Assembly (NCBI RefSeq): GCF_000621165.1 | Contig: NZ_KK211218.1 | Location: forward strand, 1 to 64,000 | DNA length: 64,000 bases | DNA from: Enterovibrio calviensis DSM 14347 | Lineage (GTDB): Bacteria > Pseudomonadota > Gammaproteobacteria > Enterobacterales > Vibrionaceae | Direction: 5' to 3' | In this document: piece by piece, positions 1 to 64,000 of the stretch | Layout: each line of letters starts with the position of its first letter | How positions within the stretch are numbered: the first letter of the stretch is position 1 | Program-made: the position numbers and the translations under genes | The notes under the pieces: model-generated | What the model was told of the DNA's origin: nothing | The model's input: the letters and a program-made list of their open reading frames with translations, nothing else | Database searches by the model: none

Positions 1-221
1 TTTCCCACCTTTGGTAATGCATCACCTGCGACTTCATAGTCTTCGACTAACCCACTGCCTGCCGTCTTTGTACCATTCAAGTAAAGAGCTATTAACTTAT
101 CAGTAATGCTGAGTACCCCAGCAGCGTTAGCCTCGACGGTATAGTCAAAATGAGGCTCGATTGCTGGTTGCGAATCAAGGTACTTATTCCAAAATGCCAA
201 TTCAGATTCTGTTAATTTCAA
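1..221 (-). CDS. ASCH-domain protein (partial, 5' end only)
   Basis: The first 73 residues of a protein whose 3' end lies beyond the left edge. The visible part contains ALYLNGTKTAGSGLVEDYE followed by AGDALPKVG, which matches the N-terminal strand of small ASCH-domain proteins, a PUA-like fold thought to bind RNA or nucleotides. The start is taken as TTG at 219-221, because an AGGAGG ribosome-binding site sits five bases upstream and no in-frame ATG is near. The biological role in Vibrionaceae is not established. The family call is a motif judgement from a fragment. Confidence 0.7.
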   Translation of the reverse strand, partial: MKLTESELAFWNKYLDSQPAIEPHFDYTVEANAAGVLSITDKLIALYLNGTKTAGSGLVEDYEVAGDALPKVG

Positions 222-359
222 TTGCTCCTCCTGAGCTGCAGTACGCTTAACGTCGCAATAACGGGCGCTTACCAAACCGCCAAAACTGCATTAATCCTTT
301 GTATTAATGACACTTTTAAAAGCTGCCACAGTGACAAAGCGTCCACGTTTATTACCTTG

Positions 360-749
360 TTATGCCTGGGCTAAACGCTGACAAATCTCTTCATATTCAT
401 AGCTAGTAATCTCATAAGGATTACCATATGGGTCAACAAAATAAATAGACCAAGACAGGTTATGATCACTTTCTCTGAAATCAACACCATGATTAGTCAG
501 TTGAATTTTCCACTTATCGTAATTTACTGAATCCACAGAAAATGCCACTGTTGTATTTACCAAAGTTTCAGACTCAAAAAGGGCGATATGAACACCTCCG
601 TTTTCCATTGTTAACGGCCCTCCCTCTAGAAACCAACATTCGAGCGACTCAACTCGAGTGAATCCCAGCACTTCGTTGTACCATTGCTCTGCTATCAAAC
701 GATTTGGTGCGTAAATATGAACATGATCTATCTTTTCTAACTTTGGCAT
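360..749 (-). CDS. VOC (glyoxalase/bleomycin-resistance) family protein
   Basis: A 129-residue single-domain vicinal-oxygen-chelate protein. The opening KIDHVHIYAPN and the closing YFVDPYGNPYEITSYEY are the two ends of the paired beta-alpha-beta-beta-beta modules. The first conserved His lies in DHVHIY. Members act as lyases, dioxygenases or binding proteins; the substrate cannot be read from sequence. ATG is supported by GGAGG eight bases upstream. It is followed on the same strand by the ASCH gene after about 140 bases, but nothing shows they share a function. Two other VOC-type genes occur at 17.6 and 63.1 kb and are not close copies of this one. Confidence 0.85.
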   Translation of the reverse strand: MPKLEKIDHVHIYAPNRLIAEQWYNEVLGFTRVESLECWFLEGGPLTMENGGVHIALFESETLVNTTVAFSVDSVNYDKWKIQLTNHGVDFRESDHNLSWSIYFVDPYGNPYEITSYEYEEICQRLAQA

Positions 750-1048
750 GACTACAACCTCCGTGAACTTTTAGGTTGAAAGGAATAACAGTGTATTAGA
801 TGACAAAGTGTCGGAATTAAACACGACATTTAGTCCCTTAGTAACAATGCACCATACCTTAACTATTCGTGAGTATCTGATTTTAAAGACTTGTTTAGTC
901 GTTTGGCATTTCAGTTTGTGAAAAAGCTCCAAAATGTCATTTTTCATCACCATGTGTTGGATTTCTTCGATGCTGTTGTTATCAACAGCAAAAAGGTCGG
1001 TTCAGATTAGAAAGGGTAGGGTCAAAGGAGGGAGCTATTATTCGAGCA

Positions 1049-1078
1049 GACAATGCGGAAGAGGGATTCCGCATTGTC
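1049..1078. terminator. perfect 11-bp hairpin after yccS
   Basis: GACAATGCGGA and its exact reverse complement are separated by 8 bases, 18 bases past the yccS stop codon. Neither strand has a good T-run next to the stem, so this may be a weak or Rho-assisted terminator or an mRNA 3'-end stabiliser. The rest of the 347-base gap 750-1096 shows nothing I recognise. Confidence 0.45.
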
Positions 1079-1096
1079 GCTATTCTTTGTGTCTTC

Positions 1097-3271
1097 TTAT
1101 GACTTGGAGTTCTTCAGCGCCTTCTGTGCTAACACATCCGTCAGTTGGTGCATTTCAGGCATGATTCGGTGAATCAAATGCAGTTGCTGCAACACCATTC
1201 TGGCAGAACTGCTTTCTTCATCTCGCCATCTTTCCAAATGCTTACCTAACGCATCAGATAAACATGGCGAGTGTGTCTCAGAGTTGCCTGAAAGGGTGGT
1301 GATCAAACAATCGAGTTCTTCATGAATGCCCCGGTGTGCTTTGGATACCAGCTCATGGATGCTGTCATCATCCATTTGCATGCGGTGCGCGCCCAGCGTT
1401 GAGATATAGCTCAGCATTGCGTGATTCAAACAAAGAAAACGGAAGCTTTCGTCGATAGCGGTGCGGTAGCGCCCTGGCTCTGCCAGCATATTACTGATGG
1501 CGGTGGTGAGTTGGGCGTCTTGGTTGTGCGCTTCTCGACGCGCAACGCGATAGGCCATGGTGTCGCGTTTACCGATGCGATATTGGCCGATGATCTGCGC
1601 AAGGTAGTCGCGGTTTGCGGCCACAGAATCTTTCATGATCCCGCGTAAGCGGTGAGCCTGCCAATCTGGCAGTACAAAGCGCACCGCAGCAACCGCGAGT
1701 AAACAGCCAATCAAGGTATCACCCAATCGTGGCAGCATCACGGCATAGCCTTCTCCGAGTTGGTTGAAACACATCAACACCAATAAGGTAATAAAGGCGG
1801 TTGCAGCGGCATAGTGGGTGGTTCGGAAGGCAAAGAACAGCACCCCAAATAGCACCATCAATACCAGTTGGCCTGTTAAATCAGGGAACAGCGTGAGTAA
1901 CGGAAGGCCGACGAGTAAGCCAATCAGTGTGCCAGATACCCGTTCTGTCAGCTTACTGCGTGTGGCGGAATAGTTGACCTGACAGACGAATAGCGTCGTC
2001 AGCAATATCCAGTAGCCTCGTGTCAGGTCGAACGCTTGAATGATGCCGTAGCCTACGCCCAGCGCCAAACTCAAGCGCACCGCGTGACGAAACAGCAAGG
2101 ATTTTGGCGTCATCTGCGCCCAAACGCGGACACATTTTTCTTTGAAGCCGTGGGCATTGGAATCTGGGATTTCTTTGTCTTCGTCGTTGATCGTTGCATC
2201 AGGATTGCTGATGTTAGATAGCTGACGCTCAACCGTGGCGAGGTTATTGAACAGGAAATCGAGTTGCCCTAGTAGCAGGTTCCACTCAGGGTTGTTTTCC
2301 GCTTTGATATACAGCAGCGACTCATGCAGTTCATCCAGCGCTTTCACGCTTTCTTCGCCATGGCGATAGGGGCGAGACAAGGTCAAGCAGTGAGAGACTT
2401 CCAAGCATGCTTTGGACTGCAGGTGCAACAAACGTTGAAGGCGGAACATGACATCGCTATGGAAAAACACTTCTGCTAAATCTTGGTAGCGAGAGTGGGA
2501 AGAGTTAGCGCGTTCGTGAATATCTTGAGCCAGAAAGTAAATCTTGAGCAGCTGACGTGTGTCGCTGTTCACGCGACCACGACGCATTCGGTTCATGAGA
2601 GCTGTTTTGGCGCCGTTCAGCGCGTTAACGACTTTGATGTTTTCATTCGCATCTCTCAGGCGCAATGGCTGAGGGTTGATGTTTCTGCTGGGATGAAACA
2701 TCTGAGACTTTTGGTCGAGATACTGAGACAAGGTGTTAAATACAAGGGCGAGGCTTTGTTGTACCGGCTGCAAAGGCCAAAGAAGCAGCCATACTAATGA
2801 AATAAAGCCGTACCACGCTGCACCTGCGATAAGCAGGGAAGGCTGATACCACAAAGAGACTGATTCATGCGCACCGAGCATGGTATATATCGCGGTGAGA
2901 ACGGATGCAAATGCAATGCTGGTATACCGCGGACCAATCGCCCCCAACATAATGAAGCTGAAGGTAGAAACAACCATTCCTGATACAAATAAAAGGGGAT
3001 ACTCAAACAGTATCTCGACAGAAAAGGTGGTGATGGCAAAACAGAATAACGTGGTGATCAACGCGGAGAATCGGCCGGAGAAATTGTCATCCGTTTCCGC
3101 CAGTGCAGAAGCAATAATGCCTAGAACTAGGGGCGTGATTGCTTCTGACGCGCCATACCACCAACAAGGAATCGCGACGCCTACCAGAGCAATGAAAACT
3201 CTCACGCTATAATTGATACGACTGTTGGCCCAGTATTCACGGAATGTAAGCGAAGTGCGTTTTGAAATCAT
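1097..3271 (-). CDS. yccS: FUSC-family inner-membrane protein, YccS-like
   Basis: A protein of about 724 residues with the duplicated FUSC plan. An N-terminal block of about six membrane segments (from FIALVGVAIPCWWYG through FISLVWLLLWPL) is followed by a long cytoplasmic helical region and a second membrane block (ALGVGYGIIQAFDLTRGYWI and onwards) with a C-terminal helical tail. E. coli YccS is a similar length. The family includes aromatic-acid efflux (AaeB-like) proteins, but the YccS substrate is unknown. The frame stays open to 3328; I prefer Met at 3271 (MISKRTSLTF), though neither start has a clear ribosome-binding site. In E. coli yccS lies near helD with yccF between; here helD is directly divergent and yccF is absent. 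Confidence 0.85.
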   Translation of the reverse strand: MISKRTSLTFREYWANSRINYSVRVFIALVGVAIPCWWYGASEAITPLVLGIIASALAETDDNFSGRFSALITTLFCFAITTFSVEILFEYPLLFVSGMVVSTFSFIMLGAIGPRYTSIAFASVLTAIYTMLGAHESVSLWYQPSLLIAGAAWYGFISLVWLLLWPLQPVQQSLALVFNTLSQYLDQKSQMFHPSRNINPQPLRLRDANENIKVVNALNGAKTALMNRMRRGRVNSDTRQLLKIYFLAQDIHERANSSHSRYQDLAEVFFHSDVMFRLQRLLHLQSKACLEVSHCLTLSRPYRHGEESVKALDELHESLLYIKAENNPEWNLLLGQLDFLFNNLATVERQLSNISNPDATINDEDKEIPDSNAHGFKEKCVRVWAQMTPKSLLFRHAVRLSLALGVGYGIIQAFDLTRGYWILLTTLFVCQVNYSATRSKLTERVSGTLIGLLVGLPLLTLFPDLTGQLVLMVLFGVLFFAFRTTHYAAATAFITLLVLMCFNQLGEGYAVMLPRLGDTLIGCLLAVAAVRFVLPDWQAHRLRGIMKDSVAANRDYLAQIIGQYRIGKRDTMAYRVARREAHNQDAQLTTAISNMLAEPGRYRTAIDESFRFLCLNHAMLSYISTLGAHRMQMDDDSIHELVSKAHRGIHEELDCLITTLSGNSETHSPCLSDALGKHLERWRDEESSSARMVLQQLHLIHRIMPEMHQLTDVLAQKALKNSKS

Positions 3272-3501
3272 GAGAACGAAACTGGAGGAAGAATGGGAGT
3301 AAGATAGCAGATTGACGCCTTCATCCAAGGGGTGAGATCAAATTCGATGTCATTTTCGCTTTTATCATCCCAAGCATCTTCAGATTTCTTGGATACAACA
3401 TCATTTTGTTGTATTTCATTCACCTAGTCCCTGCTAGACCGTGAGAAGGAAGCGAGAAATTGTTATCATCGGTGTTGTTATTCCTAAGATAGAAACCGTT
3501 C

Positions 3502-5589
3502 ATGAAATTGTCTGCCAGTAAGCTTGCTCAATGGTGTGTGCAGGGCGATCACTACAGCATCGCATTGTGCGACTACCACCTAGTCTTTGAGTCAAAACAG
3601 CTCACAGAGACTGTTCCTTTTGCGATTTGGGACGGTCAATGCAGGCTTACCCGTGGTTTGCTCTGGGGCAAAGTCACTTTTATTGTTTCTCCTTCTGATC
3701 AACCCGCGCGTTCTATCTCTGTGTATGGCCTGCCTTGGCAAGATTTAACCGCGTTTGTAAATCGCATCACCGATGCGTATCAATTGTGGCTGGGCAAACA
3801 ACAAAACAAATTCATGTTGATTGAGCACGAGTTGATCGCGCTGCGTGACGAGATCCGAGATCACAAAGGTTACTTGCGTGATGCTGACTTGCAGCAATGG
3901 CTGGCGAAAGCCCGTTCGCAAATTGAAGAGTTAGGTGTTAATCCTCAGGTTGCCGCCTTGGCGAACCCTGAGCTTTATCAGTCGCTGTTCGTGTGGCTAC
4001 AAAACGGCAGCGCCATGCGGGATGCGCAAAATGCCAAATGGACGAAAAACCAACTAGCACGCTGGTCTCAGTGGTTTGATGGCATAGAGTCCTCACCGCT
4101 CAATTCTTCGCAGCGACAAGCGGTTCTTATGGATGACAACCATAACTTGCTGCTCGCGGGCGCGGGGTCGGGCAAAACCAGTGTGTTGATGGCGCGAACG
4201 CAATATCTTGTAGCCAGCGAACAAACCACGGCTGATCGCATTGTGATGTTGGCGTTTGGCAAAAAAGCCAGTGAAGAGATGTCTCAGCGGTTGCTCTCTG
4301 CCGGTTTGAAAGAGGTACAGGTGGCAACGTTCCACAGCTTTGCGACCCGAGTAATCAAAGAAATCACAGGAAGTGCGCCAGTATTGTCGTCGTTAGCAAC
4401 GGATGAAGAAGCGAAACTGGCGTGGATGACATTGTGGTTGGCAGAAAACTTGTCACAGCCAGCAATTGAAAAACGATGGTTGAAGCATCTATCGCAGTGG
4501 CAAGTTTCAGGGTTGAGCAGCGAAAGAGCGCTGGCAGAACAAGCGCATGAGCCTCGTCTTCATAAGTGGTTATGGCGACAGGTTGATTTGCTTATTCAGC
4601 AAGACAAGTCGCAATCGGCGTTTCGTGGTGTGGTGAAAGGGGACGCCCGAGCGGAAAGTGAATTCGCATTGGTATGGCCGTTGATGCGCAGCTATCAACA
4701 GCATCTTTCTCAAGCCAATGAGCACGATTTTAACAGCCTGATAAAAACAGCAACCAAACTGCTATCGAAAAAGAGCAACACATTCTCCGCGCAATATGAC
4801 CACATCATGGTGGATGAATACCAAGATATTTCGCCTTCGAGAATGGCAATGCTAGAGGCGCTGTGCGGCGGTAAGCGAGAACGTTCGCCTTCGCTGTTTG
4901 CAGTCGGGGATGACTGGCAGGCCATTTATCGTTTTGCAGGGTCAGATGTCAGCTTAACCACTGACTTCTTGTCGCGATTCCCTGCTGGCGTGATTAATTA
5001 TTTGGATGTGACCTATCGCTTTCACTCTCAAATAGGGGCTGTCGCTAACCCGTTCATTCAAGAGAACCCCAGGCAAATCACCAAACCACTCAATAGCCAG
5101 AAAGTGCAGAAGAAGAAAGGCGTGCACCTTTTGGCGACGGAATCGATGGAAGAGACGTTAGCTAAGCTGGCAAATACCGTGGGTGATCGCGATGTCACTC
5201 TGATGATGATTGGGCGTCAACACGCCAGTAAACCAGCTGATTTGGCATCGTGGCAAGCGCGTTGGCCCTCACTAAACATAACGTTTGTGACGGCTCACGC
5301 CAGTAAGGGCTTAGAGGCTGATTTCACATTTATCCTTGATGTGAATGAGGGGGTGTTTCCTGCCAATAACCAAAGTGAAGGGCTTGAGTATGCACTGTTA
5401 AGCGTTGATGGCGAGATGGTTCATGCTGAGGAGCGACGCTTGTTCTATGTGGCACTCACCCGTGCTAAGCAAGAGTGCTGGATCTTCTCACAACCAGAGA
5501 AACCTTCTGAGTTTGTAAAAGAACTCTGGCAAGGTGATTATCCGGTAACGGTAAAACTGCCCAAAAAAGCGCTCCAATCTACCCAGTGA
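3502..5589 (+). CDS. helD: DNA helicase IV (SF1, UvrD/Rep-like)
   Basis: A 695-residue 3'-5' DNA helicase of superfamily 1, close in length to E. coli HelD (684). The first 190 residues are the HelD-specific N-terminal region. The Q-motif area NSSQRQAV is followed by Walker A AGAGSGKTS at about 219-227, motif II VDEYQDIS near 435, motif III GDDWQAIYRFAGSD, and motif VI VALTRAKQE near the C terminus. It should unwind DNA in repair or recombination; genetic roles in E. coli are redundant with other helicases. It is transcribed alone, divergent from yccS, and ends 62 bases before the convergent HD-GYP gene. Confidence 0.95.
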   Translation: MKLSASKLAQWCVQGDHYSIALCDYHLVFESKQLTETVPFAIWDGQCRLTRGLLWGKVTFIVSPSDQPARSISVYGLPWQDLTAFVNRITDAYQLWLGKQQNKFMLIEHELIALRDEIRDHKGYLRDADLQQWLAKARSQIEELGVNPQVAALANPELYQSLFVWLQNGSAMRDAQNAKWTKNQLARWSQWFDGIESSPLNSSQRQAVLMDDNHNLLLAGAGSGKTSVLMARTQYLVASEQTTADRIVMLAFGKKASEEMSQRLLSAGLKEVQVATFHSFATRVIKEITGSAPVLSSLATDEEAKLAWMTLWLAENLSQPAIEKRWLKHLSQWQVSGLSSERALAEQAHEPRLHKWLWRQVDLLIQQDKSQSAFRGVVKGDARAESEFALVWPLMRSYQQHLSQANEHDFNSLIKTATKLLSKKSNTFSAQYDHIMVDEYQDISPSRMAMLEALCGGKRERSPSLFAVGDDWQAIYRFAGSDVSLTTDFLSRFPAGVINYLDVTYRFHSQIGAVANPFIQENPRQITKPLNSQKVQKKKGVHLLATESMEETLAKLANTVGDRDVTLMMIGRQHASKPADLASWQARWPSLNITFVTAHASKGLEADFTFILDVNEGVFPANNQSEGLEYALLSVDGEMVHAEERRLFYVALTRAKQECWIFSQPEKPSEFVKELWQGDYPVTVKLPKKALQSTQ

Positions 5590-5651
5590 TGAATGTCTGG
5601 TCTTTGTTGAGGGCGGATAACGCTTGAACGCGTGAGCGGTGGAATGGGGTA

Positions 5652-7103
5652 TCAAGCGGCATCCGCGTCTTTGTCACTGTATTGCGCGGCAATATCAACA
5701 AACTGATGTTCGCACGCAAGAAACGCGTCAACGATGGCGGGGTCAAAATGGGTTCCATTGCCCTGCAAAATGATCTCTTTGGCTTTTTCATGGCTAAACG
5801 CGGGTTTATAGACCCGTTTAGAGATCAACGCATCATAAACGTCCGCGAGGGCCATTAAGCGCCCTGACAGCGGGATTTTTTCTCCGGTTAACCCTAGCGG
5901 GTAACCAGATCCATCCCATTTTTCATGATGTGTCGCCGCAATTTCCTTGGCGAAGCGCAAGAACGCAATGCCATCAACGCTTTTTTCCGTGATTGATAAC
6001 GCATCAGCGCCTAACTGCGCGTGGGTTTTCATGATCACAAACTCTTCATCGGTCAGTTTGCCTGGCTTGAGAAGAATCGCGTCAGGAATGCCAACTTTGC
6101 CCACGTCATGAAGCGGCGCGGATTTATAAAGTAGATCTATCGTTTCATCGTTAAGGTAAGCCGCATATTTGGTTTGTCTGCGCAGCGTATAGGCGAGTGC
6201 GCGAACGTAATTTTGTGTACGGAGAATATGTGCGCCTGTTTCGTTGTCCCTCACTTCCGCGAGCGTCGAAAGCCCAATGATGGTGGCATCCCGTGTTCGA
6301 TTGATTTCGTCATAACTGGCATGAAGGTCGCCCAGCATCTTGTTGGTGTAGTGAGCAATAATGCCCAGTTCACCCACATGATTGGAGGGAAGGGTTTGAT
6401 CTAACTGGCCACTCGATGCGAGCACCATAGTGTGGGTTTGACGCTCCAATTGCTGGTGGATCAAGTCAGCCCCATTTTTAGAGATCACCGCGATATAACC
6501 AACGACCACGAGTGCAACGAAGAAGAATTCCTTCAGAATGCTATCAATATCGGCAATCGCGGGTTTGTGTTCAGAATGCTCGACCAACCAAAGCAAATCT
6601 TTGGTAACGACCAAGCCCAAGAGTACGGTGACCATGACAACGAGAAACATCGCCCCCAAACCAATTTGCCCAGCTAGCGGCGTGCATTGATCTGGTTCAT
6701 CTTGCCATTGAGCGGGGCATTCAAAATGATGGCGCGTGTTGTCGATGGCCAAGTCTAGGCTGATCACAATGCCCAATAGTGTTATGCCAAACATCACCTT
6801 CAAATTGCTGTCCATAGGGAAGTCATAGAGCACGCCGTACCACGTCGCAAAACCTATTCCTGCGATCGCGAACGTAGTGATATTCGCCAGCAGGCTGACC
6901 TCACCATGGTAAAGGGTGCGAAGAATTAATCGCACGAAGAAGAGGGCGATAAAGACTGTCGCTGTTTGAATCAGTAAGACAGCCGTGGGGAGAGAATCAA
7001 TAAAGGGGCACACTTTAGAGCCATAGAGGGTGAACACAATAACCGCGACGACATAGTGAATGATGGCCCGTTTGGGAGACTGTACCCTTGCTCTTTCCGT
7101 CAT
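5652..7103 (-). CDS. Membrane HD-GYP cyclic-di-GMP phosphodiesterase
   Basis: A 483-residue protein with about five N-terminal membrane segments, a HAMP-like linker (about residues 220-270) and a C-terminal HD-GYP domain. The metal-binding HD pair is in LHDVGKVGIPD (about 331-341), and the signature HHEKWDGSGYP (about 392-402) is complete, so c-di-GMP hydrolysis to GMP is expected. The frame is open to 7163, but that would overlap the upstream gene; ATG at 7103 follows a purine-rich AAGAGAAAGAGAAT. It starts 31 bases after the exported 174-residue protein, so the two are probably one operon. The ligand sensed by the membrane part is unknown. Confidence 0.9.
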   Translation of the reverse strand: MTERARVQSPKRAIIHYVVAVIVFTLYGSKVCPFIDSLPTAVLLIQTATVFIALFFVRLILRTLYHGEVSLLANITTFAIAGIGFATWYGVLYDFPMDSNLKVMFGITLLGIVISLDLAIDNTRHHFECPAQWQDEPDQCTPLAGQIGLGAMFLVVMVTVLLGLVVTKDLLWLVEHSEHKPAIADIDSILKEFFFVALVVVGYIAVISKNGADLIHQQLERQTHTMVLASSGQLDQTLPSNHVGELGIIAHYTNKMLGDLHASYDEINRTRDATIIGLSTLAEVRDNETGAHILRTQNYVRALAYTLRRQTKYAAYLNDETIDLLYKSAPLHDVGKVGIPDAILLKPGKLTDEEFVIMKTHAQLGADALSITEKSVDGIAFLRFAKEIAATHHEKWDGSGYPLGLTGEKIPLSGRLMALADVYDALISKRVYKPAFSHEKAKEIILQGNGTHFDPAIVDAFLACEHQFVDIAAQYSDKDADAA

Positions 7104-7134
7104 ATTCTCTTTCTCTTTTGGGGAGTGAAAGCGT

Positions 7135-7659
7135 TTAGTTTGTAAGGCTGGCGCTAACGCCACATTGCATCAGCGTTTTTTCAGCGAGCAGTTCCGTCAC
7201 CAGCACATGAAAATAGAACGGCGCCTTGCCAGAACGCATTTGTTGTTCAGGTTCATTCAAGGCGTTTTTCGTTAACGAACCAAACTTCTTGAAGACAATG
7301 GATGACGACTCACCCGTTATCGCCATGCCAAGCTTCGCGCAAGTGGAGAGGTTGTTCATCAAGGATATATGCATCCTATGTTCGTCTGCGTCGCTGACCC
7401 CTAACACCGCAAAATAGTCATTGTTCCGCAGCCAAATCTCTCCATTTTCGATTATCTGTTTTTCTCCCGAACTCATGCTTGCCCACGGCTTTTCAAACCC
7501 CAGCACTTTGAGCGTTTTCTTGATGTTCTCTGTTGGTGGATAGCCTTTTCCTTCGGAAGAATATGCTGACACGGAGTAAGCCGAGAACGTCATCACACAC
7601 CCAAAAAGGAGAAGAGCGGACGTGAAACGCCGCAAACCGCTGTTAACCACATGCACCAC
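7135..7659 (-). CDS. Exported protein of unknown function, upstream of HD-GYP gene
   Basis: I do not recognise this family. The N terminus (RRFTSALLLFGCVMTFSAYSVSAYS) is a signal peptide with a likely cut after about residue 31, giving a soluble periplasmic protein of about 140 residues. Two Cys (in NLSTCAKLG and TLMQCGVSA) could form a disulfide. The start is GTG at 7657-7659; other in-frame GTG codons follow closely and none has a strong ribosome-binding site, so the exact start is open. Position as the first gene before a membrane HD-GYP protein suggests a periplasmic partner for that sensor; this is inference from context only. Confidence 0.75.
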   Translation of the reverse strand: MVHVVNSGLRRFTSALLLFGCVMTFSAYSVSAYSSEGKGYPPTENIKKTLKVLGFEKPWASMSSGEKQIIENGEIWLRNNDYFAVLGVSDADEHRMHISLMNNLSTCAKLGMAITGESSSIVFKKFGSLTKNALNEPEQQMRSGKAPFYFHVLVTELLAEKTLMQCGVSASLTN

Positions 7660-7871
7660 GTTTATCTAAGAATGTTCTCTAAGTGTAGACGGATGAATTA
7701 ATTTTTCGATGAATCCCTAGTTCGAAGATTATGTCTGGCTGATGATTCACATCACAGAACCCATGATTCCCTGTATTTTCACGTGGGGGTAATAAGTAGC
7801 GAATGGGCATAAATCAATAAAATATAAGGAAATGAAGAGTGAGTTACGAATAAAGACAGCCAACTAGTTTG

Positions 7872-7900
7872 TTGAATTTACGCGATCTTTTGCCTATATA
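7872..7900 (+). promoter_or_regulatory. Candidate sigma-70 promoter for the PilZ gene
   Basis: TTGAAT and TATATA are separated by 17 bases, which would give a leader of about 120 bases before the ATG at 8028. The leader does not match the c-di-GMP riboswitch consensus. The rest of the divergent gap 7660-8027 shows nothing else I can name. Confidence 0.5.
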
Positions 7901-8027
7901 TTAATGATAGAAAAAAGAAATGTTGGTCATGAGATATGCGAGTGATGTGTTAAAAATTCTGACATTTACCATCAGCATGTAACTGACTCTACGCACTAGA
8001 AATACGTATTTCCGGCGAGGGATAGCA

Positions 8028-8777
8028 ATGAATACAAACTCGGCACCAGCAAAAAGTCCGCCGGCAAAAGCAAAAGAACGTGTGATCATGGGCCTTCAGG
8101 CCATGGATTTTATCCAGCACGGTACTGAAGCGTCATTGGAAATTGTCACGCCCCTCGGACAAAGGCTTAATTTCAAATCTAATTTTATTGGTTTTGATGA
8201 CCAACAACATATTTTCTTTACGATGCCAAAGCTGAATAAACGTGAATATGAAGAGTTTTTCATGGAAGGCTTTAACGTTGATATCGAAGGCATCTCTGAG
8301 CAAGGCGAAGGGGCATTGGTGCGTTTTAGAACACGCATCGCACATGTGGTGTTACGTCCTATTCAAGTGCTGGTTTTTCCCGTTCCTCAGCAAGCAAAAC
8401 TGGTGTTACTACGAAACGAAGTGAGATATGACTTGCGTTTGCCGGGCGATATTCAGCTGTCGAACAGAAAGTTGGGTGTGATTTTGACGGACGTGTCATC
8501 AGGAGGTTGCGGATATAGTTATGAAGCTATTTCGCCAGAATTTGATGTCGACCAAAAGATCGTTTTAGAAGTGGTTAACAAAGCAAACGGGGATACTTAC
8601 GCACTGAGTGGTTCGGTGAAAAATGGTCGTAAAAAGCGAGGTAAACAAACGTATGGGATGGTGTTTGATGAACCCGGAAAGGCTAACTGCCGTCGCTTAC
8701 TGTCAACCTTGATTTATGATGGGACGAAATACGTATTTAGAAACCCCAAAAAAGACACAGGGCCAGGTGGAAGTTAA
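8028..8777 (+). CDS. YcgR-like PilZ-domain cyclic-di-GMP receptor
   Basis: A 249-residue two-domain protein. Residues about 30-125 fit the YcgR N-terminal (PilZN) domain, and 130-245 a PilZ domain with RNEVRYDLRLPG (the RxxxR motif) and DVSSGGCGY (the D/NxSxxG motif), the two elements that wrap c-di-GMP. Size and order resemble V. cholerae PlzD (VCA0042) and E. coli YcgR, which slows the flagellar motor when c-di-GMP rises. Binding is well supported by motifs; a flagellar-brake role is inference. It stands alone, with its own promoter and a strong terminator. ATG at 8028 follows GGCGAGGGATAGCA. Confidence 0.9.
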   Translation: MNTNSAPAKSPPAKAKERVIMGLQAMDFIQHGTEASLEIVTPLGQRLNFKSNFIGFDDQQHIFFTMPKLNKREYEEFFMEGFNVDIEGISEQGEGALVRFRTRIAHVVLRPIQVLVFPVPQQAKLVLLRNEVRYDLRLPGDIQLSNRKLGVILTDVSSGGCGYSYEAISPEFDVDQKIVLEVVNKANGDTYALSGSVKNGRKKRGKQTYGMVFDEPGKANCRRLLSTLIYDGTKYVFRNPKKDTGPGGS

Positions 8778-8816
8778 GCACTAGCGACATGAATTGTCGT
8801 GAAAAAACAAAGCGCG

Positions 8817-8847
8817 AAAAGCACCGGATCTCATCGGTGCTTTTTTT
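8817..8847 (+). terminator. Intrinsic terminator after PilZ gene
   Basis: AAAAGCACCG - 8-base loop - CGGTGC followed by seven T. Confidence 0.9.
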
Positions 8848-8988
8848 GTATTTGTGTTGTTGAGTTTGTTAGTCAAAAGGCGCTAAGAGCTGCTTCAAAT
8901 CAAATAATTAACAAAAAACGTCTCATTTCTGATTACATGAGAAATCTTGTCTAAACTTAGCGGATAGCGTTATAAATCAGAGCTTTTC

Positions 8989-9609
8989 ATGAATGACCTG
9001 AATGTTGATAACCATTTTGTTACAGCTGCCGTTGTTGCCGCAGAACTGTACAAAGCACGGGAAATCGCCAATGACATTTCATTGACGGCGAGCAATGCTC
9101 GTGCGCTGGCGTTGCGCGCAGGTCAAGGGGCGGCGGGTTTTCGTGCCATCACTGATTTCATTGATCAGTTAGCCGAAACCACGGTTCAGACGTCAGATAC
9201 CATCAATTTTAAGGCTGTGACTATCAGTCGCTTAGCGACGGATATCGTGCGGAGTGAACGAACAATTGCGCGTTTTAATCAGGCAGCGAAAGCCAGCCAC
9301 GATGCTCAGTTTGTGCAGAGTATTATTGATCCTATCGTGCACATGAAAAATGACCACGCGATCGTGCTACGACAGTTTCATCGCGAAGTGGCTCAATTAT
9401 CCGAACTTCTGGAAAACCTTGCGAGAGAGATAAAAACGGCATCTGTGCTGTCTGCCATGTCTCGTGTGGAAGCGTCCCAATCAGGGAAAAAATTTGAAGA
9501 AGGGCTAAATGTGGTGGCAGACAATGTATCAACTGCTGCTGAGCGTATTCAAGTACATATCATGCTCTCTCAGTCGCTATGTCGAGAATTGTCAGACGAC
9601 TATTACTGA
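8989..9609 (+). CDS. Soluble protein with two degenerate chemoreceptor-tip repeats
   Basis: A 206-residue, all-helical protein without membrane segments. Residues about 30-64 (SLTASNARALALRAGQGAAG then FRAITDFIDQLAE) line up with the kinase-contact tip of methyl-accepting chemotaxis proteins (NLLALNAAIEAARAGE...GFAVVADEVRxLA). Residues about 150-186 (ASVLSAMSRVEASQSGKKFE then EGLNVVADNVSTAAERI) resemble the same tip again. The usual long HAMP and methylation helices are missing, and both tips lack the most conserved residues, so direct CheA control is uncertain. The gene ends 50 bases before the di-iron-type protein on the same strand, so an operon and a shared complex are likely. Family assignment is from motif reading. 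Confidence 0.75.
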   Translation: MNDLNVDNHFVTAAVVAAELYKAREIANDISLTASNARALALRAGQGAAGFRAITDFIDQLAETTVQTSDTINFKAVTISRLATDIVRSERTIARFNQAAKASHDAQFVQSIIDPIVHMKNDHAIVLRQFHREVAQLSELLENLAREIKTASVLSAMSRVEASQSGKKFEEGLNVVADNVSTAAERIQVHIMLSQSLCRELSDDYY

Positions 9610-9659
9610 GGTCATTAGCAATTATAGGAACGGCTCTTATGCCTCGGAGATAGGCTTTA

Positions 9660-10394
9660 ATGATTACAAAAGAAATCTATTCAGGCGAAACACATCAGTG
9701 GTTTATGTTTGGTCGAGATCCCTCTAAGCCCGAAAAAATCATAGATACAAACCAGTATATGATTCGCACCCCCAAAGGTGCCTTGTTGATGGATCCTGGT
9801 GGCATTGAAATATTCTCGGCGATGCTGGCATCTGTCGTAAAACAAATTCCCATCACGCACATTACGCATTTGTTTGCCTCTCACCAAGACCCCGACATTA
9901 TTTCGTCGCTAGGGCTTTGGGACACGGCATTAAAAGGCGCGAAGCTTCATGCGCCTTGGCTGTGGGAAGGGTTTATCCGTCATTTCGGTATGGAAAATAT
10001 CGAATATGCCCCGATTGCAGATGAAGGTGGTACGCTGGTTTTAAATGGCGTTGAAGTGCGGTTTATTCCTGCTCACTATCTGCATGCATCAGGCAATTAT
10101 CATGTCTATGATCCTGTTGCTAAAATTTTAATGAGTGGTGATGTTGGTGCCGCTTTGGAAGCGGATGATGCGCCATTGGAAGTGGAAGATTTCGAAGAGC
10201 ATATCCCGAAAATGCAGGGGTTCCATCAACGTTGGATGCCGTCGAACGAAGCAAAAAATGACTGGGTCAAGCGAGTCAGAATGTTAGATATTGAGATGAT
10301 GTGCCCACAGCATGGTCGCGTGTTTACAGGCAAAAACGTTGGTAAGTTTTTGGATTGGTTTGAAAAGCTCGATGTCGGTGTTGCTATCAAATAG
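9660..10394 (+). CDS. Metallo-beta-lactamase-fold protein of the oxygen-binding di-iron (ODP/FprA-like) type
   Basis: A 244-residue stand-alone MBL-fold domain. Metal-site residues are visible: H75, D77 and D79 in SHQDPD, H139 in PAHYLHASGN, D161 in MSGDVG and H218 in CPQHGR. FprA-type flavodiiron proteins have HxExDH at the first site; here the last His is replaced by Ile, and there is no flavodoxin domain. This pattern fits the ODP group, of which the Treponema denticola member is known as an Fe/O2 sensor working with a cytoplasmic chemoreceptor. The gene directly follows a chemoreceptor-tip protein, the same kind of pairing. I infer an oxygen- or iron-sensing role; hydrolase activity is less likely. 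Confidence 0.8.
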   Translation: MITKEIYSGETHQWFMFGRDPSKPEKIIDTNQYMIRTPKGALLMDPGGIEIFSAMLASVVKQIPITHITHLFASHQDPDIISSLGLWDTALKGAKLHAPWLWEGFIRHFGMENIEYAPIADEGGTLVLNGVEVRFIPAHYLHASGNYHVYDPVAKILMSGDVGAALEADDAPLEVEDFEEHIPKMQGFHQRWMPSNEAKNDWVKRVRMLDIEMMCPQHGRVFTGKNVGKFLDWFEKLDVGVAIK

Positions 10395-10450
10395 GCCGAT
10401 ATCCTGACGTTGAGATACTCTGCAGATGCCCTGATTACTGAATAGAAGCA

Positions 10451-10483
10451 ATAGAAAAGAGCGCCAGTGGCGCTCTTTTCTAT
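10451..10483. terminator. Bidirectional terminator between ODP-like and BLUF genes
   Basis: ATAGAAAAGAGCGCC - AGT - exact reverse complement: a perfect 15-bp stem with A-run and T-run flanks. It includes the stop codon of the BLUF gene. Confidence 0.9.
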
Positions 10484-10890
10484 TCTCTGAAGACAAGCAA
10501 TAGATTGAGCGCTTCACCGGGGTCAATTTGGTGATTTGCGTCATCGGAAAAAAAGCGATTAAAACCTGCGAGCCTTGGGTCGTCATTGTTGATGTGATGA
10601 AAGCCCATACTCCAATTGCTAAATTGACGCTTGGTGATACTTTTGCGCATGAGTTCGACAATCGAATAGTGCCGATGATCGTGACATATCACATCAAAAA
10701 GTGGGTAGAGCACGTCTTCCTCACCTTCAATGACCTGAATAAAGTCACCGTCTTTGTAAAGAAGCATTCCGGTCACACCGATCTCTTCGTTGTTTTTGCG
10801 CATCGAAGCAAGCATATTTGAAAGCTCAAGCTCGCTAAAAGGGTGTTCCCCGCTACTGATATAGACAAGCTGTCTTAGTGTGTCACTCAT
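10480..10890 (-). CDS. BLUF-domain blue-light photoreceptor (stand-alone)
   Basis: A 136-residue BLUF protein that should bind FAD and sense blue light. Counting from Y10 (LVYISS), the residues N34, Q52 (DFIQVIEG), W93 and M95 (NWSMGF) fall at exactly the offsets of AppA Y21, N45, Q63, W104 and M106, so the photoactive hydrogen-bond network is intact. A C-terminal extension of about 40 residues holds no recognisable output domain, so signalling must pass through a partner protein. It is convergent with the chemoreceptor-tip/di-iron pair and shares their terminator. Confidence 0.93.
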   Translation of the reverse strand: MSDTLRQLVYISSGEHPFSELELSNMLASMRKNNEEIGVTGMLLYKDGDFIQVIEGEEDVLYPLFDVICHDHRHYSIVELMRKSITKRQFSNWSMGFHHINNDDPRLAGFNRFFSDDANHQIDPGEALNLLLVFRE

Positions 10891-10936
10891 TGTTCGCCCT
10901 ATTCCCTCGATCTATGCCTCACCTAGTAAGTATGTA

Positions 10937-12628
10937 TTAAGTCTCGGTATTTGCACGACAATTTAATGCTTTCACGTAGAGAACAGAACTTTCTATGTGT
11001 TGTTGGTTTAAGAAGTTGAGCCAACGGATTTGGTGTGGCTGAAGTTTGTCTCCGGGACCTTTAATTTCCACAAATTGGCATTGTTTTCCTTTTACCATGA
11101 ATAAGTCCGGATGCCCGGCTCGGTTGGATTTTGGATCAAAGAGAATGCGCTCAACACATCGAATGATCTGCGTCGCAGTGAACGTAGTGCTTATCGCCTC
11201 TATCAATGGCCTATCGACGAGCTGCCATTGCACCCAATCATTGGTGATGCCGGTTTTTTCATCGTATACATCAAGCAACGAATAGGTGCCTTCTTGAAGA
11301 TCAAGGAAGCGTTTCTCTATCAGCGAGTTCCTGTTTTCGACAAATTCAGGGGAATACATGTCTCTCGGTGAACGCTGAAAAGGGTGCATAAATGCCCCTT
11401 TAGTAGGAGAAAAAATAATGTCCCAGAATAGAAGCCCAAACACAGCGTTCAGCACCGCATTTTCACAAAACCAAACTGTCCATCCTTGCGCTTCATAGGC
11501 CAATGCTGCAACACGCTCAACGCGTTGTTCGATGTCCATTGAGCACGTAACACTGGAAAACTGTTGGGGTGGAACGGCAATATTCTCCAAAAGGAGAGGG
11601 GACAAGGATCCGTCGGATTTTGCGGCTTTTTTGGCGATTTGCCTTGCGAGTCGCTGCGCCACCTCTTTTTCATCTTCGTTGATGGGAAGGCGCAACATGG
11701 ATTCGATCCATTCACATGCGAGGTTAACGTTCTTTTGCTTAATCGCGATGCGCGCGAGCCTCTCGCGTGCTGGCGGTAAGTCGGATTGAGCAAACAAGGT
11801 TGTCGCTGTTTCTAAATCATCAACGCGTTCTGCATCTCTTGCTAGTCGGTTAGCTAAACGATCCCATTTTCTGCGTAGTGGTGGCCAATTTGGCTTTTGA
11901 GGCAGCGCATCTATCATTGAAAGTGACGATTTAACCTCTTTATTTTCAGTGAGTTTTACTAAATCGTCGTTTAGTGTCGAAAAAATTAGCCAATCTTCCA
12001 CTTGGTCTCTGGAGTTAAACAGTCTGTCTCGATAAAGAAGTGGTACTCTTTCGAACCGATAAATACCTAAGTCACTTAAAACAAACTGGCTAAGGTCTTG
12101 TCGTGAATTACCAAAATATAACAAGAGAAAGACAGGCAGCACGTCATGCGAAATGCAGAGGCAGTCAAATGTCATTGGCGGGATATCTCTCCCTTCTTGT
12201 AACACCACAATGTCGTCTACGAGATCAGCTTTCTTAGCTGATGGTTTGAGTACGGATGATAAGTGCGCATCTGAGGATGAAAAGTGCTTAATGAGTTCAG
12301 GCTTGGTCATGAGATCGGCTGCAACTCGTACTGGTGGTGTTCGTGTGGCGCGAATGATGTCGCACTCGACAATCTCTCGAATTGCCACATCAATATCAGT
12401 GATTTCGGCGTAATGGAGTTTGTCTCGACGAAACCAGTTTCCTTTGCGTGAAAGCAATCTCACCGTCAGCAGCTTTGCGTCTGTGGAGAGGTCTGCAAAA
12501 GAAGCTAGCCAAGTTTTTTCTGTTTTTGTCAGCAGATCTTCATAGCGTTGCGTGACGATATCTACGATGGATAAAAAGTTGTCGAGATAATAGCGCGCAG
12601 GCAAAACCTCGGTAGGGTGGTTTTCCAT
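10937..12628 (-). CDS. FAN1-type structure-specific nuclease (VRR-NUC domain)
   Basis: A protein of about 563 residues from the chosen start, close to the length of Pseudomonas aeruginosa FAN1. The C-terminal VRR-NUC domain carries the PD-(D/E)xK site: D508 in GHPDLF, E521 and K523 in VEIKGPGD, and then PHQIRWLNFL. The N-terminal two thirds match the bacterial FAN1 layout of a SAP-like DNA-binding region and TPR-like helices. FAN1 enzymes cut 5' flaps and help unhook interstrand crosslinks. The frame stays open to 12874, but that would run into the divergent gene; ATG at 12628 follows ACAGGA. It shares a 109-base promoter region with the Nudix-PAP2 gene. Confidence 0.85.
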   Translation of the reverse strand: MENHPTEVLPARYYLDNFLSIVDIVTQRYEDLLTKTEKTWLASFADLSTDAKLLTVRLLSRKGNWFRRDKLHYAEITDIDVAIREIVECDIIRATRTPPVRVAADLMTKPELIKHFSSSDAHLSSVLKPSAKKADLVDDIVVLQEGRDIPPMTFDCLCISHDVLPVFLLLYFGNSRQDLSQFVLSDLGIYRFERVPLLYRDRLFNSRDQVEDWLIFSTLNDDLVKLTENKEVKSSLSMIDALPQKPNWPPLRRKWDRLANRLARDAERVDDLETATTLFAQSDLPPARERLARIAIKQKNVNLACEWIESMLRLPINEDEKEVAQRLARQIAKKAAKSDGSLSPLLLENIAVPPQQFSSVTCSMDIEQRVERVAALAYEAQGWTVWFCENAVLNAVFGLLFWDIIFSPTKGAFMHPFQRSPRDMYSPEFVENRNSLIEKRFLDLQEGTYSLLDVYDEKTGITNDWVQWQLVDRPLIEAISTTFTATQIIRCVERILFDPKSNRAGHPDLFMVKGKQCQFVEIKGPGDKLQPHQIRWLNFLNQQHIESSVLYVKALNCRANTET

Positions 12629-12737
12629 ATCATCCTGTTTTTTCAAGGGGTACGCACGCTTCATAGAATGGTATTTTTTGATGTTTATCGACCCAGTATG
12701 GCAGGGGTCATTTTGTTTTGATAGAGGTTCTCGGCTC

Positions 12738-14195
12738 GTGAAAATCGTTCGCTTAATGACTGTGTTAATGGTGTTCTTGGCATTCAACGTGTTTGCTAAG
12801 GCGGCAGACAATGCAATCAATAGCACCCTGCCCATCAAAGCGGCGGATTGCCTGATCGTTGATGATGCGGGCAATATCTTAATGGTTCATGAAGTGATAA
12901 GCGGCAAGTACGCCATTCCTGGCGGAGCCATCATTGATGATGAGTCGCCATCAATGGCTGCTATCAGAGAAGTTTATGAGGAAACCGGTTTTCATGTCTC
13001 AGTAGGAGAGATGATTGCACGAACGTATAACTCTGCGATTTTTGCGTGTCAGATAAACTCACCGACGCCCTATTTTGTCGATCAAACCGGCAAACGCGTT
13101 GTGATGGGATGGTCTGCTCCGCACTTTGGTAAAGAAGTGAAGCGGGTTCTCCTTTTGCCAAACACGGCACGTGTTCGAAATAACTACCGCTTTCCTGAAC
13201 ATAAATGGAGGTTCCCCAAGTGGGTGCCGATGGTTCAAGCCAGTGATTTTGTGTTGTCCCCAAGAGAAGATAAAGCGCTGACGCCGTTTTATCGGGGTCA
13301 GTTACATGCCCTTCAAACCTTACACAGCGCAAGCATTTCGAGCCGCGGATACACCTATGTCAGTAATACTGTGATTGCGTTTGGGGGGCTGTTTACGCCA
13401 CTTTTCTTCGTTTTTTCTTTGGCCTTTATTCGCGCGTTTCACGGACACCGTGCTTTGTTAATTTATGGGGCAGGTTTGCTCGGGGTATCAGTTCTTTCGT
13501 TGTTGCTGAGCACGGCGATTGAATTACCGAGACCCTATTTCATTGACCCTGTGTTTGGTGAGCAAGATACCATTGGCTACACACTCCCTAGTATGAGCTT
13601 GGCGTTGACTGTTTTCATGTTTAGTTGGTTTGTGCTGTGTTGGGACAAAGAAAAACAACCGAAAGGACGAAAGCGATTGGCACTGTTGGGTATCGTTGCC
13701 GTCATTGTAGTGAGCGGAAAAGCCTTGCTGCAAGGCGAACATTTTCCATCCGACCTTGTTATCGGTGCTTTGATGGGGGTGGGGGCGAGCTTTGCACTTC
13801 GGTGGGTAAAAGATTTACGTTTTTCTAATCGAAACCGCATGCTGACGTCGGCGAGATTTTGGCTGCTGGCTTTTGTGTTTAATGCGGTAATCGGGCTTTG
13901 GATTCATAAGCCCCAAATTATCTACCTCTCAGCGATTTGCTTGGGCACATATTGCTCATTATTGTGCTTAAAGCTATACCCGATTTACGTGTCGGCCGTT
14001 CGGCGTCCGGCAAAAGTGACATTTTTCGCGTTGGCGACAGGGGGTATTCTGTTGCTGGTAACGGGGAATCTGTATGTGACGGGCAAGTATGCGATTAATC
14101 AAATCGTCGTCGCCATGAATTGTGGAACTGCTTGGGCAATCGCCGTGCTGCTGTTGGTTGTCACACCGAGAGTGTTTCTGCGTTTGATGCGCTAA
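12738..14195 (+). CDS. Exported Nudix hydrolase fused to a PAP2-like membrane phosphatase
   Basis: A 485-residue fusion. An N-terminal signal or anchor (MKIVRLMTVLMVFLAFNVFA) precedes a Nudix domain whose box is complete: G63-x5-E-x7-REVYEETGF (about 63-85). After residue 205 come about eight membrane segments of PAP2 type. The PAP2 motifs are partly lost: LPRPYF is kept without the upstream Lys, the usual PSGH reads PSMS, and the third motif (GKALLQGEHFPSD) keeps His and Asp but has Lys for Arg. The Nudix half should act outside the cytoplasm; the PAP2 half may be weak or altered. GTG at 12738 is chosen because it begins the signal peptide and follows AGAGG; an in-frame ATG exists at 12678. 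Confidence 0.8.
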   Translation: MKIVRLMTVLMVFLAFNVFAKAADNAINSTLPIKAADCLIVDDAGNILMVHEVISGKYAIPGGAIIDDESPSMAAIREVYEETGFHVSVGEMIARTYNSAIFACQINSPTPYFVDQTGKRVVMGWSAPHFGKEVKRVLLLPNTARVRNNYRFPEHKWRFPKWVPMVQASDFVLSPREDKALTPFYRGQLHALQTLHSASISSRGYTYVSNTVIAFGGLFTPLFFVFSLAFIRAFHGHRALLIYGAGLLGVSVLSLLLSTAIELPRPYFIDPVFGEQDTIGYTLPSMSLALTVFMFSWFVLCWDKEKQPKGRKRLALLGIVAVIVVSGKALLQGEHFPSDLVIGALMGVGASFALRWVKDLRFSNRNRMLTSARFWLLAFVFNAVIGLWIHKPQIIYLSAICLGTYCSLLCLKLYPIYVSAVRRPAKVTFFALATGGILLLVTGNLYVTGKYAINQIVVAMNCGTAWAIAVLLLVVTPRVFLRLMR

Positions 14196-14230
14196 TCGTA
14201 TTGTTGATTACGTGTTTGAATAATTTGGAT

Positions 14231-14283
14231 TAAAAAGCGGTTGAGTATGCACAGCGATGTTGTGTGTTTTCAGCCGCTTTTCG
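14231..14283 (+). terminator. Possible terminator after Nudix-PAP2 gene
   Basis: AAAAGCGGTTGA pairs with TCAGCCGCTTTT (one G-U pair) across a 26-base loop. The long loop makes it a modest candidate. Confidence 0.45.
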
Positions 14284-14411
14284 TTATTGATGAGCATCAT
14301 TTCCACTTTGAAGCACCTCACACCTGAGGTAAAGTGTGTGGCATTGAATTCAACGCAATTTGCCAGAAACCGTATGGAATAACGGTGAGCATACTGGCCT
14401 CAGGGAGCATG

Positions 14412-17400
14412 ATGTTACCAGCACTTACCCATCAGCACACACTTGAACCTGTTGTTGGGCGCTATCTGGATGCGCTCAAAAGCAATGGTTTTCATGGTGA
14501 TGTAGAAACCTTCTACGCAAGCCGACTTGCTGTCGCGACAGATAACTCTGTCTATCAACTTTTGCCACAAGCCGTGGTTTTCCCTACGTCAATTCAAGAT
14601 CTGTCGATGATTGGCTCGCTATGCCAACAGTCTGAATTTGGTGAGATCCGTTTCTCTGCGAGAGGGGGCGGCACGGGGACCAATGGGCAATCTTTGACTC
14701 AACACATCGTGGTTGATTTGTCTCGACACATGCGCAGCATCCTTGAAGTGAACGCCGAGGAAGGCTGGGTTCGTGTTCAAGCGGGTGTGGTGAAAGACGC
14801 GCTCAATGACGCGCTTAGACCCCACGGTTTCTTCTTCTCTCCTGACCTTTCCACCAGTAATCGCGCAACGGTTGGTGGCATGGTGAATACTGATGCATCG
14901 GGTCAAGGGTCGTTACGCTATGGCAAAACGTCGGATCATGTTTTGGGTCTTACCGCTGTCATGGCTGATGGTTCGCTGTTGGAAACAGACACGTTTTCAA
15001 TGGAAGAGATTGCCGACAATCAGCGCCAAGATTTTGCAGGGCATGCATTGCGAACGGTCGCGGAAATTTGCCGTTCAAAACGTGCAGAGATTGACGCCAA
15101 GTTCCCACCATTGAACCGCTTTTTGACAGGCTATGATCTTAAAAATGCCTATCAACCTGAGTCAGATACTTTCAACATCGCGCGCGTGCTGTGTGGCGCT
15201 GAAGGCTCCTTGGCATTTATTGCTGAAGCCAAACTCAATATCACGCCAATCCCGAAAGCGCGCACCTTGGTCAATGTGAAATACGACAGCTTCGACTCCG
15301 CTCTGCGCAGTGCGCCAGTGATGGTGGAAGCAAAAGCATTGTCCGTTGAAACCGTTGACTCTCGCGTATTGAACCTTGCGCGAGAAGATATTGTTTGGAA
15401 CACGGTGAAAGACTTACTGACCGATGTTCCGGGCAAAGTGATGCAAGGTATCAACGTGGTTGAATTCGCGGGCAATGACATCGAGGAAGTTAACGCTCAA
15501 GTCACGGCACTGGTGGCACGTTTAGACGTGTTGGTTGAAGCGGGCGATCAGGGTGTGATTGGGTATCAAGTCTGTGACGATCTCCCGTCGATTAACCGCA
15601 TCTACAACATGCGCAAAAAAGCAGTCGGTTTGTTGGGCGCGACCAAAGGCGCAGCCAAACCTATCGCATTTGCTGAAGACACCTGCGTACCGCCAGAGAA
15701 CCTCGCTGACTACATTGTTGAGTTTCGTGAATTGCTCGATAGCCACAAGCTAGATTACGGCATGTTTGGCCATGTTGACGCAGGTGTACTTCACGTTCGT
15801 CCTGCGCTTGATATGTGTGACCCTGAACAAGAGCGTCTGATGAAGACAATTTCTGATCAGGTTGTGGCGCTGGTCGCCAAATATGGCGGTTTGATGTGGG
15901 GTGAGCACGGCAAAGGCTTCCGCTCTGAATACGGGCCTGAGTTCTTTGGCGATGAACTGTTTAACGAGTTGCGTAAGGTTAAAGCAGCATTTGACCCTGA
16001 TAATAGAATGAATCCGGGGAAAATCTGTACGCCGTTTGATAGTAACGAAACGCTGGTGAAAGTAGACGGAGAAAAGCGCGGTGCGCTAGACCGCCAAATC
16101 CCAGTCGTGACGCGAGACAGTTTCCGTCAGGCGATGGAATGTAACGGCAACGGGCTGTGTTTTAACTACGACACAAGCTCGCCAATGTGTCCGTCGATGA
16201 AAATTACCTATGATCGTCGACATTCGCCGAAAGGTCGTGCCGGTATTGTTCGTGAATGGCTGCGTTTGCTTGCCGAACAGGGCGTCGACCCACTTGCGCT
16301 TGAAAAAGACCTCAACGAGAAAACACCGTCGGTTCGCCAGATTGTTGCGCGCTTCAAAAACACATGGCTTGCTAAGAAAGACGAATACGATTTCTCGCAT
16401 GAAGTGATGGAGGCCATGAACGGTTGTTTGGCGTGTAAGGCGTGCGCAACGCAATGTCCGATAAAAGTGGATGTGCCGAGTTTCCGCTCTCGCTTTATCA
16501 ATCTTTATTACAGTCGCTATCAGCGTCCTGCCAAAGATTATTTGGTCGCAAACATTGAATCCATGCTGCCTTGGATGGCCAAAGCGCCCGTTATCGTTAA
16601 CACCTTTACCCAACCTAAGTGGGCACAGGCGGCCACCAAGAAAGCGATAGGGTATGTTGATACTCCTGCATTATCGGTGCCTACGCTGATGGAATCACTT
16701 GACGGTCATCATGCTGTTAAGTTTGATTTGGAGTGGCTGAAAGCATTGAGTGTGGAAGAGCGCTCGCGTTATGTATTGATCGTGCAGGACCCATTTACCA
16801 GTTTCTACGAAGCGGATGTCGTGAGCGACTTGGTTCGCCTCGTTGAAAAGCTGGGTAAGAAACCGATGTTGCTGCCGTTTAAGCCAAACGGTAAGGCACA
16901 ACACATCAAAGGGTTTTTGAAGAAGTTCGCTAAAACTGCGGCAAATACCTCCGAGTTTCTTAATCAGGTCGCTGAGCTGTCTATTCCAATGGTTGGCGTC
17001 GACCCTGCTTTGGTACTTTGCTATCGCGACGAATACATTGAAATCCTCGGTGACAAGCGCGGAGATTTTACGGTATTAACTGCGCACGAATGGCTATTGG
17101 ATGAAATCCAAGAAGTACCAGCGAAAGACAATGTCGACAATGACGCTTGGTATTTGTTTGCGCATTGCACAGAGAAAACCAAGTTGCCTAACGCTGAAGC
17201 TGAGTGGGGACGTATCTTCACGCACTTTGGCGGAAAACTGGAAACCGTTCCTGTAGGTTGTTGTGGCATGGCGGGTACCTACGGACATGAATCAGACAAG
17301 TTGGAAAACTCCAAAGGCATCTATGGCCTAAGTTGGAAGCCAAGACTCGAAGATCTGCCAAAATCTCGTTGCATGGCGACAGGCTATTCATGTCGTAGTC

Positions 17401-17465
17401 AGGTGAAACGTTTTGAACATAAAAAACTGTTCCATCCGGTGCAGGTATTGCTGAGAATGGCGTAA
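14412..17465 (+). CDS. ydiJ: FAD-linked oxidoreductase / iron-sulfur protein YdiJ
   Basis: A protein of about 1017 residues, matching E. coli YdiJ (1018). In order: FAD-binding type-4 domain (ARGGGTGTNGQSL, about 84-96), FAD-oxidase C-terminal domain (FGHVDAGVLHVRP, GEHGKGFRSEYG), a ferredoxin-like part with CNGNGLC...CPSM and CLACKACATQCPIKVDVPS, and a CCG-type C-terminal domain with GCCGMAGTYGHE. The architecture is that of 2-hydroxyacid dehydrogenases; E. coli YdiJ has been linked to D-2-hydroxyglutarate oxidation. ATG at 14412 is chosen from AGGGAG four bases upstream and from family length; the frame is open back to 14334. It is a single gene with its own terminator. Confidence 0.92.
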   Translation: MLPALTHQHTLEPVVGRYLDALKSNGFHGDVETFYASRLAVATDNSVYQLLPQAVVFPTSIQDLSMIGSLCQQSEFGEIRFSARGGGTGTNGQSLTQHIVVDLSRHMRSILEVNAEEGWVRVQAGVVKDALNDALRPHGFFFSPDLSTSNRATVGGMVNTDASGQGSLRYGKTSDHVLGLTAVMADGSLLETDTFSMEEIADNQRQDFAGHALRTVAEICRSKRAEIDAKFPPLNRFLTGYDLKNAYQPESDTFNIARVLCGAEGSLAFIAEAKLNITPIPKARTLVNVKYDSFDSALRSAPVMVEAKALSVETVDSRVLNLAREDIVWNTVKDLLTDVPGKVMQGINVVEFAGNDIEEVNAQVTALVARLDVLVEAGDQGVIGYQVCDDLPSINRIYNMRKKAVGLLGATKGAAKPIAFAEDTCVPPENLADYIVEFRELLDSHKLDYGMFGHVDAGVLHVRPALDMCDPEQERLMKTISDQVVALVAKYGGLMWGEHGKGFRSEYGPEFFGDELFNELRKVKAAFDPDNRMNPGKICTPFDSNETLVKVDGEKRGALDRQIPVVTRDSFRQAMECNGNGLCFNYDTSSPMCPSMKITYDRRHSPKGRAGIVREWLRLLAEQGVDPLALEKDLNEKTPSVRQIVARFKNTWLAKKDEYDFSHEVMEAMNGCLACKACATQCPIKVDVPSFRSRFINLYYSRYQRPAKDYLVANIESMLPWMAKAPVIVNTFTQPKWAQAATKKAIGYVDTPALSVPTLMESLDGHHAVKFDLEWLKALSVEERSRYVLIVQDPFTSFYEADVVSDLVRLVEKLGKKPMLLPFKPNGKAQHIKGFLKKFAKTAANTSEFLNQVAELSIPMVGVDPALVLCYRDEYIEILGDKRGDFTVLTAHEWLLDEIQEVPAKDNVDNDAWYLFAHCTEKTKLPNAEAEWGRIFTHFGGKLETVPVGCCGMAGTYGHESDKLENSKGIYGLSWKPRLEDLPKSRCMATGYSCRSQVKRFEHKKLFHPVQVLLRMA

Positions 17466-17511
17466 AGCTTGGCATAACCGTCCAGCAAGCGACGATGTAT
17501 CACAAGTATCT

Positions 17512-17535
17512 AAGGGAGCGATAAGCTCCCTTTTT
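17512..17535 (+). terminator. Intrinsic terminator after ydiJ
   Basis: AAGGGAGC - GATAA - GCTCCCTT followed by T-run. Confidence 0.9.
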
Positions 17536-17644
17536 GCTGACTAGGTGGACATGAATGTGAGTGCTGTCTTAATAGTTAGCCGAGGCTAAATGAGTCAACT
17601 GATAGTCTTACCCATAACGATGTCGTTAATGGTGAGGAGTTGTC

Positions 17645-18058
17645 ATGAATATGCTTCAACCACATATTACGTTTCATGGTGTTTGCAGAGACGCCTTACT
17701 TTTCTATCAAACTGCTCTAGGTGGCAAAGTAAACACGGTGACCACTTTCAATGATTCGCCGGTTGAGTTTCCTTCCCACATTCTCGATCGAGTCATGCAT
17801 GCCGAGTTTGTTTCTCCAGAAGTGCGTTTTCTAGCGTCTGACGGGTTGGATGATTCATTGGCCCAAGGCTCTGGAGATGTGGCTTTTCATGTTTCGTTCA
17901 GTGAAGAACGCCGACAAAGTGAAGTGTTTATGGCACTGTCGGATAGAGGGCAAGTTATTATGCCGCTGGATTATACGTTTTGGGGGGTGAAGTTCGGTAT
18001 TGTCACTGACCAATTTGGTATTCGATGGATGTTAAGTTGTTCCGAACAGGAAGGTTAA
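17645..18058 (+). CDS. PhnB/YjdN-like VOC-family protein
   Basis: A 137-residue protein of the PhnB-like branch of the VOC superfamily: MLQPHITFHGVCRDALLFYQ at the start, the LGGKVNT step, and a C-terminal FGIVTDQFGIRWMLSC. Such proteins are often annotated as glyoxalase-like or 3-demethylubiquinone methyltransferase-like, but activity is not known. ATG follows GGTGAGGAG. It is a single gene, closed by a terminator shared with aqpZ. Confidence 0.85.
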   Translation: MNMLQPHITFHGVCRDALLFYQTALGGKVNTVTTFNDSPVEFPSHILDRVMHAEFVSPEVRFLASDGLDDSLAQGSGDVAFHVSFSEERRQSEVFMALSDRGQVIMPLDYTFWGVKFGIVTDQFGIRWMLSCSEQEG

Positions 18059-18135
18059 AGGCACATTTGCATTCGATCACGCTTCTATCGTGTGTCGATT
18101 AAACTCGATCAAACACCAATCAAATTCTCATAAAA

Positions 18136-18169
18136 AGAAAGCCCCAGCCAATGAAGCTGGGGCTTTTTA
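18136..18169. terminator. Bidirectional terminator between PhnB-like gene and aqpZ
   Basis: AAAGCCCCAGC - 7-base loop - GCTGGGGCTTT with A- and T-runs on both sides. Confidence 0.92.
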
Positions 18170-18221
18170 TTTCGGAACAACAGTGACGTTTTGAACGCCA
18201 AAAGTTCCTGCGCTGTGAGGT

Positions 18222-18914
18222 TTAGTCTTCGTTAGGGCTTAGCCAGCGGTATGTCACACCAGCAATAAAGGCGCCGATCAAAGGAGCGACCCAGAACATC
18301 CAAAGTTGCTCAATCGCCCAATCCCCAACTATTAATGCAGGCCCTGTACTTCTTGCTGGGTTAACTGAGGTATTGGTAATTGGGATACTGATCAAGTGAA
18401 TCAGAGTGAGAGACAGACCGATTGCGAGCCCTGCAAAACCTGGGCTGGCAAGTTTATGGGTTGCCCCCATGATGACAATCAAGAACATGAAGGTCATGAC
18501 GACTTCGGTGAGGAAACCTGACAGCATGTCATAGCCACCCGGAGAGTGCTCGCCATAGCCGTTAGACGCTAAGCCGCCGGCAAGGTCAAATCCAGGTTGT
18601 CCGCTGGCAATGATGTAGACAGTGAAAGCACCGAGTATGGCTCCTAAAACTTGAGCAACAATATAGGGGAGGAGATCACTCGTAGGGAAACGGCCACCTG
18701 CCCATAAACCGACTGAGACAGCAGGGTTTAAATGACAGCCTGAAATGTGGCCAATGGCGTAAGCCATGGTGACGACAGTGAGACCAAACGCAAGAGCAAC
18801 ACCTAAGAAGCCAATGCCAAGCTCGGGGAATGCAGCGGCAAATACGGCGCTACCACACCCACCGAGTACGAGCCAGAATGTGCCGATGAACTCAGCCGTA
18901 AGTTTTTTCAACAT
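18222..18914 (-). CDS. aqpZ: Aquaporin Z
   Basis: A 230-residue six-helix water channel. Both NPA loops are present (HLNPAVSVG at about 61-69 and SVNPARSTG at about 183-191). The aromatic/arginine filter positions read F43, H173, T182 and R188, as in water-selective AqpZ rather than glycerol facilitators. AAGGT lies just upstream of the ATG. The upstream gap to 19210 (296 bases) holds its promoter region, but I could not fix a -35/-10 pair. Confidence 0.96.
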
Positions 18915-19210
18915 ATTATAACCTTCTATTACAAAAAGTTTTGGAGAGAGGGAATACCTTACTCAGAAAGTCTAGTAGAGCTTTCACCCGCCTAGGTAAA
19001 TAAATCTAGCGAACTATACTGAGTGATTGATGAATACTGTTCTTTCGTATGGGCGCGCCAACAAATGGTAGTAATGACTTACCACAGGCTTTATGTGTCA
19101 CAACTGAGTGTGGCTATCGGAGAGAGGTAGCCGCTTGATCCATTCATCGCTGTCCAGACGTATATGTGTTAACGTTGAAAAATCATAGAGTTGGCTAACG
19201 AGGCTATAAA

Positions 19211-19366
19211 ATGATTAAAATTGCGGTGATTGTTGGACTGATCATTGTCGGTTTATTGGCTGCCAAATTTCTTGATGAAAACGCACAGAAGAAAGTATTG
19301 ATTGGCCTGTGTGTGCTCGCGGCGCTTGCGTCCTTGGGACTGGTGATTTCTGAATTGATGCGATAG
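19211..19366 (+). CDS. 51-residue two-helix membrane microprotein
   Basis: A short ORF: ATG after CGAGG with a 7-base spacer, then residues MIKIAVIVGLIIVGLLAAKF, a charged turn LDENAQKK, and a second hydrophobic segment VLIGLCVLAALASLGLVI ending ELMR. A good ribosome-binding site, two clean helices with a charged loop, and a terminator 20 bases past the stop support a real gene. I do not recognise a family. It lies convergent to ygiQ. Confidence 0.7.
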   Translation: MIKIAVIVGLIIVGLLAAKFLDENAQKKVLIGLCVLAALASLGLVISELMR

Positions 19367-19385
19367 AAAATGTATATGACGAACT

Positions 19386-19414
19386 AAAAAGCGAACCTAA
19401 TGGTTCGCTTTTTT
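19386..19414. terminator. Bidirectional terminator between microprotein gene and ygiQ
   Basis: AAAAAGCGAACC - TAAT - GGTTCGC followed by six T; the opposite strand also ends in a T-run. Confidence 0.92.
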
Positions 19415-19428
19415 GGTTTTGGATTCAG

Positions 19429-21801
19429 TTATCGAGCCGCTGGGCGATTTCGATTTCCTGACGGGCGATTCTTATTCGCTCCAGGCTTAGAACCTGATGG
19501 CCTAGACGTATTAGGCTTACCACCTGTTGGCTTCGTACCTAGTGGCTTAGCACCTTGCGATCTTGAACCTGGTTTCGAAGCAGGTTTAGAACCGCTAGCG
19601 CCTAAAGGTTTTGGCTTGCCAGTTGCAGGTCGTTTCTGACCATTTGCAGCCGATTGCCCTTTTGCCCCTCTCCCTTGGCCCTGAGGTTTACGGATGTCAG
19701 GTTGATTAGGGTGCTTAGTGGCAAAACTTTTCTTGCCTGAGCGGTTTGAATTACGACGCATCAAAGCTGCCATTTCCGCATCGCTACCTTCACGCGGGAT
19801 CAAGCAATCTGCGCGGTCACCAATCAGGTGACGCTTACCCATGCTGATCAAGGCTTCACGAATCATCGGCCAGTTGGCCGGATCGTGATAGCGTAATAGC
19901 GCTTTGTGTAAGCGACGTTGTAATTCCCCTTTAGCGACAAACAGTTCTTCACGCTTCTTGTACTTCACGCGTTTCAGTGGGTTCGTCTCAGAGTGGTACA
20001 TCGACGTGGCGTTACACATTGGCGATGGGTAGAAGTTCTGTACCTGATCACATTGGAAGTCGTTCTCTTTAAGCCACAACGCCAAGTTCAACATGTCATC
20101 GTCAGTACAGCCTGGGTGGGCTGCAATGAAGTAAGGGATCAAATACTGTTTCTTGCCAGCTTCCTTCGAATATTTTTCGAAGAGCTCTTTGAATCGGTCA
20201 TACGTGCCCATGCCCGGTTTCATCATCAGATCCAGCGTACCTTTCTCGGTATGCTCTGGTGCAATCTTCAGATAGCCGCCAACATGGTGAGTCACCAATT
20301 CTTTGACATATTCAGGCGATTCAATCGCAAGGTCATAGCGAACACCGGATGCGATAACGACTTTCTTCACGCCCGGCAATTCGCGAGCTGAACGGTATAG
20401 GTCGACCGTGTGCTTATGGTCTGTGTTTAGCTTTTCACAGATTTTCGGGAACACACAAGATGGGCGACGACAGTTCTTCTCAGCACGTGGGTCTGAACAA
20501 CCAAGGCGATACATGTTTGCCGTTGGGCCGCCGAGATCTGAAATCACGCCAGTGAATCCAGGTACCTTTTCACGAATGTCTTCAATCTCGTTCAGGATTG
20601 ATTCCTTAGAACGGTTTTGAATGATGCGTCCTTCGTGTTCGGTAATCGAACAGAATGAACAACCACCAAAACAGCCACGCATGATGTTGACCGAGGTCTT
20701 GATCATTTCATACGCAGGGATTTTTGCATCGCCGTATTTCGGGTGAGGCACTCGTGCGAATGGCAGACCAAACACGTAATCCATTTCTTCTGTTGTCAGA
20801 GGAATGGGTGGGGTGTTCACCCAAAGCTCGCGTTCGCCATGTTTTTGTACAAGTGCGCGAGCAGAGTAAGGGTTGGCTTCCAAGTGCATCACGCGGCTTG
20901 CGTGTGCATATAACACTTTGTCGTTGACCAGTTTCTCGAAAGAAGGCAAGCGAACATAGCTATTTTCAGCATCATGACGTGGTGGGCGAACCATGATAGG
21001 TTTCGCTTCGTTGTCTTTTTTGCCTTCGGTCTCACAAGCCGTTTCCGTGGCATACGGATTAGGCATGACCATGGATTTACCCGGTTTGTCGATGCGAGAG
21101 CTATCAACTTCGGTCATGTCCTCTGGCGCATTTTTCAACATCACGGCTGTGCCAGCAATGCGGTTCATGGTTGCAACACTTTCGCCTTTAGAAAAGCGAT
21201 GGGCAACTTCAACCAAAGCACGTTCAGCATTACCAAACAGAAGAATGTCGGCTTTCGCGTCGCACAGCACAGAGCGACGTACTTTGTCTGACCAATAGTC
21301 ATAGTGCGACAAGCGGCGAAGGCTGGCTTCAATACCACCCAGCACAATCGGTGTTTCTTTATAAGCTTCTTTACAGCGTTGAGTATAAATCAACACTGCA
21401 CGGTCAGGACGCATTCCACCTTTGTTATCAGGCGTGTAAGCATCGTCATGACGAATTTTTTTGTCTGCGGTATAGCGGTTGATCATGGAGTCCATGTTAC
21501 CCGCAGTAATACCGAAGAAGAGGTTTGGCTGACCCAGCGCCATAAACGCTTTTTTGTCCTGCCAGTCTGGCTGCGCAATGATCCCAACGCGGAAACCTTG
21601 AGCTTCTAATGTACGACCAATAACGGCCATACCAAAGCTAGGGTGATCGACATAGGCATCGCCTGTAACAATAATAATGTCACAGCTGTCCCAACCGAGC
21701 TGATCCATTTCTTCCCTACTTGTTGGTAGGAAAGGAGAAGTGTCATAACACTCAGCCCAATATTTAGGGTATTCGAAGATGGGAGTGACGGAATTGCGCA
21801 T
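19429..21801 (-). CDS. ygiQ: YgiQ-family radical SAM protein
   Basis: A 790-residue protein. The N-terminal region has [20 protein letters not shown], the radical SAM cluster motif is CFGGCSFC (about 383-390), followed by [11 protein letters not shown] and a conserved C-terminal domain with [14 protein letters not shown] and [11 protein letters not shown]. The reaction is unknown. The final 90 or so residues are a low-complexity basic tail rich in Gly, Lys, Pro and Ser with repeated KPxG units, longer than in E. coli YgiQ; it looks disordered and could bind nucleic acid. AGAGG precedes ATG with good spacing. Confidence 0.95.
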
Positions 21802-21901
21802 TTCTTAACCTCTTTTTCGCAAGGCGGCAATTATAGCGGCTTGTAGAGAGGAGAGCCAGAAGCTTTAAACCCGCAATTTTGCAAGGTTTTTGGTAGGAAT
21901 A

Positions 21902-21926
21902 GGCTGCACTCCCTGAGAATGCAGCC
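21902..21926 (-). terminator. Weak hairpin after DUF2860 gene
   Basis: GGCTGCA and TGCAGCC enclose 11 bases that can fold further (CTC-AGG-GAG). The T-run is poor. Confidence 0.4.
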
Positions 21927-21934
21927 AATTAGTG

Positions 21935-22921
21935 TCAGAATTTGTAGCTTACACCCAGCGAAAATAGGTACTGGCTTGTGTTGTAGAAATCAATATTTGA
22001 GTCGGTGTTGTTGTAGCCTGCCAGCGAAATGAAAGACAAAGATTCCATTCCAAAAATCTCGCCGTATTCATAGGCAAGGAACGCACCGTAGTCTTTATCT
22101 TCTCGTGTGGTGTTGAATACAGGATTCATCGCATCGTAATCACGGACGTGATATTTAGCCGTTAGGACGATCTTGTTGCGACCCGCAAAGCTGAAGTAAG
22201 ACAGTTCTCCACCAATGGATTGGTATGACATTGCGTCGCCATCGGCATCGTGATTGAGGTAAACCACGGCAGGCGCTATACCAAGGCCGCGACCTAGAAA
22301 CTGACGATAACTGGCTTTGGTGTAAAAGGTATCGCCATCACGAGCAAGCTGGTTTTGCTCAGAGAGTGAAAAACTGTTCGCGCCGCTTTGCTCATTGTCG
22401 ATTTCAGTTTGCGCATACGCGAAGTCCAGCGACAGGGGTGAACCGCCGATTCGATTGACTTGCAGGCGATACGCATTGCCAGACTTGTCTGTTTCACTGC
22501 GGGCCGAATCGGTGAGGTAAGGATTCGCCCACACTTCTTCAGAAACAACAGTAGGAAGATAGGCGGCAGTAATTTGCGTGCCTGATGCTAATTCGTGTTT
22601 GTAGCCGATCTCCAGCGCAATGGTACCTACGGCGATATCCTCTCGCGTCGTACCTGCGAAAATCTGATGGTTTAGCCCTTCGCCCCATGTGAACGCCACA
22701 CTGCCTAGGGGGCCAAAAATGCTATCTGTTTCGCTGTTACCACTGCTATTTAGAGGAGAGTTTTTGATGGGGTCACTGCTGGTGGAAAGGTTTGAGTCGG
22801 TGGAAACGACACCCCCAATCAGCGAAATCTCTCCACTGAGACCGCCGCGATCTGCTAGACCAGCGTGAGCAAACATAGGCAGCAACGCTAAGCCTGTTAG
22901 AACATGATGTTTCATTTTCAT
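21935..22921 (-). CDS. DUF2860-family outer-membrane beta-barrel protein
   Basis: A 328-residue protein with a signal peptide (MKMKHHVLTGLALLPMFAHA). Alternating amphipathic strands follow (for example QIFAGTTREDIAVGTIALEI, FSFAGRNKIVLTAKYHVRDY), and it ends in SLGVSYKF, the terminal Phe expected for BAM recognition. This pattern and length match DUF2860, common in Vibrionaceae; function unknown, possibly a porin-like channel. AAGGATATT precedes the ATG. The upstream gap to 23159 shows nothing else I can assign. Confidence 0.8.
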   Translation of the reverse strand: MKMKHHVLTGLALLPMFAHAGLADRGGLSGEISLIGGVVSTDSNLSTSSDPIKNSPLNSSGNSETDSIFGPLGSVAFTWGEGLNHQIFAGTTREDIAVGTIALEIGYKHELASGTQITAAYLPTVVSEEVWANPYLTDSARSETDKSGNAYRLQVNRIGGSPLSLDFAYAQTEIDNEQSGANSFSLSEQNQLARDGDTFYTKASYRQFLGRGLGIAPAVVYLNHDADGDAMSYQSIGGELSYFSFAGRNKIVLTAKYHVRDYDAMNPVFNTTREDKDYGAFLAYEYGEIFGMESLSFISLAGYNNTDSNIDFYNTSQYLFSLGVSYKF

Positions 22922-23159
22922 GGGAGCAATATCCTTTGCTTTGGCGAACGCCTGTTATGTGTTTTTGTGATGAGCAATACATTGAGTATTAGAATCATCT
23001 TATCAAACTCGATGGCAAGAAAAATAGTCATAGAGCCAAGGTAATCATGTTTAATGTCATGATCTGCCCAAGCAAACTGAAACCGAGCATCTGCTGTTTG
23101 CTTAGGCACACATCATTACGGAACGCTTGAACAAAAACGATCACCATTGTTGAGTAAAT

Positions 23160-23726
23160 TTATGGGGTTACTGTGCAGCTTGATTCTAGGCTGACTATTA
23201 ATCCGGCCAACACATCAATTTTTGCATTTGAAAGTTGGCGATAGTCGAAATAGGGACAGATGAGAATCGGCAAGGAGGGGTGTTTGGCGAACTCTTGATC
23301 AAGCCATACGCATTCGTGCGAGATGTTTAGTTGAGCAGCATGAGTTCTTCCCGCAATAATGTGAATACCATTCGTGTGAGGTGCTGAACTTTGGATCTGC
23401 GTTTTAAGATCCTGTGCCCCAAAGTATAAGCGTGTGTTCGAGTCGGCTTGCAGAAGCGCTTTGTCTCTAAATACCTGCCACGTCTGGAAACCTTTGGGTT
23501 TTAGGCGTGAGTGTTCGGGCAGAGCGCAAAGCAGTTTTGCATACACGTTGAACACCTTGCGCCAGCCATTTCCGCCAACTTCTCCAACGGCTTTTATCTC
23601 ACCTACTGAAAGGGGAGTATTGCTTCCTGCATTCGGCATATCGCCCCATATCATGTCTAGTGGCGGTGATTTTTCAACATAGACATGGATTGAAGCGTTG
23701 GGCGATCCTAAAGAAAATGCATGCAC
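23160..23726 (-). CDS. Conserved-looking protein of unknown function, downstream of LysR gene
   Basis: A 188-residue soluble protein that I do not recognise. The start is taken as GTG at 23724-23726, giving M-HAFSLGSPNASIHVYVE, because AGGA lies eight bases upstream and an earlier start would overlap the LysR gene in another frame. No signal peptide, membrane helix or obvious cofactor motif. The middle part (KVFNVYAKLLCALP, KGFQTWQVFRDKALL, ARLYFGAQDL-like) and end (HPSLPILICPYFDYRQLSNA) look like a compact alpha/beta domain. It starts 14 bases after the LysR stop, so it is probably co-transcribed with it. Confidence 0.7.
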   Translation of the reverse strand: MHAFSLGSPNASIHVYVEKSPPLDMIWGDMPNAGSNTPLSVGEIKAVGEVGGNGWRKVFNVYAKLLCALPEHSRLKPKGFQTWQVFRDKALLQADSNTRLYFGAQDLKTQIQSSAPHTNGIHIIAGRTHAAQLNISHECVWLDQEFAKHPSLPILICPYFDYRQLSNAKIDVLAGLIVSLESSCTVTP

Positions 23727-23739
23727 AGCGTTGGTCCTG

Positions 23740-24609
23740 TTATTTGTTTTGTTGTACGAAGTCGATGAATGCGCGGTCAGCCAATGACAAGTAGCCATGT
23801 TTTCGCCATGCCATGGAAATGTCCAAGGTAACGGGCTCTTCAAATGGAATAGCAACGAGACCGGGTTCGTGTTCGGTGACCAGTTCCAGCAAAGCCGTGA
23901 TGGCAAAACCATGACGAACAATATTGAGGATCATGGCAAGCAGGTTGGTTTCAAACGACAGGTTGGGTGTAATTTTATGACTCGTGCATATTTGGTCAAT
24001 GAACTCGCGATGGAAGTAGCCTTTTTTAAACATCACCAATTCTTCGTCAAAAAATGAACGAAAGCTGATAGAACGCTTTGCTGCCAATGGGTGATCGGTG
24101 CTGGTCACCGCCACCATTTGCGAAGTAATTAGATGGGAGGTGTCTAACGCGGCGGGTACATTTTGGCTGTGTATCACACCGATATCTAGCTCCCCGTCGA
24201 GCAGCATTTGTCGTATCGATTGCGTCCCTGCTTCGACCACACTCAGCTTGAGATCAGGGTATTTGGATTTAAAACCCATCAGAATAGACGGAAAAAAATA
24301 GGAACCAAGCATACCCGGCACACCGACTCGCACCTCGCCTTTTTGTAACCCACGTAGCTCCGCCATTTCTGTATTGGCATCTTCCATCATCTGTAAGATT
24401 CGATGGGCGTGGGGCAGCAAAAGCTTACCTTCATGAGTTAGGTGAACTTGGCGTTCGTTGCGGTCAAAGAGATTCAGTCCAATGCTACTTTCGAGCTTTT
24501 TGATCGCAATGCTCAATGCAGGCTGCGCGATGTGCAGCTTTCTTGCTGCGCGAGTGAAGCTCCTTTGTTCCGCGACACACGCGAAATATCGAAGTTGGCG
24601 AACATCCAT
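23740..24609 (-). CDS. LysR-family regulator (YnfL-like position)
   Basis: A 289-residue LysR regulator: N-terminal winged helix (MDVRQLRYFACVAEQRSFTR, AARKLHIAQPALSIAIKKLE) and a C-terminal substrate-binding domain. It is divergent from an MFS transporter over a 138-base gap, the arrangement of E. coli ynfL/ynfM, so control of that transporter and autoregulation are likely. The inducer is unknown. The AT-rich gap contains TATAACTATA-type LysR T-N11-A candidates, not resolvable by eye. Confidence 0.92.
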   Translation of the reverse strand: MDVRQLRYFACVAEQRSFTRAARKLHIAQPALSIAIKKLESSIGLNLFDRNERQVHLTHEGKLLLPHAHRILQMMEDANTEMAELRGLQKGEVRVGVPGMLGSYFFPSILMGFKSKYPDLKLSVVEAGTQSIRQMLLDGELDIGVIHSQNVPAALDTSHLITSQMVAVTSTDHPLAAKRSISFRSFFDEELVMFKKGYFHREFIDQICTSHKITPNLSFETNLLAMILNIVRHGFAITALLELVTEHEPGLVAIPFEEPVTLDISMAWRKHGYLSLADRAFIDFVQQNK

Positions 24610-24747
24610 GTGCAGTAGCCTTTAGGGGGGAGGTTATTTGGGTATAACTATAAACAAACGATCTTACTTCTATATATTTAATATACTTTATATATCATCA
24701 GTAGGTTGCTAATTTCATTGTATGTTGTGAAATCAGTAATGTAGAGA

Positions 24748-25950
24748 ATGATTGAATTACAGACTCCCGCTTATCGCAAAGCCGCTTTTGCCCTTTCATT
24801 TGGTTCATTTCTGGTGTTCTGCAACTTATATCTGTTTCAACCCATGCTCCCCGTTTTCGCCGAGAGTTTTGATGTGACAGCGACCAAAGCCAATTGGTTG
24901 TTGGCGTCTTCGACTCTTGGGCTGTCATTGAGTTTATTGCCTTGGGCTTTGTTGTCAGAAAAAGTCGGTCGACGTCCTGTCATGTTTACGAGCTTGCTCT
25001 TACTCCCTATCGTGGGTTTTGCGTCATGGTACGTCGACGCATTTTGGGGGCTGGTGGCGTTAAGAGGCTTAATGGGTATCGCGCTTGCAGGTTATGCCGC
25101 CGTTGCAGTGGCATATATGGCCGACGAATTTAGTCCCACTGCGCTCGTCGTTGCGGTGGGTGGCTATATTAGTGCTAATTCTTTGGGCGGGATTTTTGGC
25201 CGATTGTTTGGCGGCCTGTTTTCTGACCTATTCGGTTGGCATGGTGCCGTTATGGCTATGGCCGCCGCCACAGCGATAGGTATTAGCTTGGTGTTCTGGC
25301 TACTTCCGCCACAGCGCCGCTTTGTTCCGTCCCCGACCTCTTTTCTTACTCAAACCAAATTGATTGGTCGGCATATTCGCACGCCGATAATTTGGGTCGC
25401 CATGATCATTGGGGGCGTGAACTTTGCGTTGTTCATTAATATCTATTCAGTGACCACTTTCAGATTGCTGGAAGCGCCTTTTAACCTGCCTGTGGGCATC
25501 GCGTCTGCGATTTTCATTTGTTACCTCGCTGGCACTTTGACCTCACGCCTGAGTGGTCGTTGGGCCAATCGATATTCTCCTATCTCGGGCATGACGTTCG
25601 GCACTGTTATTACCTTGATAGGTGTATTACTTGCCAGCATTGAAACCCAAATGACTGTGATTATCGGGCTGCTGGTTGTCAGCGGTGGCGCATTCTTCAC
25701 CCATTCATTGGCGTATGGCTGGGTGAGTCGTCGCGCTGTGAACGGCAAAGCAACGGCCACAGCCTTGTATCTGGTTCACTATTATGTCGGCGGCAGTCTA
25801 GGAGGGTTCTATCTGATTGGCTGTTGGGAATACGGAGGATGGGGCGCAGTGACACTGGGAGCAGTGTCGCTGGCTGCAGTGAACCTCGTTTTGGTGCAGT
25901 TTTTGGGTTCGCTAGAGAAGAAAGCCGTCGCCCATAACGTTTGTACGTGA
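24748..25950 (+). CDS. MFS transporter, YnfM-like
   Basis: A 400-residue permease with 12 membrane segments. The loop between helices 2 and 3 carries the MFS signature as LLSEKVGRRPVM, and the second half repeats a GRWANRYS loop. YnfM-type carriers are drug or arabinose-like efflux proteins, but the substrate is unknown here. It is divergent from the LysR gene and convergent with a diguanylate cyclase gene, with only 14 bases between stops. Confidence 0.9.
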   Translation: MIELQTPAYRKAAFALSFGSFLVFCNLYLFQPMLPVFAESFDVTATKANWLLASSTLGLSLSLLPWALLSEKVGRRPVMFTSLLLLPIVGFASWYVDAFWGLVALRGLMGIALAGYAAVAVAYMADEFSPTALVVAVGGYISANSLGGIFGRLFGGLFSDLFGWHGAVMAMAAATAIGISLVFWLLPPQRRFVPSPTSFLTQTKLIGRHIRTPIIWVAMIIGGVNFALFINIYSVTTFRLLEAPFNLPVGIASAIFICYLAGTLTSRLSGRWANRYSPISGMTFGTVITLIGVLLASIETQMTVIIGLLVVSGGAFFTHSLAYGWVSRRAVNGKATATALYLVHYYVGGSLGGFYLIGCWEYGGWGAVTLGAVSLAAVNLVLVQFLGSLEKKAVAHNVCT

Positions 25951-25964
25951 TGTCGCGTTAGGGC

Positions 25965-27137
25965 TTAGTTTGTTGCTTCAAGCCAAGGGCGCTTGTATTT
26001 CTCTTGCACATGTTCACCACAATTATCAAAGGTTTGGCTGCAATCTCTGCCATTGTTCTTTGCGTGGTACAAAGCAAGGTCCGCCATTTCAAGCAATTGG
26101 TTCATCGTATCTTGTGCTGAAACACTCGTACTAATACCAACCGATGTTGTAACGTGAATAGGCTTAGAAATACCTTGTACTTCAATATTTAAGTTTCTGA
26201 TTCGACACATTATCCGGTCAGCCACAAGTTGCGCATTTTCCGCAGTACACTGAGGTAAGAACAGGATAAATTCTTCGCCACCAAAACGCCCAAAGATATC
26301 AGATTTCCGCAGTGTTTCTTGCACTGACTTGGTAAAGGCTTGTAACACCAGATCACCAGCAAAGTGACCATATCTGTCATTGATGCGTTTGAATTTGTCG
26401 AGATCCATGATCAAAACAGAATAAGGGCGCGCTCTGGTTCGTGTATTTTCAATATCACGCTGCGCTAAGGTGAGCAGCATTCGACGATTGTAGACACCAG
26501 TTAGCGGATCCAATGTCGCATGGCGATAGAGACGAAGCATCATGTGCAATTTTGAGGTTTGTCCCCAAATGACCAGCAACCCGACAACTGTTTGAAGCCA
26601 GTAAATGGCAAATGTATCAAGTGATAACAATGCGCCGCTATGGTAATCGACAAACAACTGTGTGAGGGCGGTAGCTAAAATCAGCGATGACGATTCTCTG
26701 ATGGAAAGCGGAAAAACGGTCAACATGATGACGTGTAGAAACGGCAATAGGGTATAGCAGAAACTAAATGAGTTGACGGTATGGGGGTAACCTAATGTGT
26801 GATTCGCCAGAAGGTAGAAAACATTGAAACTCATCACCATGCTCACTAAGGCGATTCGGCAATCATGAAGGCAGTTGCGCACACTGACAGCGCGAGCGAT
26901 AGAGAGTAATACGACAGCGAGACCCACTCGTAAGATTGCCAATGAGTAATCATCAGGCGCCATCGCAAGGCGATCGACAGGAATCCAAGCAAGGGTTAAT
27001 GCCGCCCATACATAACACAGCGCGATGATACGACTACGTAGGTAAGTCGATCGCGTGGTGTTGAAACTGCTCGCATGGCTCTTCGCGCTCCAAAGTTCAC
27101 GAAGAGAAAGTTGATAATTTCGGTAGGTTAACTCCAT
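25965..27137 (-). CDS. Membrane diguanylate cyclase (GGDEF)
   Basis: A 390-residue protein with about six N-terminal membrane segments (residues 35-195) of no named sensor type that I can fix. A complete GGDEF domain follows: DPLTGVYNRR, DLDKFKRINDRYGH, active-site GGEEF at 286-290, and an inhibitory RxxD site (R277-D280) at the standard spacing. It should make c-di-GMP and be product-inhibited. AAGGAAAC precedes the ATG. A single gene. Confidence 0.94.
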   Translation of the reverse strand: MELTYRNYQLSLRELWSAKSHASSFNTTRSTYLRSRIIALCYVWAALTLAWIPVDRLAMAPDDYSLAILRVGLAVVLLSIARAVSVRNCLHDCRIALVSMVMSFNVFYLLANHTLGYPHTVNSFSFCYTLLPFLHVIMLTVFPLSIRESSSLILATALTQLFVDYHSGALLSLDTFAIYWLQTVVGLLVIWGQTSKLHMMLRLYRHATLDPLTGVYNRRMLLTLAQRDIENTRTRARPYSVLIMDLDKFKRINDRYGHFAGDLVLQAFTKSVQETLRKSDIFGRFGGEEFILFLPQCTAENAQLVADRIMCRIRNLNIEVQGISKPIHVTTSVGISTSVSAQDTMNQLLEMADLALYHAKNNGRDCSQTFDNCGEHVQEKYKRPWLEATN

Positions 27138-27397
27138 GTTTCCTTAGCCTAAAATTATTTGCCATTGCCCATCAGTACGTCGTTACAAAGTCCGACAGAT
27201 CGTTATATATTTTTGAACCGCATTCACAATATTCATTTCTATATTAAAACAGTTACATATCAATGCGAGCGAAAGCAACATAATCATCAATATCTGTGAG
27301 GTTAACTACGTTGTTGTGTGAATGAATCATCGGTTTGCATATGACAAAAATGAATGTTAGACGATGTGTGGAAACCTGCATCTTGAGTGAATTTGGG

Positions 27398-27403
27398 TAT
27401 AAT
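27398..27403 (+). promoter_or_regulatory. Candidate -10 element
   Basis: A perfect TATAAT 31 bases before the ATG at 27434, within TTTGGGTATAATC; the -35 region is poor. The rest of the divergent gap 27138-27433 is AT-rich without other recognisable sites. Confidence 0.4.
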
Positions 27404-27433
27404 CGGTCGCATGTTTCTATTGGGTAATAAAGA

Positions 27434-28108
27434 ATGTACGAATTGTTGAGTTCAGTGGTGATGTCTGGGGCCTTGGGGGCTCAGTGTGTTTTGACGTTAG
27501 TGTTACTCAAAGGGGATATTTGCCCGGGACAACGTGGTCGTCTTCACAAAGCGTTTTGGTTTGTGGTTGCGGCATGGGCGTTAGTGATTCCATTCTCGTC
27601 ATTCGCGGTACTGCCATTTATTGCTCTTGGTATTTTCTCATTACGCTCAAAATCAGGAAAAACGAGATTGTCTGGGCCTATCCCAGTTTTGCATCTCGCG
27701 AATGGTTTTGGTGCGTTGGCTGTATTGGTGTCGGCTTGGCAGCAGGGCAGTGCAGCAGGGTTATTGATGCTCTCTCAAGTGGTTTTGGTTGGCGCTATTA
27801 CAGCGCATTGTTTACTGGTTCGAGCTCGTTCTCGTTTGCAGGCTTTCCACCGTATTCTGCCTGTTGTTGGTATTGTCGCCTCAATGTTTATGGCTGTGAT
27901 CATTGCGGTAACGAGCGCTTCAATGCCTGAGTCCGAAGCCAATGCACTGATCACTTCCGTGCTTTCTAGTTTGGGTTTGGTGTTGCTTGGTGTTGTCATT
28001 TGGGCGTCTCATTTATTGCGCCAAACAACACCACATATTGTCCAACTCTGTTTCGCGCTGATCGCCATCGTGAGTGCGTCTGGCGTCGCAATGTCGGCGA
28101 TGGTTTAA
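27434..28108 (+). CDS. Small polytopic membrane protein of unknown function
   Basis: A 224-residue protein with about six or seven hydrophobic segments separated by short basic loops (RGRLHK, RSKSGKTR, RARSRLQAFHR), consistent with positive-inside topology. I do not recognise a family. No signal peptide or enzymatic motif. Codon use looks like its neighbours, and a strong terminator follows. ATG at 27434 comes after AATAAAGA, a weak ribosome-binding site. Confidence 0.75.
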   Translation: MYELLSSVVMSGALGAQCVLTLVLLKGDICPGQRGRLHKAFWFVVAAWALVIPFSSFAVLPFIALGIFSLRSKSGKTRLSGPIPVLHLANGFGALAVLVSAWQQGSAAGLLMLSQVVLVGAITAHCLLVRARSRLQAFHRILPVVGIVASMFMAVIIAVTSASMPESEANALITSVLSSLGLVLLGVVIWASHLLRQTTPHIVQLCFALIAIVSASGVAMSAMV

Positions 28109-28180
28109 GCCCTCGACTGAAGAGAATATTGCACGATTCGTGGTGATGAATGGATTGCAGTTTGCTGTATCAAGCATAAG

Positions 28181-28205
28181 AAAAGGCACGTGAAGTGCCT
28201 TTTTT
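28181..28205 (+). terminator. Intrinsic terminator
   Basis: AAAAGGCAC - GTGAA - GTGCCTTTT plus further T, following the unknown membrane protein gene. Confidence 0.9.
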
Positions 28206-28281
28206 GATCCGGTTGGCCGTAGCATTTGATTGGTCTGAACTAAAATAGACATGAGCTTTATGGCGACAGAGGAAAGCGTTT

Positions 28282-28476
28282 ATGGAAATTCATCATCTCG
28301 ATCATCTTGATGGCGCGATCATGTATGGCATCGTAAATGAAAAGCTGCGTTTGGAATGCAGCAGTTTGGACGACTTGCTGGTGCAATTTGAATTGGACCA
28401 ACATGCTTTCCAGAACAAACTGGATGAAATGGGCTGCTATTACGATCCTGTCGTGAATCAGTTGAGACAAAAATAG
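28282..28476 (+). CDS. DUF4250-like small protein
   Basis: A 64-residue acidic protein. The segment YGIVNEKLRLECSSLDDLLV and the end GCYYDPVVNQLRQK fit the short DUF4250 family. Function unknown. AGAGGAA lies ahead of the ATG at a good distance. No membrane segment. Confidence 0.8.
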   Translation: MEIHHLDHLDGAIMYGIVNEKLRLECSSLDDLLVQFELDQHAFQNKLDEMGCYYDPVVNQLRQK

Positions 28477-28565
28477 CAGCCTTTATCCAGCAACCTGATA
28501 GCCAAGATCTGATAACAAGTCGCTGATAATCAAAAGCCGATAACTAGGGTCAGCGGATCCTAGGG

Positions 28566-29477
28566 CTAAACTTTCTTTATCCCATCCAAATGCGTGTGAC
28601 ACTGGTTACGCGCCGTGGCGAAAAACGCCTGAAGATATGGACGGTCGCTTTCTTGATGCCTGACCGCTGCATATAGTCGCCGCCACAACCCTTTCCCTAG
28701 CGGTCTATCAACCACCAATCCTTGGCGTGAAAACTCGCTAATCGCCCAATTTGGTAGGGCGGCAACACCAAGGCCCGCCGTGACCATCTGGATTAGCATC
28801 AGTGTGTTGTCTGCTGATTTAAAGTTTGCCGGTTCGACGCCTGCCGGATTGAGGAAATGTTTGATCACATCCATTCGCTGACGTTGAACAGGGTAGGTAA
28901 GCAGAGTTTCGGCGGCCAAATCCTCAGGCTCGATAACACTTTTCGACGCTAAAGGATGCGTGTCTGAAAGGACCAATCGCATTTCAAAATCAAACAGCGG
29001 CTCATAGTGGATTTCGCTGCGAGGGCTAATGTCTGATGAAATCACCAGATCCAATTCTCCACTCGCCAACGCGGGTAAGGGTTCAAATCCAAATCCTGAA
29101 GAGAAGTCTAACGTCACCAATGGCCAACTCATTCTGTATTCCTTCAATGCTGGCATTAACCATTGAAAACAGGAGTGACATTCGATCGCCATATGTAAGC
29201 GACCTTGTGCGTCTTCCTTCAGCGCAGCCAGCTCTGTTTCGGCTCTAGCAAGGCGAGGGAGCATGTCATCCGCCAGCGTCAGCAATACTTGGCCTTCTGC
29301 GGTAAAACGCACCGGACGCGTTTTTCGAAGGAACAACGGAGCACCAATACGTTGCTCAAGATCCTTGAGCTGATGGGACAACGCAGACTGTGTCAGACAA
29401 AGCTGTGTGGCTGTCGCAGTGAGTGAGCCTGTATCTCGTAGTACGGAGAGCGTTCGCAAGTGCTTAACTTCTAACAT
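28566..29477 (-). CDS. metR: MetR, LysR-family activator of methionine genes
   Basis: A 303-residue LysR regulator (E. coli MetR 317). The N-terminal helix-turn-helix is in LTATATQLCLTQSALSHQLK, and the rest is the homocysteine-responsive co-inducer domain. It is divergent from metE over a short gap, the classical arrangement; MetR with homocysteine activates metE and represses itself. Confidence 0.95.
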   Translation of the reverse strand: MLEVKHLRTLSVLRDTGSLTATATQLCLTQSALSHQLKDLEQRIGAPLFLRKTRPVRFTAEGQVLLTLADDMLPRLARAETELAALKEDAQGRLHMAIECHSCFQWLMPALKEYRMSWPLVTLDFSSGFGFEPLPALASGELDLVISSDISPRSEIHYEPLFDFEMRLVLSDTHPLASKSVIEPEDLAAETLLTYPVQRQRMDVIKHFLNPAGVEPANFKSADNTLMLIQMVTAGLGVAALPNWAISEFSRQGLVVDRPLGKGLWRRLYAAVRHQESDRPYLQAFFATARNQCHTHLDGIKKV

Positions 29478-29489
29478 GAATTATTCTCA
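29477..29489. promoter_or_regulatory. Candidate MetR site in the metR-metE gap
   Basis: TGAATTATTCTCA fits TGAA-N5-TTCA with one mismatch. It overlaps the metR start codon, as expected for autoregulation, but it is a short, degenerate match. Confidence 0.35.
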
Positions 29490-29541
29490 ACATCCGTTTG
29501 AGTAATTTGAGTTTGTTTTATGCACTCTAATGAATCAAGGT

Positions 29542-29565
29542 GGACATGTAAACATCTGGACGGCT
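29542..29565. promoter_or_regulatory. Candidate tandem MetJ operator before metE
   Basis: Three adjacent 8-mers, GGACATGT, AAACATCT and GGACGGCT, match the met box AGACGTCT at 5, 6 and 6 of 8 positions in register. They end one base before the AAAAGGAG ribosome-binding region of metE. MetJ with S-adenosylmethionine represses metE in enterics and vibrios. Confidence 0.55.
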
Positions 29566-29580
29566 AAAAAGGAGAAGATC

Positions 29581-31863
29581 ATGTCCACTACACATATTCT
29601 TGGGTACCCGCGCATCGGCAACAAACGTGAATTAAAATTTGCATTGGAAAGCTACTGGCAAGGAAACAGTGACCAACAAGCACTGCGTGATGTTGCAGCG
29701 ACCATTCGCCACAACAACTGGCAATCACAAGCAGATGCTGGCCTTTCCTATGTGACGGTCGGCGACTTTGCTTGGTATGACCATGTGCTTCAAACCAGCC
29801 TGACCTTGGGTCATATTCCTGAGCGTCATCGCAACGGTCATCCGGACTTGGACACCTTATTCCGAATTGCTCGTGGTAAAGCACCGACAGGTTGCAGCTG
29901 CGCAGCATCAGACATGACAAAATGGTTCAACACAAACTATCACTACATCGTGCCTGAATTCACTAAAGACGATGATTTTTCTTTAAGCTGGAATCAGTTA
30001 TTTGAGGAGGTGTCTGAAGCACAGAAGTTGGGTTACAAAGTGAAGCCTGTGGTTTTGGGACCTGTTTCTTACTTGTTCCTCGGTAAAGAAAAAGAATCTG
30101 GCTTCAACCGCTTAGATTTACTTCCACGTTTACTGTCTGTGTATCAGCAAATTTTCACCAAGCTAAAATCACAAGGTGTTGAGTGGGTACAAATCGACGA
30201 ACCTATTCTGGCGCTGGACTTGCCGGAAGAATGGAGGAAAGCCTACAAGCTGGCCTACCAAGTGATTAGCGGCGACGTAAAGCTGCTTCTTACGACGTAT
30301 TTTGAATCTGTCGAGCAGCAGCTTGATGTGATCGGCGCGCTGAAAGTTGATGGTCTTCATGTTGATTTGAGTGTTGCACCACAGCAGTTGGATGCGGTGA
30401 TTGACGCAGTACCTGCCAATTGGGTGGTTTCGCTGGGTGTGGTGAACGGACGCAATGTATGGAAAGCCAATTTGAACAAATGGCTGCAAGCGCTGAAACC
30501 TGTTGCAGATAAGCTGGGTGATCGCCTTTGGGTTTCCAGCAGTTGTTCGCTTTTGCATTCGCCTATCGACTTGAATTTAGAAACTCGCCTTGATGAAGAA
30601 GTACATTCTTGGTTGGCCTTTGCGAAGCAAAAACTGGACGAAGTCGCCTTACTCGCAAAAGCCCTTGATGGAAACGAATCTGCCATTACGGCTTGTGAAG
30701 TTTATAGCGAAGCCATTGAAGCACGTGCATTCAGTGAGCGAGTAAACAAACCCGAAGTACAAGCGAAAGTGAATGGTATTACGGCGGCTTTGGGTGAGCG
30801 AGAGTTACCTTATGAAGCGCGCGCAAAGGCGCAAAAAGCCGCGCTGTCGTTGCCGCTCTTCCCAACCACTACCATTGGTTCATTCCCACAAACGGCAGAA
30901 ATTCGTCAACAGCGCCGTGATGTTAAATCTGGTGTTTTGACTGCGAATGATTACACCGTAGCGATGCAGGGACACATCAAAGACGCCATTGAACGTCAAG
31001 AGAGACTCGGCCTTGATGTGCTGGTACATGGCGAACCAGAGCGTAATGACATGGTGGAATATTTCGCTGAGAACCTTGATGGTTTTGCCGCCACGCGATT
31101 TGGGTGGGTACAGAGCTATGGCTCGCGCTGTGTGAAACCTGCGGTCATTGTGGGTGACATTTCTCGACCTGCGCCTATCACGGTGGATTGGACGGCCTAT
31201 GCACAAAGTCTGTCTGATAAGCCCGTTAAAGGTATGTTGACTGGTCCTGTGACGATTTTGGGTTGGACTTTCCCTCGCGAAGATCTGTCTCGCCAAGTTA
31301 TTGCAGAGCAAATTGCGTTGGCACTTCGTGATGAGGTGGCAGACTTACAAGAAGCGGGCATTAACATCATTCAAATTGACGAACCTGCAATTCGTGAAGG
31401 CATGCCTTTGAAAGCGGGTGATTGGAAAATCTATCTGGATTGGGCGGTGAACGCATTTAAGATTTCAGCAGCCAGCGCCAAACCTGAAACGCAAATCCAC
31501 ACCCACATGTGTTACAGCGAATTTAACGACATCATTGATTCGGTTGCCGCGCTAGACGCAGACGTGATCACCATCGAAACTTCTCGTTCAGACATGGAAT
31601 TGCTTCAAGCGTTTGAAGACTTTGCGTATCCGAATGAAATTGGCCCGGGTGTCTATGACATTCACTCGCCAAACATTCCTGAGGTAGACAGTATTGTTGC
31701 CTTACTGGAGAAAGCGCGTAAAACCATTCCAGATTCACGTCTATGGGTGAATCCAGACTGTGGTTTGAAGACACGCAACTGGGACGAAGTTGAAGCTGCG
31801 CTGTCGAGTTTGGTCAACGCTGCAAACGTATTGAGAGATAATGTCAAAGCAGAGAACCTATAA
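29581..31863 (+). CDS. metE: Cobalamin-independent methionine synthase
   Basis: A 760-residue enzyme that transfers the methyl group of 5-methyltetrahydropteroyltri-L-glutamate to homocysteine. The start [18 protein letters not shown] is typical, and the frame is open back to 29530, but AAGGAGAAG sits right before 29581. Homologous N- and C-terminal barrels are visible; zinc ligands are in HTHMCYSEF and NPDCGLKTR, and the central hinge is [15 protein letters not shown]. It is divergent from metR, with candidate MetJ boxes in the leader. Confidence 0.98.
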
Positions 31864-31934
31864 GTCGAGTACGTAGACTCGCGATCATTGTTCTTTACGT
31901 TTACAGCGACGAACAATCTTAAAGATCGCTCCTT

Positions 31935-31970
31935 GCCCTGATGGTTTTTGCCGTCAGGGCGAATTTATTT
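31935..31970 (+). terminator. Terminator after metE
   Basis: GCCCTGATGG pairs with CCGTCAGGGC (one G-U) across a T-rich loop, followed by GAATTTATTTT. Confidence 0.7.
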
Positions 31971-32074
31971 TCATGTCCACACTAAAGAATACAAGCGCTT
32001 AGTTTGACCAACGGTGGCGCGATCCGGAAATATGACTAACAATTAGTTAACATATAGCGGAGGGTATAAAGAGG

Positions 32075-33664
32075 ATGGCAAAGAAGGTTTTGTATTCAAC
32101 GATTGTAACGGTCCTCGTTGGGCTGTTTTTTTCGTTCCTCGCAGCCGTGTCTTTGTATCAATCCGAGAAGCAATCCGTTAAGCATGAAATTCAAAAAGAT
32201 GTTGAAAATGCTGCGCTTTCTTTAGGCCGAGAGCTAAATATTAGCATCGAGCTTATCTACGCACTCCGCAGTCAACTCTCTCTTAGTCACGAAATCAACG
32301 AAGATTCTTTTACTGCGTTGGCGAACAACGTGATGGATCGACACCCCAATATACGCGCAATGGAATGGGCAGAATTTGTCACCAACGATGAACGCTCGCT
32401 TTATGAAGCCGAGGCGGCGTTAGAGTTTTCATTGTTTGAAATCGTCGAACTTAATGAAACCGGAGATCTGGCGAAAGCAGGACTGCGGGATCGGTATTTT
32501 CCTGTTCGATATGTGACGCCTTACGCTGAAAACCAGAACATGTTGGGTTTTGATTTAGCGTCCCGAGCCTCAATGAAAGACGCCTTAGAAATGAGCTGGT
32601 ATCGCGGTGTTCCTATTGCGACACCCGCCATGCGTTTGAAAAGAGAGTTTGAAGACAACAGCGGCTTTCTCATGTTACTGCCCGTGTATTTTGGTGAGCC
32701 TGAGACGGCAGCTGATCGCCAATCGACGTTGAGAGGTTTTCTGTTAGGGCTATTTGCGGTTGGTGATATTTTTGATTTAGCCATTAACAATACCGTGAAA
32801 GAGTCTATCAACTTAGAACTGTTGGATGTAGGGCTACAAACGCGAAGTGATGTGATATATCGCAACGTGGTGGATTTGTCTGAGCCGCCTGTAGCAACAT
32901 TGAGTTATACCTCTGCGCCCATCTATTTTGCAGGAAGAGAGTGGTTGTTAAAAGGCACCCCTTCATCTAGTTATGTGAACGAACGGATGAGCGTATATCC
33001 TCACTTAATATTCTTCATTGGCGTTCTGATTTTTACCTTGTTGGCGTATCTACTCTATATGCTTCAGCACCGCGCACTGCTGATACAAAAGCGCGTGGAC
33101 TCGAAAACCCGCGAGTTGCGCGAAGCCAACAAAAAACTGGAAAGAATCTCAAAGAGCGATGGCTTGACGGGGTTTTGTAATCGAGATTATTTTGAAGAGT
33201 GTGTCGAGGCTGAAGTGAAACGCACTCAGCGTGACAAGCTCGCGATCAGCATGATCGTGATCGAAATTGATAATATGTCACATTACAATGCGAAGCATGG
33301 TCGCGTTGCGGGTGACAAGGCCATCCGTTTGATTGGGCAGTCTTTGGTAGACACATTAAAGCGTCCTGGAGATCTGCTTGCCCGTTACGGAGGCGAAACG
33401 TTTGCCATACTCCTGCCAAACACCAAAGATGGTGCCCCAATTGCGGATGCATGCTTAGCGTCGATTAAGCAGTTGAAATTACCGTTTGATAAAGAAGAAG
33501 GCTCTCAGCTGATGACGGTTTCAATTGGCGGGGTGACAGTGCTAAATGCCGACAACATGGACGCTTCGAAAGTGATTGCTTATGCGGAAATCGCTTTAGG
33601 TAAAGCGGTTGTGTCCGGGCGGGATCAGTCTAATTGGATTTATACCGATACCCAAACAACCTGA
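32075..33664 (+). CDS. CHASE-GGDEF protein with variant GGETF site
   Basis: A 529-residue protein: one N-terminal membrane helix (about 8-28), a periplasmic CHASE domain (about 40-280; HPNIRAMEWAEFV is typical), a second helix (about 310-330), a short coiled linker, and a GGDEF domain (about 355-525). The domain keeps SDGLTGFCNRDYF and D399, and the inhibitory RxxD (R430-D433), but the active-site motif reads GGETF (439-443), so the second acidic residue is Thr. Cyclase activity is therefore uncertain. CHASE domains bind small ligands such as cytokinin-like molecules in other organisms; none can be predicted. GGAGGG lies ten bases before the ATG. Confidence 0.9.
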   Translation: MAKKVLYSTIVTVLVGLFFSFLAAVSLYQSEKQSVKHEIQKDVENAALSLGRELNISIELIYALRSQLSLSHEINEDSFTALANNVMDRHPNIRAMEWAEFVTNDERSLYEAEAALEFSLFEIVELNETGDLAKAGLRDRYFPVRYVTPYAENQNMLGFDLASRASMKDALEMSWYRGVPIATPAMRLKREFEDNSGFLMLLPVYFGEPETAADRQSTLRGFLLGLFAVGDIFDLAINNTVKESINLELLDVGLQTRSDVIYRNVVDLSEPPVATLSYTSAPIYFAGREWLLKGTPSSSYVNERMSVYPHLIFFIGVLIFTLLAYLLYMLQHRALLIQKRVDSKTRELREANKKLERISKSDGLTGFCNRDYFEECVEAEVKRTQRDKLAISMIVIEIDNMSHYNAKHGRVAGDKAIRLIGQSLVDTLKRPGDLLARYGGETFAILLPNTKDGAPIADACLASIKQLKLPFDKEEGSQLMTVSIGGVTVLNADNMDASKVIAYAEIALGKAVVSGRDQSNWIYTDTQTT

Positions 33665-33693
33665 AATTCTGAATCGTCAGGTTGTTTGGGTAT
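33648..33693. repeat. 17-bp perfect inverted repeat at the end of the CHASE-GGDEF gene
   Basis: ATACCCAAACAACCTGA and its exact reverse complement are separated by 12 bases. The left arm includes the stop codon. No T-run follows, so this is not a standard terminator, although it may stop transcription or protect the mRNA end. The arm contains the TACCCAA/TTGGGTA core seen at several other gaps. Confidence 0.7.
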
Positions 33694-33735
33694 AAGCCCC
33701 ATGATGACGCTTCTGAAACTATGATACCGAGCAAT

Positions 33736-33760
33736 AAAAACAGCCTCCCATAGGAGGCTG
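33736..33760 (-). terminator. Terminator of the HslJ-like gene
   Basis: On the minus strand, CAGCCTCC - TATG - GGAGGCTG then TTTTTAT. Confidence 0.85.
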
Positions 33761-33804
33761 AAAGCAGGTCTGAAAATCCCAGCGAGATTCACGACAAAAG
33801 GGAA

Positions 33805-34251
33805 TTAATTTACCCAGTCACGAAGCTGAAATGACAGTACATGTTCGTCATTTTTCAGTACAAGTTTTTGTTTGGTCAGTGTCACGTCGCTCCAATCACC
33901 TAGCACATCGGTCATCACGCCTTCAAGATTCATCGCAGGCTCTGGGCATGCCATCATGGTGCTTGCCATTTTGTCGATGCGGAATTGGTCGCCCTTCAGT
34001 TCACCTTGACCGAAGTAACGGTTGCAACCGCCATGGCCGTTCGCCGTGAATGATTCACCGATTTCTAGACTTGGTGCAGCAAAGCCCTCTGGCAGGTTGA
34101 GTGGCTGGCCATCAACACTTTCCAAAACCCAGTTGTGGTGCTGCATGTTTACAACAGAAACATCCATAGCGTCGCTTTGTACTGAAGTGCTTGCTGCACA
34201 GCCGGCTAAAATTGCTGGCGCAACCAGCATCGCAATTGCCATTTTTTTCAT
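33805..34251 (-). CDS. META/HslJ-like lipoprotein
   Basis: A 148-residue lipoprotein. The signal peptide ends in the lipobox LAGC (Cys18). The mature part is a META domain: HHNWVLESVDGQPL, GGCNRYFGQGELKGDQFRI, MASTMMACPEP. HslJ of E. coli is a heat-inducible outer-membrane lipoprotein tied to novobiocin resistance; the biochemical role is unknown. Asp does not follow the Cys, so outer-membrane sorting is expected. Confidence 0.88.
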   Translation of the reverse strand: MKKMAIAMLVAPAILAGCAASTSVQSDAMDVSVVNMQHHNWVLESVDGQPLNLPEGFAAPSLEIGESFTANGHGGCNRYFGQGELKGDQFRIDKMASTMMACPEPAMNLEGVMTDVLGDWSDVTLTKQKLVLKNDEHVLSFQLRDWVN

Positions 34252-34542
34252 TTGTTACTCCAGATATGTCACTGAATGCATGTATTAAAGACAGTGCTGA
34301 TGAGGGAAAGTTTCCTCACTATTCAAACACGGTGTTATGAAAAACATTGTGCTTATTATACCCCAGTATTTCTGGGTGGCGCGGGTATATTGCGTATCTA
34401 ATGAGCAGTTCAAGTCAGAAATCTGTTAAATCGGAATGACGTACGGCGATTCGTTCACTTTTGCTACTAATTGGCAGTGTAATTGGCGGGTATGTGGGTC
34501 TTGGTGGCTGGTGGTTATGACATCGGAACGATTGAACAGCGA

Positions 34543-34569
34543 GAAAAAAGCTCTCACCGAAGTGAGAGC
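34543..34569 (-). terminator. Terminator of the pst operon
   Basis: On the minus strand, GCTCTCAC - TTCG - GTGAGAGC then six T; a UUCG tetraloop hairpin. The 389-base gap 34252-34640 otherwise shows only the promoter region of the HslJ-like gene. Confidence 0.92.
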
Positions 34570-34640
34570 CACGAGTTTGGAGCTATGAGCTAGAAGCCGA
34601 TGAGAGCGGGTTGGCAGCAATGATGCTGTCGCGAGGGCGA

Positions 34641-35396
34641 TTAACCGAAATCACCATTCACGTAACCACGTGTACGGTCATCGCGTGGGTTTGCGAATAA
34701 CTGATGTGTTTCATCATGCTCAACCAGTTCACCCATTAAGAAGAATGCGGTGCGATCTGAAATACGACGTGCTTGCTGCATCGAGTGAGTGACGATAACG
34801 ATGGTGTAGTTCTTTTTAAGCTCTTCCATCAAATCTTCAATCTTCTTGGTCGCAATAGGGTCAAGTGCCGACGTGGGTTCATCCATCAAAATGACTTCGG
34901 GTTCCATGGCAATGGTGCGAGCAATACAAAGGCGCTGTTGTTGACCGCCAGACAATCCAAACGCGTGAGATTTCAATCTGTCTTTCACTTCATCCCACAG
35001 GGCTGCACTTCGTAAACTTTTTTCGACCACTTCATCGAGCGTCTTTTTACTTTTGACGCCTTGAGCGCGAAGGCCGTAAGCCACGTTGTCATAGATGCTC
35101 ATTGGGAATGGGTTAGCTTTTTGAAACACCATGCCGACTTTGATGCGCAGGTTGGCAATATCGATGTTGCCGTAAACGTCCTCGCTGTCCATATCCAAGC
35201 GACCGTCAATTTTTACCCCTTCAATGAGGTCATTCATACGGTTCAGACAGCGCAATAGGGTGGACTTTCCGCAGCCAGATGGGCCAATCAGTGCAGTCAC
35301 TTTTTTGTTCGGAATCGGTAGGTTGATGTTTTTAAGTGCATGGTTTGCACCGTTACCGTAGAACAGGTTTAGGTTTTCAATGTTGAATTTATTCAT
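34641..35396 (-). CDS. pstB: Phosphate ABC transporter ATPase
   Basis: A 251-residue ATPase of the high-affinity phosphate importer. Walker [10 protein letters not shown] at 38-46, signature LSGGQQQR, Walker [14 protein letters not shown], and the switch His in THSMQQ are all present. It is the last gene of pstS-C-A-B; a strong terminator follows and no phoU is attached. Confidence 0.97.
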
Positions 35397-35412
35397 GATT
35401 ATTCTTCCGGAC

Positions 35413-36258
35413 TCAGTAAGTGGCTTTGCTGAATTTGCTAGCGATGATTTTGGTCATCATGTTAATAAGCAGTACGACAACAATCAGTACTGTTGCAGTG
35501 GCGTAAGCTTGGTGCCACTCGTGCACTGTGTAGAGCTCCTGAGTCAATTTATACAAATGTACGGTGAGGGTTCGGCCTGAATCCAACACGCTTTCTGGGA
35601 TTCGGGCGACCATACCTGCAGTAAGAAAAACGGGGGCAGACTCGCCGATAACGCGGCCTACACTTAAAATGATTGATGTCACGATGCCTGGCATCGCGCT
35701 CGGTAGTATCAGTTTCCAAATGGTGAAGATTTTCGACGCCCCTAAGCCATAAGAGCCTTCACGATAGGTGTTGGGTACGGCCATTAGCGCTTCTTCGGTG
35801 GTGCGAATAATGACTGGTAGAATCAAGATACTTAACGTTAATGCACCCGATAGAATCGAGAAGCCAAGCCCTAATACGGCGACGAAAAACGTCATACCGA
35901 ATAAGCCAAAAATAATTGATGGAATGCCCGCGAGTGATTCTGTGCAAAAGCGCAGAACTTTGACCCACTTACTGCCAACTTTGGCGTATTCGGTGAGGTA
36001 AATGGCGGTCATGATGCCAATCGGTGCTGCGATGGATATGGATGCAATCACCATGTAGATGGTTGATACAATCATCGGCCAGATACCGGACTCTTCGCCA
36101 ATGCGGCTGTAGTCGCTAGTAATAAATGACCAGTTCACGTATTGCAGACCGTTGCTCAAGATGTACCAGATAATCCAGAACAGAAATCCGACGGTCATAC
36201 CTGCGGCTAGCCAAACGGTGACTAGCGAAATTTTGTCTTTAAGTTGACGTGTCATCAT
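35413..36258 (-). CDS. pstA: Phosphate ABC transporter permease
   Basis: A 281-residue permease with six membrane segments. The EAA-type cytoplasmic loop ([22 protein letters not shown]) contacts PstB. It starts 4 bases after the pstC stop, indicating translational coupling; either of two adjacent ATG codons may be used. Confidence 0.95.
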
Positions 36259-36262
36259 GAGA

Positions 36263-37177
36263 TTACTTCGCCTTTTCTTGGTTTAGATAAAGCAGGGCAG
36301 CATTCAAAATCATGATGAATACCAAGAGAACGATGCCGGTTGCGTAAAGGGCATTGGCGTGAATGCCAGACGCGTAGGACATTTCCAGCGCAATGTTTGC
36401 GGTTAGCGTACGTGCTGATTCAAGAATACCTTCAGGCATTGCAGGTGCATTGCCCATCACCATGATGATGGCCATGGTTTCGCCGAGAGCGCGAGCGATA
36501 CCCAAGATAACCCCCGTCATGATGCCAGAACGCGCCGCTGGAATGAGAAGCTTGAACGTTGTGAACATTGGCGATGCGCCAAGTGCAAGAGAGCCTTCTT
36601 TATAGGCTTTGGGTACGGCGCGCAACGAGGTTTCAGAGACAGCAATAACAGTCGGTAGAATCATGACAGCAAGTACGATAATGCCAGCAAGAAGCGTGTT
36701 GCCCGCCGGCACGTTGAAAATGTCTTGAATCATAGGGACGATGATCACTAGGCCAAAGAAGCCGTAAACCACCGAAGGAATTCCGGCAAGCAACTCGACC
36801 GCTGGACGAATAATGTTGGCAAGCCATTTTGGCGCGACTTCTGCAATAAAAATCGCTGTTAACACTGCCACAGGAACACCGATGGCCACTGCGCCAGCCG
36901 TTGATGCTAACGACGCCACGATCATCGGGGCGATACCGTAAAGCGCGGGTGGCAACCATTCTGAACCTGTCACTATGTTGACGAGGCCAGCCTGTTGAAT
37001 GGCAGGGATCCCTTCACGAAAGATGAAAAAGCCAATCGTGGCGAGAGACAACACGCCAAGCGCGGCAGCGGTGAAAAACAGGGCGCGGAAAAACTCTTCA
37101 CGCCAGTCGCGGTTTTTGCCTCGACCGAGCTTGCTTGTCGGAAGGGTTTCGATAACGTGTTGGTGTATGGTGGTCAT
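36263..37177 (-). CDS. pstC: Phosphate ABC transporter permease
   Basis: A 304-residue permease, partner of PstA. EAA loop YKEGSLALGASPMFTTFKLLIP is clear. ATG at 37177 is preferred because GGAG lies five bases upstream; the frame is open to 37234. A 96-base gap to pstS. Confidence 0.95.
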   Translation of the reverse strand: MTTIHQHVIETLPTSKLGRGKNRDWREEFFRALFFTAAALGVLSLATIGFFIFREGIPAIQQAGLVNIVTGSEWLPPALYGIAPMIVASLASTAGAVAIGVPVAVLTAIFIAEVAPKWLANIIRPAVELLAGIPSVVYGFFGLVIIVPMIQDIFNVPAGNTLLAGIIVLAVMILPTVIAVSETSLRAVPKAYKEGSLALGASPMFTTFKLLIPAARSGIMTGVILGIARALGETMAIIMVMGNAPAMPEGILESARTLTANIALEMSYASGIHANALYATGIVLLVFIMILNAALLYLNQEKAK

Positions 37178-37273
37178 GGTCACTCCGTGATGCCAATACT
37201 GGCATTGAGGAAGTTTGTTAACGTGGCCCAACAAGAAGCACGTTGGGCCAATGTGGTTAGTAGTAGAATTTGA

Positions 37274-38095
37274 TTAGTTAACGGGTACGTAGCCTTGCTT
37301 AGACACGATTTTCTGGCCGTCTGCAGACATGATCCACGCTAGGAAGTTTTCTGCTTCAGGTGATGGTTCACCCACTTTATTGAGCACCAAGAACGGACGT
37401 GCTACTTGGTATGTACCCGCAGACACTGCTTCTGATGTTGGTGCTACACCGTTCACTTTCACTGCTTTTAGAGAAGTATCGATAGAGCCAAGAGAGATGT
37501 AGCCGATAGCAAATGGGTTGTTGGCAACGATGGTTTTCACTACGCCATTGCCGTTACCGACCTGAGCGCGTTGGGAGATAGCAGATACTGACATACCGTT
37601 GATTTTGCGCTTAAGACTCATGATGTCTTCAAACGCTCCACGTGTGCCTGAAGCAGTATCGCGGGTAACAACAACGATAGGTTTGTTCTCACCACCGACT
37701 TCTGACCAGTTCTTAACGTCGCCGCGATAAATTTTAGCGATTTGTTCGACAGTAAGGTCAGCAAGTGGGTTGGCGTTGTTGACGACGACGGCGATGCCGT
37801 CACGTGCGATTACGGTTTCGGTGATAGATGCTTCTTTCTCTGATTCTTTCAATTCGCGAGAAGCCATACCAAACATGGAGGTTCCGTTCTTAGCTGCTTT
37901 AACACCTGCAGAAGAACCCGTGCCTTGCACTTCGATAAATGTGCTGCTGTGTTGCTTGTGGTAAGTCTCAGCAAGTACTTCCATCACTTCTGTCACAGAA
38001 GTTGAACCAGAAACGGTGATTGATTGTTGTGCTGAAGCGGTGGTGGCCATCAATGCGCCTGCTACGCACAATGCAGAAAATACTTTTGATTTCAT
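37274..38095 (-). CDS. pstS: Phosphate-binding periplasmic protein
   Basis: A 273-residue binding protein. Signal peptide MKSKVFSALCVAGALMATTA with the cut after ASA. Phosphate-contact motifs GSTSVTEVM and GSSAGVKAAKNG, and RDTASGTRGAFE, are visible. ATG at 38095 follows AAGGAAA; the longer frame to 38152 lacks signal-peptide logic. A Pho box lies 62 bases upstream. Confidence 0.96.
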   Translation of the reverse strand: MKSKVFSALCVAGALMATTASAQQSITVSGSTSVTEVMEVLAETYHKQHSSTFIEVQGTGSSAGVKAAKNGTSMFGMASRELKESEKEASITETVIARDGIAVVVNNANPLADLTVEQIAKIYRGDVKNWSEVGGENKPIVVVTRDTASGTRGAFEDIMSLKRKINGMSVSAISQRAQVGNGNGVVKTIVANNPFAIGYISLGSIDTSLKAVKVNGVAPTSEAVSAGTYQVARPFLVLNKVGEPSPEAENFLAWIMSADGQKIVSKQGYVPVN

Positions 38096-38156
38096 TGTCG
38101 CTTTCCTTTGAGTTGCCTTTTTGTAAGGCGCTGTATGAGTCAACGAAAGCAACTTT

Positions 38157-38174
38157 AGGAGAGTTTTATGACAA
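38157..38174 (-). promoter_or_regulatory. Candidate Pho box for pstS
   Basis: TTGTCAT-AAAA-CTCTCCT on the minus strand matches the paired 7-mers CTGTCAT of the PhoB site (first copy 6/7, second 5/7) with the standard 4-base AT spacer, 62 bases before the start codon. PhoB control under phosphate limitation is expected. Confidence 0.65.
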
Positions 38175-38327
38175 CTATGTTTCAGTAATTTGAAGCATTA
38201 ATGACGAGACGGGTGATTCATTTATGAATCGATTGTTTTGTGTTCAAACAGTAAGTTGGTCGAATAAACGAGGGAAAATAGGAGGGTTTATTTCAACATA
38301 TTGTGAGGACAACGGGTGAACGATCGA

Positions 38328-39947
38328 TCAGTTTTGGCTAGCAACTCTGAAGTTTACGAGGTGAGATTCTTGTAGCCAAGCATCAGTCTGGGCCAAGTTC
38401 ATGGGTCGCCCATACCAATAGCCTTGTATCTTGTCACACCCGATAGACATCAAATACTGGCCCAATGCTTCGGTCTCTACACCTTCTGCGACGACACGAC
38501 ATTCAAGGCTGTGTGCCAGATAAATGGTCGACCTAACAATGGCTTCATGGTTGCTGCTGTAGAGTAGATCGGTGACGAAACTGCGGTCGATTTTGATTTC
38601 GTCGATCGGCATATTGCTGAGAATTGATAATGATGAAAAGCCTGTACCAAAATCATCGATGCTTAGGTGCACGCCGAGCTTTTTAATTTGCTCAAGGACT
38701 TCTCGTGCTTTGCAGGGGTTTTGCATCATGCTGGTTTCTGTCAGTTCCAAGGTTAATTGGGCGGGGTCAATGGCGTAGGTTTTGAGTAATCTTTTTAAGT
38801 AGGGTTCAAGGTTGTTATCTTCTAAATCTTTAACAGATAAATTCACTTGTACCTGCGGAAAAATTGCGTGTGATTGCCATTCAGCAAGCTGGGAAATGGT
38901 TGTTTCCAGCACCCAATGCGTGATCTGCTTAATGGCGTTGGTTTGTTCCGCGATAGGAATGAAATCATCTGGGCGTACAATATATCCGTCACCCAAAGTC
39001 CATCGTATAAGGGCTTCAAACGTTGTTTGGCGTGGGTTTTGAACATTCATGACGGGTTGGAAGTAAAGTTCAAAATCCATTGTTGAAATCGCGTTGTGTA
39101 GCATGGCTGCTAATTCGGTTTGATCGTAAAAATGACTGGATGTTGATGGCTCATAAATGGCGTAAGGCGCTTGAATCCGTTTCGCGCTATACATCGAAAT
39201 TTCGGCTCGTTTTAACAACTCTTCTGCGTTGGAACCATGCTCTGGAAATAGAGCAACACCGGCGGTGTTGGTTAAGTTCATATCATGATCATTAATGGTT
39301 AAAGGATGATCGAGATACGCTTGTATACCTTCAATGTAGGCGGGAATATTGATGGTTTCAGGGTTGAGCAGAACCAAGGTAAACCGGTTGCCACTCGAAC
39401 GCGCAAGGAATACATCATCGTCAACGTACTCTTTCAGCCGTGTTGAGAACTGAGCGAGTAAAATATCGCCTTTCTGATGGCTAAATACTTCATTTAAGTT
39501 GTTGAAGTTATTAATATCAATAATGATTAAGGCAAATTTATGCTGGCCTGCACCGTCATCGATGATTTGTTCACTGATGGTGCTGAGGAGAAATCGTCGG
39601 TTGGGTAGGCCAGTGAGTCGATCATGTGACGCATTGTGGCGCTGTTGGAACTCCGCATAAGCGATACGCTCCATACTCTGAGACACGACGCCAAATATCA
39701 TGACGCAGAAAATCCCACCACCAAAAAATATCACAGCGACGACACACTCAATAAAGGCGATTTCGGGCTTCATCGTGAGAAAGGCGGCATAGTAGATATA
39801 GCCAATGATGAAGCCAAGCATGACGGGAACAAAACTGAATGTGGAAGGGCGTCGATCACGTCGATATAAGGAGATCGACGATCTTAACGCCGAAAGGAGC
39901 GCAAACATACCCATGATAACAAGGACAATAGATAGGATTTTTATCAT
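38328..39947 (-). CDS. Membrane GGDEF-EAL protein, probable cyclic-di-GMP phosphodiesterase
   Basis: About 539 residues: three N-terminal membrane segments, then GGDEF and EAL domains. The GGDEF motif is degenerate (SGNRF in LARSSGNRF), so no cyclase activity is expected; it may bind GTP as a regulator. The EAL domain is complete: FEALIRW, NLSVKDLED, ELTETSMM, SIDDFGTGFSSL, KIDRSFV and AEGVET. It should therefore hydrolyse c-di-GMP. ATG at 39947 is preferred; a TTG eight codons earlier is possible and neither has a strong ribosome-binding site. Confidence 0.93.
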   Translation of the reverse strand: MIKILSIVLVIMGMFALLSALRSSISLYRRDRRPSTFSFVPVMLGFIIGYIYYAAFLTMKPEIAFIECVVAVIFFGGGIFCVMIFGVVSQSMERIAYAEFQQRHNASHDRLTGLPNRRFLLSTISEQIIDDGAGQHKFALIIIDINNFNNLNEVFSHQKGDILLAQFSTRLKEYVDDDVFLARSSGNRFTLVLLNPETINIPAYIEGIQAYLDHPLTINDHDMNLTNTAGVALFPEHGSNAEELLKRAEISMYSAKRIQAPYAIYEPSTSSHFYDQTELAAMLHNAISTMDFELYFQPVMNVQNPRQTTFEALIRWTLGDGYIVRPDDFIPIAEQTNAIKQITHWVLETTISQLAEWQSHAIFPQVQVNLSVKDLEDNNLEPYLKRLLKTYAIDPAQLTLELTETSMMQNPCKAREVLEQIKKLGVHLSIDDFGTGFSSLSILSNMPIDEIKIDRSFVTDLLYSSNHEAIVRSTIYLAHSLECRVVAEGVETEALGQYLMSIGCDKIQGYWYGRPMNLAQTDAWLQESHLVNFRVASQN

Positions 39948-40088
39948 CGTTGTTGTAATGCATCCACACAAAAAGGAACGTCTCTCTGTTGATGCTGTGA
40001 TGTGAACTAAGCAGTCAGCAGAGGCCTTCCTAATTGTAGTAGATGTTTTCTATATTGAGATTTCTGTCACTTAATAGAGGTATGAGTG

Positions 40089-40838
40089 TTAAGTGGAGCA
40101 GACACCGCAGCTCGGGTTCTTAGGTAAAGAAAACGACCGCCATTCGCTACTCAAAGCGTCGTAAAGCATGATTTTACCCGTAGGTGCTGATGCAAAACCT
40201 GATATCACTTTGATGGCTTCAAGCGCTTGTGTGGCTCCAATGATCCCCACCACAGGAGACAAAATCCCTGCTTCTACACAGCTCAAAGCCTGTTCGCCAA
40301 ACAGCGTGCTGAGGCATTGATAACAGGGCTCGCTCTCGCTGTATGTGAACACGGCAACTTGCCCTTCCAAACGAATAGCAGCACCGCTGATCAATGGCGT
40401 TTTTGAGTGGAAACAAAGTTGGTTGAGTTGGTTTCGTGTGGTGATATTGTCTGAGCAGTCAATAACAATATTGTGTTGCTCGATCAGCGCTAGCAATGCT
40501 TTGTCATCTAATCGCTTTTCGATGGTTTCGACAATGACATGTGGGTTGAGCTTGCGTAACGCTGTGGCTGCGGATTCGACTTTCAACTCACCAATCGTGC
40601 TGTCGCTGTGAAGCACTTGTCGCTGCAAGTTGGAAAGTTCAACGTGGTCGTCGTCAATGAGCGTTATCTTACCAACCCCTGAGGCTGCTAGGTATTGGCT
40701 TGCAGCACAGCCCAAACCGCCAGCACCAAGAATCAGGACTTGGCTCTGTTTTAAGGCTTCTTGACCATCGAAATCAAACTGTCTGAGTACAATTTGGCGG
40801 TTATATCTGAGTTCTTCTTCCGGAGAGAGAATGTCCAC
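40089..40838 (-). CDS. moeB: Molybdopterin-synthase adenylyltransferase
   Basis: A 249-residue E1-like enzyme that adenylates the C terminus of MoaD. GAGGLGCAASQYLAASGVG binds ATP, RYNRQ is at the N terminus, and the zinc Cys pairs are CYQC and CGVC. Second gene of moeA-moeB, 112 bases after moeA. Confidence 0.96.
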   Translation of the reverse strand: MDILSPEEELRYNRQIVLRQFDFDGQEALKQSQVLILGAGGLGCAASQYLAASGVGKITLIDDDHVELSNLQRQVLHSDSTIGELKVESAATALRKLNPHVIVETIEKRLDDKALLALIEQHNIVIDCSDNITTRNQLNQLCFHSKTPLISGAAIRLEGQVAVFTYSESEPCYQCLSTLFGEQALSCVEAGILSPVVGIIGATQALEAIKVISGFASAPTGKIMLYDALSSEWRSFSLPKNPSCGVCST

Positions 40839-40950
40839 GTTGTCCCTTAGCGTTCGGGTAGATGAGTAGAGAAAGGGGCGAAGTAGCTGGTCAATGTCAG
40901 CGAGACGTTTAATTTACACCAGCTACCACATTGGCGAGTTCAATACAGGA

Positions 40951-42186
40951 TTAGTTCAACACTGCACTGAATGGCTCAATCATGACAGTATCACCCACTT
41001 CTATATGGCCGCGTTCTTGTTCAAGAACCGCAAAGCAGTTTGCCAATGAAAGTGAACTAAACGCGCCAGAACCTTGGTTACCTGTTGACGCGACAACGAG
41101 TTCACCCTGTTCATTCATACGATAGATGGCACGTTGGTAGTCAGCTCGCCCCGGCGCTTTTTTGAAGCGTGTTTCTGCTTTAGCTTTGATTGCGATGGTT
41201 GGTTGCCATTGCGTGTGGCCCGCTAATTTCGCGAGAAGCGGTTGAACTAGCACGTGCAAAGTGACAAGCACAGACACTGGGTTACCAGGCAAGCCACAGA
41301 AAAGTGCATCTTTAACGGTGCCAAAAGCAAAGGGTTTGCCTGGCTTGATAGCAATTTTCCAAAAGCCAACTTCACCCTCTTGATCCAAAATGTCTTTGGT
41401 GTAGTCGGCTTCTCCTACACTGACGCCGCCGGATGTGACGATCACGTCAGCGTCCTCTGCGGCACTTAAAAAGGTTTGTCGTAGCTTTTCAGGGCAGTCT
41501 GGCACCACACCTAAGTCAATCGCTTCACAGTGCATTTTTTCTAGCATTGCACGAATGGTGTAGCGATTGCTGTCATAGATTTCGCCTTTACCCAAAGGTT
41601 CACCGACTTGACGTAATTCGTCACCGGTAGAAAAGAATGCGACTTTGGGTTTGCGAATCACGGTAACATTTGCAATACCCAGCGTTGCAAGCATAGGCAC
41701 TTCACGAGGCGTTAACAGCGTGCCCTTAGGAATCACGACTGCGCCTTGCTTAACGTCATCACCGATAGGGCGAATGTTCTGTTGAGCGGTCGCTGATGCA
41801 GTAAAGGTAATCTGATCACCGTTTACTTCGGTTTGCTCCTGCATAATGACCGCATCTGCACCTACTGGCACTTCTGCACCGGTCATGATGCGAATACAGG
41901 TTCCTTCTGGCCATTCGCCTTCAAAAGGAATGCCAGCGAACGATTTACCTGCCAAAGCAAGCGTGTGAGATTTTTCTAAATCAGCACAGCGAAGGGCATA
42001 GCCATCCATTGCTGAGTTAGCAAAAGGTGGGACATTGATCGGAGATCGAATATCTTCTGCCGTAATGCGATTTTGTGCGTCAATCAGCGACACGTTTTCT
42101 GTTTGTGTCAGTGGCGTGGTTTGATCCAAAAGAATGTCGATAGCCGTTGATACAGGCATCAAACCAGGAGTGTCGCAGCAACCCAT
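40951..42186 (-). CDS. moeA: Molybdopterin molybdenumtransferase
   Basis: A 411-residue enzyme that inserts molybdenum into molybdopterin. SAMDGYALR near the N terminus, the MoCF-binding domain with TGDEL and TSGGVSVGEADYT, and the PGNPVS motif are all present. Divergent from folE across 221 bases, as in V. cholerae and E. coli. Confidence 0.96.
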   Translation of the reverse strand: MGCCDTPGLMPVSTAIDILLDQTTPLTQTENVSLIDAQNRITAEDIRSPINVPPFANSAMDGYALRCADLEKSHTLALAGKSFAGIPFEGEWPEGTCIRIMTGAEVPVGADAVIMQEQTEVNGDQITFTASATAQQNIRPIGDDVKQGAVVIPKGTLLTPREVPMLATLGIANVTVIRKPKVAFFSTGDELRQVGEPLGKGEIYDSNRYTIRAMLEKMHCEAIDLGVVPDCPEKLRQTFLSAAEDADVIVTSGGVSVGEADYTKDILDQEGEVGFWKIAIKPGKPFAFGTVKDALFCGLPGNPVSVLVTLHVLVQPLLAKLAGHTQWQPTIAIKAKAETRFKKAPGRADYQRAIYRMNEQGELVVASTGNQGSGAFSSLSLANCFAVLEQERGHIEVGDTVMIEPFSAVLN

Positions 42187-42407
42187 AATGAACTCTCAGT
42201 AGTTTTGAGCGAAATATGCTCAATACGTAGAATAAAGCGGGCATTATGGCAAACTTTAGCCGTTGAAACTAATGCCCACACGCATTTCGAGGTGTAAATT
42301 TTTTACTATAAACGCTATGCTTCAAAAATCTGACAGAAATTGATCCTTGTCTGTGAATGACGAGTAATTAATTAGATAACAACATTGCAATAATTCAAGG
42401 ATTTTCC

Positions 42408-43064
42408 ATGACAGCATTGAGCGATTCAGCAACACGAGTCCGCGAAGCCCTTATCGCACGCGGTATTGAGACACCAATGCAGACCGGCTCCACAATGACC
42501 GCGGAAGAAAAGAAAGAACGAATTGAATATCACATGCGGGAAATTTTGTCTGTTATCGATCTTGACCTCGATGATGACAGTTTGACGGAAACACCAGCGC
42601 GCATTGCAAAAATGTACGTTGATGAGGTGTTCTCGGGACTCGATTACGCAAACTTCCCTAAGATTACCGTGATCGACAACAAAATGGGCTGTGATGAAAT
42701 GGTAAGGGTGAAAGACATCACCATGACCAGCACATGTGAGCATCACTTAGTCACGATTGATGGCAAGTGTACTGTCGCGTATCTCCCTAAGAACAAAATC
42801 ATTGGCTTGTCGAAGATCAATCGCATCGTGCGTTTCTTCGCGCAGCGCCCACAGGTTCAAGAGCGTTTGACTCGTCAAATCTTGGTGGCTCTGCAAACGC
42901 TATTGGAAACGGATAATGTTGCTGTTCACATGCATGCAACGCACTATTGTGTGAAAGCGCGTGGGGTGATGGATGCAACCAGTGCGACGACAACCACAGC
43001 ATTGGGCGGTAACTTCAAACAGAATGCCTCCACGCGAGCAGAGTTTTTGCACGGCGTCGGGTAA
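42408..43064 (+). CDS. folE: GTP cyclohydrolase I
   Basis: A 218-residue homodecamer-forming enzyme that converts GTP to 7,8-dihydroneopterin triphosphate. Zinc ligands lie in STCEHH and THYCVKARG; the substrate loop includes GLSKINR and ARGV. AAGGA six bases before ATG. It makes folate precursors. Confidence 0.97.
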
Positions 43065-43115
43065 CTCAACATTTGGTGATACCCAAAATAGATTTCAATT
43101 ATCTGAAATAGAAAC

Positions 43116-43142
43116 AAAAAAAGCGCCGAAAGGCGCTTTTTT
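43116..43142. terminator. Bidirectional terminator between folE and aspC
   Basis: AAAAAAGCGCC - GAAA - GGCGCTTTTTT. Confidence 0.92.
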
Positions 43143-43162
43143 ATTAGATGCGGTTTAGGGAA

Positions 43163-44356
43163 TTATTTCAGTACCGCAGCGATAGCTTTACACAGTGGAC
43201 CCATGTTAGAGCGCATCATGCCGGCAACACTGATACGGCCAGAACCCACGATGTAAACACCGAATTCTTCCTTCAGGCGCGTCACTTGATCTTTGTTTAG
43301 ACCAGAGAAAGAGAACATGCCGTTTTGGCGCTGAATAAAGCTGAAGTCACCTTCCACGCCTTCTTCTTTCAAGGTTGCTACGAACAGCTCACGCATTTCT
43401 TGAATGCGAACACGCATGTCTGCCACTTCTTGTTCCCACTCTGCGCGCAACGTCGCGTCGTTCAGAATTGCAGTCACAACCGCTGCGCCATGTGCTGGTG
43501 GGTTAGAGTAGATAACGCGAGCAATGCTTTTCACTTGGCTAAACGCGGTAGCGGTTTCAGCTGCGTTATTGCCAACGATGGTAAATGCGCCAACACGCTC
43601 GTTGTACAAACCAAAGTTTTTCGAGAATGAACTTGCCACCAATAGTTCAGAACATGCTTCGGCAAAAATACGCAGACCAGCAGCATCTTCTTCTACGCCA
43701 GATGCGAAGCCTTGGTAAGCAAAGTCGAACATCGGAAGAAGGTTTTTCTCATTACACAATGCAGCAAGTTGTTGCCATTGTGCGGCATCAGGGTCGATAC
43801 CTGTAGGGTTGTGACAGCAGCCGTGCAGAAGAACCACATCGCCTTCGCTTGCGGTTTGAAGGTCTGCCAGCATCGCTGCAAAATCCATGTCTTTGGTTTC
43901 TGCGTTGTAGTAGCCGTAAGATGCCACTTCCAAGCCAGCCGCAGCGAATACACCGTTGTGGTTCGCCCACGTTGGGTTACTTACCCATACTTTTACATCG
44001 CCAAGTTGACGCTTGATAAATTCAGCTGCCACACGCAGTGCGCCTGTACCGCCAGGTGCTTGTGCCGTTTGTGCGCGCTTATCTGCAATAAGAGATGCAT
44101 CGTTACCAAACAGCAGCTTTTGTACGGCTAAACCATATTCAGGCGTACCTGGGATGCTTAGGTAAGATTTTGTCGTTTCATTTTCAAGTAGAAACGCTTC
44201 GGCTTTCTTAACGGTAGCCAAAACTGGCGTATTACCGGATTCATCCTTGTAAATACCGACGCCCAAGTTGATTTTCTCGGCGCGTGTATCTGCTTTGAAT
44301 TCTTCAGTAAGACCTAGAATAGGGTCGGCAGGGGCTGCAGTTATTTTTTCAAACAT
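43163..44356 (-). CDS. aspC: Aspartate (aromatic) aminotransferase
   Basis: A 397-residue class-I PLP aminotransferase. The start [20 protein letters not shown] is the typical family start; an ATG three codons earlier is possible. The PLP lysine is in [22 protein letters not shown] and the C-terminal GRISVAGM are conserved. It interconverts aspartate/oxaloacetate and glutamate/2-oxoglutarate and may accept aromatic amino acids (TyrB-like); specificity is not readable. Confidence 0.92.
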
Positions 44357-44680
44357 CTCATTCATCCATGGCGTTAGTAAAGGGAACTACCTTTGTTTAT
44401 ACCATTTTGATCCGTTGTAATAAAACCGAAATTTCCTGAAATTTTATTGTTCTTTGTATCTGTCGATTCACGCGATCAATCGCACATTTTTTCGCAAGAG
44501 GTGGAATCATGTTCTTATCGCCCTTTTAGGCAGGGTTGGCGTTGAGTCCGGTGTTCTTAAGGTTGCTTGGATAGCTAAGAAAGAATGATTCTGAATCGTA
44601 CTTTTATCATCTATCAGCGTGTGGAAAGTGCATTGAAATAGACGAAGTGGGTTGGGAAGGGCGTTTTGAGGGAAAATCAC

Positions 44681-44710
44681 ATAAAAAAAGACCGCGAAAC
44701 CGCGGTCTTT
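44681..44710 (-). terminator. Terminator of asnS
   Basis: On the minus strand, AAAGACCGCG - GTTT - CGCGGTCTTT with a T-run. The gap 44366-44680 holds the aspC upstream region; I see no further feature. Confidence 0.92.
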
Positions 44711-44746
44711 CGGAAAGTGTTTTGAACCAACTAGCGATTCAAAAAC

Positions 44747-46156
44747 TTAGAAGTTTGCGCTGCGTGGTGCGCGTGGGAATGGGATAACATCACGGATGTT
44801 GCCCATACCTGTTACGTAAGAAACCAGACGCTCGAAACCTAGACCGAAGCCAGCATGTGGAACGGTGCCGTAACGACGTAGGTCGCGGTACCAGTTCATG
44901 TGCTCAGGGTCTATGTTCATTGCGCGCATACGTGTATCCAGAACGTCTAGACGCTCTTCACGCTGCGCACCACCAATGATTTCACCGATGCCCGGTGCAA
45001 GTACGTCCATCGCAGCAACGGTTTTACCGTCATCGTTCAGGCGCATGTAGAAGGCTTTGATGTCTTTCGGGTAGTTTTTAACAACAACCGGTGCTTCAAA
45101 GTGCTTCTCTGCAAGGTAGCGCTCATGCTCAGATGCCAAGTCGATACCCCATTCAACTGGGTTTTCAAACGTTTGGCCAGACTTAAGCAGGATGTCAATC
45201 GCGTCGGTGTAGTCAATCTGAGCGAAATCAGAATCAACGAACTTCTCTAAGCGAGTGATCGCGTCTTTGTCGATGCGTTGAGCAAAGAACTCAAGGTCAT
45301 CACGACGCTCTTCCAGTACCGCTTTGAACACATATTTCAGCATGTCTTCAGCCAGTTTCGCTACGTCATCCAAGTCAGCAAACGCAACTTCAGGCTCAAC
45401 CATCCAGAATTCCGCTAGGTGGCGGCTGGTGTTTGAGTTTTCAGCACGAAACGTTGGGCCGAAGGTGTAAACCTTGCTCAGCGCACAGGCATACGCTTCT
45501 GCGTTCAACTGGCCTGATACTGTTAGGAAAGTTTCTTTGCCGAAGAAGTCTTCGTTGAAATCAACTTTGCCTTCGTCAGTGCGAGGTAGGTTTTCCATGT
45601 CCAGTGTAGAAACACGGAACATTTCGCCAGCACCTTCTGCATCAGAAGCCGTGATCAATGGCGCAGATACCCAGAAGTAACCTTGCTCGTGGTAGAAACG
45701 GTGAATCGCTTGAGACAGGCAGTTACGAACACGTGCCACTGAGCCAATCACGTTGGTACGTGGGCGTAAGTGAGCAACTTCACGTAAGTACTCGATAGAG
45801 TGACGAGTTTTAGCCATTGGGTAAGTATCAGCATCTTCAACCCAACCAACGACTTTTACGTCAGTTGCTTGCAGTTCGAAGGCTTGACCTTGTCCTGGGC
45901 TTTCTACAACTTTACCTGTCACTTCAACAGAGCAGCCTGTGGTAAGACGTAATACATCTTCCTTGTAATTATTCAGCTCATTAGAAACAACCGCCTGAAT
46001 AGGGTCAAAACAAGAGCCGTCATAAATGGCGAGGAAAGAGATACCGGCTTTTGAATCACGACGGGTGCGGATCCAACCACGGACAGTAACTTCGGTGTCG
46101 ACTGCCGTTTTGCCGCGCAGGACGTCTGCTACAGGCATATAGTTCATAATTTGCAT
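44747..46156 (-). CDS. asnS: Asparaginyl-tRNA synthetase
   Basis: A 469-residue class-II synthetase. N-terminal OB-fold anticodon domain ([20 protein letters not shown]), class-II motif 2 in [20 protein letters not shown] and motif 3 in [13 protein letters not shown] precedes the first ATG. Monocistronic with a strong terminator. Confidence 0.98.
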
Positions 46157-46399
46157 CTAACTCCATTGAAGAATGCCTGACAAATCGTGTCATCAGGCTA
46201 GGATAATTCGCGATTAAGCAGGCAAGTTTACCTTTAACGCCAAACTACCTCAAGATACTTGATTTGCTGGGGTTGCTTGTAGGTTCTGTTCGGAGAAAAT
46301 CTAAGCGAATGCAGCACGTATCTTTGTGGCAGAGAGGAGACACGACTGCCTAAATACGGTGTTTATCTTAAGATGAAAGCCCGAGGTCAGTGATTCAAT

Positions 46400-46428
46400 T
46401 TGAGCTCGGCACAATTATTCAGTAGCAT
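46400..46428 (+). promoter_or_regulatory. Candidate promoter for queD
   Basis: TTGAGC and TAGCAT with a 17-base spacer (each 4/6). The leader then holds a small palindrome (ATACCCAA at 46444-46451 with TTGGGTAT at 46461-46468). The rest of the gap 46157-46496 is unremarkable. Confidence 0.35.
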
Positions 46429-46496
46429 CGCCCCCGCAAGTGATACCCAAGTGTGGTTATTTGGGTATGCCATTATCGATCACAGGAACGTACAAA

Positions 46497-46859
46497 ATGC
46501 ACACCGAACTGTTTAAAGAATTCATGTTTGAAGCGGCCCACCATCTCCCACATGTGCCAGAAGGCCATAAATGTGGTCGATTACACGGTCACTCGTTCCT
46601 TGTGCGTATCTATGTTGCGGGTGAAGTTGACCCTTATACGGGTTGGGTCATTGACTTCTCGGAGATCAAAGAAGCATTCAAACCGATTTATGATCGTCTA
46701 GACCACTATTATTTGAACGACATTGAAGGGCTAGAGAACCCGACCAGTGAAGTGCTGGCGAAATGGATCTGGGATGAGCTTAAGCCATCACTGCCATGTT
46801 TGAGCAAAGTGATGATCAAAGAAACGTGCACAGCAGGTTGTATTTATACCGGTGAGTAG
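46497..46859 (+). CDS. queD: 6-carboxytetrahydropterin synthase
   Basis: A 120-residue enzyme of queuosine synthesis that forms 6-carboxy-5,6,7,8-tetrahydropterin. Zinc His residues lie in EAAHHL and LHGHSF, and the catalytic Cys is in [13 protein letters not shown] at 46497 follows AGGAA; the longer frame to 46440 is not needed. Convergent with queE, the next enzyme of the pathway. Confidence 0.96.
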
Positions 46860-46910
46860 CATTTCAATCTGACTCGCATCGGCACATGCAGCTGGATGTG
46901 GGATGGACAA

Positions 46911-46937
46911 CAAAAAAGGGCCTAAGGGCCCTTTTTG
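46911..46937. terminator. Bidirectional terminator between queD and queE
   Basis: CAAAAAAGGGCC - loop - GGCCCTTTTTG. Confidence 0.92.
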
Positions 46938-46986
46938 TTTGGGTTGACGATGAGCGAAACCCAACGTCGACAATGTCTTTGCGGGC

Positions 46987-47649
46987 TTAGGCGATATCCA
47001 AGTATTTATGTGTCTGGATCGACAAGCGCCAGTTACGCGCGATGCACGTTTTAATGCAAAGCTCAGTCGCTCTTGGTTTCTGACTGATAGGTTGCAGTGC
47101 AATTTCTTTACTACTCAAATTAATTCCATCAAGCAGGGTATCGAGCTTCTCAATATCAGACTCCGTACCTACAGGATGCTTGATCTCGTTTGCTCTCTCT
47201 AATGCTTCTACCAACACGGGGAGTTTTCCTCGCATGTTGATTTTAGGCGATACCGTTACCCATGTGTCTTTGGTCGCTTTAATTGCGTAGGTGCCGCTGG
47301 TTTCGATTTGGCATCGATAACCGGCAGATTCAAGGCGCGAGGTGAGGGGGATTAGGTCGAAAATGCATGGCTCCCCGCCAGTAATAACCACATGTTTTGC
47401 CGTGTAATTTTGCTCAAGGTGAGCAAGGATTGCATCTGCTGATACCTGTGCCCACGTTGGGCTGTCGCCTGTTTTGGCAAGGACGGTACCAAAATCTCGC
47501 TCATCGTTTGGGAGCGTATCCCACGTTTGGCGCGTGTCGCACCATGGGCAGCCAACAGGGCAGCCTTGAAGGCGAACAAATACGGAAGGTACGCCTGTAA
47601 AGGTGCCTTCTCCTTGAATGGTTTCGAATATTTCGTTGACGTTGTACAT
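46987..47649 (-). CDS. queE: 7-carboxy-7-deazaguanine synthase
   Basis: A 220-residue radical SAM enzyme that contracts the QueD product to 7-carboxy-7-deazaguanine. The N terminus YNVNEIFETIQGEG is typical, and the cluster Cys residues are in GCPVGCPWCD, with a spacing shorter than the usual CX14CX2C form because the first Cys lies in the same block. VITGGEPC is the SAM-binding strand. Confidence 0.95.
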   Translation of the reverse strand: MYNVNEIFETIQGEGTFTGVPSVFVRLQGCPVGCPWCDTRQTWDTLPNDERDFGTVLAKTGDSPTWAQVSADAILAHLEQNYTAKHVVITGGEPCIFDLIPLTSRLESAGYRCQIETSGTYAIKATKDTWVTVSPKINMRGKLPVLVEALERANEIKHPVGTESDIEKLDTLLDGINLSSKEIALQPISQKPRATELCIKTCIARNWRLSIQTHKYLDIA

Positions 47650-47907
47650 ACCGCTTCAACAATCAGAATTTCATGTGGTGCAGGATTATGGCAGTTTCCC
47701 TAGCAGCTGTCTTGGGAAGAAATAATTTGATGCATAAATTACAGAATGGCATACATTTAAATCGTTGATTTTTAGTGTCAGATACTGATTTGTTTGAGAT
47801 GAAACAAATAGCTCGTGATGTGTATCACGACATCTAACTATGAAGCTTCACAATTACTTCGCAAAGTAAAAAAATTCACTGTTAATGAATTTTATAGGGA
47901 AAGTGGG

Positions 47908-49122
47908 ATGATTCTCGCCCAACCAGGACACATAGATCACATCAAGCGCAACAATGCTGGCGCGGTTTATAAGCTGATCGATCAACTTGGGCCTATCTCT
48001 CGAATTGAGCTTTCTAAACGCAGCCAATTGGCGCCTGCGAGTATTACCAAAATTACACGTGAGCTGATTGATGCTCACCTTGTCAAAGAGACGGAATATG
48101 GGGAGCCTGGCAGCCGCGGGCGACCAGCTATCGGCCTAGTATTAGATAATGAAGGTTGGCAGTTCCTTTCGATTCGTCTCGGGCGAGGATACCTGACGCT
48201 GGCTTTGCATGAATTGGGCGGAGACATCTTGGTGGAAGAGCGCCATGACATTCTCGTGCTCGATCAGGACGTGCTCATAGAGCTGATTCAGCAATACATT
48301 AATCAGTTCTTCTCAACGCATTCAAATATTGTCGATCGTGTCACGTCCATTGCCGTTTCCCTCCCAGGGCTGGTTAACAGCACCCAAGGCATTGTGATTC
48401 AAATGCCACATTATGATGTTTACAACATGCCGTTAGGTGCAGCCATTCATCGTGCAACGGGTTTGCCAGTGTTCATTGGTAACGACACGCGATCATGGGC
48501 ATTGGCTGAAAAGCTGTTTGGAAATGCTCGTGATGTTGATAACGCCATTCTCATTTCTATTCATCATGGCGTTGGTGCGGGCATCATGCTCGATGGAAAA
48601 GTGTTAGAAGGCCAAGTGGGTAACATTGGTGAGTTAGGGCATATACAAATCAAACCGTTTGGAAAACGCTGCTTTTGTGGCAACAACGGTTGCTTGGAGA
48701 CCGTGGCTAGCCTTCAAGCGGTGCTCGATGATACGCAGGTTCTGCTTGATCAAGGCCACGAGAGTGTATTGCATGATAAGCCGCTAACCATCGACAGTAT
48801 TTGTGATGCTGCGTTGGCAGGCGATGGCGTTGCTCAACAAGTGATTACTGAGTTGGGTCATAACCTTGGGCAGGCTATCGCAATTATGGTGAACTTGTTT
48901 AACCCGCAGCGGGTATTGATTGGCGGCGAGTTTAACCGTGCCAAATCGGTGCTCTATCCTGCCATTATGGAGAGGGTGTTGAATCAAGCATTACCACATT
49001 ACTGTGAGAATCTGATGATTGATGAGAGCTACTTTTATACACAAGCGACCATGCCCGGCGCGGCATTGGTTAAGCGAGCAATGTATGACGGCTACTTGCT
49101 AATGAAGGTGCTTGAAGGTTAA
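47908..49122 (+). CDS. mlc: ROK-family transcriptional repressor, Mlc-like
   Basis: A protein of about 404 residues (E. coli Mlc 406). The N-terminal winged helix IDHIKRNNAGAVYKLIDQLG, SRIELSKRSQLAPASITKIT is Mlc-like rather than NagC-like. The C-terminal ROK domain has the zinc motif CFCGNNGCLE and the sugar-site GNDTRSWALAE. Mlc represses glucose PTS genes and is sequestered by EIICB-Glc. AGGGAAA lies ahead of ATG at 47908; the frame is open back to 47815. Confidence 0.88.
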   Translation: MILAQPGHIDHIKRNNAGAVYKLIDQLGPISRIELSKRSQLAPASITKITRELIDAHLVKETEYGEPGSRGRPAIGLVLDNEGWQFLSIRLGRGYLTLALHELGGDILVEERHDILVLDQDVLIELIQQYINQFFSTHSNIVDRVTSIAVSLPGLVNSTQGIVIQMPHYDVYNMPLGAAIHRATGLPVFIGNDTRSWALAEKLFGNARDVDNAILISIHHGVGAGIMLDGKVLEGQVGNIGELGHIQIKPFGKRCFCGNNGCLETVASLQAVLDDTQVLLDQGHESVLHDKPLTIDSICDAALAGDGVAQQVITELGHNLGQAIAIMVNLFNPQRVLIGGEFNRAKSVLYPAIMERVLNQALPHYCENLMIDESYFYTQATMPGAALVKRAMYDGYLLMKVLEG

Positions 49123-49141
49123 TCCTTGTCGGAGAGATAAC

Positions 49142-49170
49142 AAAAAGGAGCGTATATCGCTCCTTTTTTT
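49142..49170 (+). terminator. Terminator after the Mlc-like gene
   Basis: AAAAAGGAGCG - TATAT - CGCTCC followed by a long T-run. Confidence 0.92.
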
Positions 49171-49249
49171 GTTGTGTCCGTTAGAGATTTTCACACGCTA
49201 TTTTACGCTGCAATTTAGCGTTGTGATTTGGCGCTGCGATTCTCTGACG

Positions 49250-50089
49250 TTAGAACGGATACCAAATGGTTGCAGCGTCTGTGTAACGTTTGTAAATCGC
49301 TAAAGCCACCAACAGAGCGATGATGATGAGTGCAATGCCATCTTTAGTTGCTAGAGGACGAGCGTTATACCACGTCCGTTTTGCATTTCTGCCAAATCCT
49401 CTGAGTGTCATTGCGTTCGATATTTCATCGGCGCGATCAAGACTCGAAAAAATCAGTGGGATTAAGATTTTCGCCACGCCTCTGAATCGCTCCATCAGTG
49501 GCGCATTTTTCGAGAAATCGACACCACGAGCTTGTTGGGCGTGCATGATATTAACGAAATCATTTTTCACTTCGGGTAGATAACGCAATGTCAGGCTTAC
49601 GGCATAAGCGATTTTGTATGGGACGCCAATGCGGTTAAGGCTGGAAGCGAATTCTGTTGGATGCGTTGTGAACACAAAAACCAGTGCAATGGGGAACATG
49701 CTGAAGTATTTCAGTGTCACTGTGCACAGATAAAACAGAGTTTCTTGCGTTAGTGAATAGTTACCCGGTAACGAAAGCAGTGGTGTGGTGGTACCAATCC
49801 ATTCTGGTCCTTGTTGAGGGGCGACGAGGAACATGAATACCGCATTCATGCTGAGGACACTTAATGTGCCCAGCAACAGAGGCTTATAGACGCGAAAAGC
49901 CACACCCGTCATGTTAAGCAGCGCCAAGCCCAATGCGACCATACTTAGGATGATACGCAGATCGAACGTGGTGAGCACCACCGTTACCCATGCCATAAAC
50001 AAAGCAAACTTTGTGATGCCGTTGAGTGCATGGAGCGGGGAGTTCGTATCGATGTAGTTGATACCAAATTTCATCTTCGATGCTTTCAT
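49250..50089 (-). CDS. mtsC: ECF transporter transmembrane (T) component, MtsC-like
   Basis: A 279-residue EcfT-type protein with several membrane segments and the ATPase-coupling motif in MHAQQARGVDF. It couples the ATPase to the substrate-binding membrane protein. ATG overlaps the stop of the ATPase gene (ATGA), so it is translationally coupled. Neighbouring S component and fused ATPase define the complex. Confidence 0.9.
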   Translation of the reverse strand: MKASKMKFGINYIDTNSPLHALNGITKFALFMAWVTVVLTTFDLRIILSMVALGLALLNMTGVAFRVYKPLLLGTLSVLSMNAVFMFLVAPQQGPEWIGTTTPLLSLPGNYSLTQETLFYLCTVTLKYFSMFPIALVFVFTTHPTEFASSLNRIGVPYKIAYAVSLTLRYLPEVKNDFVNIMHAQQARGVDFSKNAPLMERFRGVAKILIPLIFSSLDRADEISNAMTLRGFGRNAKRTWYNARPLATKDGIALIIIALLVALAIYKRYTDAATIWYPF

Positions 50090-51780
50090 TTGGTATGACT
50101 CTCAGTATGAATGAATTGCTGCATAAAACCGTTAATGTCTTTGATGCCTGCTCGGTCAGCTATCTGATAGAGGCTGGTGGTAGCAAGGTTGGCTTGGTCG
50201 AGTAAGGTTGGCTGGCTAAATACTTTAGTCATCGGTGCATCCGCGATGAGCTTACTGTCGGCAATAACAATCGAGCGAGTGGTATATTCAAGCACCAAAT
50301 GCATGTCGTGTGAGATGATCATGACAGTGATGCCGCGCTCTTTGTTTAGACGCTGAATAAACGACAGCATGGCGCTGTAGTTGCGATAATCCTGACCTGC
50401 TGTTGGTTCATCAAGAACCAGTAACTTTGGCTCCATCACCAAAATCGAGGCTATGGTGACACGCTTTTTCTGGCCATAACTCAACGCATCAATCGGCCAG
50501 TGGCGGTATTTGCTCAAGCCACAGAGATCGAGAGCATTTAGGGCACGTTGCTCAATGTCTTCTTCACGTAGACCTAGATTTTTAAGGCCAAATGTCACTT
50601 CATCCATGATCATATGATGAGAAATCATGTGATTAGGGTTTTGCATGACAACGCCCACTTTTTTGCTGCGCTCAAAGATAGAAAGTTTGCTGAAATCGTC
50701 GCCATCAAAAAGGATGGTACCCGCATCCGGTTCAAGCACGCCCATGACCAGTTTTGTGATGGTGGATTTACCCGACCCGTTCTTGCCAAGCACAGAGACG
50801 ATTTCGCCACGATTAACCGAAAATGACACGTTTTCGAGTGCATTTTTTTCGCCATCGTAGGAATAGGTTAAACCTTCAATCGTCAGCAGCGCCGGTTTGT
50901 CAGCTTTCGCTGGCTCTGGCGTATAGTCGTCGGCCCATTGCAACAATGGGGCCGCGAATTGTTCAACATCAAGCAGATTAAGATAAGCAGGGTTGTCCGA
51001 TTCTGACAGTTGGCAACCCGCATGTTTGAGCGCTGAAAGATACAGAGGCTGGCGAATGCCATGCTGGTCGAGCAAGCCAGACATCAAGATCGCATTAGGC
51101 GTGGTGTCTGCGACAATCGAACCGTTATCCATCAAGATCACGCGATCGACCGCATGTGTCAGCACATCTTCAAGACGATGCTCGATGATGATAATGGTTT
51201 TGCCTGTATCACGATGGAGCTGATCGATGATTTCAATCGTGCGTTTGCCGGTTTTTGGATCCAGTGCCGCTAGCGGTTCGTCAAACAACAACACATCCAC
51301 GTCATCAACTAATATCCCAGCAAGCGATACGCGCTGCTTTTGACCACCAGATAGATCATGAGGTGCGTGGTTGAGTAGTGCCTCTAAGTCGACCATTTGG
51401 GCTGTGGCTTTAACCAGTGGGTACATTTCTGCCACGGATACGCATTGGTTTTCCAGTGCGAAGGCAATGTCTTCCCCTACGCTGAGACCGACAAATTGGC
51501 TGTCGGTATCTTGCAAAACGGTGCCGACTTTCTCTGTATATTCTATCAGAGACATGGTTTGACTATTCTTGCCATCAATCAGCAGTTCGCCGTGAATGTG
51601 ACCTTCGATGGCATGTGGAATGAGCCCATTAATGCATTGACCCAGCGTGGATTTACCACTGCCGCTAGGGCCAATGATGAGGACTTTTTCGCCCTTTTCA
51701 ATGCGAAGGTTGATGCCTTTCAGTGTCGGATTGACTAATGCATCGTAGCGAAAAGTAAAGTTCTTAAATTCGATGGACAT
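50086..51780 (-). CDS. mtsB: ECF transporter duplicated ATPase, MtsB-like
   Basis: A 564-residue fusion of two ABC ATPases. Walker A motifs GPSGSGKST (about 37-45) and GKNGSGKST (about 333-341); signatures DLSGGQKQR in the first half and ALSYGQKKR in the second (the second lacks the SGG form), and both Walker B strands end in DEP. One polypeptide thus replaces EcfA and EcfA'. Eight bases separate it from the S-component gene. Confidence 0.93.
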   Translation of the reverse strand: MSIEFKNFTFRYDALVNPTLKGINLRIEKGEKVLIIGPSGSGKSTLGQCINGLIPHAIEGHIHGELLIDGKNSQTMSLIEYTEKVGTVLQDTDSQFVGLSVGEDIAFALENQCVSVAEMYPLVKATAQMVDLEALLNHAPHDLSGGQKQRVSLAGILVDDVDVLLFDEPLAALDPKTGKRTIEIIDQLHRDTGKTIIIIEHRLEDVLTHAVDRVILMDNGSIVADTTPNAILMSGLLDQHGIRQPLYLSALKHAGCQLSESDNPAYLNLLDVEQFAAPLLQWADDYTPEPAKADKPALLTIEGLTYSYDGEKNALENVSFSVNRGEIVSVLGKNGSGKSTITKLVMGVLEPDAGTILFDGDDFSKLSIFERSKKVGVVMQNPNHMISHHMIMDEVTFGLKNLGLREEDIEQRALNALDLCGLSKYRHWPIDALSYGQKKRVTIASILVMEPKLLVLDEPTAGQDYRNYSAMLSFIQRLNKERGITVMIISHDMHLVLEYTTRSIVIADSKLIADAPMTKVFSQPTLLDQANLATTSLYQIADRAGIKDINGFMQQFIHTESHTK

Positions 51781-51788
51781 ATTGGCGC

Positions 51789-52337
51789 TTAAGCCTCTTC
51801 CAGATTGCGGTACTGGCTGTTGCGCTTGGCAACGGATTGAAGAATGAAATAGCCCACAACAGTCACTAACAAGGCGTTACCTGCGGCAATAATGCAAAGT
51901 TGAATGAACACTTTGGTGAAGGGCTCTGCGTATAACAAGGTGTCTAAAAACGCTGAACAGCCATACCCCAATACATTACCCAGTAACGCGAGCACTGAAA
52001 ATAGTGCGATGTCTAGGGCAGGGAAGCGGCCGTATTTGAGACGATTTTTGGTGAGCAAAGGGAAGAAGCCGATGATCATACCTACAATGCCAGAACCGAG
52101 CACCCAAGTGAGCCATACTCCCCATCCAGCGAAAAGGTCAGTCACCCAATGGCCGATAAAACCGACAAAGAAGCCAACGCCTGGACCAAAAAGTACAGAG
52201 AAAAGTGCGAGGATAGCCATTGCTGGTTTTAGCGTTGTATTGGCAAATACGGGAATACCAAACATGGGTAAGCCGCCAATCCCATAAAGTGCCGCGCCAA
52301 TCGCAATGATAACGACAGTTTTCGCTGAAAAGTTCAT
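51789..52337 (-). CDS. mtsA: ECF transporter substrate-binding (S) component, UPF0397 / MtsA-like
   Basis: A 182-residue membrane protein with about five segments, matching UPF0397 ([50 protein letters not shown]). Automatic annotation often calls this a riboflavin S component, but the genes next to a duplicated ATPase are also described as a methionine-regulated ECF system. A perfect met box upstream and no FMN riboswitch favour the latter. The actual ligand, possibly a methionine precursor, is not proven. Confidence 0.85.
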
Positions 52338-52425
52338 AGATAACCCTTGATGCCAGAACGTCTCAATGTAACGTCCGACACGAATTTAATGCTTTTGTTG
52401 ATGTACTTCACAAAAATGAGGCGGG

Positions 52426-52431
52426 ATTATA
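52426..52431 (-). promoter_or_regulatory. -10 element of the ECF transporter operon
   Basis: Perfect TATAAT on the minus strand (ATTATA as written), about 90 bases before the mtsA start. The -35 hexamer is weak (about TTCTTT). Confidence 0.55.
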
Positions 52432-52458
52432 TAGGATAACCGCCGGAAAAAGAAAGCT

Positions 52459-52482
52459 ATCAGTCTAGACGTCTACAACGCT
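52459..52482. promoter_or_regulatory. MetJ operator before the ECF transporter operon
   Basis: The palindrome AGACGTCT at 52467-52474 is a perfect met box. The adjoining 8-mer ATCAGTCT (52459-52466) matches 5/8 and ACAACGCT (52475-52482) 4/8, in register. It lies just upstream of the -35 position of the mtsA promoter, a place where MetJ can block RNA polymerase. Confidence 0.7.
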
Positions 52483-52560
52483 GTGTAAACCATGATAGAC
52501 AGAATGGCGATTGCGTGAGCAATCAATGTTGGGATTGTTGGTCGTTTGCCAAAACATAGT

Positions 52561-52588
52561 GCAGAAAGCAGAAAGCAGAAAGCAGAAA
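52561..52588. repeat. Short tandem repeat, GCAGAAA x4
   Basis: Four copies of the 7-mer GCAGAAA in a row, between the sstT terminator and the ECF transporter promoter. It may vary in copy number by slippage. Confidence 0.85.
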
Positions 52589-52590
52589 CG

Positions 52591-52616
52591 CAAAAAGGCG
52601 CCGAAGCGCCTTTTGA
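52591..52616 (-). terminator. Terminator of sstT
   Basis: On the minus strand AAAAGGCGC - TTCG - GCGCCTTTT then T. Confidence 0.9.
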
Positions 52617-52631
52617 TATATCAAATACGGT

Positions 52632-53870
52632 TTATTTAGCGATATTCTCTTGCATCGCTTTCATCTCAACTGCACGGCATGCGGCAGCGGTGAAGACCAC
52701 ATCGGTTGAACTGTTTAACGCAGTTTCCGCCGAGTCTTGAACCACACCAATAATGAAACCAACCGCAACAACCTGCATCGCGATATCGCTTGGGATACCA
52801 AACAAGTTACACGCCAGTGGAATCAACAATAGTGAACCGCCAGCAACACCTGACGCGCCACAAGCAGAGACTGCTGCAACAATACTCAGTAGTATCGCCG
52901 TGGCCAGGTCTACTTGAATACCTAGCGTGTGAACGGCTGCGAGTGTTAGCACGGTAATGGTAATAGCCGCTCCGCCCATGTTAATGGTTGCACCTAGCGG
53001 AATGGATACTGAATAGGTGTCTTCGTCTAGCTTCAGCTTGTTACATAACTGCAGGTTTACAGGAATGTTTGCCGCTGAACTGCGGGTGAAGAATGCAGTG
53101 ACACCACTTTCGCGTAGGCACTGGAATACCAACGGATACGGATTCGTTCGTGTTTTGGTGTAAACGATGAGTGGGTTAACGACCAGAGCAATGAATGCCA
53201 TGCTACCCAGCAGCACACTTAGCAGATGCGCGTAACCGAGCAATGCGTCGAACCCTGTATCAGCAAAGGTATTGGCAACCAAGCCGAAGATACCGATAGG
53301 GGCAAGCTTAATGATAAAGCGCACGATGAACGACACGCTCTCCGCTACGTCACCGAATACGGTTTTAGTGGTTTCCGATGCATGGTGCAACGCAATACCT
53401 AGGCCGATTGCCCACGCCAGAATACCAATAAAGTTACCTGTCATCAGCGCATTGATTGGGTTATCCACCACATTGAAAAGCAAGGTCGAGATAACTTGAG
53501 CAATGCCTTCCGGTGGAGAGATTTCCGCTGTAGATGGCGTCAACGTTAGCATCGTTGGGAAAAGGAAGCTCATGGTGACCGCGGTGATGGCGGCGGCAAA
53601 TGTGCCTACAAGGTACAGTGCTACGATTGGGCGCAGGTGTGTGTTTTGACCTCTACGTTGGTTCGCAATCGATGCGGCAACAAGGACAAAAACAAGGATC
53701 GGTGCGACAGCTTTTAATGCGCTGACGAACAGACCACCCAGAAAGCCAACGGCTTTGGCACTGTCTGGAGAAATGCTCGCCAGAACAACGCCCGCGATAA
53801 TACCGATCAAGATCTGAATCACCAGACTTGAATTGGTCACGCGAGCAAGAGGGGAAGGTGTTTGCTTCAT
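52632..53870 (-). CDS. sstT: Sodium/serine-threonine symporter
   Basis: A 412-residue dicarboxylate/amino acid:cation symporter. Conserved hairpin [12 protein letters not shown] and NMGGAAITI, with [16 protein letters not shown] and [15 protein letters not shown] near the end, identify SstT. It imports serine and threonine with sodium, typical of marine bacteria. Confidence 0.96.
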
Positions 53871-54146
53871 TTTTATCTCACTTCACTGTGTTTACCAGAG
53901 CAACCTGTTTGAAGTTACTTGGTTATAAAGCCCAAAAAGCCCTCGCGTTAACATTAAACGCAGGGATATTGAGAAAGCTGTTAATGGGTGGTTAGCGATC
54001 GGATTAAATCAGGTGAATGAGTGGTCTGTAAAGTGATAATTAGATCATAAATTCTAATATCTATCGCAAAGCGTGATTTTATGTTTATAACAACTGAGCG
54101 TGCGATGTAAAATATTGTCGAGATAACTGTGTGATTCGTGTTAGCT

Positions 54147-54179
54147 GACAAAATAAAAAGCACCTCAAAAGAGGTGCTT
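54147..54179 (-). terminator. Terminator of the sigma/anti-sigma operon
   Basis: On the minus strand AAGCACCTC - TTTT - GAGGTGCTT then TTTATTTT, about 80 bases past the anti-sigma stop. The gap 53871-54146 shows the sstT upstream region and no other feature. Confidence 0.9.
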
Positions 54180-54260
54180 ATATGTACATGTTAAATGCTT
54201 TTATGGTGCTATTTGTTAACCAATGGTTTATCAACAAACAGCTTTCTGCCGTGAGCTCTA

Positions 54261-54938
54261 TTAATAGATAACGCGTCCTACAGCATTAAGCAATTGACTG
54301 ACGCCTTTAGTGAAGTGTAATGGGGCATCTGCCACCGTGTAACATAAACACCCGTCATGAGTCTGCGGAGTATGGTGATTTGCACTGTCTAGGATGATGA
54401 AATCACCTGGAACATATTGGTCGTATTCATCTTCAAAGTGCCCACTAAGTAACAAGGTCACTTCCGTCCCTTTGTGGGTGTGACTTGGAACGCCACTATT
54501 CATACCAATGTGAAGCAAGCTCGCATGTGTATCGCCTTCATTAAGTGGCAATCTCGCTCGGCTTATTGCGCCAATGCTGCTCCAGCCTAGATGATGATAA
54601 CGACGCAATGCTGTTGGGAGAGTGTAACGCTCGCCAGCTACATCAATATTCGCTTCTGGAGAGGGCGCGACCAATGTACTTGGTAAATGCTCATCGCTCA
54701 TGATGGCAGCCATCATGGCATCAAACTCATCACTAGCTTGCTCTTGAGGCTCGTCTTGATGCAATTGCGATGCGCTGAAAGCCTCTTCAGCGGCCTGATT
54801 TTCAAACGCGACAAGTTTGTTTGCGCAAATCTCGCACATTTCACTGTGTGCTGCGACTGCAATTGACATTGAAGCGGGGAGCGTACCCGCAGCGTGAGCG
54901 AGTAAAAGCTCGTCGGCCGGATGATACTTAATCATCAT
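54261..54938 (-). CDS. chrR: ChrR-like zinc anti-sigma factor with cupin domain
   Basis: A 225-residue protein with the two ChrR domains. N-terminal zinc anti-sigma domain: H6, H31, C35 and C38, the same positions as the zinc ligands of Rhodobacter sphaeroides ChrR. C-terminal cupin domain with H153, H155 and E159 in SHTHKGTEV and a later His pair (188-189). In Rhodobacter the pair releases the sigma factor on singlet oxygen stress. It overlaps the sigma gene by 11 bases. Confidence 0.93.
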   Translation of the reverse strand: MMIKYHPADELLLAHAAGTLPASMSIAVAAHSEMCEICANKLVAFENQAAEEAFSASQLHQDEPQEQASDEFDAMMAAIMSDEHLPSTLVAPSPEANIDVAGERYTLPTALRRYHHLGWSSIGAISRARLPLNEGDTHASLLHIGMNSGVPSHTHKGTEVTLLLSGHFEDEYDQYVPGDFIILDSANHHTPQTHDGCLCYTVADAPLHFTKGVSQLLNAVGRVIY

Positions 54939-55560
54939 TCACCTCCAAATGAGTGCGCAGTTTTTGCAACCCCAAACGCAGACGCGATTTTATGGTGCCT
55001 AAGGGGACATTAAGTTGGTCAGCAAGTTCTTGGTGGGTAAGTTGCTTGATGTAAACGCCCTGAACCACTTGCTTTTGTAAGTCAGGGAGCAAATCGATGT
55101 AAGAGAACAGTTGGGTCTGCAGCTGGCTATGAAGAGCGTCGTCTTCTTGGTCGCCAGACTCTCCTTCAATAAGAGGCCAAATATCGCCACTCAAGCAATC
55201 TTCTCGGTTGCTTTTCACCTTGCGCAACATATCAAAGCTGACGTTTCGCATGATGGTGAAAATCCACGTGGAAGCACCACCTTTAGCGCCATTGTACAAG
55301 TGGGCTTTACGCCAAACCAATAGCATGGTTTCCTGCACTAACTCTAATGCTTGACCGTCTGCGCGTAGATGTCTCAGTCCGTAAGCTTTCACCTTGGGCG
55401 CAAAATGCTTGAATAACGAAGCATAAGCGGACTGATCCCTGTCTTCCGCGACACGATGAATTAACTCTGCCAAATGTTCCGGGGAGAGTGCTGACATACT
55501 TTTTTTACTACTCGGGCTGTTTATTGATTTCGTAGTATAAGTGCCTTCGACCAATTCCAT
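54928..55560 (-). CDS. rpoE: ECF11-like RNA polymerase sigma factor (RpoE type)
   Basis: A 210-residue ECF sigma factor. Region 2 (YGLRHLRADGQALELVQETM, LLVWRKAHLYNG, STWIFTIMRNVSFDMLRK) and region 4 (LPDLQKQVVQGVYIKQLTHQ, ELADQLNVPLGTIKSRLRLG) are complete. Pairing with a ChrR-type anti-sigma places it in the ECF11 group, which controls photolyase and membrane-repair genes in other bacteria; those genes are not in this window. A second Met at codon 22 (MSALSPEHL) is a possible start. Confidence 0.92.
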   Translation of the reverse strand: MELVEGTYTTKSINSPSSKKSMSALSPEHLAELIHRVAEDRDQSAYASLFKHFAPKVKAYGLRHLRADGQALELVQETMLLVWRKAHLYNGAKGGASTWIFTIMRNVSFDMLRKVKSNREDCLSGDIWPLIEGESGDQEDDALHSQLQTQLFSYIDLLPDLQKQVVQGVYIKQLTHQELADQLNVPLGTIKSRLRLGLQKLRTHLEVNDD

Positions 55561-55600
55561 GACGATTGAATCCTAAAATTGCAAATAGAGTCATGACTTA

Positions 55601-55628
55601 CATAACGAGTGGCATTACCAAAAGGATC
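55601..55628 (-). promoter_or_regulatory. Candidate ECF11-type autoregulated promoter
   Basis: TGATCC (55623-55628) and CGTTAT (55601-55606) on the minus strand, 16 bases apart. TGATCC is the -35 recognised by RpoE of Rhodobacter and its ECF11 relatives. It begins at the stop codon of the LON-domain gene, 40 bases before the sigma start. Confidence 0.6.
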
Positions 55629-56190
55629 ACTCCTCGAGTATATTTTCTTCTTTTAATAGAACAGCGATGAATTGTTTCGCTTCTTCGAGATCGTTTTGGG
55701 CGATAAACCATTGTCTTTGGTTGTTGGCAAGAGGTAGCACTTCTAACCACCGCTGGCAGACCCAGTTGAGGTCATCAAAGTGTCGATCAGTACCATATTG
55801 AGCGGCATGCTCTGGGTGAGCTTCAAACAGTGCTGAAAGTGCGTCACCGAGAAAGCCTGGGTGTTCTTTACTGTCTTCCCATGTGGGCAACGCTTCTGCG
55901 TCTGCCACCCAAAGTCCATCTTCTTCTTGACCGATGTTTGAGAGCTTCACACGTTTGCTCCCTTTAATGGTCACTCCAAGCAGCCCATCCGGCAGGGTTT
56001 CAAAATCGATGATATTAACGTGCGTGCCGAAGGTGCAAAGCGCATCGCCTTCCTTCATCGCCAGCACGAATCCCCGGTTGTCTTTCATTGATTCTTTTAC
56101 GAGCCTCACGTAGCGAGGCTCAAAAATGCGTAAACGAGTCACGCCTTCGGGTAAAAGAAACAGTGGTAATGGGAAAAGACCTAATTGCAT
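55627..56190 (-). CDS. LON substrate-binding domain protein
   Basis: A 187-residue protein consisting of a LON N-terminal (PUA-like) domain without ATPase or protease: MQLGLFPLPLFLLPEG, RIFEPRYVRLV. Role unknown, possibly peptide or protein binding. ATG at 56190 is chosen for GGAGG five bases upstream; an ATG four codons earlier lacks one. It ends at the candidate sigma-factor promoter. Confidence 0.9.
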   Translation of the reverse strand: MQLGLFPLPLFLLPEGVTRLRIFEPRYVRLVKESMKDNRGFVLAMKEGDALCTFGTHVNIIDFETLPDGLLGVTIKGSKRVKLSNIGQEEDGLWVADAEALPTWEDSKEHPGFLGDALSALFEAHPEHAAQYGTDRHFDDLNWVCQRWLEVLPLANNQRQWFIAQNDLEEAKQFIAVLLKEENILEE

Positions 56191-56241
56191 TCGTACCTCC
56201 ATAAATCGTATTGAAATTTACGGGTGTCGTTGGCTTGTCGA

Positions 56242-57510
56242 TCACAATTGGTCTTGCAATGCATTGTTAATGGCATCAATAAGTTGTTTTAACTGGTCTT
56301 TGGCCATGTCGTACGGTGGCATAATGTAGATCAAGCGGCCAAATGGACGAATCCACACGCCCGACTGAACAAAGTGTTTCTGTATCGTTTCAACGTTAAC
56401 GCTTTGATGGGTTTCCACCACACCAATCGCCCCCAACCAACGTACACTTTTCACACACTCTAGGCTTTGTAACTCAGGAAGCATTTGCAATAGGTGATGC
56501 TCAATGCCCAGCACCTTTTCTTGCCATGGCGTATCTAGCAGGAGGCCCAAACTGGCATTGGCGACAGCACTGGCTAACGGGTTACCCATAAATGTTGGGC
56601 CATGCATAAAGCAGCCAGCTTCGCCGCCACAAACCGTGTCAGCCACGTGTTTGGTCGTGACGGTAGCCGCCATGGTCATGTATCCCCCCGTCAATGCTTT
56701 GCCTAAACACATAATGTCTGGCGAAATCTCTGCATGTTCACAAGCAAAGAGTTTTCCGGTTCGCCCAAAGCCGGTGGCGATTTCGTCACAAATCAATAAG
56801 ACGCCATGTTCATCACAAAGCTCTCGTACGCGCTTAAGGTAAGTCGGATGGTAGATACGCATACCGCCAGCACCTTGGACGATAGGCTCAAGGATAACCG
56901 CTGCGATATCGTCAACATTGTCTTCAAGCTTGGCTTTGAAATCGGTGATGTCGGATTCCTTCCACTCATCGTGAAATCCGCATTCGGGCGAATCCGCAAA
57001 GATATGTTCAGGCAGAAAACCTTTGTAGAGTTTGTGCATCGAGTTATCAGGGTCAGTCACTGACATCGCTGCAAAACTGTCACCGTGATAACCATGGCGA
57101 AGCGTTAAGAATGTCGATTTAGGTGTGCCCTTCGCATGCCAATATTGCAGGGCCATTTTTAAGGAAACTTCGACGGAAATTGACCCTGAATCACACAGGA
57201 ATACTTTTTCTAAGGGAGCTGGCGTCATCTCAACCAGTTTTTTGCATAGGTTGATCGCGGGGTCGTGTGTGATACCACCAAACATGACGTGCGACATTTT
57301 ACCGACTTGGTCTGTAACGGCTTGATTCAAAACAGGGTGATTGTATCCGTGAATCGCCGCCCACCACGATGACATGCCATCGAGAAGCTTGGTGCCATCT
57401 TCTAAATATAAGTACAACCCCTCTGCGCGGGAGACAGGGTAGCAGGTCAGTGGGTTGAGAGTAGACGTGTAAGGGTGCCAGATATGGTCACGATCAAAAG
57501 CTAAATCCAT
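56242..57510 (-). CDS. bioA: Adenosylmethionine-8-amino-7-oxononanoate aminotransferase
   Basis: A 422-residue class-III PLP aminotransferase that uses S-adenosylmethionine as amino donor in biotin synthesis. HIWHPYTS at the start, GMSSWWAAIHGY, the PLP lysine in CLGKALTGGYM, and CDEIATGFGRTG. Divergent from bioBFCD with the BirA operator between. Confidence 0.97.
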   Translation of the reverse strand: MDLAFDRDHIWHPYTSTLNPLTCYPVSRAEGLYLYLEDGTKLLDGMSSWWAAIHGYNHPVLNQAVTDQVGKMSHVMFGGITHDPAINLCKKLVEMTPAPLEKVFLCDSGSISVEVSLKMALQYWHAKGTPKSTFLTLRHGYHGDSFAAMSVTDPDNSMHKLYKGFLPEHIFADSPECGFHDEWKESDITDFKAKLEDNVDDIAAVILEPIVQGAGGMRIYHPTYLKRVRELCDEHGVLLICDEIATGFGRTGKLFACEHAEISPDIMCLGKALTGGYMTMAATVTTKHVADTVCGGEAGCFMHGPTFMGNPLASAVANASLGLLLDTPWQEKVLGIEHHLLQMLPELQSLECVKSVRWLGAIGVVETHQSVNVETIQKHFVQSGVWIRPFGRLIYIMPPYDMAKDQLKQLIDAINNALQDQL

Positions 57511-57527
57511 GTATAAATAATATCCAG

Positions 57528-57560
57528 TTGTAAACCATGGGTTGTTGTTACTGTTGACAT
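57528..57560. promoter_or_regulatory. BirA (biotin repressor) operator
   Basis: TTGTAAACC - 15 bases - TGTTGACAT. The first half is a perfect BirA half-site, the second matches GGTTTACAA at 6 of 9. It sits between bioA and bioB. A TTGACA (57554-57559) lies inside the second half-site and TATTAT on the other strand lies next to the first, so both promoters would be covered. Confidence 0.85.
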
Positions 57561-57698
57561 TGTAATGGTCGACTTTAGACTGAACAAGTCATCAATCTCC
57601 AAATTACTTCGAGATGCAGGGTCAGCGCACATGAAGTGGCTGATTAAGTATCCCGATGTGGTTTGGATGCGTCATTTAATCAAGTTGAGGTAATACAG

Positions 57699-58751
57699 GT
57701 GGAAGTACGCCATAACTGGACTGTCGAGGAAGTACAGGCCCTTTTTGAAAAACCTTTTATGGATCTGATGTTTGAAGCGCAACAGGTACACAGACAGTAT
57801 CAAGCGCTCAATCATGTTCAGGTCAGCACCTTGCTGTCGATTAAAACCGGCGCTTGCCCAGAAGATTGTAAGTATTGCCCTCAGAGTGCTCACTATCGTA
57901 CCGATGTGGAAAAAGAGCGCCTGCTAGAAGTTGAGCGTGTGCTCGACGCGGCAGAAAAGGCCAAACACTCCGGCGCGACACGATTTTGCATGGGCGCGGC
58001 TTGGAAAAACCCTAAAGCCAGAGACATGCCGTATTTGAAAGAAATGATTCAAGGCGTGAAGGGTATGGGCCTTGAAACCTGTATGACACTCGGCATGCTC
58101 ACGCCTGATCAAGCGGATGAGTTGGCGGTTGCGGGTCTTGACTACTACAACCATAACCTTGATACCTCGCCAGAATACTATGGCAATGTCATTACCACGC
58201 GCACCTACCAAGACCGTTTAGATACCCTTTCCCATGTTCGCGATGCGGGCATGAAAGTGTGTTCAGGCGGGATCATTGGGTTGGGCGAAAATGCGCGTGA
58301 CCGTGCAGGCCTGCTGGTCGAATTGGCAAACTTGCCGCATCACCCAGAAAGCGTACCGATTAACATGCTAGTGAAGGTGAAAGGCACACCACTAGAAGAA
58401 GTGGAAGATGTTGACCCGTTCGATTTCGTCCGCATTATTGCCGTTGCGCGCATCATCATGCCGGAATCAGCCGTTCGCCTGTCTGCTGGGCGCGAGAATA
58501 TGAATGAGCAAATGCAAACGTTGTGCTTTATGGCGGGCGCTAACTCAATCTTCTATGGCTGTAAGCTGCTGACAACACCAAACCCCGATGAAGATGCAGA
58601 TATGCAGTTGTTCAAGAAACTGGGTATAAACCGAGAGCAAGCCGTTCAAAAGCCAGACGAGATTCAAGAAGAGGCGTTATTGACCCAAGTGGCGGAGCGT
58701 GTGGCTTCTCGTCCAAGCAAAGACGACCTTTTCTACGAAGCTAACGTCTAA
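57699..58751 (+). CDS. bioB: Biotin synthase
   Basis: A 350-residue radical SAM enzyme that inserts sulfur into dethiobiotin. The cluster motif is CPEDCKYC in [29 protein letters not shown] and RLSAGRENM are conserved. GTG at 57699 (VEVRHNW) is chosen from GAGGT seven bases upstream and from family starts; the ATG at 57663 would add 12 residues that are not typical. Confidence 0.97.
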
Positions 58752-58767
58752 GAGCGCTTAATCCATT

Positions 58768-59940
58768 ATGCGTCAAGACGACCATCTTCAGCGACGTATC
58801 GAGCAAAAGCTCGATACACGTCGCCAGCAACAATTGCTCCGAAGCGTCAGCGCTTTTCATCATCAAGATGGAAAGCTCTTTGACACTGATAACCAACCGT
58901 ACTTGAATTTTTCTGGCAATGATTATTTAGGTTTGGCGCACGATGCTTCATTGATCACGGCGTGGCAAGAGGGGCTGGATACATTTGGAGCAGGGAGTAC
59001 GGCATCACCGCTAGTGACGGGCTTTTCGAGTGCTCATCAGACCCTAGAGCGTGCTTTGTGCGACTGGTTGGGTTTTGAGCGTGCCTTGTTGTTCAATAGT
59101 GGTTTTTCTGCCAATCAAGCAGTGATTTTTTCATTGCTAGAGAAGCACGACACTCTGTTGCAAGACAAACTGAATCACGCTTCGTTGATGGAAGCGGGGA
59201 TGCTGTGTGACGCAAAAATGCAGCGCTTTCCTCACAACAACGTCCACAAACTCGAATCTATGCTCCACGCGACTGCGCAAACATCCGCACGCTTTGTGGT
59301 GACTGAAGGTGTGTTTAGCATGGATGGCGATTTGTCCCCGCTCGCGGATATCCGGTCTGTGTGTGATCAGCATGACGCATGGCTCATGGTGGATGATGCC
59401 CATGGTATTGGCGTGTTAGGAGAGCAGGGCCAAGGCAGTGCTCATGCAGCGAATATTCAACCTGACATTCTTATCGTCACCTTTGGTAAAGCGTTTGGGA
59501 TGATGGGGGCAGCGGTAATGTGCAGTGAACATGTACATGATTACTTGACGCAATTTGCCCGTCACTATGTCTATTCAACGGCAATGCCGCCCGCTCAAGC
59601 ACATGCTTTATCTCATACGCTCTCTATGATTCGTACGCAATCTTGGCGACGTGAAAAGCTATCTGCCTTATCGGCGGTTTTTCACGAAGAATTGCAAGGG
59701 TGCGATGAGGTAATTGAAACCATCACCCCAATCAAACCTGTGGTTCTTGGGAGCGTTGAGAAAATGCAGGTGATCGCTTCTAAGTTAAAAGCCAATGGAT
59801 TTCTAACAGGGGCGATTCGCCCACCCACAGTGCCCGTGAATACGGCACGTCTTCGCATTACCTTATCGGTAAATCAATCTGAAACGCAGGTGAAAGACCT
59901 CGCCGTTTTGCTCCGACGTTGTATTGAGGAGGGCAAATGA
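58768..59940 (+). CDS. bioF: 8-amino-7-oxononanoate synthase
   Basis: A 390-residue PLP enzyme condensing pimeloyl-ACP with alanine. NDYLGLA, GSTASPLVTGFS, the aspartate in VDDAHGIG and the PLP lysine in TFGKAFGMMGAA are present. Overlaps bioC by four bases (ATGA). Confidence 0.97.
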   Translation: MRQDDHLQRRIEQKLDTRRQQQLLRSVSAFHHQDGKLFDTDNQPYLNFSGNDYLGLAHDASLITAWQEGLDTFGAGSTASPLVTGFSSAHQTLERALCDWLGFERALLFNSGFSANQAVIFSLLEKHDTLLQDKLNHASLMEAGMLCDAKMQRFPHNNVHKLESMLHATAQTSARFVVTEGVFSMDGDLSPLADIRSVCDQHDAWLMVDDAHGIGVLGEQGQGSAHAANIQPDILIVTFGKAFGMMGAAVMCSEHVHDYLTQFARHYVYSTAMPPAQAHALSHTLSMIRTQSWRREKLSALSAVFHEELQGCDEVIETITPIKPVVLGSVEKMQVIASKLKANGFLTGAIRPPTVPVNTARLRITLSVNQSETQVKDLAVLLRRCIEEGK

Positions 59941-60752
59941 GCCAAGCAGTATCATTTCATCTCGAGGCCTCTTTATTAGAGAGTGAAGAGAAGTCAGCGA
60001 TCAAGGACGCGTTCAGCCGCGCCGCGACCACTTATGATAAAAGTGCCGCATTCCAGCGCCGCGTTGGACATGAACTCATGGGGCAGATATCAGAGTGGGA
60101 AAATAAAACCGTACTCGACTTGGGTTGTGGAACCGGCTACTTCAGCGAAAAAATGGCACTCAACGGTGCTCATGTCATCGCATTAGATCTCTCCGAGAAA
60201 ATGTTAGAGCAAGCCAGGTTAAGGTGTGGCAGCGCGTTGCAGTATCTCTCTGGTGACGCTGAATCACTCCCATTGGCTGATAATAGTGTCGACGTGGTGT
60301 TCTCATCGTTGGCTTTGCAGTGGTGCAATGATCTTTCTGTTCCATTACGTGAAATGAGACGGGTAGTGAAGCCTGGTGGGACTATATTGTTTTCGACTTT
60401 GCTTGATGGCTCATTATACGAGCTCAAGCAAGCATGGCATGAAGTTGATGCACGTCAACACGTGAATACTTTTCTTACGCCAAAGCAGGTAAACATTGCG
60501 CTCGCGCAAGCTGGCATCGTAAATCACCACATAGAATGCCACACGTTAACAGAAACATATCCATCTGCACTGGCACTAATGAAAGATCTCAAAGGTATTG
60601 GCGCAACCCATTTATCAGAAGGTAGAGAGGCGGGATTAGTTGGCAAGCGAACTTTTTTGGCGCTAGAAAATGCGTACAGACATTTTCAGTCACATGAAGG
60701 GCTCGTGCCCGCAACCTATCAAGTTTGCTATGGAGCGATAAAGAATGACTAA
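59937..60752 (+). CDS. bioC: Malonyl-ACP O-methyltransferase
   Basis: A 271-residue SAM-dependent methyltransferase that masks malonyl-ACP so fatty-acid enzymes can build pimeloyl-ACP. [12 protein letters not shown] is motif [11 protein letters not shown] is typical. Overlaps bioF (4 bases) and bioD (8 bases). The partner esterase gene bioH is not in this window. Confidence 0.95.
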
Positions 60753-61428
60753 AAGCTATTTCGTGACAGGCACAGACACAGAAGTTGGAAAGACTGTGGC
60801 TTCAATGGCCATCATGCAAGCTGTCGCGAAAGCCGGCTATAGTGTGGTGGGTTACAAACCCGTTGCAGCGGGCAGCAAAGACACTGAAGACGGGCCGATG
60901 AATTCTGATGCCATTCGCCTTCGTGAATGCACCACCGTTGATGTGGACTATGAAGAAGTTAACCCATGCCTACTGCACGCTGCCTGTTCACCGCACATTG
61001 CTGCTGAACTTGAAAATGCCAGTGTGGACTTTTCGCAGTTGAGTCAGGGGCTGAAAAATATCCAAACCAAAGCGGATTTTACGTTAGTGGAAGGAGCGGG
61101 TGGTTGGCGTGTACCTGTGAGTTATGACAGCACGTTAGCTGACTGGGTAGGGCAAGAGAAGCTGCCTGTGATTTTGGTGGTCGGCATAAAACTTGGGTGT
61201 TTGAATCACGCCTATTTGACCGCTGAAGCTGTTCGCCATGACGGATTAGAAATTGTGGGATGGGTAGCTAACAGGGTGAACCCAGGCACTGAGCACTACA
61301 GTGATATTGTTAAAACACTAGAGCATCACTTAGGGGTTCCTAAGCTCGGCGAAATACCGTACATGCCTGCGATTAAGTCGAGAGACTTAAGTGGCTATAT
61401 CGACATTAGCCCACTAGGGTTGAAATAA
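60745..61428 (+). CDS. bioD: Dethiobiotin synthetase
   Basis: A 227-residue ATP-dependent carboxylase. P-loop [10 protein letters not shown], then GYKPVAAGS and EGAGGWRVP. Final gene of bioBFCD, with a strong terminator. Confidence 0.97.
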
Positions 61429-61440
61429 TCGCAAGAATGA

Positions 61441-61467
61441 AAAAAGCCAGCAGCTGCTGGCTTTTTA
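61441..61467. terminator. Bidirectional terminator after bioD
   Basis: AAAAAGCCAGCAG directly followed by its exact reverse complement; a 26-bp perfect palindrome with A- and T-run ends. It would also serve the small gene at 61527. Confidence 0.9.
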
Positions 61468-61526
61468 ACGTTTTTATCAACAAATACCAAGACATCACAC
61501 CCAAATGGCGGATGTCATCCTACGGC

Positions 61527-61700
61527 TTATTTGTCTTCTGACAGCAGTCCCATTAAAGACTCCTGCACATCTGAAATCTGTTTGATCTTTTGATTCTCGT
61601 CGTCGGCAAGTCCGAGCTCTGCACAAGCCTCGTCAAAGCTCATCCCTAAGTGACAGCAAAGGATATCGATTGCGACGCGATAATTTTCTTTGTCAGCCAT
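61527..61700 (-). CDS. Small acidic protein of unknown function
   Basis: A 57-residue soluble protein, MADKENYRVAIDILCCHLGM..., ending LMGLLSEDK. ATG at 61700 follows AAGGAGAG with good spacing; the frame is open to 61766, but that start lacks a site. A vicinal Cys pair (ILCCHLG) is notable. I do not recognise a family. Confidence 0.75.
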   Translation of the reverse strand: MADKENYRVAIDILCCHLGMSFDEACAELGLADDENQKIKQISDVQESLMGLLSEDK

Positions 61701-61983
61701 TGTTTTTCTCTCCTTAGAAACGCACTCCTTGATGGAGCACCTAAGCGCATCAAATGAGGCGCTCACCTTTTACACACACATTATTCGTGATTGGTTATTA
61801 ATTCAACTCGACCAAAGTCTAATTCGTCTTGAAAACTAGACCGCTCATCATCCAAATTAAAAATAGCATACGCGGACCGTTACAATAATTTACGTTTGAA
61901 TTTGCTACACAGGCTTGTTTTTCGACAGTTTGACCCTACTATCACACCAATAGCGCTTCAATCATTCGGAGACAAAGTCAGTA

Positions 61984-62865
61984 ATGAAACGCATATCTTT
62001 ATTTTTGTTAACCAACCTAGCGGTTCTATTCGTGTTCAGCATCGTGCTGAACATTGTTTACGCCGTGACTGGCATGCAACCAGGAAGTCTTTCGGGCTTG
62101 CTCGTGATGGCTGCATTGTTCGGTTTTGGTGGGTCGCTGGTTTCGCTATTCATGTCGAAATCAATGGCACTGCGCTCTGTGGGCGGTCAGGTCATCGAAC
62201 ATCCACGTAACGAGACAGAGCATTGGTTGATGAATACAGTGAGTCGCCAAGCACAGACTGTCGGTATTGGCATGCCGACAGTGGCGATTTATCACTCCAA
62301 TGACATCAACGCATTTGCGACAGGCGCAAAACGTGATGATTCTTTGGTTGCTGTATCTAGTGGCTTGTTGGAAAACATGACGCGCGACGAAGCAGAAGCG
62401 GTTCTCGCTCATGAAATCAGTCATATCGCGAATGGTGACATGATCACCATGACGCTGATGCAAGGCGTGGTAAATACCTTCGTTATCTTTATCTCTCGTT
62501 TGATTGCAGGTGCGATCAGCGGTGTGAATAACAGTGATGAAGAGGGCGAAGGTGGTGGTAGCTTTATCACTTACTTCATCGTGTCTTCAGTGCTCGAAAT
62601 TGTTTTTGGCATGTTGGCAAGCGTTCTGACCATGTGGTTTAGCCGCCATCGCGAATTCAAAGCAGACGCAGGATCTGCGCATCTTGTCGGTAAAGAGAAG
62701 ATGATCGCTGCACTCGAAAGGTTAAAAGTGAGCCATGAAAGTCGATTGGAAGGCTCCATGATGGCGTTTGGTATCAACGGTAAAAAGTCACTGAGCGAAT
62801 TTTTCATGACTCACCCGCCGCTTGATAAGCGTATCGATGCACTTCGCCGCGGTGAGCACCTCTAA
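61984..62865 (+). CDS. htpX: Membrane zinc metalloprotease HtpX
   Basis: A 293-residue M48 protease of inner-membrane quality control. Two N-terminal helices, the zinc motif HEISH at 143-147, further helices after 157, and the third ligand region with [13 protein letters not shown]. Works with FtsH on damaged membrane proteins. ATG follows GGAGACAAAGTCAGTA. Confidence 0.97.
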
Positions 62866-62884
62866 TTGCATTGTCTCAATGTTT

Positions 62885-62918
62885 AAAAAACGCCTCCATA
62901 TATTGGGGGCGTTTTTAT
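62885..62918 (+). terminator. Terminator after htpX
   Basis: AAAAAACGCCTCC pairs with GGGGGCGTTTTT (one G-U), followed by T. Confidence 0.85.
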
Positions 62919-63071
62919 TTTTGCCCCGTCAAAATCCTTCTTGGACTAGTGTTACTGATAACGTAGCAGAAACGTTTTATGTCCAAACAACAAGAAGGCC
63001 TCTGAAATCTGGCAGATTCTGATTGTTTGGATATTCAACACATCAACACATCAACACTTCAAGAGGTGAGC

Positions 63072-63431
63072 ATGAACCCAGTCGGGTGGTTTGAAATTAC
63101 GGTCAGTGATTTGGATCGGGCAACGGCATTTTATGAGAAAACGCTTGGGATAACACTGACTCGGCATGAAATGGACGGTATACAAATGGCATGGTTTCCT
63201 GTTGAACAGGGCAACAACTATGGTGCAACAGGAACACTCATCTTGAGTGATAACTATATCGCGGGAACATCATCTACTATGGTCTATTTTAACGTTGACA
63301 GTATCGATGAGGTGTTAGCGAGAGTGGATGCTAGTGCAATCCTACAGCCAAAAACGAATATTGGTGACGCAGGGAAGTACGCGCATATCGAAGATAGTGA
63401 AGGGAACCGAGTGGGTATTCACTGTCACTAA
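63072..63431 (+). CDS. VOC-family protein
   Basis: A 119-residue protein: WFEITVSDLDRATAFYEKTL at the start and HIEDSEGNRVGIHCH at the end are typical of the glyoxalase/bleomycin-resistance fold. Substrate unknown. ATG at 63072 follows GAGGT; an earlier in-frame ATG at 63027 lacks a site. Confidence 0.87.
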   Translation: MNPVGWFEITVSDLDRATAFYEKTLGITLTRHEMDGIQMAWFPVEQGNNYGATGTLILSDNYIAGTSSTMVYFNVDSIDEVLARVDASAILQPKTNIGDAGKYAHIEDSEGNRVGIHCH

Positions 63432-63628
63432 CTATGTCGTGTCGACAACGGATTTTAGTGAGACGTAAAGAGAAAGCGCTGTCTTTTGTCGATCTCCTTA
63501 TCAAATGATCCCAAATATTGAACAGTTTCTTTTTAATTCAGGTTAGCATTATCAGATAACATTCAGTGTATGGATTTGCACGTTTGTGCTTTTGCATATG
63601 GTGCACCGTTAAATAGCCAAGGAGGGGC

Positions 63629-64000
63629 ATGTTAAAAGTTATTAAGTTTCTTTTTACCGCTGCGATTTTGCTCGCCTTGCTCGCGACCGCATTGGTTTAT
63701 GGCGCACTAGCTCTCAGCCTTCCTGCATTAACCGGCGTCTCGGCGGTTGATAGACTCTCTGACACCACCTATTTACAACGCGATGATTTGGGTACTGCAA
63801 TCATCGTCGCCCAGAATCGAACGGATGCGTCGTATGCGCTAGGTTATGCGCATGGACAAGATCGCTTTTTCCAAATGGATTTGCTCAGACGAAATGCGGC
63901 AGGGGAGCTATCTGAACTCTTTGGTAATGCTGCTCTTCCGCGCGACGAACTGACACGTTTTCATCTGTTCAGAAAACGCAGTCGAGACATCGTTAATCAT
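63629..64000 (+). CDS. Penicillin-acylase-family (Ntn hydrolase) protein, partial
   Basis: The first 124 residues of a larger protein that runs off the right edge. AAGGAGG precedes the ATG. A signal peptide or anchor (MLKVIKFLFTAAILLALLAT) is followed by LQRDDLGTAIIVAQ, ALGYAHGQDRFFQMDLLRRNA and GELSELFG, the start of the alpha chain of penicillin/AHL acylases. The catalytic Ser and the beta chain lie outside. The substrate could be an acyl-homoserine lactone or another amide; this cannot be told here. Confidence 0.85.
   Translation, partial: MLKVIKFLFTAAILLALLATALVYGALALSLPALTGVSAVDRLSDTTYLQRDDLGTAIIVAQNRTDASYALGYAHGQDRFFQMDLLRRNAAGELSELFGNAALPRDELTRFHLFRKRSRDIVNH

Follow-up and report, generated by a model that had tools for sequence, protein, structure and literature searches.

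A double-tip chemoreceptor-like protein encoded next to an ODP in Enterovibrio calviensis, a candidate oxygen- and iron-sensing unit for chemotaxis

Pairs formed by chemoreceptors and ODPs, stand-alone metallo-beta-lactamase-fold proteins of a di-iron oxygen-sensor family, are already known. Muok et al. 2019 reportedly dealt with the Treponema denticola ODP (TDE2498) and the receptor TDE2496. This ODP-coupled Treponema receptor has neither transmembrane nor sensing modules; it modulates CheA, and the loss of the ODP alters the order of CheA in the array (PMC7666581). TREND reports operons in which ODPs accompany MCP genes, in either of two gene orders (PMC7319448). Natural soluble single-chain MCP signalling domains are described from Rhodospirillum centenum and a handful of other bacteria, their roles being unknown, and single-chain Tsr dimers have been engineered (PMC4692393). 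In Vibrio cholerae, DosM (VC1403) of the F9 array is an extended rod with one MCP signalling domain at each end (PMC7534058).

The window, by which the whole analysed stretch of 64,000 nucleotides from Enterovibrio calviensis DSM 14347 is meant, carries on its + strand a gene for a soluble double-tip chemoreceptor-like protein of 206 aa (8989..9609) and, after a gap of 50 bases, a gene for a stand-alone ODP of 244 aa (9660..10394). These coordinates, lengths and spacing, as well as an SHQDPD motif in the ODP, are all as the original prediction gave them. Because terminator-like stem-loops matching the consensus lie before the pair (8816..8845, + strand, separating the pair from the PilZ gene upstream) and after it (10450..10484, - strand, between the ODP gene and an opposing BLUF gene), the two genes look like a two-gene operon; there are five such stem-loops in the stretch, against a mean of 1.9 in shuffles. 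The nearest relative among the named loci is that of Enterovibrio sp. ZSDZ42, with 96% identity in the tip protein.

Like the Treponema system, this locus combines a stand-alone ODP of the same family with a receptor devoid of transmembrane and sensing modules; unlike the Treponema partner, which is called an MCP homologue, the receptor here is about 200 aa long, consists of two degenerate tips and falls below the PF00015 cut-off. It resembles the single-chain MCP signalling domains in that two units per chain mimic a dimer, but differs from them in comprising kinase-contact ends only, in having halves that diverged in a fixed way and in being tied to an ODP gene. With DosM it shares the presence of two MCP-type signalling parts in one protein, whereas the favoured prediction here places both tips together at one end of a short bundle. 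In the literature searched, a scope that did not extend to Muok et al. 2019, no description of a tip-only ODP partner was found; what appears to be new here is a receptor reduced to two tips and tied to a distinct ODP clade.

The gene directly upstream of the pair encodes a PilZ protein whose N domain is of the YcgR type (PF12945, PF07238; 8028-8777, +), likely a c-di-GMP flagellar brake, whose cluster has one member per locus in 10 of 10 Enterovibrio/Grimontia loci. A BLUF blue-light sensor (PF04940; 10480-10890, -) faces the pair. The stretch also encodes a fusion of a MASE10 membrane sensor with an HD_5 domain (5652-7163, -), a probable c-di-GMP phosphodiesterase; a bacterial FAN1-like nuclease with FAN1_HTH and VRR_NUC (10937-12874, -); and a NUDIX-PAP2 domain fusion (12678-14195, +). 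A phage origin of the pair was considered and rejected, the PHROGs search having yielded one weak match (E 0.0022).

The second protein of the pair had been taken for a stand-alone MBL-fold protein with an ODP-like site and no flavodoxin, and this identification was borne out. In the Pfam scan it matches PF19583 with 240.4 bits (E 1.9e-71) against a curated cut-off of 27.2, and it matches the solved ODP 6qrq_B with E 1.2e-63. No solved structures other than those of two ODP sequences, 6qrq and 6qnm (chain 6qnm_A), match it at E up to 0.01, and with a profile built from 15 ODPs these two stand 200 bits ahead of the next matches, which are flavoproteins. Flavodiiron proteins and flavorubredoxin share the MBL-type di-iron core, and solved A-type flavoproteins match the ODP profile weakly. 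A flavodiiron enzyme was nevertheless rejected as a reading of this protein, since the Pfam and NCBIfam scans reported no flavodoxin domain. The metal motif H75-Q-D77-P-D79 is encoded at 9882..9896 (+ strand); H75, D77, D79, H139, D161, Q217 and H218 are identical in 49 of 49 aligned ODPs, an alignment made up of 24 tip-linked ODPs, six of a divergent group D, 17 tip-less ODPs (these groups are defined below) and the two solved ones, 6qrq and 6qnm. As in the solved ODPs, and unlike flavodiiron proteins, the residue after D79, where the extra His would stand, is I or V, and motif 5 has a Gln. In the metal set of the Thermotoga ODP, the Gln at motif 5 replaces the third His of motif 2 (PMC7785958). 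The ODP of the window would be expected to bind iron and O2.

The first protein gives a single match to PF00015 (MCPsignal), covering residues 25-150, and its 25.9 bits lie below the cut-off of 34.6; of eight homologues scanned, four matched at 16.4-25.6 bits and four were unmatched at E up to 0.01. The family alignment, whose 124 sequences (74 of them distinct) come from locus sets that overlap, was split at residue 105/106, and the halves were compared by hhalign with the tips of 20 MCPs out of the 35 PF00015 matches in the host genome. The N half scored 43.8 (P 7.7e-7) and the C half 39.3 (P 3.3e-6), each landing on the MCP tip, and the two halves matched each other with a score of 31.3 (P 1.3e-5). 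Reversed profiles, used as a control, scored 12.0-16.2, and the maxima of 100 column shuffles for each comparison were 21.5 (N half with MCPs), 19.1 (C half with MCPs) and 19.3 (N half with C half). With a profile of 44 family members, the seven best PDB matches were all MCP signalling domains (E 8.1e-6 to 1.3e-4). By these profile comparisons both halves are homologous to the kinase-contact tips of MCPs, more than chance would allow, and the predicted presence of two degenerate chemoreceptor tips within 206 aa is confirmed by scores far over those of the reversed and shuffled controls.

Conserved adjacency of the two genes, proposed as a check on the pair, was found in every set of strong tips, the sets of the tip-first search overlapping so that their counts are not additive. 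Among 247 genomes of the window's family (its own included), 195 had a match at E up to 0.001. Only 30 of these matches were strong, with E no higher than 5.2e-29 and frames of some 200-270 aa; the next stood at 3.6e-8, and the listed matches weaker than that were mostly long frames like ordinary MCPs. Each of the 30 strong tips is followed directly by an ODP gene in the same orientation, at a gap of -23 to 64 (in L009 the ODP gene is broken). In the named genome collection, an adjoining ODP was present at all 45 loci that encode a relative (gap -23 to 90; broken in one, L039). Of 369 genomes of the class, 167 matched at 0.001. Twenty of them, including the window's own genome, matched strongly (E at most 3.6e-23), and an ODP accompanies all 20. 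One further match, at 5.6e-15, is locus L138 of group D, and at ten further loci of the class search (L127-L136, mostly MCP-like frames) no tip and no ODP scored above 50 bits. Finally, five of 398 genomes of the phylum matched at 1e-12 (two of them already in other sets), with an ODP in 5/5. In all four sets the ODP gene lies immediately downstream, on the strand of the tip gene.

A search for a third conserved partner beyond Enterovibrio/Grimontia found none in 47 loci (L031-L077; ORFs of at least 100 aa, mostly 5-kb flanks), with the exception of one four-member cluster common to Vibrio and Thalassolituus-like loci. The pair is also found on two plasmid records, from Pseudoalteromonas xiamenensis and Shewanella aestuarii, and in a metagenome-assembled genome labelled Candidatus Eremiobacterota (L076), through either horizontal transfer or misbinning. 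In Enterovibrio sp. JCM 19048 (L039) the tip gene is intact and the ODP gene lies in pieces in different frames; L009, which looks like the same genome, likewise has an intact tip and a broken ODP gene. The break is either a sequencing error or a real loss.

The pairing also holds when the search starts from the ODP. Sixty ODP loci were collected by PF19583, 30 being the best of the family and 30 from among the best of the class. Against a profile built from paired ODPs, 42 of these 60 scored above 300 bits, and a tip protein lies upstream in 42 of 42 loci of this matching subfamily; six of the 42, with divergent tips of 35-66 bits, constitute the deep-branching group D. The remaining 18 ODPs scored below 240 bits, and their fetched flanks yielded no tip. 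A tree of 88 ODPs, for which the program warned of long branches, has the 65 tip-linked ODPs as one side of a branch supported at 99/99, with group D nearby, and 17 tip-less ODPs on another branch (100/98). A second tree of 49 rows, containing 24 of the 65 tip-linked ODPs, placed the solved ODPs with the tip-linked ones and group D, apart from 16 of the 17 tip-less ODPs (100/100); the remaining one, L149, sits on a long branch and groups with the solved ODPs.

The 17 tip-less loci are a separate kind (L137, L139, L143, L144, L146, L148-L152, L154-L156, L159, L160, L164 and L165). The neighbourhoods of ten of them, viewed as ORF lists, contained no obvious chemoreceptor by eye, and the genome of one (G502, locus L150) had no CheA match. 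At another locus, L107, an ODP is fused to a GGDEF domain in a protein of 617 aa (1345-3195, +), a candidate O2/iron-controlled diguanylate cyclase.

The two tips differ from each other in a consistent manner. In MCPs, N381, E385 and R388 (Tsr numbering, used below for G390 as well) take part in the contacts of the trimer. In the first tip (residues 24-66; 9058..9186, +) the equivalents of N381, R388 and G390 are kept, in 74, 70 and 74 of the 74 distinct homologues, respectively, and E385 is absent, with L, I, V or M in its place in all 74. The second tip (residues 143-190; 9415..9558, +) keeps the equivalent of E385 in 70 of 74, and N381 and R388 are usually absent (found in only 10/74 and 8/74). 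In the window's protein the residues so kept are N36, R43 and E161. By eye, much the same pattern is seen in the D-type sequences L140 and L157. None of the three group D tips tested has a Pfam match, and four of the six score poorly against a host MCP profile. Because neither half holds the full set of MCP trimer contacts, the formation of a normal trimer of dimers by the tip protein appears doubtful from its sequence. In an MCP dimer, one subunit lies at the trimer axis and the other at the periphery, open to CheA/CheW (PMC4692393); by analogy, the asymmetry of the tips may mirror these unequal places.

Substitution rates add to this picture. Comparison of the window with its nearest relative (L033) gives a dN/dS of 0.039 in the tip protein and of 0.015 in the ODP; for the tip protein, synonymous sites are saturated in comparisons with four more distant relatives. 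In L034, L035 and L037, pN is 0.00-0.03 in tip 1 and 0.02-0.06 in tip 2, rising to 0.18-0.33 in residues 85-135, with pS at 0.60-0.94 throughout. At the sequence level, both tips are thus under strong purifying selection and the middle varies. This variable middle (residues 85-135; 9241..9393, +), which includes a helix break at 103-109 in the model of the window's protein, would form the base of the predicted bundle and is a candidate for the contact with the ODP. Distances between tip proteins correlate with those between their ODPs (r 0.884 over 65 pairs, 0 of 1000 permutations as high), and much of this correlation is what shared ancestry by itself yields.

The predicted fold was examined with AlphaFold2. 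The model of the window's tip protein (pLDDT 85.4, pTM 0.77) has helices at 4-102, 110-164 and 167-203, and a single helix runs through tip 1 with no break there. A break is expected after tip 1 because many homologues (42 of 74) have a proline in the first helix turn after it. A second model was made of a Vibrio homologue picked for carrying that proline (pLDDT 82.5, pTM 0.70), and it has helices at 6-45, 48-99, 106-161 and 164-208, with breaks at both tips. Foldseek found no strong match for either model; the best by E-value (0.005 and 0.006) was in both cases 6z0c, a four-helix bundle designed as a single chain, which aligned over almost the full length. The Vibrio model fits 6z0c with TM 0.53-0.59 and rmsd 4.9-5.6, compared with TM 0.50-0.53 and rmsd 36-45 for Smc coiled coils. 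The window model fits 6z0c with TM 0.39-0.49 and rmsd 7-9, and the long Smc coiled coils with a higher TM of 0.51-0.52 at rmsd 35-36. The MCP hairpin 2ch7 superposes badly on both (rmsd 61-68).

The Vibrio model fits an up-down-up-down four-helix bundle in which the two tips share one end, and this is the preferred reading of the fold, although the window's tip protein itself gives an ambiguous model. For the predicted hairpin at tip 1, support comes from the Vibrio model and from the helix-start proline of the 42 homologues, which together disfavour the long straight two-helix hairpin that helix 4-102 would suggest. Such a bundle would be a single-chain imitation of the end of an MCP dimer. 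The methylation helices of MCPs lie about 70-100 residues from the tip. Since the predicted arms of both models are only about 37-56 residues long, they are too short, as modelled, to leave room for methylation helices.

Regarding the link to chemotaxis, CheA (PF02895) was found in 49 of 49 pair genomes tested (30 within the window's family, 19 outside it); among genomes of the class, 218 of 340 matched and 216 of 340 were over the cut-off. In three of the six D loci the pair lies inside a che operon. At L189, by Pfam, one strand encodes a receiver, STAS, CheA, two MCPs, CheW, CheB, the tip, the ODP and CheR in this order, the tip itself having no Pfam match; at L153 and L157, by tblastn, the order is CheW, tip, ODP and CheR, then CheB or CheD. 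The other three D loci have no che gene within about 1.5 kb. Loci L187, L188 and L189 had been selected for having CheA nearby. Within the clade of the window itself, the pair of L188 comes three genes beyond a cluster that encodes a receiver, CheA, CheW, MCP, CheW, CheR, CheD and CheB, and that of L187 is about 13 kb from CheA, with unrelated-looking genes between. At the other loci (flanks of 1.5-5 kb), tblastn with ten Che proteins, a query set that left out MCPs, detected only a CheY-like match at L118. Six Vibrio loci have an MCP-like gene in the 5-kb flank, as judged from an ORF cluster of which one member in six was checked. Matches to a FliA-type promoter consensus occur upstream of the pair at 11 of 66 loci at p at most 0.02, against 1.3 expected and one on the antisense strand, under a scoring fixed post hoc after the upstream sequences had been inspected. 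Ten of the 11 are outside Vibrionaceae, and the eleventh is a weak, untrusted site at -129 in the window; a FliA-type promoter is thus a lead only.

Taken together, the data favour, with moderate confidence, an ODP-coupled O2/Fe(II) sensory unit for chemotaxis, of which the contacts with CheA/CheW and with the ODP are the presumed parts. The ODP would be the sensor, the state of its di-iron site following oxygen and iron. Its partner would be a chemoreceptor cut down to the kinase-contact end, in which two MCP-like hairpins side by side mimic the end of an MCP homodimer. Binding of the ODP to the base or variable middle of the bundle would change the presentation of the tips to CheA/CheW, and this in turn would raise or lower CheA kinase activity. 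Having no membrane anchor, input domain or methylation region, such a unit would report on O2 and iron without CheR/CheB adaptation of its own, and it would work beside the ordinary receptors. The ODP-tip contact, the contact of the tips with CheA/CheW and the lack of adaptation are all conjectural elements of this scheme. Points against this reading are the ambiguous model of the window's own protein, the incomplete trimer contacts of both halves, the flanks without a che gene at most loci of the window's clade, the intervening genes at L187 and the poor MCP scores of most D tips. An action on CheA/CheW without methylation had been suggested in the original prediction; its association with chemotaxis (che operons at three of six D loci, CheA in all 49 genomes) and the absence of room for a methylation region stand, and the direct action itself stays a proposal, as the genomic correlations would equally fit a chemotaxis role without CheA contact.

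A narrower form of the sensory unit can be offered tentatively. After duplication, the halves would have split the N381/R388 side from the E385 side, come to occupy the dimer's unequal places in the core unit, and so made an asymmetric single-chain tip-only chemoreceptor that carries the O2/iron state of the ODP into arrays without membrane anchor or methylation.

The best surviving alternative, still rather unlikely, is a soluble decoy, in which the tip protein would titrate CheW or CheA away from the arrays and the ODP would switch it according to oxygen or iron. Being small and soluble, with both halves degenerate and neither complete in its trimer contacts, the protein would suit that role, and its predicted helices are too short to reach the membrane from the baseplate (the height of the F6 array is 25 nm; PMC7534058). 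The strong selection on both tips suits a decoy and the sensory unit alike.

Less probable again is an ODP-tip unit that senses O2 or iron for another target, in which the tip protein would do no more than scaffold or stabilise the ODP. In its favour, tblastn found no che gene in the flanks at most fetched loci of this clade, other ODPs occur without a detected tip, and one ODP is fused to a GGDEF domain. However, the che operons of group D, the presence of CheA in every pair genome tested, the FliA-like promoter matches in some relatives (post hoc) and the concentration of conservation in the tips all speak for chemotaxis.

An array cap or joiner linking two baseplates, an idea suggested at the outset by one chain with two signalling tips and having a precedent in the V. 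cholerae F9 array with DosM (PMC7534058), is very improbable, because the chain is short and the predicted bundle places both tips at the same end, unlike DosM. The joining of arrays is thus unsupported, though the objection from topology would weaken if the straight reading of the window's own model were right. A decayed, functionless remnant of a full-length MCP, to which the sub-threshold PF00015 score and degenerate motifs might point, can practically be discounted, being contradicted by the dN/dS of the tip protein, by the conservation of length and pairing over several families, and by the consistent pattern of kept and lost residues in the distinct homologues.

If the interpretation as an ODP-coupled sensory unit is correct, the pair would represent an unusually small natural chemoreceptor-like input of about 200 residues, whose sensor is a separate O2/iron-binding protein. 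The two roles of an MCP dimer, at the axis and at the periphery, would perhaps be united in one chain, making their division testable by mutation. ODP-controlled chemotaxis would then extend to Vibrionaceae and other gammaproteobacteria, and in some marine bacteria an oxygen signal may reach the control of swimming via a tip-only receptor.
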